Assembly: GCA_028874985.1 (NCBI GenBank)
Contig: JAPPGI010000043.1
Span: 3,515 to 35,574, forward strand
Length of the DNA: 32,060 bases
Source of the DNA: Gemmatimonadota bacterium
Lineage (GTDB): Bacteria > Gemmatimonadota > Gemmatimonadetes > Longimicrobiales > Gaopeijiaceae
Direction of reading: 5' to 3'
Below, piece after piece: positions 1 through 32,060 of the stretch (position 1 is its first letter; each line of letters starts with the position of its first letter). Both the position numbers and the translations under genes were made by a program. The notes below the pieces were generated by a model that made no database searches, was not told where the DNA came from, and saw only the letters and a list, made by a program, of their open reading frames with translations.

Positions 1-514
1 CGAGGTCGCCGAGCTCGGTCGGGATCGAACCCGTCAGCTCGTTGTCGCCGAGGCCCAGGCGCGTCAGGCGTGTGAGGTCGCCGAGGTCGGTCGGGATCGA
101 TCCCTGCAGCTCGTTGTCGCTGAGGAACAGGTACCTCAGGTACTCCAGGTCGCCGAGCCCCGGCCCGATCCGGCCCTCCAGGTTGTTGTCCCGGAGGTCG
201 ATTCCGACAACTCTCCCCGCGCTGTCCACCTCGACCCCGTACCGGCTGCCCAGGTCGCAGCATTCGTCCCAGCCGTCGTTGTTCGTCCAGTCGTCGCCGT
301 TGGTCGAGAAGTAGAATTGGTCCAGGACCGCGTGCTCCGGATCGGACTTCGCCGTTTCGAGGGTGTCCGCGTCAGGTCCCGGTTCCATCGGCTCCATCGG
401 CGCCGGATCCTCGCCGCACGCCGACGCCCACACGGCGACGGCTGCCAGCACCGGCCCGACCTTCCAACCCACCGCCCACGCCCCATGGTTCGCCTGCCCA
501 GGTCTCTTCCACAT
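1..514 (-). CDS. LRR lipoprotein, C-terminus cut off by window edge
   Basis: Secreted leucine-rich-repeat lipoprotein, probably surface or periplasmic and involved in binding; ligand unknown. The ATG at 514 gives a basic start, a hydrophobic stretch and a lipobox ending ASAC (Cys33), followed by an acidic/proline-rich linker. Next comes the cap motif DQFYFSTNGDDWTNNDGW (about residues 54-71), typical of the flank before plant-like LRRs. LRR units of about 24 residues follow (DNELQGSIPTDLGDL, DNELTGSIPTELGDL) and continue off the left edge. AAGGAG lies about 10 nt upstream of the start. An ATG at 539 is in another frame and was not used. The gene resembles the LRR part of the protein encoded at 840-4058, but the two are separated by 325 bp and have separate promoters. 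About 171 codons are visible; a protease domain further on cannot be excluded. Confidence 0.85.
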   Translation of the reverse strand, partial: MWKRPGQANHGAWAVGWKVGPVLAAVAVWASACGEDPAPMEPMEPGPDADTLETAKSDPEHAVLDQFYFSTNGDDWTNNDGWDECCDLGSRYGVEVDSAGRVVGIDLRDNNLEGRIGPGLGDLEYLRYLFLSDNELQGSIPTDLGDLTRLTRLGLGDNELTGSIPTELGDL

Positions 515-569
515 AGCCAGCCAGCTCCTTTTCGATCATGCGTAGTCGGGTCGCCCTGCGGAGCGGCTA

Positions 570-598
570 ATTGTACCCCTAACGTGTCCGGCGCGCAA
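570..598 (-). promoter_or_regulatory. Sigma-70-like promoter of the partial LRR lipoprotein
   Basis: Read on the minus strand: -35 TTGCGC (593-598), a 17-nt spacer and -10 TACAAT (570-575). The -10 is one mismatch from consensus and the spacer is ideal. The predicted transcript starts near 563, about 50 nt ahead of the ATG at 514. Motif match only. Confidence 0.6.
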
Positions 599-677
599 TG
601 GCGGATACCGGTTTGTGAAGGGAACTGCCCGGTGTACTAGCTGGATTGGGGGGCTATGTATGCCGTCAACATGTCCG

Positions 678-693
678 ATGATACGATTATCAT
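678..693. repeat. AT-rich inverted repeat
   Basis: ATGATA-CGAT-TATCAT is a perfect 6-bp dyad with a 4-nt centre. An outer pair, AACATG and CATGTT, brackets it loosely. It lies in an AT-rich pocket of otherwise GC-rich DNA, about 100 bp upstream of the promoter at 570-598. It could be a protein-binding site; there is no T-run to make it a terminator. Confidence 0.4.
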
Positions 694-839
694 GTTCTCA
701 CTGTGACCATTGACCTTTATGGAGGACGGACCGTTGAACTAATCACGCGAACCGGCGCCTCCAATCCTCCACATCACGGGATTGCCCCGGCTCCAGAGGC
801 GGACGATGGGTTTGCCGGTCCGCCGATTCCCGCGGCACC

Positions 840-3800
840 TCAGCGGAGCCGCACCGCATCCTGGAGTCCGCGCGTCGTCACAACCTCGAGCCCGCTCGTG
901 TCACCCAACGCGCCCGGCAGCACCCGGTTCCAGTCCCGCAGAATCGCCCGTATCAGCCCGGTGGCGGGATCGGTGACGACGGTGAGCGACCGCGGGTCGC
1001 CATCGTCCACCGTCACCTCGCCCTCGGGCCCCGTGAGCGTGATCCGGTCCAGCGTGTCCTCCCAGTCCTCCTCTATGGGGATCCAGAAGAGGAAGTATTT
1101 GTTGCCGTCAATGTCCTCGCCCGGCGTGAACGACAGCGAGAACTCGACAACGCCGCCGCTCGTGACCCCCTCCAGGGTGTAGGGGCCGGTCTCCCGGGGA
1201 AGCGTCGGGGTCGTGTACATCGAATGCACGGGCTCGATGCGCAGCTCGCCGTCCAGCACCCCGCCCCACAGCACCAGCATCCGCCCCTCGGGCCCGGCTC
1301 CGGCCCTTCCCTCCTGCGGATCCCCCTCCTTGTCCTCCCGCAAATCGATCACCTTCTCGTAGTAGTAGTCGCTCAGCCAGCCTTGCTCGTAGCAGTACCC
1401 CATGATGTCGCGGCGGGTGTACGGCGACACCAACGAGCTGTCGCGAGAGTCCCACCCCCACATCCCGATGCTGCCGTTGTCATAGGGGAAGTCCGGGTCG
1501 ACGCCGGACGGCCCGCCGCACGGGGCGTGCCGGAGATTCAGAGTGTGCCCCACCTCGTGGGCGAGCTCGGTGTCCCACGGCTTGCCGTAGCTCACCCAGC
1601 CGTTCAGACGGGCGATGCCGCGCACGTAGCCTTCCTTGCTGTCCGCCACGGCGTACCAGTAGCCCGTGGCCTTCGCGGACTTGTAAACCGTTTCCAGATC
1701 GAGAAGGATTTCCCAAGCATCCTCGGTCGGGTCGAGACTGGTTACGTAGGCGGTGTCCCAGGAGCTCGCGCCGAACTCCGAAAACGGGAACGAGTGTTTG
1801 AAGAGGCCCACGTTCTCGCTGTCGTCGTCGATGCTGTCGGTCCACTCGAAGATCGACGAGTCGGGATCGTCGGCGTAGAGCACCGGCACCACCGTCAGCT
1901 CCAGCGGCGGAACTTCGATGACGTTCAGTGCCGCCGAGCCGGTCTCCGGGAAGCGCGTCTGGCTCCCCTCGGCGCGCGGTATGACCTCCGCGGAGTCGGC
2001 CACGACGACGAACTCGGTGCCGTCCTCGAAGTACTTCGCCGGGATCACGGCGTTGTAGGACTTGATGAGGTCGCCCTCGTCCACGACGGTGGGCACCCGG
2101 TCCTGTTCGCTCTGCATCACCACGCGGTGCACCTCTTCGCCGTCGCGCATGAAGGTCGCGAACACCTCCGGCTCGAAGAAGGCGTTCTCCTGGTCGCCGA
2201 CCAGGAACACTCTGAGCAGCGCGTCCCGGTCCGGGAGGAGGGGAACGTCACCTTCGGGCCTCTGAATGGCCTGGTTGAGGTAGACGACCGGCAAGGACAG
2301 TTTGACCGAATCTGGATTATCGCAGGTCGCACCCTCCGCTACGTCGAGCGAGTCGATCCATTCCTGAAAGGTCTTCGACGGGGACGCACAGAGATCGGTG
2401 TCCTCGAATTCAAGCGCCTTCAGCTCCTCCATTTCGATCATGTCGAACGGAAGCGGCCCTATCATATCCTCGTTGCCGCTGATTCTGATCGTGTCCAGCG
2501 CGTCGATGACCAGCGCGACGGGAAACACTCCGTTCAGAGTGTTGTCGGCAACGTCGAAGGACTCCAGCGCCTGCAGGTTGCCGATTACGGGAGGCAGCGG
2601 TCCGTCCAACCCGTTGTCGGGGAGTCTGAGCTGCTCCACGAGCGAGTCTCCCACGGTCACGCCGTACCAGTCGTCGACGTCCGCATCGCTGTTCCAGCCG
2701 TCGTTGTTCGTCCAGGAGTCCCCATCGGTGCTGGCGTAGAACTCGGCGAGGGCGTGCCGTTCCACCTGGGTGGCGGGACACCGCCAGCCGTATGCCTCCG
2801 GAATCGAGGCCAGCCATTCCCGGAATTCGGCATCCAGCTGGGCGCACAGATCCGTGCCACTGATGTCGAGGTACGAGAGGTTGTGGAGATTCAGGACGCT
2901 TCTGGGCAGCAGCCCCTCGAGGTCGGGATTGTCGTGCAGCCGGAGGTCCACCAACTTGCTGAGGTTGCCGATCTCCGGCGGAAGCGGGCCGGAGAGGTCG
3001 TTGTTGTAGAGCGCCAATTGGGCCAGTGAGGACAAATGGCCCAGTTCCGGAGGTATGGGGCCGCTGAGGTTGTTGTTCTGGACGCCGAGGTCGATGACGG
3101 TGGACAGCTGTCCCAGTTCGGCCGGGATGGTTCCCGTGAGCTCGTTCTCGCTGAGCCACAAGTCGCGCAGGCTGGACAGGTTGCCGAGTTCGGAGGGAAT
3201 CGCTCCAGTCAGTTCGTTTTTCCAGAGGCTGAGGCGTGACAGGTTGGAAAGATCGCCCAGTTCCGGCGGAATGCTCCCGGACAAACGGTTCCGTGCCAGA
3301 TCCAACCACGCGAGGGAGGTCAGATTGCCGAGTTCGGGCGGGACGGGGCCGGTGAGGTCGTTCCAGCCAAGGGAAAGCAACCGAAGCTGCCGGAGGTTGC
3401 CGAGTTCGGGCGGGACGGGGCCGGTGAGGTCGTTCCGGAACAGGTTGAGGGTATCAAGAGCTCCCAGATGGCCGATCGCGGGGGGGATCGTGCCGGATAG
3501 TCCGTTGGCCGGCAGCCTCAGAGCCTGGACGTTGCCCTCGGAGTCGGCTGTCACTCCGTACCATTTGTCGAGCGGGGCGTCCGTCCCCCAGTTGTCGTCC
3601 CTGCGCCATCCCGAGCCACCCAGCGCCTCGTGGATCTCGACCAGCACGCTGCGGTCGGGGTTGACCGTGATGGTGGTGAGTCCCTCCACCTCCTTCACGG
3701 CACCCCGCACGGACGCCACACCCTTCCCAACGGCCGTAACCACCCCGGCGGAGTCCACCGTCACCACCGATTCGTCGTCCGACGTCCACGCAACCGGCCA

Positions 3801-4058
3801 CACATTGGCGGCCAACCGGACCGTATCGCCGACCCAGAGAAGTGTCGCGGAGTCGGGAAAAATCGTGATGGTCGCCGGAACCGGCGGATGGGGCTCGGTT
3901 GCGCACCCGCCGGCCAGGGTTGCGACCGCGAGCCCCAGCAGTCCGTGGACAAAGCCGCCCGAGTGGCGAGGCGCCGGCCTGGCAAGGCGGGCGGGTTGTC
4001 CACGGGGTGCCGGCGCGCGCTGAGGGATCCGTGAGAGGATTCGATGGAGAGGCTTCAT
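840..4058 (-). CDS. LRR-metzincin lipoprotein (Ig-like + LRR + zinc protease)
   Basis: Large (1072 aa) secreted lipoprotein that probably binds and cleaves a surface or extracellular protein. The ATG at 4058 gives a signal with lipobox LAGGC (Cys52); the signal is unusually long because of a basic, proline-rich n-region (about 18-37). An Ig-like/BIG2-type domain follows (about 60-132, ending in VASVRGAVKEVEGLTTITV). The first LRR block is about 137-415, with 24-residue units of the form L-x-N-x-L-x-G-x-I-P-P-E-L-G-x-L. A second cap (DGDSWTNNDGW) with a shorter LRR block covers about 436-580. The C-terminal half contains HEVGHTLNLRH (834-844), the metzincin zinc pattern HExxHxxxxxH with Asn in place of the usual Gly, and a downstream DIMGYC that fits a Met-turn. 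A beta-rich tail ends the protein. Substrate and family are not assigned. The longer reading frame upstream to 4250 contains the promoter and is not expected to be translated. Confidence 0.88.
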   Translation of the reverse strand: MKPLHRILSRIPQRAPAPRGQPARLARPAPRHSGGFVHGLLGLAVATLAGGCATEPHPPVPATITIFPDSATLLWVGDTVRLAANVWPVAWTSDDESVVTVDSAGVVTAVGKGVASVRGAVKEVEGLTTITVNPDRSVLVEIHEALGGSGWRRDDNWGTDAPLDKWYGVTADSEGNVQALRLPANGLSGTIPPAIGHLGALDTLNLFRNDLTGPVPPELGNLRQLRLLSLGWNDLTGPVPPELGNLTSLAWLDLARNRLSGSIPPELGDLSNLSRLSLWKNELTGAIPSELGNLSSLRDLWLSENELTGTIPAELGQLSTVIDLGVQNNNLSGPIPPELGHLSSLAQLALYNNDLSGPLPPEIGNLSKLVDLRLHDNPDLEGLLPRSVLNLHNLSYLDISGTDLCAQLDAEFREWLASIPEAYGWRCPATQVERHALAEFYASTDGDSWTNNDGWNSDADVDDWYGVTVGDSLVEQLRLPDNGLDGPLPPVIGNLQALESFDVADNTLNGVFPVALVIDALDTIRISGNEDMIGPLPFDMIEMEELKALEFEDTDLCASPSKTFQEWIDSLDVAEGATCDNPDSVKLSLPVVYLNQAIQRPEGDVPLLPDRDALLRVFLVGDQENAFFEPEVFATFMRDGEEVHRVVMQSEQDRVPTVVDEGDLIKSYNAVIPAKYFEDGTEFVVVADSAEVIPRAEGSQTRFPETGSAALNVIEVPPLELTVVPVLYADDPDSSIFEWTDSIDDDSENVGLFKHSFPFSEFGASSWDTAYVTSLDPTEDAWEILLDLETVYKSAKATGYWYAVADSKEGYVRGIARLNGWVSYGKPWDTELAHEVGHTLNLRHAPCGGPSGVDPDFPYDNGSIGMWGWDSRDSSLVSPYTRRDIMGYCYEQGWLSDYYYEKVIDLREDKEGDPQEGRAGAGPEGRMLVLWGGVLDGELRIEPVHSMYTTPTLPRETGPYTLEGVTSGGVVEFSLSFTPGEDIDGNKYFLFWIPIEEDWEDTLDRITLTGPEGEVTVDDGDPRSLTVVTDPATGLIRAILRDWNRVLPGALGDTSGLEVVTTRGLQDAVRLR
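3325..3436 (-). repeat. Recently duplicated LRR unit (two identical 40-nt blocks)
   Basis: Positions 3325-3364 and 3397-3436 are identical over 40 nt and exactly 72 nt (24 codons, one LRR) apart. They encode the N-DLTGPVPPELGNL part of neighbouring repeats. Other units in the gene are clearly more diverged, so this pair looks like a recent duplication or gene conversion. Confidence 0.8.
3937..4005. repeat. Dispersed repeat copy with inverted ends, inside a signal-peptide region
   Basis: On the plus strand AGCAGTCCGTGGACAA (3937-3952) is followed by GGCGAGGCGCCGG (3965-3977), and then by TTGTCCACGG (3996-4005), the exact 10-nt reverse complement of 3943-3952. The first two blocks recur in the same order at 31104-31147. 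The segment translates as about residues 18-41 of the LRR-metzincin lipoprotein. Confidence 0.6.
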
Positions 4059-4143
4059 TTCATTTCCGTTCTCACTCGGGCGGCTGTCCCAGCCGTGACG
4101 CAGGGCAATACAACCCGGGTCAGGGACGTTCGCGCTGGCTCCC

Positions 4144-4172
4144 AATATAGTAGGTGAGGGGTCGTTTCGCAA
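4144..4172 (-). promoter_or_regulatory. Sigma-70-like promoter of the LRR-metzincin gene
   Basis: Minus strand: -35 TTGCGA (4167-4172), 17-nt spacer, -10 TATATT (4144-4149). The leader to the ATG at 4058 is about 80 nt. The 12-mer CACCGGGCAGTT (4173-4184) directly precedes the -35 and is also found upstream of the other LRR gene. Confidence 0.6.
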
Positions 4173-4268
4173 AACTGCCCGGTGGGACTCCTCGCGGTCG
4201 AGGATCCTGTACCCCTCGCCCGGCCCCGTTCCCGGCTCGCCGTCGTGCACGTTCCGGCGACTCGACGC

Positions 4269-4288
4269 GGCGGGCCCGGGCGCCCGCC
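4269..4288 (-). terminator. GC-rich hairpin after the pcrA/uvrD stop codon
   Basis: Just past the helicase stop, the minus strand reads GGCGGGC-CCGGGC-type loop-GCCCGCC, a perfect 7-bp GC stem with a 6-nt loop. No U-run follows, so intrinsic termination is uncertain; it may stabilise the 3' end instead. Confidence 0.35.
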
Positions 4289-4291
4289 CTT

Positions 4292-6565
4292 TCAGAAGTA
4301 GTCCCGCTCCAGCCCCGCGTACCGAACCAGCAGCTTCTTCCTGCCGGCTTCGTCGAAGTCCACCGTCACCTTCAGATCGCGCCCAAAGCCCGAAAGCTCG
4401 ACGATCGTCCCCGACCCGAAGGTCTGGTGCGCCACCCGCTCGCCCCTGACATAGCGGGGGCGGTCCTGGTTGAAGCCGGGGTCGTCGTCGAAGGAGGCGG
4501 ACTCAAGGGCGGAAGCGCGGGACGGCGTCCCCCTGCGGGATTCTCCGCCGCTACGCGAATACCCGGTCCACGATCCCCCAATGAGGTCGGTGGACTCCCA
4601 CTCCACATCGTCTTCGAGCACGTGCACGAACGACGAGAGCCGTCCGAAGGTGGTCTCCCCCGCCCTCCGCCGCCGCCGCGCGTGCGTCAGGTAGAGCCTC
4701 TCCATGGCACGCGTGATCCCGACGTAGAAGAGGCGGCGCTCCTCCTCGAGGGTGCGGGGCTCGTCGTAGGCCCGCGTGAGCGGGAAGAGACCCTCCTCCA
4801 GACCGCTGATGAAGACCACGGGAAACTCGAGCCCCTTGGCGCTGTGCAGCGTCATGAGCGTCACCGCGTCGGCGCCGGCTTCGTGAAAATCCAGGTCGGT
4901 GACCAGGGCCGCATGCTGCAGGAAGAGGTCGAGATCGGTGAAGGAGTCATGGTCGCGCTCGTCCGGATCCATCACCCGTTCCGCCTCGAAGTCCCGGGCC
5001 GCGGCGATCAGTTCCAGCACGTTCCCGGCCCGGTCGTCGCCCTCGGGTCCCTCGGAGCGCAGACGGGCGACCAGGTCGAGTTCGGCGATGAGTTCCTCCA
5101 GAATCCGGCCCGCGGTTCGGTGGGCGGTCCGGTCGGCGTACCTCCGGACGAGGGTGGCAAAGTCCAGAAGTCCCCGGCGGGCCGGTGCCGGCAGACCGGC
5201 GACATCGTCCGCGCGCGCCGCCGCCTGAAGCAGGTCGATACCCTCGGCGCGCGCGAACGCGGACAGCCGTTCCAGCGTGATCCGCCCCACCCCCCGGCGC
5301 GGGTAGTTCACCACCCGGTCGAAGGCGTCCATGTCACGCGCGTTGGCGATCAGGCGCAGGTAGGCCAGCACGTCCTGGATCTCGCGGCGCTCGTAGAAGC
5401 GGACACCGCCCACGATCTGATAGGGGAGGCCCCGCCGCCGGAAGCGGTCTTCCAGTGCCCGTGACTGCGCGTTGGTCCGGTAGAGCACGGCGAAGTCCCG
5501 GTGGCCGTGTTCGGGTTGCGAGAGCATCCGCCGCTCGATCTCCGCGACGATCCAGCGGCCCTCGTCCGCCTCGTTCCCCGCTTCGAGGAGGGTGATGGGG
5601 GCACCGCCCTCGATATCCGTCCGCATCGTCTTCTCCTTGCGGTCGGCGTTTTGCCGGATGACCGCGTTGGCGGCCTCGAGGATCACGGGGGTGGACCGGT
5701 AGTTCTGTTCCAGCCGCACCACCCTCGCGCCCGGAAAGCTCCGCTCGAAGTCGAGGATGTTGCGGATGTCGGCGCCCCGCCAGCCGTAGATGCTCTGGTC
5801 GTCGTCACCCACCACCATCAGGTTCCCGTGGCCGCGCGCCAGCAGTTCCAGGAGCCGGAACTGCGCCCGGTTGGTGTCCTGGTACTCGTCGACGAGGATG
5901 AAGGCGAAGCGCCGCCGGTAGCGGTCGAGGAGTTCGGCGTCCGCTTCGAAGAGGCGCACCGGCTCGACCAGCAGGTCGTCGAAGTCCATCGCGTCCTGCC
6001 TGCGCAGCGCCTCCTGGTACGCCGGGTAGACCAGCGAGACCCTCTTCAGGAAGAGGTCGCGGCCGTCGCGGTGCGCCCTGACGAAGTCCTCCACCCCGAC
6101 GAGATGGTTCTTGGCGTCGGAGATGCTGTCCCGGACCGCCCGCGGGGCGCACCGGAGGGGGTCCACGTCGACGCTCTTCTGCGCCTTCTTCACTTCGCGG
6201 AGCGACTGGTCGGCGTCGCGGATCGCGAAGGCCCGGGTCCAGCCCCGCAGGGGCGCGTGGCGCCTGAGGAGGCGGGCGCCCAGGGCGTGAAAGGTGCTCA
6301 TCCAGATTCCGCGCGGTTCGCCCCCGAGCATGTCGGCGACCCGTTCACGCATCTCCGTCGCCGCCTTGTTCGTGAAGGTGACCGCCAGGATCCGGTCCGC
6401 GGGTACGCCGTGCTCGCCGATGAGGTGGCACACGCGGGTCGTGAGCACGCGCGTCTTGCCCGACCCCGCCCCGGCGAGCACCAGGCAGGGGCCCTCGAAG
6501 TGCTCGACCGCACGGCGCTGCTCGGGGTTGAGGGCTTCCAGGAACGGGGATGCGGCGTCCGGCAC
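4292..6565 (-). CDS. pcrA: UvrD/PcrA-family ATP-dependent 3'-5' DNA helicase
   Basis: Superfamily 1A helicase for repair and for removing proteins from DNA, 757 aa, the usual size. Visible motifs: Q-motif region LNPEQRRAV (12-20), Walker A AGAGSGKT (31-38), motif Ia VTFTNKAATEM, Walker B/motif II DEYQDTN (226-232), motif III VVGDDDQSIYGWRGA (251-265), motif IV QNYRST (287 onward), motif V TLHSAKGLEF and motif VI VGITRAMERL. The C-terminus has the PcrA/UvrD polymerase-binding type region (HQTFGSGTIVEL...KVTVDF). The start is GTG at 6565, 7 bp after the stop of the histidine kinase gene upstream, so the two are probably co-transcribed. UvrD and PcrA cannot be told apart by motifs alone. Confidence 0.96.
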   Translation of the reverse strand: MPDAASPFLEALNPEQRRAVEHFEGPCLVLAGAGSGKTRVLTTRVCHLIGEHGVPADRILAVTFTNKAATEMRERVADMLGGEPRGIWMSTFHALGARLLRRHAPLRGWTRAFAIRDADQSLREVKKAQKSVDVDPLRCAPRAVRDSISDAKNHLVGVEDFVRAHRDGRDLFLKRVSLVYPAYQEALRRQDAMDFDDLLVEPVRLFEADAELLDRYRRRFAFILVDEYQDTNRAQFRLLELLARGHGNLMVVGDDDQSIYGWRGADIRNILDFERSFPGARVVRLEQNYRSTPVILEAANAVIRQNADRKEKTMRTDIEGGAPITLLEAGNEADEGRWIVAEIERRMLSQPEHGHRDFAVLYRTNAQSRALEDRFRRRGLPYQIVGGVRFYERREIQDVLAYLRLIANARDMDAFDRVVNYPRRGVGRITLERLSAFARAEGIDLLQAAARADDVAGLPAPARRGLLDFATLVRRYADRTAHRTAGRILEELIAELDLVARLRSEGPEGDDRAGNVLELIAAARDFEAERVMDPDERDHDSFTDLDLFLQHAALVTDLDFHEAGADAVTLMTLHSAKGLEFPVVFISGLEEGLFPLTRAYDEPRTLEEERRLFYVGITRAMERLYLTHARRRRRAGETTFGRLSSFVHVLEDDVEWESTDLIGGSWTGYSRSGGESRRGTPSRASALESASFDDDPGFNQDRPRYVRGERVAHQTFGSGTIVELSGFGRDLKVTVDFDEAGRKKLLVRYAGLERDYF

Positions 6566-6572
6566 CGTGTGC

Positions 6573-7796
6573 TCAGGTCGCCCGCGGAAGCCGGGCCTGG
6601 AACGTGACGCCGCGTTCTCCCCGCTCCAGCAGTTCGATATTCCCGCGGTGAACCCCCTCCACGATGCGGCGGGTCAGCGTGAGTCCGACGCCCCAACCCC
6701 CCGACTTCGTGGTCACACCGGGGTCGAAGACCCTGTCCCGGATCTCGAAGGGGACACCGGGACCCGTATCCCGGATTCGCAGATTGACCCACCCGGGTTC
6801 GCCGGGACGAGCCGAGATGGTTATCGAACCGCCGGTACCGGCCATCGCGTCCAGGGCGTTCTTCACCACGTTCTCCAGCGCCCACGCCAGGAGTACCTGG
6901 TGGCCACGCACATCCGGAAGGTCGTTCGGGACATCGACGTGCAGCGCGACTCCCGGACCCAGCCGGGGCAGCCTGGCCTCCATGTAGTCCCTGAGTTCGG
7001 CGACCACGACCCTCAGCGAGACGCGCTTGAGCTCGGGATCCCGTCCTATCAGTTCAAAGCGCCGGCTCACGCGTTCCAGCCGCACAAGATCCTCTCCGAT
7101 CGCGGTCGCGATCTCCACCTGGCGCATGTCACCCGGTCGTTTTCCGGGCGGCAGGCTCAGCAGCTCCACCCATCCCTGCAGCGAGCTTATGGGCGTGCCC
7201 AACTGATGGGCCAGTTCACGGGCCATGGCCGTCCAGGCCCGTTCCGCCGCGCGCTGTCTCTGATAGCGAAAGACGGTGATTGCGAGCAGAACGGTCAGCA
7301 GCAGCCCCGCGGCCCAGAGCCAGGGCATCCACCGCAGGCGCGCCTGCTCGGGGGTGATCCCGTAGTGGACCAGCTGGCTGTTCGGGTCGCCCACGGGCTG
7401 GTTGCGGACATCCAGCTCATCCGCGTAGCGGAGTATGCGTTCCTCCTCCTCGGGCGTTGGAGGATCAGCGACATCGAAGGGAAGGTTCGCGTGGGTACCG
7501 TAGATGCGTCCGGGCTCGGAGGTGACGACGAAGGGCACGCCCAGCTGCACCAACTCGGCCTGCAGGCTCGTCAACGCCGCCAGGGCCGCCCCGTCCTCCG
7601 GGCTCGTCAGCCCCGACTGCACCTCCCCGTAGATGCGGGTGAACGTCTCGGTTACGGATTGCTGCGAACGGACGATCTGGCCCGTGTACACCATGTACCA
7701 CACGAACAGGGCCACGAAGAGGACCGCGAGAACGGCGGGCAGTGTGCGTGAATAGGCACTGCTTCCCGTTCTGCCCGCTCCTCCGTGTCTGCTCAT
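6573..7796 (-). CDS. Membrane-bound sensor histidine kinase (orphan)
   Basis: Two-component sensor, 407 aa. Transmembrane segments at about 19-38 and 157-176 enclose an extracytoplasmic sensor region of about 120 residues that I do not recognise; no HAMP domain is evident. The phospho-acceptor H-box is ELAHQLGTPISSLQGW (His197), an HQLGTP variant of the common HExxNP form. Then come the N-box ENVVKNALDA (309-318), G1 DTGPGVP (343-349) and G2 GGWGVGLTLTRR (366-377). No response regulator adjoins it; the nearest in the window is the NtrC-type protein at 22595-23953. It lies 40 bp after serS and 7 bp before the helicase, so expression may be coupled to housekeeping genes. ATG start at 7796. Confidence 0.93.
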   Translation of the reverse strand: MSRHGGAGRTGSSAYSRTLPAVLAVLFVALFVWYMVYTGQIVRSQQSVTETFTRIYGEVQSGLTSPEDGAALAALTSLQAELVQLGVPFVVTSEPGRIYGTHANLPFDVADPPTPEEEERILRYADELDVRNQPVGDPNSQLVHYGITPEQARLRWMPWLWAAGLLLTVLLAITVFRYQRQRAAERAWTAMARELAHQLGTPISSLQGWVELLSLPPGKRPGDMRQVEIATAIGEDLVRLERVSRRFELIGRDPELKRVSLRVVVAELRDYMEARLPRLGPGVALHVDVPNDLPDVRGHQVLLAWALENVVKNALDAMAGTGGSITISARPGEPGWVNLRIRDTGPGVPFEIRDRVFDPGVTTKSGGWGVGLTLTRRIVEGVHRGNIELLERGERGVTFQARLPRAT

Positions 7797-7836
7797 CGCT
7801 CGCGCGTCGGTCGGGTCGACCGCGGCCTCCCCCCTT

Positions 7837-9120
7837 TCACCCTCCGGGTCCGATTTCGCTGAATCCGAGCACCCGGCCGAGTACCGCGGGCAGCCGAACC
7901 GATCCGTCCTCCTGCTGGCCGGTCTCCAGGAGCGCGACCATCAGCCGCGGCAGCGCCAGCGCCGAACCGTTGAGGGTGTGAACGAATTGCGTACCGGCAC
8001 CCTGAGTCTCGCGGAACCGGATGTTGGCCCTCCGGGCCTGGAAGTCGGTGAAGGTCGAGCAGCTCGAAACCTCCAGCCACTTGCGCACCCCGGGGGCCCA
8101 CACCTCCAGGTCGTAGGTTAGTGCCGCGGAGAAGCCCAGGTCTCCGGCGGCGAGAAGGACGACCCGGTAGGTCAGCCCCAGGAGCTCCAGGACCCTGCCC
8201 GCCTCGCCGGTCAGCTCCTCCAGCGCCCGCGCACCGGATTCGGGGCGCTCGAAGCGCACCAGCTCCACCTTGTCGAACTGGTGCACGCGAAGCATCCCCC
8301 GGGTGTCCTTCCCCGCCGCCCCCGCCTCTCTCCTGAAGCACGGGGAATAGGCCACGTACTTTCGGGGCAGCGAAGCCCCGGGCAGGATCTCGCCCCGGTG
8401 AAGGTTGGTCACGGGCACCTCGGCCGTCGGAATCAGCCAGAGTCCGTCCCGGCGTGTCACGTAGGATTCGTCGGCGAACTTCGGCAGCTGTCCGGTTCCG
8501 GTCATGGTCTCCTCCCGCACCAGGTAGGGTACGCGGAGTTCGGTGTAGCCGTGGCCGGCCGTGTGCAGGCCGATCATCCAGTTGATCAGCCCCCGTTGCA
8601 GCGCCGCCCCCCTGCCCCTGAGCACGAAGAAACCCGAACCCGACACCCGCACCCCCGCGGGCAGGTCGAGAATTCCGAGTGACTCCCCCAACTCCCAGTG
8701 GGGGCGCGGCTCGAAGCGAAACGTCGGTGGCGCTCCCCAGCTGCGCACAATCCGGTTCTCCCCTTCGCCACCGGCCGGCACCCGTGTGCTCGGGAGATTG
8801 GGGATGAAGGCGAGCCGCTCGGCAATCCAGGCATCCGCGGCCGCGACCACCGCGTCCAGCTCCCCGATTTCGGTACCGACCTCACGCATCCGCGCAATCG
8901 CCGCCGCCGCGTCTCCACCCCTGCGGCGGGCCTCCCCGATCTCCCTGGAGACCCGGTTGCGCAGCGCCTTGAGGTCGTTGACCCGCCCCAGTGCCTCACG
9001 GCGCTCGCGGTCCCGTTCGGCGACAGCCTCGACCGCCTCGGCCGCTCGGGCCAGACCCCGCCGCTCCAAAGCGGCCGCAACACCGGCAGGGTCGCGGCGC
9101 AACATCCTGATGTCCAGCAT
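7837..9120 (-). CDS. serS: Seryl-tRNA synthetase
   Basis: Class II synthetase that charges tRNA(Ser) in the cytoplasm; 427 aa, normal length. The N-terminus (about 1-105) is the helical-arm region rich in Arg/Glu/Ala, expected to form the tRNA-binding coiled coil. The catalytic core follows: TGTGQLPKF (207-215), TAEVPVTN (serine/adenylate binding), motif 2 with CFRREAGAAGKDTRGMLRVHQF (from 261), and motif 3 near the end with NGSALALPRLMVALLE. The start is ATG at 9120. No clear Shine-Dalgarno is present; instead an inverted repeat (9123-9156) abuts the start codon. The histidine kinase gene follows after 40 bp. Confidence 0.97.
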   Translation of the reverse strand: MLDIRMLRRDPAGVAAALERRGLARAAEAVEAVAERDRERREALGRVNDLKALRNRVSREIGEARRRGGDAAAAIARMREVGTEIGELDAVVAAADAWIAERLAFIPNLPSTRVPAGGEGENRIVRSWGAPPTFRFEPRPHWELGESLGILDLPAGVRVSGSGFFVLRGRGAALQRGLINWMIGLHTAGHGYTELRVPYLVREETMTGTGQLPKFADESYVTRRDGLWLIPTAEVPVTNLHRGEILPGASLPRKYVAYSPCFRREAGAAGKDTRGMLRVHQFDKVELVRFERPESGARALEELTGEAGRVLELLGLTYRVVLLAAGDLGFSAALTYDLEVWAPGVRKWLEVSSCSTFTDFQARRANIRFRETQGAGTQFVHTLNGSALALPRLMVALLETGQQEDGSVRLPAVLGRVLGFSEIGPGG

Positions 9121-9122
9121 TA

Positions 9123-9156
9123 CCGGATCACGGCGTCGCGAAGCGAAGCGATCCGG
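9123..9156 (-). repeat. Inverted repeat abutting the serS start codon
   Basis: CCGGATC (9123-9129) and GATCCGG (9150-9156) form a perfect 7-bp stem with a 20-nt loop that itself contains TCGC/GCGA pairings. It ends 2 nt from the serS ATG, where a ribosome site would normally be. It could affect translation or be part of a repeat; neither is shown. Confidence 0.45.
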
Positions 9157-9186
9157 CGCGGACGCATCCCCGCCTGCACACCAGGG

Positions 9187-9208
9187 GGAGTTTTCCCACG
9201 GGCTGCTA
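9187..9208 (-). repeat. Dispersed repeat core, variant copy
   Basis: Minus strand TAGCAGCCCGTGGGAAAAC matches the TAGCAGTCCGTGGACAA seen at 9842-9858 apart from two substitutions and the extreme end. Its first three bases are the stop codon of the lipoprotein gene at 9206-9760. Confidence 0.4.
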
Positions 9209-9760
9209 GTCCGGCGGAATCAGGTCGAGGCTGTTGCAGACGCGGTTCACATCGAACTGGAACCGGATCGTACCGGCGATGGGGTCCATTTCCAGGGCCC
9301 CGATCTTCCCGTAGTAGTTGCAGGTCGAGAAGCTGCCCCGGAATCTCCTCGTGCGGATCACGTAGACCCGGTCGAGGTGGACCGGGACGGGCTCGTCCTT
9401 GACGTAGCGGGCCGTGTCCGCGGGTGCCCGGTCGGCCGTCTCGAAGGTCACGCCCTCGAGGGTTGCGAGCCCGGCGTCGGAGGAGATGCCCAGCGTTCCG
9501 GGCGGCAGCCACACGAACCGTCCGTCGCGGACATCGACAACGAGGTCCCACTGGTTCCCCGTCCCCACGGCTTCGAGCCGCTTGGGGACTCGATTGTAGA
9601 AGTCGAAGGCCGACAACAAGTTGGGTTCGGGCCGGGAAAGGGCGTATAGTTGCACGGTATCCGGGTCGGCCACCCACTTGACCGAAAAGGGATCGTCCCC
9701 GCAGGCCGAAAGCAGGAAGGCGGAGGCGGCCATCGCGAGGCGGAAATCACATGTCTTCAT
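9206..9760 (-). CDS. Lipoprotein of unknown function
   Basis: 184-aa predicted lipoprotein. The ATG at 9760 gives MKTCDFRLAMAASAFLLSAC, a short lipoprotein signal with Cys20 as the lipidation site. The mature part is beta-rich, has two further Cys residues (CNYYGKIGA and NRVCNSLDL) and a VVDVRDGRFVWLPPG segment; no catalytic motif is recognised. The frame stays open to 9904, but the signal peptide fixes the start at 9760. The gene lies 85 bp upstream of serS on the same strand and diverges from manC across an operator-rich region that also carries a good promoter for it (9932-9960). Confidence 0.75.
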   Translation of the reverse strand: MKTCDFRLAMAASAFLLSACGDDPFSVKWVADPDTVQLYALSRPEPNLLSAFDFYNRVPKRLEAVGTGNQWDLVVDVRDGRFVWLPPGTLGISSDAGLATLEGVTFETADRAPADTARYVKDEPVPVHLDRVYVIRTRRFRGSFSTCNYYGKIGALEMDPIAGTIRFQFDVNRVCNSLDLIPPD

Positions 9761-9840
9761 GGCTGAATCTATCCGTCCCGGAGCGCTGCCGTCAATGTCC
9801 GTGATGGGTGTCGGGCCCTTGACTTCGCCTGTGTTTCCGG

Positions 9841-9858
9841 CTAGCAGTCCGTGGACAA
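9841..9858 (+). repeat. Dispersed repeat core copy
   Basis: CTAGCAGTCCGTGGACAA on the plus strand shares 16 nt (AGCAGTCCGTGGACAA, with a preceding T/C difference) with 3937-3952. It lies in the predicted untranslated leader of the lipoprotein gene. Confidence 0.5.
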
Positions 9859-9931
9859 TTGTTGCGGCAGCCCTGGAGCAGGGTGGGTAAACCCGTGCCA
9901 ACACCTGGAGCGGCGACCGATGACGGCTCGT

Positions 9932-9960
9932 AATGTAAACTACACATTACATATTGTAAA
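9932..9960 (-). promoter_or_regulatory. Promoter reading toward the lipoprotein gene
   Basis: Minus strand: -35 TTTACA (9955-9960), 17-nt spacer, -10 TACATT (9932-9937). It is embedded in the dyad array, so a bound repressor would block it. The leader to the ATG at 9760 would be about 165 nt. Confidence 0.5.
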
Positions 9961-9974
9961 CTGTATATGACATA

Positions 9975-10003
9975 TTGTGGTGTTGTCACTACAACTGTAC
10001 AGT
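9975..10003 (+). promoter_or_regulatory. Candidate promoter of manC
   Basis: Plus strand: TTGTGG, 17-nt spacer, TACAGT (9998-10003). The hexamers are weak, but the -10 lies inside the 14-bp palindrome, so this promoter too could be covered by the same regulator. The leader to the GTG at 10083 would be about 75 nt. Confidence 0.3.
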
Positions 10004-10082
10004 TGAGCGGAGCGAACCGGGGCGCGTTTGGCGCCACCCGTCCACAGAGCGGATTGCATCCGCGGGCCGCCGGGTTCCGGTC

Positions 10083-11168
10083 GTGACTCCCGACCACTTG
10101 ATCTGGGTGACGGTCCTGGCCGGTGGCGCGGGCCACAGGTTCTGGCCCCTGAGCACGCCCGAGCGGCCGAAGCAGCTTCTGCCGCTGGCGGGTTCCCGGC
10201 CTCTGATCGTCGACACGATCGAGCGCATGCGCGGGTTCGTCCCGTCCGAGCGTCTGCGGGTCCTCGCCGGAGAGGAACTCGTGGCTCCGATTCGGGCCGT
10301 GACCGGCCTTGGCCGCGACGCGTTCCTGGTGGAGAGCCGGGCCAGGGGCACTGGTCCGGTCCTGGCCCGCGCCGCCTGGGAGGTGGCCCGGCACGATCCC
10401 CGCGCGGTCATGGTTTCCGTCCATTCCGATCACCTGATCGACCCCGTGGAGCGGTTCCTGGACGTGCTGCGCGCCGCCGTCGAGATCGCAGGCCGGGAGC
10501 AGCTCCTGCTCACGGTCGCGGTTCCGCCCACCCGGCCCGAGACCGGATACGGCTACATCCGCCCGGGCGCCGCCCTGGATGCGCCGGCACGACACCGGGC
10601 ATACCGGGTCGACGCCTTCGTGGAGAAGCCCGGACCCGCCACCGCGGCCCGATACCTGGAGGAGGGCTACCGCTGGAACTCGGGCATCTTCGTCTGGCCG
10701 GCGCTCACCTTCCTTGCCGAGGTCGAGCGGTGTGCGCCCGAGGTCGATCGCGCCCTCACCCGCCTTGAAGAGGGGGACTGCGCGGCGTTCTTCGAGGAAG
10801 TTCCGAGGATCAGTGTGGACGTAGCGGTCCTGGAGCGGAGCGGCCGGGTGGGATGTGTCGACGCCACCTTCCGCTGGGACGATGTCGGCAGCTGGGAGTC
10901 CTTCGCCCGCAACCGGCCCGCCGATGAACAGGGGAACGTGCTCGACGGGGAGGTGCATCTGGCCGCGGCCACCGGCAACGTCGCGCTGGCCACGGACGGC
11001 CGCCTCGCCCTGTTCGGGGTGGACGGCCTTCTCGTCGTCCGGACCGGCGACGTCACCCTGGTAATGCCCCGTTCCGAGTCTCCGCACCTCAAGCGGTACC
11101 TGCGGGAACTGCCGGAACACCTGCTGCGACCGGCGGCCGGTCGTGACGCCGGCCCGGACGAAGGCTGA
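10083..11168 (+). CDS. manC: Mannose-1-phosphate guanylyltransferase
   Basis: Makes GDP-mannose from mannose-1-phosphate and GTP, a precursor for glycans and deoxysugars. 361 aa from the GTG at 10083. The nucleotide-binding signature AGGAGHRFWPLSTPERPKQ (13-31) carries the family's G-x-G-x-R-x-W-P-L-S pattern. ETGYGYI, FVEKP and WNSGIF are the expected substrate-pocket motifs, and the DVAVLER/WDDVGSW pair follows. The C-terminal isomerase cupin of bifunctional enzymes is absent. The start is inferred from where homology begins, as the frame is open to 9975 through the operator array; no strong ribosome site is visible. The stop overlaps the start of the next gene (TGATG), so the two are translationally coupled. 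Confidence 0.9.
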   Translation: MTPDHLIWVTVLAGGAGHRFWPLSTPERPKQLLPLAGSRPLIVDTIERMRGFVPSERLRVLAGEELVAPIRAVTGLGRDAFLVESRARGTGPVLARAAWEVARHDPRAVMVSVHSDHLIDPVERFLDVLRAAVEIAGREQLLLTVAVPPTRPETGYGYIRPGAALDAPARHRAYRVDAFVEKPGPATAARYLEEGYRWNSGIFVWPALTFLAEVERCAPEVDRALTRLEEGDCAAFFEEVPRISVDVAVLERSGRVGCVDATFRWDDVGSWESFARNRPADEQGNVLDGEVHLAAATGNVALATDGRLALFGVDGLLVVRTGDVTLVMPRSESPHLKRYLRELPEHLLRPAAGRDAGPDEG

Positions 11169-12373
11169 TGGCCGCCCGTCTCTTCCTCTTCGACGATCCG
11201 GTGGCGCGCGATTGGCTCCCGTTCTCGCTGACGCGTCCGGTCGGGGAGCTTCTCTTCGGCACGCGGACGCTGCGCGCACGCGCTGAAGACGCCTGGGGAC
11301 TGGCTTGCCGGGGCCACCTTGCGGGAGAGGGTCTGCGCTACTTCGAGGAGCCCGGCTCGCCACCATGCGTCGCCCCCGATGCGATGGGAACGAAGGGTGA
11401 CAGGCTGCTGCTCAACAGCAGGTTCGTCTGTGACGGGGGCGGCCGGTTCGACGCTCCCACCGTACTTGGCGACGGATCCGAGCCGGTGGGGGCATGGATC
11501 CCGCACGGGACCGCCCTCCCGCCGTCGCTGCTGGCGGGACGCTGGCCGCGCTGGCCGCGAGCCGTGGTCGAGGGGAGGCTGCTCCGATCGCCGTGGGAGC
11601 TGATGGCGTTGAACGGTGATCGCATCCGTGCCGACGCCGAGGGCCTGTCCGGCGACGACCCGCCTCCGCACGCTCACCGCATCGGGGGTGGCCTGACCAG
11701 TATCGGCGAGGGTGCGCTGGTCGAGCCGGGGGCTGTCCTCGATACGACGAACGGGCCCGTGATTCTGGCGGCGGGCGCACGCGTCCGGTCCCCCTGCCGG
11801 ATTGCGGGGCCGGCGTATGTCGGCCCGGGATCCGTGGTGCTGGGCGGCGTGCTGGAGGACGTGAGCATAGGGCCCGTCTGCAAGGTGCGGGGGGAGGTGG
11901 AATCCAGCGTTTTCGTCGGGTTCGCGAACAAGGCGCATGACGGCTTCCTGGGCCACGCCGTGGTGGGATGCTGGGTGAACCTGGGCGCGATGACCGCCAA
12001 CTCCGATCTGAAGAACACCTACGGCCCGGTGCGCGCCCGGGTCGGCGGCCGGACGACCGACACCGGACTGACCAAGGCCGGCAGTCTGCTGGGAGACCAA
12101 GTCCGTACCGGGATCGGCACCCTCCTGAATACGGGCACCGTGGTCGGGGCGGGATCGAGCCTCTTCGGTGGAGGGATGGCACCCGTTGACGTGCCTCCTT
12201 TTTCCTGGGGTGGCCCCCAGGGGCTGGGCGAGTACGACATCGACCGATTCCTCGAGACGGCGGGCCGGGTGATGGCGCGGCGCGGCGTGGATCTCACGAC
12301 GCGGACGCGCCGCCTGTACCGGCGGGTCCACGCGGACACGGCACCGCTCCGATCCGGCCGGGCACTGCGCTGA
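11168..12373 (+). CDS. GlmU-like sugar nucleotidyltransferase/acyltransferase family protein
   Basis: 401 aa. The C-terminal half (about 170-330) is a left-handed beta-helix of hexapeptide repeats (IGEGALVEPGAVL, AYVGPGSVVLGG). It includes GHAVVGCWVNLGAMTANSDLKNTYG, which closely resembles the acetyltransferase active region of GlmU (G-x-x-N-I-G-A-x-T-x-x-x-N-Y). The N-terminal half begins LFLFDDPVARDWLPFSLTRPVGEL and keeps FGTRTLR and LLLNSRF but lacks the classic GxGTRM-P pyrophosphorylase loop. This fits the 'alternative GlmU' group of putative sugar nucleotidyltransferases known from bacteria with divergent GlmU. Role inferred: UDP-GlcNAc or a related nucleotide sugar. The ATG overlaps the manC stop codon. 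Confidence 0.78.
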   Translation: MAARLFLFDDPVARDWLPFSLTRPVGELLFGTRTLRARAEDAWGLACRGHLAGEGLRYFEEPGSPPCVAPDAMGTKGDRLLLNSRFVCDGGGRFDAPTVLGDGSEPVGAWIPHGTALPPSLLAGRWPRWPRAVVEGRLLRSPWELMALNGDRIRADAEGLSGDDPPPHAHRIGGGLTSIGEGALVEPGAVLDTTNGPVILAAGARVRSPCRIAGPAYVGPGSVVLGGVLEDVSIGPVCKVRGEVESSVFVGFANKAHDGFLGHAVVGCWVNLGAMTANSDLKNTYGPVRARVGGRTTDTGLTKAGSLLGDQVRTGIGTLLNTGTVVGAGSSLFGGGMAPVDVPPFSWGGPQGLGEYDIDRFLETAGRVMARRGVDLTTRTRRLYRRVHADTAPLRSGRALR

Positions 12374-12376
12374 CCC

Positions 12377-13198
12377 GTGCGGTTCTCCGTCCTGGGAAGC
12401 GGAAGCAGCGGCAATGCCACCCTGGTCGCCGCCGGTCCCACCCGCCTCCTGATCGACGCGGGCTTCAGCGGCCGCGAACTTGGCAGGCGGCTCGCCACCA
12501 TCGGCGTGGAGCCGGAGGAGGTCACGGCCATCCTGCTTACGCACGAGCACGGAGACCACACGCGGGGCGCGGGCGTCTTCGCCCGGGCGCACGGCACCCC
12601 CCTGTTTCTGACGGACGGGACGCTCACCGCCTGCCGCGGGCTGCTCAGGGGCAGCGAGGAGGTGCGCACCTACCGTCCGGGGTATCCGGTGCAGGTGGAC
12701 GACCTGCAGGTCGATCCGTTCATCACGGTGCACGACGCCGCCGATCCCGTGGCGGTGGCGGTGCGCGAACCCGCGACCGGTCTGCGGCTGGGGATCGCAA
12801 CCGACCTGGGGCGCGCCACCGTCCAGGTGAAGCACGCGCTGAAGGAGTGCGACGCGCTGATCGTCGAGTCGAACCACGACGAGTCGCTCCTGTGGTCCGC
12901 CACCTACCCCGCCGCGGTGAAGGCGCGCATCGCCTCGAGTCACGGACATCTCTCCAACCAGGCGGCCGCCGGTCTCGTCCTGGAGTTGCTGAGTCCACGG
13001 CTGGCGCTGGTGGTCCTGGCTCACCTTTCCGAGGAGTCGAACGACCCCCAGCTGGCGCTGAGGGTGATGGAGCGCGCCCTGGCGCAAAGGGGGTTCACCG
13101 GGTTGGTCAGGGTGGCCCGGCCGGACCGCCCCACACCCCTCCTGGATCTGGTGCGGCTGCGCGAATCGGCCGGGCCCCGGCAGCTGTCCCTCTTCTGA
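12377..13198 (+). CDS. Metallo-beta-lactamase-fold hydrolase, WalJ/YycJ type
   Basis: 273-aa cytoplasmic MBL-fold protein of the WalJ/YycJ group, putative 5' exonuclease-like proteins linked in other bacteria to DNA repair and cell-wall stress. It opens with FSVLGSGSSGNATLV and LLIDAGFSGRELGRRL, typical of the group. Metal ligands: HEHGDH (56-61), then SNHD and SSHGHLSN. The Lys-rich C-terminal tail of some members is missing; it ends RQLSLF. GTG start at 12377, only 3 bp after the preceding stop, so it sits in the manC transcript. Fold assignment is firm, function is not. Confidence 0.88.
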   Translation: MRFSVLGSGSSGNATLVAAGPTRLLIDAGFSGRELGRRLATIGVEPEEVTAILLTHEHGDHTRGAGVFARAHGTPLFLTDGTLTACRGLLRGSEEVRTYRPGYPVQVDDLQVDPFITVHDAADPVAVAVREPATGLRLGIATDLGRATVQVKHALKECDALIVESNHDESLLWSATYPAAVKARIASSHGHLSNQAAAGLVLELLSPRLALVVLAHLSEESNDPQLALRVMERALAQRGFTGLVRVARPDRPTPLLDLVRLRESAGPRQLSLF

Positions 13199-13204
13199 TT
13201 CCGG

Positions 13205-13259
13205 AGCCCGGCCAGCCGTGTACCGGGCCGGGCTACCGGCGCCGGTTGCCGGCGCCGGC
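13205..13259. terminator. Paired hairpins between convergent genes
   Basis: AGCCCGGCC (13205-13213) pairs with GGCCGGGCT (13226-13234), a 9-bp stem with a 12-nt loop. Two adjacent perfect 12-bp palindromes follow, ACCGGCGCCGGT (13235-13246) and GCCGGCGCCGGC (13248-13259). The block fills the 63-bp gap between the convergent walJ-like gene and rseP, the expected place for a bidirectional terminator. There are no T-runs. Confidence 0.5.
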
Positions 13260-13261
13260 GG

Positions 13262-14614
13262 TCAGAGCCCCAGGAATCGCAGCAGGTCGTTTCCCAGCGC
13301 CCACACCATGATCAGGATCACCACAACGAAGCCGAACTGGCTCCAGCGCACCCGCTGCTTGACGGTGAGCTTCCGGCCGCGGACCAGTTCGACGGCGAGG
13401 AAGACCATGTGGCCCCCGTCCAGGACGGGGATGGGAAGCATGTTGAGAATGGCCAGGTTGATGCTGAACAGGGCCATGAAGGCAAGGTAGGCCGGAATCC
13501 CCTCCGCCGCGGCCTCCCCCGTGGCTACCGCGATGGTCCCGAGCGAGCCGACCGATCGCGGCGACACGTCCATGGTGAACAGGTCCTTCAGGAACCCCAG
13601 GATGCGGCGCGTGATCTCGACGGTCTGCGCCATCCCCAGAGACACCGCTTCGAAGAACCCGACGGAGATGGTCCGCGTGTCCGGCACGGCCGGGAAGATG
13701 CCCAGGCGCCCCTTGCGCCCACCCGTTTCATCGGCCGCCACATCGTCCAGTTCGACGACGCGGATGAGAGCGGCGTCCTCCCTCAGCAGCCCGATCTCCA
13801 CGGTCTCCCCGGGCCGAGCCCCGATCTCCCGGGTCATTTCCGCCCAGCTCTCCACGGGCACCCCCGCCACGCTCGTGATCCGGTCCCCGGGTTCCATGGA
13901 TGCACCCGCGGCCGGCCCCCCCGGCTCGAGGTTGTCCACGACGGGATCGATCCAGTACTGCAACGCCGCCGCCAGGGACCGGCGCTCCTCCCCGTCGTCC
14001 GGGAGTACGATCGCGAAGACGGCGGCGGGCGATTCGGTGGCGACCCGGAGCGGTCCCGCGGGGCTCTCGGTGAGGGCGCGGTGAATGTCTCCCCACGAAT
14101 CCGGGACGACATCGCCCACCCTGGAGATCTCGGCGCCGGGAGCGATGTCCGCCAGCGCCTCCGTCCCGGCGGGAAGGGAGGTCTCGTCGACCTCCATGAC
14201 CCGGGTGGTGGTCAGCTCGTGCACTCCCCAGGCGGCGGCCACGAACGTGTAGAGCAGGAAGGCGAAGAACATGTTCATCACGACCCCGGCCGAGATCACG
14301 AACGCCCTGGCCAGGAGTGGCTGGGCGTCGAAATCGGAAACCCGGGACCGCCGTCCGGTTGCTCCGGCCTCGCCCTCCAGGTGCTCCATGACCTCGTCCT
14401 CCATCCCCTGCATCTTCACGTATCCCCCGAGGGGGATGGCGGAGATGACATACTCGGTTTCGCCGCGGGTGTACCCCCAGACCCGGGGACCCAGCCCGAT
14501 GGAGAACCGCTCCACCCCGATTCCGACCGACTTGGCCGCCCAGAAATGGCCGAGTTCGTGCACGAAGATCAGAACTCCGAGGAGAACGATCGTGGCTAGG
14601 ATGGAGACTGTCAT
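13262..14614 (-). CDS. rseP: RseP-family site-2 protease (membrane zinc metalloprotease)
   Basis: Intramembrane protease that cleaves membrane-anchored anti-sigma factors or signal-peptide remnants; 450 aa. The first transmembrane helix holds HELGH (19-23), and the C-terminal active-site segment reads LNMLPIPVLDGGHMVF. Two PDZ domains lie between: a degenerate one (VGDVVPDSWGDIHRAL) and a clear one (GGPAAGASMEPGDRITSVAGVPVESW). Four membrane segments are expected. The ATG at 14614 overlaps the dxr stop (ATGA), and the dxr-rseP order is common in bacteria. It is the last gene of the ten-gene cluster, facing a convergent neighbour. Confidence 0.95.
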   Translation of the reverse strand: MTVSILATIVLLGVLIFVHELGHFWAAKSVGIGVERFSIGLGPRVWGYTRGETEYVISAIPLGGYVKMQGMEDEVMEHLEGEAGATGRRSRVSDFDAQPLLARAFVISAGVVMNMFFAFLLYTFVAAAWGVHELTTTRVMEVDETSLPAGTEALADIAPGAEISRVGDVVPDSWGDIHRALTESPAGPLRVATESPAAVFAIVLPDDGEERRSLAAALQYWIDPVVDNLEPGGPAAGASMEPGDRITSVAGVPVESWAEMTREIGARPGETVEIGLLREDAALIRVVELDDVAADETGGRKGRLGIFPAVPDTRTISVGFFEAVSLGMAQTVEITRRILGFLKDLFTMDVSPRSVGSLGTIAVATGEAAAEGIPAYLAFMALFSINLAILNMLPIPVLDGGHMVFLAVELVRGRKLTVKQRVRWSQFGFVVVILIMVWALGNDLLRFLGL

Positions 14615-15765
14615 GAACCGGTCCTTTCCACTTCCGCGGCCGCGTGGCGCCTGGCGGCGCCGTCTACCCGCAGAATTCCCTGGAGATCTTCGGCGGTGCA
14701 TCCCTCCAGAGCCTCGAGGGTGCCCGCCACGACCTCCGCCATCCCTGGGAAGGTAACCCTTCCCTTCAGGAAGGCATCAACGGCCACCTCGTTCGCCGCG
14801 TTGAAGACCGCGGGGGCGGCGCCTCCGACCCGGCCGGCATTCACGCCCAGGCGGAAAAGGGGGAAGCGCTGTTCGTCCACCGGCTCGAAGACGAGCGGCG
14901 ACATGGCAACCGGGTCGAAGTTCCGGAGGCTGGGATCCGGGCGGCGACGGGGCCAGGTGAGCGCGTGCAGGATCGGCAACTCCATGGTGGGCACCCCCAT
15001 CTGCGAAATCACGGAGCCGTCGACGAACTCCACGAAGGAGTGCACGATGGAGGAGGGATGCACAACCACGTCGATGCGGTCGTAGGGGAGGCCGTAGAGA
15101 AAGTGTGCCTCGATCACCTCCAGCGCCTTGTTGGCCAGCGTGGCCGAATCGATCGTGATCTTCGCGCCCATCTCCCAGGTGGGGTGCCTCAGCGCCATCG
15201 CAGCGTCGGCTCGTTCGAGGATTGCGGCGCTCGCTTCGCGAAAGGGCCCGCCGCTCGCGGTGAGGATCACACGGTGGACCTCGTCCCGCCCGGCACCGCC
15301 GATACACTGCAGGATCGCCGAATGTTCGCTGTCGACGGGCACCAGCTGTCCCCCACCGCGGCGCGCCGCCGCCAGCACCAGTTCTCCCGCCGCGACCAGC
15401 GATTCCTTGTTCGCCAGCGCGCAGCGCCTGCCGGCCTCCAGCGCGGCGAGGGTCGGCGGCAGTCCGGCTGCTCCCACAACCGCATTGACCACAACATCCA
15501 CTCCGGGGAGGCGGGCGAGTTCCGCCACGCCCCCGGGGCCGGTTCGCCAGCCGGCCGCAATCAGGTCCGGACGGGCCTCGAGGGAGGCGGCATCGGCTAC
15601 GGCGAGTTCTTCGGTCCCGAACTCGGCGGCCAACCGTTCCAGGGCACCGACGGAGCTGCCGGCCGACATGGCGGCGACCCGGAACCGCTTCCGGTGCCTG
15701 CGGATGACCGACAGGGTGGAGAGGCCCACGGAGCCTGTCGCCCCGAGTACCGCGACACCCTTCAC
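14611..15765 (-). CDS. dxr: 1-deoxy-D-xylulose-5-phosphate reductoisomerase
   Basis: Second step of the MEP isoprenoid pathway: converts DXP to MEP with NADPH and a divalent metal. 384 aa from the GTG at 15765, normal length. NADPH-binding loop GATGSVGLSTL (8-18); ALANKESLVAAG; metal and substrate residues in VDSEHSAILQC and LTASGGPFR; then HPTWEMGAKITIDSATLANK, NKALEVIEAHFLY, and HPSSIVHSFVEF with its catalytic loop. The GTG overlaps the cdsA stop (GTGA), so the start is well supported although the frame remains open far upstream. It supplies precursors to uppS in the same cluster. Confidence 0.96.
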   Translation of the reverse strand: MKGVAVLGATGSVGLSTLSVIRRHRKRFRVAAMSAGSSVGALERLAAEFGTEELAVADAASLEARPDLIAAGWRTGPGGVAELARLPGVDVVVNAVVGAAGLPPTLAALEAGRRCALANKESLVAAGELVLAAARRGGGQLVPVDSEHSAILQCIGGAGRDEVHRVILTASGGPFREASAAILERADAAMALRHPTWEMGAKITIDSATLANKALEVIEAHFLYGLPYDRIDVVVHPSSIVHSFVEFVDGSVISQMGVPTMELPILHALTWPRRRPDPSLRNFDPVAMSPLVFEPVDEQRFPLFRLGVNAGRVGGAAPAVFNAANEVAVDAFLKGRVTFPGMAEVVAGTLEALEGCTAEDLQGILRVDGAARRHAAAEVERTGS

Positions 15766-16637
15766 GGCAGGTGGCGCGCGAGCAGAATGAGACCGTATCC
15801 CAGAGGAATCGTGAAAAAGAGCGCGTCGAAGCGGTCCAGGACACCGCCGTGCCCCGGCAGCAGCGCGCCCGAATCCTTCACCCCCGCCTCCCGCTTGAGC
15901 ACCGACTCCGCCAGGTCTCCCAGCTGGGCGCCCGCACCCAGCACCAACCCCACCGCGGCGCCGGCCAGCGGCGACACGGGAAAGTTGGGGAGACCCTGAA
16001 GGAAGACCCCCATCAGCGCACCCGTGGCAGGAGCGGCGATCAGTCCGGCGACCCCGCCCTCGATCGTCTTGTTCGGGCTGACGCGAGGCGCCAGCGGTCT
16101 CTTCCCCATCCTCTTGCCCACGAAGTAGGCCGCCGTGTCGCCGACCCAGGTCACGGCCAACGGCAGGGACACGAGCAGAGTGCCCTCCCAGGGGTGGGCG
16201 GCCACCGCACCCTGCGTCTCGGGAAGGTGTCTGAGGAGCACCACGAAAGAGAGGGTGCCGCCGGTGTAGACGACCCCCGACACCGTTGCAGCCGCGGAGA
16301 GAAGGGGTGCCCGATCGATCCCCCCGGCGGCGGTCACCGAACAGGACGCCGCCAACCCCACGACGACGAGGAGCGCGAGGGCCCTGTCGCCCCATGCCGC
16401 GAAGCCGGGTTCAAGACCGGCGAGCACAACGAGAGCCGAAGCCGCCGGAATCCCGAGCCAGCGGAGAGGCCGCCCGCCCCCGGCCGCCGCGAGATCGAGG
16501 AACTCCTTGGCGGCGAGGGCCGCGGCCACCGCCATCAGCCCCGCCAGATACCACCCGCCGAGGCGGATGAGCAGGAACGCCAGCGGTATCCCCACCGCCG
16601 CGACGAGCACCCGGGCTCTCAGTTCGGCCGACATCAT
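15762..16637 (-). CDS. cdsA: Phosphatidate cytidylyltransferase (CDP-diglyceride synthase)
   Basis: Integral membrane enzyme that makes CDP-diacylglycerol from phosphatidate and CTP for phospholipid synthesis. 291 aa with about eight hydrophobic segments. The family signature is clear near the C-terminus: SVLKREAGVKDSGALLPGHGG, then VLDRFDALFF. VGDTAAYFVGKRMGKRPLAPRVSPNKTIEG carries the conserved D-x-x-A-Y and SPKKT-like (here SPNKT) motif. Two adjacent ATGs at 16637 and 16634 are possible starts; GGGGAGG lies about 12 nt ahead. uppS ends 21 bp upstream. Confidence 0.95.
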   Translation of the reverse strand: MMSAELRARVLVAAVGIPLAFLLIRLGGWYLAGLMAVAAALAAKEFLDLAAAGGGRPLRWLGIPAASALVVLAGLEPGFAAWGDRALALLVVVGLAASCSVTAAGGIDRAPLLSAAATVSGVVYTGGTLSFVVLLRHLPETQGAVAAHPWEGTLLVSLPLAVTWVGDTAAYFVGKRMGKRPLAPRVSPNKTIEGGVAGLIAAPATGALMGVFLQGLPNFPVSPLAGAAVGLVLGAGAQLGDLAESVLKREAGVKDSGALLPGHGGVLDRFDALFFTIPLGYGLILLARHLP

Positions 16638-16658
16638 CGCGCGGTCAGTCCTCCCCGG

Positions 16659-17402
16659 TCACCCCGCGGAAACCCGGCCGAATCGGCGCTCCCGCCGCTG
16701 GTAGTCGAGGATGGCGGCGTAGAAGTCCTCCCTGGTGAAGTCCGGCCAGAGCGCCGGGGAGATGTAGAGTTCGGTATAGGCCAGCTGCCACAGCATGAAG
16801 TTGCTGACACGGAACTCGCCCGATGTGCGGACGAGAAGATCGGGGTCGGGGAGACCGGCGGTGAACAGGGCCCGCTCGAGCGTCGAGGCGTCGATGGACT
16901 CCGGGTCCAGGCATCCCTCCCTGGCCTTGGCGGCCAGCTTTCGCGCCGCGCGCACCAGCTCTTCCCTCCCTCCGTACGAGACCATGAGGTTGAGCAGCAG
17001 AACCGAGCCCCCCCGGGTCCTCTCCTCGATCCGCCTGACCGCTTCCCGCGACAACGGATCCAGCCGGTCGACCTCTCCCAGGACCCTGACCTCCACTCCC
17101 GCCCGGACCAGCCTCTCCTGTTCCTTCTCGGCGTAAGCCTGCAGCAGTCCCATGAGAGCGTCGATCTCGCTTCTGGGACGCTTCCAGTTCTCGGTGGAAA
17201 AGGCGAAGAGGGTGAGGATCTCGACCCCCGCGGCACAGGCCCCCTCGATGGCCTCGCGGACCGCCTTCATCCCCTCCCAGTGCCCCGCGTGCCTGGGCAG
17301 ACCTCTCCGGCGGGCCCAGCGACCGTTTCCGTCCATGATGACCGCCACATGGCGAGGCACGCGGGCGTTCACCTTGATCCTGGCGAGAAGGTCAGCCGGC
17401 AT
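16659..17402 (-). CDS. uppS: Isoprenyl transferase (undecaprenyl diphosphate synthase)
   Basis: Cis-prenyltransferase that makes the C55 lipid carrier for cell-wall glycans; 247 aa. Catalytic and diphosphate-binding motif VIMDGNGRWARRRGLPRHAGH (21-41, Asp24), then LTLFAFSTENWKRP, and the substrate-binding motif LLVRTSGEFRVSNFMLWQLAYTELY; all typical. ATG at 17402 with AGGACGG just upstream. It lies between frr and cdsA, the usual arrangement. Confidence 0.96.
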   Translation of the reverse strand: MPADLLARIKVNARVPRHVAVIMDGNGRWARRRGLPRHAGHWEGMKAVREAIEGACAAGVEILTLFAFSTENWKRPRSEIDALMGLLQAYAEKEQERLVRAGVEVRVLGEVDRLDPLSREAVRRIEERTRGGSVLLLNLMVSYGGREELVRAARKLAAKAREGCLDPESIDASTLERALFTAGLPDPDLLVRTSGEFRVSNFMLWQLAYTELYISPALWPDFTREDFYAAILDYQRRERRFGRVSAG

Positions 17403-17492
17403 CGATCCGTCCTGTCCGTGCAGGCCGAGGTGGCGGCCGGCACGGGTTCGGGGAGATGCCGCGAGGGGTTCTTCCCCGGATGGCAGAGCCCC

Positions 17493-18044
17493 TCAGATGG
17501 CCATCACCTCCTTCTCCTTCGCGGCCAGGAGCTCGTCGATCCTGCGCACGTGCTCGTCGGTGGCCTTCTGGACCTCGCCAATGGTGCGGTGGGCCTCGTC
17601 CTTGCCGATCTCGTTCTCCTTCAGCATCCGCTTGATCCGGTCGTTGGCCGCGTGCCGCGCGTGACGAATCGAGACGCGGCCCTCCTCCGCCATCTTGTGC
17701 AGCAGGCGCGCGTACTCCCGGCGGCGTTCCTCGCTCAGGGGCGGGATCGGCACTCGGATCAGCGACCCGTCGTTCGCGGGATTGAGGCCCAGTCCCGCCG
17801 ACAGTATGGCCCTTTCCATCGCGTTGATGAGCGATGGATCGAAGGGTTGCACCGCCAGCAGGCCCGGATCCGGCGCGGATACGGTAGCCACCTGGTTCAG
17901 GGGCATCCGGCCACCGTACGCCTCCACCCGAACGCTGTCGAGGATGGACGGCACCGCCTTTCCGGTCCGCACGGTATCGAATTCACGGCGTATCGCGTCG
18001 CAGGCGTCGCCCATCCGGGTTCTGGCTTCGTCCACTACTTCCAC
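17493..18044 (-). CDS. frr: Ribosome recycling factor
   Basis: Splits post-termination ribosomes together with EF-G. 183 aa from the GTG at 18044, matching the usual 185. This start has an excellent ribosome site, AGGAGG 5 nt upstream, which rules out the longer frame to 18182. Domain signatures: GKAVPSILDSVRVEAYGG, LNQVATVSAPDPGLLAVQPFD, IRVPIPPLSEERRREYARLLHKMAEEGRVSIRHARHAANDRIK-type core (split here only for description), and the C-terminal KATDEHVRRIDELLAAKEKEVM helix. pyrH precedes it by 35 bp. Confidence 0.97.
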   Translation of the reverse strand: MEVVDEARTRMGDACDAIRREFDTVRTGKAVPSILDSVRVEAYGGRMPLNQVATVSAPDPGLLAVQPFDPSLINAMERAILSAGLGLNPANDGSLIRVPIPPLSEERRREYARLLHKMAEEGRVSIRHARHAANDRIKRMLKENEIGKDEAHRTIGEVQKATDEHVRRIDELLAAKEKEVMAI

Positions 18045-18079
18045 GTTGTCCTCCTGCCGCTTGGCGCAGCGGTCGATGC

Positions 18080-18847
18080 TTACGATACCAGCGTTCCCAC
18101 GTGCTTCCCGCGAATCGCCCTGTGTACGGCCCCCCTGTCGTCCAGGTTCAGAACGATAATCGGCAGGTCGTTCTCCCGGCAAAGGGAGACCGCCGCCGCG
18201 TCCATCACGCGCAGGTCGCGGGCAACGACCTCGTGGAAGGAGATGTCCGGGATGAATTCGGCTTCCGGGTCGCTGGCGGGGTCGGCCGTATACACCCCGC
18301 GCACCTTGGTCGCCTTGATCACGACGTCGGCGTTCATCTCGATGGCCCTGAGCACCGCCGCCGTGTCCGTGGAGAAATAGGGGTTGCCCGTCCCGCCGGC
18401 GAAGATCACGATCCTCCCCTTCTCCAGATGACGCACCGCGCGGCGCCGTATGTAGGGCTCGGCCAGCTGCGGCATCCGGATGGCCGTCATGACCCGGGTG
18501 TCGATGCCCTTCTTTTCGAGCAGGTCCTGTACGGCGAGAGCGTTCATGATCGTGGCCAGCATGCCCATGTAGTCCGCCGACACCCGGTCCATTCCACGGC
18601 GGCTCGCGATCGCCCCGCGGACTATGTTTCCGCCCCCGATCACGAGGCCGAGCGACACCCCCACCTCCTGGATGGCCTTGATTTCATCGGTGATCTCGTC
18701 GACCACGGGGGGATCGATTCCGAATCCCCGCTGTCCGGCCAGGGCCTCCCCGGAGAGCTTCAGAAGAACGCGGTCATACCCGTGACTCCTCCGGTCGCTC
18801 GCGGAGACCGCCTCGCCACCGCCGGGGCGCGGCCCGGGCACGGGCAC
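18080..18847 (-). CDS. pyrH: UMP kinase
   Basis: Phosphorylates UMP to UDP for RNA, lipid and nucleotide-sugar synthesis; amino-acid-kinase fold. Core motifs: [71 protein letters not shown]. No ATG lies in frame near the N-terminus. The best starts are GTG at 18847, one base after the tsf stop, or GTG at 18841. Either adds about 20 residues rich in Pro and Gly ahead of the normal beginning. At 255 aa the protein is slightly longer than the usual 240. Confidence 0.93.
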
Positions 18848-18848
18848 T

Positions 18849-19442
18849 CTACCCGCCGACCTGGAATCGCGAGAAACGCGCCACCCTGATCTTCTCGCCG
18901 GTGCGAGCCGACACTTCCGTGATGAGATCTCCCACGGTCCGGTCGGGATCCCTGACGTACCCCTGCTCCAACAGGACGCGTTCCTTGAAGAACTTCCCCA
19001 GCTTGCCCTCCACGATCCTGTCGCGGATGTGTTCCGGCTTACCCTCGCGGGCCACCTGCTCCAAGAAGATCTTCCGCTCCCTTGCAACGACCCGGGCATC
19101 CACGTCGGCAACGGCCACGGCGATGGGATCGGCGGCGGCCACATGCATGGCGAGGTCGCGGGCCAGGGTCCGGAAGTCGTCGGTGTTGGCCACGAAGTCG
19201 GTCTCGCAGTTCAACTCCAGCAGGACGCCGATGCGCCCGCCATGATGGATGTAGCTCGCCACCGTTCCTTCGTTGGCGGCCCGTGCGGCCCGCTTGGCCG
19301 CCTTTGCCTCGCCCTTGCTCCGCAGAAGGTCGATGGCGGCTTCGATGTCGGCGCCGGTCTCCTCCAGCGCCCGCTTGCAGTCCATCATGCCCGCGCCGGT
19401 CCGGTCGCGGAGTTCCTTAACCAGCTTCGCGCCGATCTTCAT
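18849..19442 (-). CDS. tsf: Elongation factor Ts
   Basis: Guanine-nucleotide exchange factor for EF-Tu. 197 aa, the short form also known in some thermophiles and other phyla. The ATG at 19442 gives [28 protein letters not shown], the classic UBA-like N-terminus. The core motif [17 protein letters not shown] is the EF-Tu contact, and [21 protein letters not shown] is the C-terminal signature. GGGGGAA lies about 9-15 nt upstream of the start. It follows rpsB by 87 bp in the expected order. Confidence 0.97.
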
Positions 19443-19529
19443 ATCGGTCTGTTCCCCCGGGTGGTGTCTCGTGCTCAAGCGCGCGCACGAAACCCCGGCT
19501 CTTCTTCCATGGCCATCGCCACCGGAACC

Positions 19530-20462
19530 TCAGCCTGCCGGAGTCTCGGCCCCGTCCGCCGGAGCTTTCGCCTTGTTCCTGCGACGGGGACGCTTCGGGG
19601 CGCCATCGCCCTCTCCCGCCTTGCGGACCTGTGCGATCGCTTCGGGCCGGGGGCGCCGCTTGCGCGGGCGCGGCCGGAAGTCACGGGTGTCGGCCGTCTT
19701 CTCGCCCGTTTCGGTCGAGTAGGTCGTCGCCCCCAGCTCCGCCTGCCGCCTGAGTTGTTCGTCGGGCACCTCCCGCCTGGCGATCTCGATCGTCTCGGCG
19801 ATCTGACCAGCGATGAGGCTCACCGAGCGGATGGCGTCGTCGTTGCCCGGAATGGGATAGTCGATCAGGGTGGGGTCGGCATTCGTGTCGGCGATCGCGA
19901 TTACCGGAATACCGAGCCTGTGCGCCTCGCGGACACCGATGATCTCGCGCCTGGCATCCACCACGAAAACGGCTCCGGGAAGCCGAACCATGTCACGCAC
20001 GCCGACGAAGTACTTCTCGAGCTTCATGCGCTCCCGTTCGAGGAGCAGGCGCTCCTTCTTCGTATAGAACTCGTACGCGTTCTCCTCCTGGCCGCGTTCG
20101 AGCTCCTTCATCCTCCGGATCTGGCGGCGGATGGTCTGAAAGTTCGTGAGCATCCCGCCGAGCCAGCGCTCGGTGACGTAAAGGGCACCGCAACGCGTGG
20201 CTTCCTCCTCGATCACCTGGCGCAACTGGCGCTTGGTGGAGAGAAAAAGGACCCTCTCCCCCTGCAGAACGACTCGGCGCACCGCCTCACAGGCCTGGCC
20301 GAGACGGTCCAGGGTCTTGCGCAGGTCGATGATGTGGATCCCGTTCCGTTCCCCGAAGATGAACGGGCTCATCTTGGGGTTCCATCGCCGGGTCTGGTGT
20401 CCGAAGTGGACGCCGGCGTCGAGAAGGTCGGTCAGTCCGACGTCGTTGGTGGCGGGGTTCAT
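19530..20462 (-). CDS. rpsB: 30S ribosomal protein S2 with extended basic tail
   Basis: Small-subunit ribosomal protein. The first 235 residues are standard S2: [49 protein letters not shown] and [22 protein letters not shown]. At 310 aa it exceeds the usual 230-260, because about 65 residues rich in Arg, Lys, Pro and Ala (from about 245) extend the C-terminus ([13 protein letters not shown]). Such disordered tails are seen in some phyla and may touch RNA. ATG at 20462, 13 bp after rpsI. Confidence 0.97.
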
Positions 20463-20475
20463 GGAGCGGGCCCTG

Positions 20476-20874
20476 CTAACGCTTGCTGAACTGGAAACGT
20501 TTCCGTGCCTTAGGCCGGCCGGGCTTCTTGCGCTCGACCTTGCGGGCGTCCCGGGTCAGCATGCCGCTCTCCCGGAGGGCCACCCGCAGATCCCCGTCGT
20601 GTGACACCAGTGCCCTGGCCACACCCATCCGGATCGCGTCGGCCTGCCCCGTCAGTCCCCCTCCCCTGACCCGGGCCTCCACATCGAAGCGGCCCTCGGA
20701 CTGCGCGACGCGAAGGGGATCCTCGATCCGGGCCCGATGAGCCGCCCGGGGAAAGTAGTCATCGAGCCGCCGACCGTTCACGGACCAGCGACCGCTTCCG
20801 GCCTGGAGGAAGATACGCGCGACGCTGGTCTTCCTGCGGCCGACGGCCTGAACCGGTGTTGGAGCGGCGGTCAT
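20476..20874 (-). CDS. rpsI: 30S ribosomal protein S9
   Basis: Small-subunit protein whose C-terminal tail reaches the P-site tRNA. 132 aa. The N-terminus reads [19 protein letters not shown]; then [19 protein letters not shown]; and the end [27 protein letters not shown] has the invariant K-R terminus. ATG at 20874 with GGAG 8 nt ahead. It follows rplM by 17 bp, the universal L13-S9 pair. Confidence 0.97.
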
Positions 20875-20891
20875 CGGGCGTCTCCGGGCGG

Positions 20892-21323
20892 TCAGATCTC
20901 CAGGGTCCTGGGACCCTGGCCCTGATGCGGATGGGACCTGCCCGGGTATACCCGCAGCTTGCGCCGCATGCTCCTGCCCAGCTTGTTCTTGGGCAGCATG
21001 CCCCGGACCGCCAACTCGATCACCCGGTCGGGGAAGCGATCGAGCATCGTCTTGAAGGGAACATGCCTGTCGCCGCCCATGTACCCGGAGTGGCGGAAGT
21101 AGGTCTTCTGCTCGGCCTTGCGACCCGTGAGAACCACCTTCGACGCATTGATGACGATCACATGGTCGCCCGTGTCGAGGTGGGGCGTGTAGATCGGCTT
21201 GTGCTTGCCACGCAGCACGCGGGCGACTTCCGTCGCCAGCCGGCCGAGCGCCTTCCCCTCGGCGTCGACGACCCACCAGGCCCGGTGGATGTCGTTCTTG
21301 CTGGGAGTGATGGTCCTGGTCAC
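20892..21323 (-). CDS. rplM: 50S ribosomal protein L13
   Basis: Early-assembling large-subunit protein, 143 aa. Signatures: WWVVDAEGKALGRLATEVARVLRGKHKPIYTPH, GDHVIVINASKVVLTGRK, YFRHSGYMGG, and AVRGMLPKNKLGRSMRRKLRVYPG. GTG start at 21323 with GGGGA just upstream. First gene of the ribosomal/lipid cluster, with a strong promoter at 21408-21436. Confidence 0.97.
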   Translation of the reverse strand: MTRTITPSKNDIHRAWWVVDAEGKALGRLATEVARVLRGKHKPIYTPHLDTGDHVIVINASKVVLTGRKAEQKTYFRHSGYMGGDRHVPFKTMLDRFPDRVIELAVRGMLPKNKLGRSMRRKLRVYPGRSHPHQGQGPRTLEI

Positions 21324-21407
21324 GATTCCCCGTACCTGCGAAACGAAGCCGCCCCCGCGAACAAGCGCTGCGCCGCAGGGTCGGCCGGAAAAAATCCACA
21401 GCAGGTA

Positions 21408-21436
21408 ATGGTATCCACACCCGCGACCAGTGTCAA
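21408..21436 (-). promoter_or_regulatory. Strong promoter of the rplM-rseP cluster
   Basis: Minus strand: -35 TTGACA, an exact consensus (21431-21436), 17-nt spacer, -10 TACCAT (21408-21413). The leader to the rplM GTG is about 78 nt and includes a T6 run and GC-rich segments (GCGGCGCAGCGC). No clear L13 autoregulatory structure is recognised. Confidence 0.75.
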
Positions 21437-21493
21437 CCGTCCCTCTCTCACTGCGCCGGAAGCAACCACGGATCCTCGCCGAATTCCACCCTG

Positions 21494-22345
21494 TCAGTCG
21501 GTGAAGGTCTCCAGCACCCGCGCCCGGGACGCATGACGAAGCCGCTGCAGCGCCTGTTCCTTGATCTGCCGGACGCGTTCCCGCGTCACCCCCAGCCCGG
21601 TACCGATTTCTTCCAGGGACATGGGAGCCGCGTCACCGAGGCCGAAGTACTGGCGGAGAACGGCGGCCTCGCGGGAACGCAGCGTCGAAAGCGCCTTCTC
21701 CAGGGCATCGGTGAGTGCCTTCTCGATCATCTCCTCGTCGGGCCCCGGTGACATCCGATCCGGCAGATAGTCGAGCAGCCGGGACTCCTCGCCAGGGGCG
21801 ACGGGTGCGTCCAGCGACAGGTGGGTTCGGGATATCGCCAAGGTCCTCTCCACCTCCCCGCGGCTGAGCTCCATCCCTTCGGCTATCTCTCCGACCGTTG
21901 GCTCCCTGCCCAGCTCCTGGACCAGCCTGGCCTTGCGCTTGACGATGCGGTGGATTATACCCGCGCGGTTCAGCGGCACCCGGACGATCCGCCCCTGCTC
22001 CGCCAGTGCCTGAAGGATCGCCTGCCTGATCCACCACACGGCATAGCTGATGAACTTTATTCCCTTGGTCTCGTCGAATTTCCGAGCCGCCCGGATGAGT
22101 CCCAGGTTGCCTTCGTTGATGAGGTCGGAAAGGGGCACTCCCTGGTTCTGGTACTTCTTCGAAACCGTAACCACGAAGCGGAGGTTGGACCGCACCAGCT
22201 TGTTCAGCGCTTCCTCTTCGCCGCGGCGGATTCCCTGCGCGAGGCGCACCTCCTCCTCCCGGTCGAGCAGGGGGTACCGGCTGATCTCCCGCAGGTATTG
22301 GTTCAGTGAACCGTCCGCCGGATCGGGCCGTGGAATCAGACTCAT
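21494..22345 (-). CDS. rpoD: RpoD-type sigma-70 factor (short form)
   Basis: RNA polymerase sigma factor, 283 aa. Region 1.2 SLNQYLREISRYPLLDREEEVRLAQGIRRG; region 2 NLRFVVTVSKKYQNQGVPLSDLINEGNLGLIRAARKFDETKGIKFISYAVWWIRQAILQAL; region 3 VRVPLNRAGIIHRI...REPTVGEIAEGM; region 4.2 MSLEEIGTGLGVTRERVRQIKEQALQRLR. Region 1.1 is absent, as in the roughly 290-aa primary sigma factors of Bacteroidota. The intact regions 2.4 and 4.2 suggest recognition of TTGACA/TATAAT promoters such as the one at 21408-21436. It could be a group 2 alternative; other sigma genes would need to be seen. ATG at 22345; 249 bp separate it from the activator gene upstream. Confidence 0.88.
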   Translation of the reverse strand: MSLIPRPDPADGSLNQYLREISRYPLLDREEEVRLAQGIRRGEEEALNKLVRSNLRFVVTVSKKYQNQGVPLSDLINEGNLGLIRAARKFDETKGIKFISYAVWWIRQAILQALAEQGRIVRVPLNRAGIIHRIVKRKARLVQELGREPTVGEIAEGMELSRGEVERTLAISRTHLSLDAPVAPGEESRLLDYLPDRMSPGPDEEMIEKALTDALEKALSTLRSREAAVLRQYFGLGDAAPMSLEEIGTGLGVTRERVRQIKEQALQRLRHASRARVLETFTD

Positions 22346-22594
22346 GTTCTCACTCTCGCTCTTCGGCTATCGGACCGCCGGAGCCCACCACCCCCGAACC
22401 GTGTCCGACGGAGACCGCCGAGTGCTCCAAAGCCGCTGGAGGGGAATGGAATCTGGCCCCTGGACCCCGAATTGGAAAGCCCCGAACGATGATACCGGGC
22501 GTGGGAATCCGACCCGGTGACCGACGGCCCCGCCGCGGCCGGGGTTCCTTCCTCGGACCGCCGGTGGCCGCAGGGGGTTCCGGGGAGGCACTCC

Positions 22595-23953
22595 CTATTC
22601 CCTCGTCAGGCCGTGCCGCTCGATCTTCTTGTAGAGGTTCGATCGGGGCATTCCCATGCGCCTGGCGGCCTCCGAGACGTTCCAGTCGTAGTCTCGCAGC
22701 TTCCCCGCTATGAATGACTTCTCGGCCGCTTCCTTGAACTCGTTGAGGGTTTCGAGCGCCATCATGCTCCCCGGAACCCCGATGTCGGCGGCTCCCGGCG
22801 ACACCAGTTCGGTAACATCGCGTCGCTGGACGGCGTCGCCGGAACTCAGGATCATCAGACGTGCGACCGCATTCTTGAGCTGACGCACGTTGCCGGGCCA
22901 GTCGGGCTCCTCCAGCGCCTCCAGCGCACCCTCGCTGAAGCGCTTGGAGGGAACCCCGTAGAGGCCGGGGGTGAGTTCGGCGAAGTGCTTGACCAGCATG
23001 CGGATGTCCTCGGTTCTCTCCCGCAGGGCAGGCACCCGGATCGTGACCATGTTCAACCGGTGCAGGAGATCCTCCCTGAACTCGCCCCTGTCGATCAGGT
23101 CGAACAGGTCCTTGTTGGTTGCGGTGATGACCCTCACGTCGACCGAAACAGGCTTCGCCCCGCCGACCGGGGTGATGTCGCCGCCCTGCAGGGCGCGAAG
23201 GACCTTGGCCTGCGCGGGGAGCGACATGTCGCCCACCTCGTCGAGGAAGAGTGTTCCCCGGTCCGCCTGCTCGAACTTCCCCATCCGGTCCGCCACCGCC
23301 CCCGTAAAGGACCCCTTGACGTGTCCGAAGAGTTCGGACTCGATGAGCTCAGACGGGATCGCCGCGCAGTTCACCTCGACGAAGCGCCGGTCCGCCCGGG
23401 TCGAGCGCCGGTGCAGTGCGCGCGCGGTGAGTTCCTTGCCGGTCCCGTTCTCTCCGGTGATCAGAACGGGGGCGTCGGTCGCTCCCACCTTTTCGATGTC
23501 CTGGAGCACCTGCCTGATCGCGCGCGACCCCCCCACGATGCCGTGGTGGATCTCGATCTCGTGGGTGAGCCGCTCGACGCTGTCCGACAGGCCCCGGACC
23601 ATGAGGGCGTTTCTGAGCGTCACCAGAAGCCGGTTGGTGTCGAGGGGCTTCTCCAGGAAATCGAAAGCGCCCTTGCGCGTCGCCTGCACCGCCGTCCCGA
23701 TGGTTCCATGACCCGAAATCATGATCACCACCGCTCCCGGGTCCTCCCCGCGAATGCGTTCCAGGACCTCGATCCCGTCCATCTTGGGAAGCTTCACGTC
23801 CAGGAAGGTCACGTCGGGGTCGAAGTCCGGGTAGTCGATCAGCCCGCTCGGACCATTCACGCACAGATGGACCCGGTGGCCCTCGTACTCGAAGACCTGC
23901 CTCAGGGCCTCGCCGACCGATTCTTCGTCGTCGACGATCAGGATTCTTGCCAT
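22595..23953 (-). CDS. NtrC-family sigma-54-dependent response regulator
   Basis: 452-aa transcription activator. Receiver domain 1-115 with acidic pair DDE (8-10), phospho-acceptor Asp52 (FLDVKLPKMDG) and Lys102 (LEKPLD). AAA+ domain: Walker A GENGTGKE (167-174), the sigma-54 contact loop reading GSFTGA (214-219) instead of the common GAFTGA, Walker B GTLFLDEVGD, an arginine-finger region FREDLLHRLNMVTIRVPALRERTEDI, and WPGNVRQLKN. A Fis-type helix-turn-helix ends it (WNVSEAARRMGMPRSNLYKKIERHG). The ATG at 23953 has GGAAGAGG just upstream; a TTG at 23968 is less likely. Last of five co-oriented genes; no histidine kinase adjoins. Confidence 0.95.
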   Translation of the reverse strand: MARILIVDDEESVGEALRQVFEYEGHRVHLCVNGPSGLIDYPDFDPDVTFLDVKLPKMDGIEVLERIRGEDPGAVVIMISGHGTIGTAVQATRKGAFDFLEKPLDTNRLLVTLRNALMVRGLSDSVERLTHEIEIHHGIVGGSRAIRQVLQDIEKVGATDAPVLITGENGTGKELTARALHRRSTRADRRFVEVNCAAIPSELIESELFGHVKGSFTGAVADRMGKFEQADRGTLFLDEVGDMSLPAQAKVLRALQGGDITPVGGAKPVSVDVRVITATNKDLFDLIDRGEFREDLLHRLNMVTIRVPALRERTEDIRMLVKHFAELTPGLYGVPSKRFSEGALEALEEPDWPGNVRQLKNAVARLMILSSGDAVQRRDVTELVSPGAADIGVPGSMMALETLNEFKEAAEKSFIAGKLRDYDWNVSEAARRMGMPRSNLYKKIERHGLTRE

Positions 23954-23971
23954 CTCATCCTCTTCCAAGGT

Positions 23972-24622
23972 CTACCGGACCCGAACCAGAACGAGCCTGC
24001 CGTCTTCGACATGGGACCCCCTGAGCCCCCGGATCGCCGGAACCAGAACGGAGGACGCCGGTGCACCGGGCGGCGGGCTGCTGCCCAGTGCAGCCACGAT
24101 CTCCGGGAAGGAACCGGTCGGAACCGGCCAACCCTGCAATTCGATACCCTCGATGAGGAGAACCGTCCCCTTCTCACTCGACGGGAGGATCGAGCCCACG
24201 ACGCGGACTTCGATCGTGTCGGGGAGAAGGCCGACGATGCCCCCCAGCTGTGGAAGGTCGGGTATGTCGGCCGGCAACACCCTGGCGTTGAGGGCGATGC
24301 GGTCCTCCTCAAAGGTGACTCTCGGCTCCACGACACCTTCCGGGAGGACTCCCGGCACCGACCGCAGAAGCGAGGAGACCTCGGAGGAATCCAGCCGCAG
24401 ATGCGCCTCCTCCGAGTCCCGGAACTCCTTGATCTTCGCAGTGGCCCGTGCTGCGGTCTCCCGTGTCGCCGGCGAGCCCGCCGCCTCGGCATGACCGATT
24501 CCCAGTCGTTCCTCCACCCGGGGAAATATGCCGTGGCCCCACTTCCACCCGGCGTACGCGGCCAGGACCGCCACGACCACCAGAACCGACCTGGTCAGGA
24601 GCCTCTTGAGTGCCTTACCCAT
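23972..24622 (-). CDS. Membrane-anchored protein of unknown function
   Basis: 216 aa. The ATG at 24622 (MGKALKRLLTRS) precedes a single hydrophobic segment (about 12-28), so the rest is probably outside the cytoplasmic membrane. A charged, possibly helical stretch (about 50-75) is followed by an alpha/beta region with SSEVSSLLRSVPGVLPEGVVEPRVTFEEDRIALNARVLPADIPDLPQLGG-type composition and a Pro/Ala linker; no catalytic motif is recognised. It lies 16 bp after thpR and 18 bp before the NtrC-type gene, which argues for co-expression. The frame is open to 24805, but that part overlaps thpR out of frame. Confidence 0.7.
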   Translation of the reverse strand: MGKALKRLLTRSVLVVVAVLAAYAGWKWGHGIFPRVEERLGIGHAEAAGSPATRETAARATAKIKEFRDSEEAHLRLDSSEVSSLLRSVPGVLPEGVVEPRVTFEEDRIALNARVLPADIPDLPQLGGIVGLLPDTIEVRVVGSILPSSEKGTVLLIEGIELQGWPVPTGSFPEIVAALGSSPPPGAPASSVLVPAIRGLRGSHVEDGRLVLVRVR

Positions 24623-24638
24623 TTTCGTGGATCCATCT

Positions 24639-25208
24639 TCACCTGCGGCCGAGGACGACTTTGTGGACGTTGGCGTAACGCGGCCCCTCCGGGAACAGGT
24701 CGCTGCGCACGATGTGTACCGTCGCGACCGTGAACTCCAGGCCGACCGGCACGATGTCCCCGAACTCCCGTCGGGAGCGAGGGCGGGCTCCGGGCGGGCG
24801 GCCACCCCTTGTTCTTCCTACCGTCAGATGCGGAGAGAAGGTCCGGCCTTCACGTTCGATACCCTCCCTTGCGAGTGCAAGGTCAAGGCCCTCCCGCAGG
24901 GATGGCAGGGCGGCGGCCCGAATCCCCACCCAGTACACGCGGGGGGGACCGCGCCGCGGGAAGGTCCCCACCCCCGTCAACCTGGCCCTGAACGGGGCGG
25001 TACGTTCCAGCGCCTCCGCCGCCGAGACCAGACTCGGAAGCGCGTCCGCAGGTGCATCACCCATGAAGCGAAGCGTGATGTGTAGCCGTTCCGGCGGCAC
25101 CCAGCGCACCCCGGCACCGGATTTGCGAAGCGGAGCCAGAGCGTGCCAGAGCGCCTCGCTCACTCGGCGCGGCGGCCACACCGCGAAGAAGAGGCGAAGC
25201 CTTTTCAA
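24639..25208 (-). CDS. thpR: RNA 2',3'-cyclic phosphodiesterase (2H family)
   Basis: 2H phosphoesterase, formerly called 2'-5' RNA ligase, that opens 2',3'-cyclic phosphates at RNA ends. 189 aa. Begins KRLRLFFAVWPP, with the two catalytic HxT motifs HITLRF (His43, Thr45) and HLTVGR (His127, Thr129) at the usual spacing. The start is TTG at 25208, overlapping the TGA of the upstream gene (TTGA), a translational-coupling arrangement that supports this rare start codon. Confidence 0.93.
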   Translation of the reverse strand: MKRLRLFFAVWPPRRVSEALWHALAPLRKSGAGVRWVPPERLHITLRFMGDAPADALPSLVSAAEALERTAPFRARLTGVGTFPRRGPPRVYWVGIRAAALPSLREGLDLALAREGIEREGRTFSPHLTVGRTRGGRPPGARPRSRREFGDIVPVGLEFTVATVHIVRSDLFPEGPRYANVHKVVLGRR

Positions 25209-26365
25209 ACCACGGGCACGGCCACCGGCCGGACAACGGCGTCAACCGCCCGGACCGACGCCTCCACGTCGTCGCGCGTCGACGCCCAGCCCAGCGAGAA
25301 GCGAACGGCCCCCTCCCCGGACGTCCCGAGAATCCGGTGCACCTCGGGGGCGCAGTGCAGCCCGGCGCGCGTCTGGATGCCGTGCTCCCTGTCCAGGAGC
25401 CCGGCCAGGGAGGCGGCATCCATGTCGGTTGCCGCCACGGTGACGACCGGAACGCCATCGGGCGCGGGCGGCGACAGCACGCGAATCCCGGGCACGGAAG
25501 ACAGTCCGTCCAGCAGCTCGGCCTTGAGCGCCATCTCGTGAGCGTGCAACGTGTCCACCCCCCGGCCGGCCAGGAACCGGCAGCCCGCCAGGAGACCCGC
25601 CAGTCCGGGGGGATTTCCGGTCCCCGCCTCCAGCCGGTCGGGCATGGCCGCGGGCATCCGTCTGCGCCGGGAATCGCCCCCCGTACCGCCACTCAGGAAG
25701 GAGCGGACCTCCAACCCATCGCGTACCCAGAGTCCCCCGGTGCCCTGAGGACCGAGCAGTCCCTTGTGACCGGTGAAGGCCACGACATCGGCCCCATCCG
25801 CCGACAGGCTGCGGCTGGAGTGCCCGGCCGACTGCGCGGCGTCGACGACCACCACCGCTCCGGCCGCGTGCGCGATCCGCGAGAGGGCCCGCAGCGGCAT
25901 TGTGGTTCCCAGGACGTTCGAGGCCGCGTTCACCACGAGAACGCGGGCACCGTCCAGGAGCCTCCCCGCCTCGTCCAGGTCGACCGCGCCGTCGGGACTG
26001 CCCGACAGCATGCGCACCTTCACGCCCCGTTCCCGGGACAGGTAGTGGGATGGGCGCAGCACCGCGTTGTGGTCGTACTGCGAGACGACCAACGTGTCGC
26101 CCTCGTCGAGGAGACCCCACAACGACGTGTTCAATGCGTGGGTGGCGTTCTGCATGAAGGCGATTCTGCCCGGGTCGCCCGGCAGGCCCATGATTCGCCC
26201 CAGTTCCCGGCGGCAGCGAAATGCGAGGCGCGCGGCCTCCATCGCCCCCGAGTGCCCGCCGCGCCCGGGTGTGCACCCCACACCCAGCAGGAACCCGGCT
26301 ACCGCTTCGGCCACCTCCGGGGGGCGCACCGCCGATGTCGCGGCGTAGTCCATGTAGTGTCCCAT
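25205..26365 (-). CDS. Class V aminotransferase / cysteine desulfurase family
   Basis: PLP enzyme of fold type I, 386 aa, probably releasing sulfur from cysteine. Features: N-terminal YMDYAATSAVRPPEV; His99 in SQYDHNAVLRP, stacking on PLP; VVVDAAQSAGH (Asp175); Schiff-base Lys201 in FTGHKGLLGPQGTGGL; and Cys338 in TRAGLHCAPEVH, at the place of the SufS-type catalytic cysteine. The GAVRFSLGW region follows. No SUF or ISC genes are nearby, so substrate use is inferred. The ATG at 26365 was preferred over GTG at 26392 because AGAGGAG lies 7 nt before it. It overlaps thpR by 4 bp. Confidence 0.88.
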   Translation of the reverse strand: MGHYMDYAATSAVRPPEVAEAVAGFLLGVGCTPGRGGHSGAMEAARLAFRCRRELGRIMGLPGDPGRIAFMQNATHALNTSLWGLLDEGDTLVVSQYDHNAVLRPSHYLSRERGVKVRMLSGSPDGAVDLDEAGRLLDGARVLVVNAASNVLGTTMPLRALSRIAHAAGAVVVVDAAQSAGHSSRSLSADGADVVAFTGHKGLLGPQGTGGLWVRDGLEVRSFLSGGTGGDSRRRRMPAAMPDRLEAGTGNPPGLAGLLAGCRFLAGRGVDTLHAHEMALKAELLDGLSSVPGIRVLSPPAPDGVPVVTVAATDMDAASLAGLLDREHGIQTRAGLHCAPEVHRILGTSGEGAVRFSLGWASTRDDVEASVRAVDAVVRPVAVPVV

Positions 26366-26419
26366 GCCACGGCTCCTCTCGCCAATGCTCACAGGGGGCA
26401 GGGTGTCTCATCGGCCAGG

Positions 26420-28018
26420 CTAATTGGAGGAGGTACGTGGAAACAAGGGGGCAGCCGCCGAGCCGTGTCCCGGGGCGGCCGCGGAATCCGGGGTCCAGGA
26501 CAGTGCGCGGCTCCCCGGAAGCCCTACCCGGAGACGCAGGGCTTCCGCGATTTCCCTCTCGCCCAGGCCGTCGCCACCCCCGAGGTCGGCGATGGTTCGA
26601 GCGACCCGCAGCGTCCGGTGCACGGACCGGGCCGACAGCCGGTACCTGTCGATCCCGCTCTCCAGAAGCCGGCCTCCCGCCGGACTCAGGCGGCACAACC
26701 CGACGACCTCGCGCGCGGGCACCAATGCGTTGACCCCGCCATCGCCGCCGAAGCGCGCCGTCTGGCGTCCCCTGGCCTCCATGATCCGTTCGCGCGCGGC
26801 GGCCGAGTCCAACCCGGGCGACTCCGCCGAGGCCGTCAGTTCGTTCCAGCTTACCGGACCCACCCGGACCTGCAGGTCGATTCGGTCCAGGAGCGGACCG
26901 GAGAGGCGCGAACGGTAGCGAGCGACGTCACGGTCGGCGCAGATGCAGTCCTCGCCTCCCTGGCCACAGGGACACGGGTTCATGGCCGCAACGATCTGAA
27001 ACCGGGCCGGAAAGGTGACCGTGTGCCGGACCCGGGCGATCCGGACACGGCCCGATTCCATGGGCTGCCGCAGCGTTTCGAGGACGCTCCGGGCGAATTC
27101 GGGCAATTCGTCCAGGAACAGCACTCCCAGGTGCGCGAGGCTTATCTCGCCGGGACGGGGCGGGTTGCCTCCCCCGATGAGACCGCCTGCGGAGATCGTG
27201 TGATGTGGGGCCCGGAAGGGACGGTCGGTCTTCACCGGTTGGTCGCTGTCGAGCAGGCCCGCGACGGAATGAACCCGGGTCACCTCGAGCGACTCCGCTT
27301 CCGCCAGCGGAGGAAGAAGGCCGGGAAGGCACCGGGCGAGCATCGTCTTGCCCGCGCCGGGCGGGCCGGACATGAGAAGGCTGTGACCTCCCGCCGCCGC
27401 TATTACGAGCGCGCGCTTGGCCATGGGTTGTCCGCGCACGTCGCCGAGGTCGGTGCCCTGGTGCCCGCCGCTCGGTGTCACCGGTGGGGGCAGGGGCCCG
27501 GGCTCCAGTTCCCCCCGCAACAGCCCGGCCACCTCCTCCAGCGATCGCACTCCCACGACCTCGACTCCCGGGACGGCCGCCGCTTCCCTGGCATTGCCCC
27601 ACGGAACGAAGAGCCTGCTCCTCCCCTGGGCACGGCAGCTCATGGCGAGGGCGATCGCCCCCCGGACCGGACGCACGGTGGCGTCGAGCCCCAGTTCCCC
27701 GATGAAGGCACACTCCGCGAGCGCGGCCGCCGGAACGTGCCCCAGGGCGGTGAGCAGGGCCACCGCGACGGGCAGGTCGAACCCGGACCCCGACTTGGGC
27801 AGGTCCGCCGGGGCCAGGTTCACGGTGATGCGCCGCGGCGGGAGCGCCATCCCGCTCTGAGCGAGTGCGGCGAAGACCCTCTCCTTGCCCTCGCGAACCG
27901 CGCCCGCGGGGAGTCCCACCACAGTGAAGACCGGAAGGCCCGTCTGGACCTTCACTTCGACCCTCACCGGCTGGCCCTCCACACCGTGAACCCAGTAGGA
28001 ATGGACAACTGCGAGCAT
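26420..28018 (-). CDS. comM: ComM/YifB-type Mg-chelatase-like AAA+ ATPase
   Basis: AAA+ protein of the ComM/YifB family; the Vibrio and Haemophilus members drive branch migration in natural transformation. 532 aa. The N-terminal Lon-like domain has GLPVFTVVGLPAGAVREGKERV and VNLAPADLPKSGSGFDLPVA. The ATPase has Walker A SGPPGAGKT (217-225), Walker B GVLFLDELPEF, and MNPCPCGQGGEDCICAD with its Cys cluster; LLDRIDL; and the C-terminal chelatase domain SARSVHRTLRVARTIADL. The ATG at 28018 has GGGGGG a few bases ahead. No other competence genes are seen. csd follows after 54 bp. Confidence 0.94.
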   Translation of the reverse strand: MLAVVHSYWVHGVEGQPVRVEVKVQTGLPVFTVVGLPAGAVREGKERVFAALAQSGMALPPRRITVNLAPADLPKSGSGFDLPVAVALLTALGHVPAAALAECAFIGELGLDATVRPVRGAIALAMSCRAQGRSRLFVPWGNAREAAAVPGVEVVGVRSLEEVAGLLRGELEPGPLPPPVTPSGGHQGTDLGDVRGQPMAKRALVIAAAGGHSLLMSGPPGAGKTMLARCLPGLLPPLAEAESLEVTRVHSVAGLLDSDQPVKTDRPFRAPHHTISAGGLIGGGNPPRPGEISLAHLGVLFLDELPEFARSVLETLRQPMESGRVRIARVRHTVTFPARFQIVAAMNPCPCGQGGEDCICADRDVARYRSRLSGPLLDRIDLQVRVGPVSWNELTASAESPGLDSAAARERIMEARGRQTARFGGDGGVNALVPAREVVGLCRLSPAGGRLLESGIDRYRLSARSVHRTLRVARTIADLGGGDGLGEREIAEALRLRVGLPGSRALSWTPDSAAAPGHGSAAAPLFPRTSSN

Positions 28019-28244
28019 GGCTACCCCCCATGAATTGATCCCTCCACCGGGCAGTGTACCGGTCGGCAGCGGGCACCGGAATGTGAGAATCGGCCAACCT
28101 TCGGATCCGGGCTGAACCAACGTCCATCCGATGTAAGCACCACTCTCCGATATCCCGCCGCGCCGCCCGCCACGGAGCGATGGACTGGCGAAACCGGTCC
28201 CGGCGCTGCAAGTTGGTCGCGCTTTTGACCGGGAGGGAACATCG
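28019..28244. other. Divergent intergenic region, comM and pntAA
   Basis: 226 bp between divergent genes. For comM, a weak TTCCGG-N17-TACACT (-10 at 28053-28058, minus strand) is the best promoter candidate. For pntAA only the ribosome site GGGAGGGAA (about 28231-28239) is clear. The 11-mer CACCGGGCAGT seen upstream of both LRR genes is also present here on the plus strand (about 28044-28054). Confidence 0.4.
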
Positions 28245-29396
28245 ATGACCATCGCGATCTTGGCCGAGAGTCGGCCGGGCGAACGTCGCGTCGCACTGGT
28301 GCCGGACGCAGTGCGGCACTACCGCAAACGGGGCTGGGAACTCCGCGTCGAGGCGGGCGCGGGCGCCACCGCCTCCTTTCCGGACCGGGACTTCGAAGAG
28401 GCGGGAGTCAAGGTGGCAGCCGGGCGGGAGGCGCTGCTGGACGGTGCCGGGGTGGTGCTGAAGGTTCTGCCGCCCTCACGCGAGGAGGTGGCGGCGCTGC
28501 CCGCCGGATGCGTTCTCGTGTGCCACCTGAACCCGCTCGGCCCCCCCGGGACCATCGAGGCGCTGGCGAGCCGGGGCGTGACGGCCTTCGCCGTCGAACT
28601 CATCCCGCGCATCACGCGCGCGCAGAAGATGGACGTCCTCTCCTCCCAGGCGACCGTGGCGGGATACAAGGCGGTCCTGAACGGCGCCGGCGCCATGACC
28701 CGTTTCCTCCCCATGCTGACCACGGCGGCGGGCACCGTCCGTCCCGCCAAGGCGATGATCCTGGGGGCGGGGGTGGCGGGACTGCAGGCTATCGCGACGG
28801 CCCGGCGGCTGGGGGCGGTGGTTTCGGCCTTCGACATCCGGCCCGCGGTGAAGGAGCAGGTGGAGAGCCTGGGCGCGAAGTTCCTGGAGGCCGCGCTGGA
28901 CGAGAGCAGCGAGGACGAGGGGGGCTACGCCAAGGCCCTCTCGGAGGAGCAGCACGAGCGGGAACTCGAACTCATCGCCACCCACATCCGCGATCACGAC
29001 CTGGTCGTCACGACGGCCCAGATCCCCGGAAGGGCCGCCCCCGTGCTCATCACGGACGAGATGGTGTCGACCATGCGGCCCGGCAGCGTGATCGTGGACC
29101 TGGCCTCGGAGACCGGCGGGAACTGCGAGGCGACGGTCTCCGGCGAGGCCGTCGAGCGCCACGGGGTCACCGTCATGGGTCCCGCGAACCTGCCGGCGGA
29201 GCTCCCTTTCCACGCCAGCCAGATGTACGCCCGCAACCTGGCCGCCCTCGTCGACCACCTCTTCGACGAGGAGGGCGCCATCGACCACGAAGACGAAATC
29301 ACCGCCGCCACCCGCGTGACCCACGGCGGCAAAATCACCAACGAGCGCGTGAGGAGCAACCTCGCCTCCGCCACGGAGCAGACGACCCATGGGTGA
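28245..29396 (+). CDS. pntAA: Proton-translocating transhydrogenase, NAD(H)-binding subunit alpha-1
   Basis: Domain I of the membrane transhydrogenase that uses the proton gradient to make NADPH from NADH. 383 aa, soluble, without the membrane helices fused in Escherichia coli PntA; this is the three-subunit layout of Rhodospirillum. Visible: the N-terminal AlaDH-like start ILAESRPGERRVALVPDAV, mobile-loop motif RAQKMDVLSSQA (125-136), Rossmann GAGVAGLQAIATARRLGA (174-191) with FDIRP after it, and PAELPFHASQMYARNL. ATG with GGAGGGAA about 5 nt upstream. Overlaps pntAB by 8 bp. Confidence 0.96.
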   Translation: MTIAILAESRPGERRVALVPDAVRHYRKRGWELRVEAGAGATASFPDRDFEEAGVKVAAGREALLDGAGVVLKVLPPSREEVAALPAGCVLVCHLNPLGPPGTIEALASRGVTAFAVELIPRITRAQKMDVLSSQATVAGYKAVLNGAGAMTRFLPMLTTAAGTVRPAKAMILGAGVAGLQAIATARRLGAVVSAFDIRPAVKEQVESLGAKFLEAALDESSEDEGGYAKALSEEQHERELELIATHIRDHDLVVTTAQIPGRAAPVLITDEMVSTMRPGSVIVDLASETGGNCEATVSGEAVERHGVTVMGPANLPAELPFHASQMYARNLAALVDHLFDEEGAIDHEDEITAATRVTHGGKITNERVRSNLASATEQTTHG

Positions 29397-29667
29397 ATTG
29401 CTGATCGGCCTGTACGTCTTCGTGCTGGCCACCCTCGCCGGGAGGGAGGTGATCTCGAAGGTCCCCCCCACCCTTCACACCCCCCTCATGTCCGGCGCCA
29501 ACGCGATCTCCGGGATCGCAATCATCGGCGCCCTGGTCGTGACCGGGGCCGCGGACACGCCGTGGGTCAAGGTGCTGGGAATCGCGGGCATCGTGATGGC
29601 GACAATCAACGTCGTGGGCGGCTTCATGGTCACCGACCGCATGCTCCAGATGTTCAGGAAGCGCTGA
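29389..29667 (+). CDS. pntAB: Transhydrogenase membrane subunit alpha-2
   Basis: Small membrane subunit, 92 aa, with about three helices (5-20, 40-55, 62-80); part of the proton channel, domain II. Family motifs: LLIGLYVFVLATLAGREVI, VPPTLHTPLMSGANAISGI and NVVGGFMVTDRMLQMF. The start overlaps the pntAA end and pntB begins 7 bp after its stop, so the three are one translational unit. Confidence 0.95.
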   Translation: MGELLIGLYVFVLATLAGREVISKVPPTLHTPLMSGANAISGIAIIGALVVTGAADTPWVKVLGIAGIVMATINVVGGFMVTDRMLQMFRKR

Positions 29668-29674
29668 GGCCGCC

Positions 29675-31099
29675 GTGGACACTTCCATCATCGCCCAAAT
29701 CGCCTACCTGGTCTCGGCGATCCTCTTCGTCTCCGGGATCAAGCAGCTCTCGTCGCCCGCCACGGCCCGCTCCGGCAACGTGCGCGCGTCGGTGGCCATG
29801 CTGCTGGCCATCGTGGTCACCCTCCTCGACAACCGGATCCTGGACTGGACCACGGTGGCGGCCTCGGTCATAGCCGGCGCCGTGGTGGGGGGAGTGCTGG
29901 CCCGCAAGATCGAGATGACCGCCATGCCGCAGCTGGTGGCCGTCTTCAACGGCTTCGGAGGGGGCGCCTCGGCGGCGGTCGCGGCCGCCGAATTCGTGCG
30001 GCTGGAGGGAAGCGGCCCCGGCCTGGGCACGGGCGTCACCATCGTGCTGAGCACCCTGATCGGCGCGGTCACCTTCTCGGGCAGCCTGATCGCCTTCGGC
30101 AAGCTGCAGGGGATCGTGACCGGCAAGCCCGTCACCTTCCCCCTGCAGAAGATCCTGAACGCGCTGCTCTTCCTGGGCGTGCTGTGGGTCGGCGCGTTGC
30201 TGGCGCACGCCGGCATGGGTACCGCCGCACCCTCCTGGTTCGCGCCGATCCACACCGACATGAACCACGCGTTCTTCCTGGCCCTCGTGGCGGGCGCGCT
30301 CATCCTCGGCGTGCTGCTCGTCATCCCCATCGGCGGCGCGGACATGCCGGTGGTGGTCTCGCTGCTCAACTCCTATTCGGGGCTGGCGGCCGCCGCGACC
30401 GGCTTCGTGCTGGGCAACATGATGCTGATCATCGCCGGGTCGCTGGTCGGGGCCGCGGGGCTGATCCTCACCCAGCTCATGTGCAAGGCGATGAACCGGT
30501 CGCTCGGCAACGTGGCCTTCGGGGCGTTCGGCACCGACGGCCCGGCGCTGGCGGCGAAGACAGGCGAGCGGCCGGTGCGCGACGTGGACGCGGAGCAGGC
30601 GGCCATGGTGCTCGCCTACGCCGGCTCGGTGGCGGTCGTGCCCGGGTACGGCCTCGCCGTGGCCCAGGCGCAGCACGAGCTCAAGAAGGTGTGCGACCTG
30701 CTGGAGGAGCGGGGGGTGCGGGTGCGCTTCGGGGTCCACCCGGTCGCGGGCCGCATGCCGGGGCACATGAACGTCCTGCTGGCCGAGGCCGACGTCTCCT
30801 ACGACAAGCTCCTCGACCTCGACGACATCAACGCCGAGTTCGACACGACCGACGTCGTGCTCATCGTGGGCGCCAACGACGTGGTGAACCCGGCCGCGCA
30901 CGACCCCGATTCGGTGATCGCGGGGATGCCGATCCTGGACGTGGACAGGGCCCGCACGGTGATCGTCATGAAGCGGTCGCTGAGCCCCGGTTTCGCCGGA
31001 ATCGACAACGACCTCTTCTACATGGAGAACACGCTGATGTTCTTCGGCGACGCCAGGCAGCAGATGTCGGAGCTGGTGAAGGAGGTGCGCGAGGCGTAG
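29675..31099 (+). CDS. pntB: Transhydrogenase subunit beta
   Basis: 474 aa; completes the transhydrogenase. The N-terminal 280 residues hold about eight to nine membrane helices with conserved channel residues (QLVAVFNGFGGGASA, SGSLIAFGKLQG, NSYSGLAAAATGFVLGN). The C-terminal domain III binds NADP(H): VPGYGLAVAQAQHELK, FGVHPVAGRMPGHMNVLLAEA, and GANDVVNPAA followed by MPILDV and VIVMKRSLSPGFAGIDN. GTG start at 29675. Stop TAG at 31097, immediately followed by a small hairpin and a dispersed repeat. Confidence 0.97.
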   Translation: MDTSIIAQIAYLVSAILFVSGIKQLSSPATARSGNVRASVAMLLAIVVTLLDNRILDWTTVAASVIAGAVVGGVLARKIEMTAMPQLVAVFNGFGGGASAAVAAAEFVRLEGSGPGLGTGVTIVLSTLIGAVTFSGSLIAFGKLQGIVTGKPVTFPLQKILNALLFLGVLWVGALLAHAGMGTAAPSWFAPIHTDMNHAFFLALVAGALILGVLLVIPIGGADMPVVVSLLNSYSGLAAAATGFVLGNMMLIIAGSLVGAAGLILTQLMCKAMNRSLGNVAFGAFGTDGPALAAKTGERPVRDVDAEQAAMVLAYAGSVAVVPGYGLAVAQAQHELKKVCDLLEERGVRVRFGVHPVAGRMPGHMNVLLAEADVSYDKLLDLDDINAEFDTTDVVLIVGANDVVNPAAHDPDSVIAGMPILDVDRARTVIVMKRSLSPGFAGIDNDLFYMENTLMFFGDARQQMSELVKEVREA

Positions 31100-31119
31100 G
31101 GGGCCGTGGACAAAGCCCC
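31100..31119 (+). terminator. Short hairpin directly after pntB
   Basis: GGGGC (31100-31104) pairs with GCCCC (31115-31119) around a 10-nt loop CGTGGACAAA that contains the dispersed-repeat core. The stem is short and lacks a T-run, so terminator function is only possible. Confidence 0.35.
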
Positions 31120-31147
31120 ACAAGCACCGAGAGCGGCGAGGCGCCGG
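31104..31147 (+). repeat. Dispersed repeat copy beside the integrase
   Basis: CCGTGGACAAAGCC (31104-31117) and GGCGAGGCGCCGG (31135-31147) occur in the same order and orientation as at 3943-3956 and 3965-3977, with 17 nt between them here and 8 nt there. Two exact blocks of 14 and 13 nt in order are very unlikely by chance. Confidence 0.6.
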
Positions 31148-31245
31148 GCCGACATTTGGTTGAAGTTTCGCATCTTGTTGCGGTGATTGTGGTTGCATGC
31201 TCGACAGCCCGATTTCCCGCTGAATGATTCCCGCCGGTCGCGATC

Positions 31246-32060
31246 TCAGCCGCGAGCCCGGCGGCGGTCTTCCAGAGCCTTCCGAAGCTGTCCCTCGTCG
31301 GCTCTCTGATAGCACCGAAGCACCGTCTTGGCCGTCTTCCAGCCGCCGAGTTGGCAGAGCACCTTCAACGGCTGGTCCATCAGGTCGGAGGCGAACTTGC
31401 GCCGCAGCGAGTGCCAGCCCCTGCCGGGCTTCGGCTCCAGTCCCGCGAGCCTCTCGGCCCTGTCCCACCACCCCTGCGCCAACGCGGCTCCCATGCAGGC
31501 CGACGGATTCCGGGGCGCGGGCAGCACCGGGGCATCCCCGGCAGTGGGATTCCAACTCCGCGCCTCCTTCAAGGCGTCCAAGACCTCGTCCGTGACCGGC
31601 GTGACGTGCTCGTAGCCGGTCTTGTCGTGCTCGGCGCGCCAGACGATGGTTCCGCCCTCGAAGTCGATGTCGCGCCACCGAAGCTGCCGGATGGCACCGA
31701 TCCGGTGGCCGGTTTCGTGCGCGAGCACGAGCGCGACATGGAACCGCCAGTCCACCCGGAGTGACACCTCCAGAAGCGCCTGGTACTCCTCCTCGCCAAG
31801 CACCACCCGGTTCGGGTTCTTCTCCGTGGGCGTCCTGAGCCCTCTGAGCGGATTCCGGTCGAGCAGCAACCGGCCCCGCTCGTCGCGGGACTTCGCTGCC
31901 CAGTTCATCACCGCGATCAGGAACTTCAGGTCGTACTCGACCGTTCGATCCGACACGGGCTTGCCGCTCGGTCCGATCCTCCCGGCACGGCGCTCCCGGA
32001 TGAACCGGTCCCAGTCCCTCTGGGACAGCGTCGCCGGGTCGCGGTTCCGTCCGAAGAGGT
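31246..32060 (-). CDS. Tyrosine recombinase/integrase, N-terminus cut off by window edge
   Basis: Site-specific recombinase of the phage-integrase family. The visible part starts in a core-binding domain (LFGRNRDPATLSQRDWDRFIRERR, then VEYDLKFLIAVMNWAAK). The catalytic domain has box I Arg in HETGHRIGAIRQLRW, the beta-hairpin Lys in HDKTGYEHVTPVTDEV, HSLRRKFASDL (His and Arg), GGWKTAKTVLRCYQRA with Trp in the His/Trp position and Tyr as the nucleophile, so it appears intact. The stop at 31246 is close to the pntB end (146 bp, convergent). Integrases of this layout usually mark the edge of an island or prophage; no tRNA or att duplication is visible here. A GTG at 31956 is internal, because the frame runs on to the edge. 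Confidence 0.9.
   Translation of the reverse strand, partial: LFGRNRDPATLSQRDWDRFIRERRAGRIGPSGKPVSDRTVEYDLKFLIAVMNWAAKSRDERGRLLLDRNPLRGLRTPTEKNPNRVVLGEEEYQALLEVSLRVDWRFHVALVLAHETGHRIGAIRQLRWRDIDFEGGTIVWRAEHDKTGYEHVTPVTDEVLDALKEARSWNPTAGDAPVLPAPRNPSACMGAALAQGWWDRAERLAGLEPKPGRGWHSLRRKFASDLMDQPLKVLCQLGGWKTAKTVLRCYQRADEGQLRKALEDRRRARG

Follow-up and report, generated by a model that had tools for sequence, protein, structure and literature searches.

Operators of HipB-type XRE regulators follow a 5-8-5 dyad geometry, TATCC-N8-GGATA, and the sites of BlaI/CopY repressors are TACA-N2-TGTA. The Correia/NEMIS elements of Neisseria are MITEs with IHF sites (PMC2229807, PMC10969869), and in Neisseria gonorrhoeae, where one such element lies in the mtrCDE leader, its IHF site lowers transcription (PMC10969869). 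The Escherichia coli RelB operator, relO, has four half-sites with the core [A/T]TGT[A/C]A, and its hexads form two adjacent 12-bp half-sites between which no insertion is tolerated (PMC2812701). The window analyzed here, a stretch of 32,060 nucleotides from a Gemmatimonadota bacterium, holds a tandem array of dyads between a lipoprotein gene and manC. The array is made up of three 21-bp units starting at 9934, 9955, and 9976; in each, an 18-bp dyad of the form TGTMA-N8-TKACA precedes a 3-bp spacer, and units 1 and 2 are 76% identical. The elements of the array are as follows.

9934 to 9951: array unit 1, TGTAA-N8-TTACA
9955 to 9972: array unit 2, TGTAA-N8-TGACA, 21 bp after unit 1
9976 to 9993: array unit 3, degenerate, TGTGG-N8-CTACA
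9990 to 10005: TACA-N2-TGTA and a 14-bp palindrome, at the decayed right edge of the array

The palindrome (CAACTGTACAGTTG at 9992-10005) is perfect, the TACA-N2-TGTA at 9990-9999 is the single exact copy in the whole window, and GC content around the array is 32-33% in 60-bp windows versus 68% for the whole window. The window array is far beyond chance. Its units 1 and 2, the 39-bp array at 9934-9972, match 20 of 20 half-site letters, and in 595 kb of fetched loci, which had been picked for holding arrays, 106 arrays scored at least 18/20 versus none in shuffled and reversed copies. A first-pass annotation of this DNA had described three 21-nt tandem units with dyads, the TACA-N2-TGTA, the palindrome, and an AT-rich island, all of which are in the sequence, and its view of an operator-type tandem array phased at two helical turns holds. 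The 21-bp phasing that it gave is right, but the N2 dyad is not the core of the repeat, the true unit being TGTMA-N8-TKACA with 3-bp spacers. The minus-strand promoter hexamers that it placed inside the array were found (9960-9932), but these and the plus-strand hexamers are both weak, at 9/12 letters.

The genome-wide scan for dyad arrays that had been proposed did reveal dispersed arrays, with a spacing of N3. Allowing at most one mismatch, TGTAA-N8-TTACA occurs 81 times in the 4.25-Mb genome to which the window belongs, versus 8 times for the reversed pattern, and TKACA-N3-TGTMA occurs 40 times versus once in the control. When the 38 exact N8 dyads were taken without regard to their neighbors, the next half-site lay at a gap of 3 in 28 of them and at a gap of 2 in 2; this excess of gap 3 yields a full motif of 39 bp, TGTMA-N8-TKACA-N3-TGTMA-N8-TKACA. 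A motif of three half-sites was found in 22 of the 23 genomes of the genus (the window's own and 21 of 22 congeners), with 44 matches in the own genome and 16-364 per congener, both strands counted, and the reversed control gave 0 in every genome. Other genera searched gave 0-1 matches, which is background. The sole array-free congener, G008, has neither an array nor a single dyad anywhere in its genome. Single dyads numbered 149 in G021, 35 in G017, and 413 in G010; this last count is much the highest, and the G010 genome is a small one (2.8 Mb). In another genus, the AT-rich genome G092 has one near-perfect array whose spacing is identical.

In the complete chromosome of G021, the arrays are scattered across all 4.47 Mb. 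Solo arrays there (n = 41) lie between co-directional genes in 19 cases, convergent genes in 15, and divergent genes in 4, with 3 inside predicted genes, and they often lie at most 60 bp past a stop codon. No shared function was seen among the genes neighboring arrays, no family accounting for more than 3 of 94. This siting and the incoherent neighbors do not look like a classical regulon, and a promoter-only regulon was rejected on the grounds of the many convergent or 3' sites and the lack of a common neighbor function. An ori- or ter-type chromosome site was rejected as well, given arrays across the whole of G021. The half-site pairs of N8 dyads show a Watson-Crick pair count equal to expectation; since the half-sites do not covary, an RNA hairpin or terminator was rejected, and the array would be a site read by protein on DNA rather than an RNA stem. 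Several solo arrays (loci L224, L259, L271, L282, and L303) were seen between tandemly duplicated paralogous genes.

The 248-bp MITE of this genus, a repeat bounded by the terminal inverted repeats GCAGYCCGTGGAYA, holds many copies of the array; its terminal 14-mer occurs 96 times in the own genome and 0 times in the reversed control. Solo arrays have unrelated flanks and a different consensus inside N8. At one G021 locus (C1:207292-207815, L243-L245), three arrays stand exactly 249 bp apart and are apparently tandem MITE copies. A profile search found further MITE fragments in the window at 3937-3989 (E 3e-8), 9136-9206 (E 5e-6), and 31104-31154 (E 6e-9); the one beginning at 3937 falls in the first part of a large ORF, where it encodes VHGLL of a signal-peptide-like region. 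The features of the leader between the lipoprotein gene and manC are listed below.

9766 to 9795, minus strand: lipoprotein promoter TTGACG-N18-TAGATT, conserved in relatives
9819 to 9847, plus strand: manC promoter of relatives, TTGACT-N17-TAG(G/C)TT, conserved, with TAGCAG as the -10 in the window
9844 to 9857, plus strand: GCAGTCCGTGGACA, exact terminal inverted repeat of the 248-bp MITE, starting inside the manC -10 (GGCTAG)
10054 to 10069, minus strand: possible decayed second MITE end, weak, seen by alignment and not significant with the array masked
10083 to 11168, plus strand: manC, NTP_transferase, mannose-1-phosphate guanylyltransferase type, likely GTG start

Array-free relatives share the manC promoter TTGACTT-N17-TAGGTT or TAGCTT. 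In the window, the array is flanked at a distance of about 90 bp on each side, by the former native manC promoter upstream and by the GTG start downstream. In the closest relative, G014, the junction between MITE and promoter is identical to that of the window, and the locus (L007) carries only two units versus the three of the window. Outside its array, L007 matches the right end of the MITE at 11.9 bits, the shuffle maximum being -0.4. For the window outside the array, the match to the MITE is marginal, at 4.2 bits against 1.6 for the best of 100 shuffles, and in a separate run with masking it reached 4.1 bits, against a shuffle maximum of 5.9. It is probable, though not proved, that the window array came on a MITE that landed in the manC -10. 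When the orthologous intergenic region was compared among relatives, as had been suggested, the promoters of both genes proved conserved, and the array was present in the manC leader in only 6 of the 23 species. On a ManC tree these fall into two separate clades, {G000, G014}, where G000 is the window's own genome, and {G020, G004, G011, G007}, so that two changes are needed. The array would thus have reached the manC leader twice independently, at least one arrival being probably on a MITE; a MITE origin was rejected for the arrays of the second clade, which show no similarity outside the array. The first-pass annotation had also proposed joint control of the lipoprotein gene and manC. This finds no support: each of the two genes has a conserved promoter of its own outside the array, that of the lipoprotein gene at 9795-9766, and only 6 of the 23 species have the array at manC.

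Arrays are also met by a group II intron. In seven copies found in the own contigs, the intron starts precisely where an array ends on the right (TATACA or TGTACA, then GTGCGCC), and one further copy, in G006, follows TTGACA.

Loci with an intron at an array: L312, L316, L319-L322, and L324 (own genome); L313 (G006)

Longer sequences related to the intron match Rfam RF02003, and copies that follow TTCTCA or TTTCCTGC are sibling groups with other targets. With eight copies placed exactly after the last half-site, the array serves as an intron homing site.

Three solo arrays occupy orthologous places in the own genome and G021, and one of them fronts a gene for a protein with HTH_3 and PBP_like domains, which was chosen for testing as a candidate regulator since its locus is one of the three common to the two species.

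G000:C6:31014-32108, minus strand: candidate XRE-PBP regulator gene, own genome, beside a ModA-type gene

The protein has an HTH_3 domain (PF01381, 45.9 bits), for which the best PDB sequence match is CylR2, and a C-terminal PBP_like domain; in the literature library searched, there was no paper on PF12727-HTH regulators or CylR2 operators. The gene after it is of ModA type (TIGR01256, 117.6 bits, cut-off 62.5). In both the own genome and G021, the gene directly upstream of the array and regulator (L340 and orthologs) belongs to the GPP34 (Golgi phosphoprotein 3) family. Orthologs of the regulator are present in the own genome and the 21 array-bearing congeners, with 55-100% identity to the G021 protein, and the start of the recognition helix, GVSRQA, is identical in 22/22. 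An array scoring 18-19/20 stands 71-149 bp before the regulator start in all 22 genomes. Mean pairwise identity there reaches 0.90 for the half-sites, against 0.66 for the inner bases and 0.31-0.33 for the 40-bp flanks. In several species, half-sites 1 and 3 at the regulator read TTGACA/TTGTCA-N16-TGTAAT/TATAAT, as in the TTGTCA-N16-TATAAT of G009. Since these half-sites form -35- and -10-like hexamers, binding would block the regulator promoter, and autorepression of the regulator is likely. Conserved dyads over its own promoter, an HTH_3 domain, and co-distribution with the sites, as expected of an XRE (HTH_3) autorepressor, were all found. In G033, of another genus, a 53%-identical ortholog has two dyads upstream at a spacing of 22 bp; the genome has only 2 strict dyads, one of which lies upstream of this ortholog with a near-match beside it. 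In G008, the regulator ortholog is absent, only a weak HTH match being found. As G008 is nested inside the genus on the ManC tree, it most simply lost both the regulator and the sites, although this co-absence amounts to one loss event, in a genome that surely lost other genes too.

Taken together, we favor, with a probability of about 0.72, the reading that the window array is a promoter-type operator of the XRE/PBP-like repressor encoded beside ModA, multiplied in the genus and probably brought to manC by a MITE. The regulator that would bind the window array is most likely encoded outside the window. Two XRE-PBP dimers, or three in the window, would be lined up along the same face of the DNA at intervals of two helical turns. 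The regulator would repress its own gene, where the array covers the promoter, until a ligand is sensed; going by the neighboring ModA, our guess for this ligand is molybdate, tungstate, or a related compound. Across the genus, the operator would have reached intergenic copy numbers in the tens or hundreds, carried in part by the 248-bp MITE, and one such MITE would have inserted into the manC -10 region and then decayed except for the array. When bound in the manC leader, the array could be a roadblock to RNA polymerase, or it could control a promoter inside the array; a precedent is the Correia copy of the mtrCDE leader with its IHF site (PMC10969869).

The regulator family named by the first-pass annotation does not fit these data, and we consider it very improbable that the array is a BlaI/MecI/CopY-type operator governing the lipoprotein and manC genes. 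The exact TACA-N2-TGTA and the TTACA/TGTAA half-sites speak for such an operator, as do five Penicillinase_R proteins in the own genome and four congeners in which a BlaI gene has an array some 200 bp before it. However, N2 is not the spacing of the motif, given a gap of 3 in 28 and of 2 in 2 of the 38 dyads, and the sole N2 copy in the window belongs to the decayed edge. Nor do BlaI genes track the motif: Penicillinase_R proteins occur in 58 of 59 genomes, including G008, and in 30 of 31 genera, most of them array-free. In the four congeners, the array overlaps the 3' end of the gene ahead of BlaI, and where a BlaI ortholog has a different upstream neighbor there is no array. The first-pass annotation had suggested looking for arrays upstream of blaI-like genes, and at the five BlaI loci of the own genome there is neither an array nor a TACA-N2-TGTA.

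A different genus-specific protein, nucleoid-associated or chromosome-organizing, might bind the arrays instead, with the XRE-PBP regulator gene as only one of its targets. This is unlikely, though it is the strongest of the alternatives: it would agree with the high copy number, the spread over the whole G021 chromosome, and the many convergent and 3' positions beside functionally incoherent neighbors, but beyond the genus, in G033, hardly any dyads are found away from the regulator promoter, and in G008 the regulator and all dyads are absent together. Less probable still is that the array is the mere interior of a selfish element, a transposase-binding or RNA-hairpin motif with no regulator. 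Many copies do lie within the 248-bp MITE; the solo arrays, with their unrelated flanks and other N8 consensus, the absent Watson-Crick covariation, and the strong conservation of the regulator copy against diverged flanks in 22 genomes all argue against it.

The array is a real and widespread operator array whose family had been misassigned, and it now has a named candidate regulator and a promoter footprint in 22 genomes. Going further, we tentatively suggest, at somewhat less than even odds, that in this genus an operator serving a single local, self-repressing transport regulator became dispersed over the whole genome. Its spread would be due partly to a MITE, a group II intron would have adopted it for homing, and one lineage would have lost it completely along with the regulator. 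In this scenario the regulator would have turned into a chromosome-wide binding factor. If the regulator does bind the arrays, the species of this genus form a natural series in which one operator ranges from 0 to several hundred copies, and it becomes testable how a specific repressor adapts to, or is altered by, runaway multiplication of its own site. The same sugar-nucleotide gene leader would have received such an operator array twice, at least once probably on a MITE.

Similar to BlaI/MecI/CopY operators, the array has TTACA/TGTAA-like half-sites and tandem dyads, but the spacing is N3 rather than N2 and there is no link to blaI/copY genes. With relO it shares the core, whereas its half-sites are 8 and 3 bases apart; a RelB-type RHH site was rejected on this spacing. 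A PadR-type dyad was likewise rejected for a misfit of half-site spacing. As with ModE and other molybdate-responsive regulators, the regulator gene lies beside modA, although the candidate here is XRE-HTH plus PBP_like and not of the ModE fold. The likeness to Correia/NEMIS elements is that of a MITE which bears a protein-binding site and can land between promoter and gene; IHF, however, is a general architectural factor, whereas the candidate here is an autoregulated specific repressor. With HipB-type XRE/HTH_3 operators, the array shares five-base half-sites, an eight-base spacer, and tandem copies in an autoregulated promoter, and it differs in sequence, in the PBP-like ligand domain of the candidate regulator, and in its tens to hundreds of dispersed copies. 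The underlying kinds, an XRE operator and a MITE-borne binding site, are known, and the variant described here is new.
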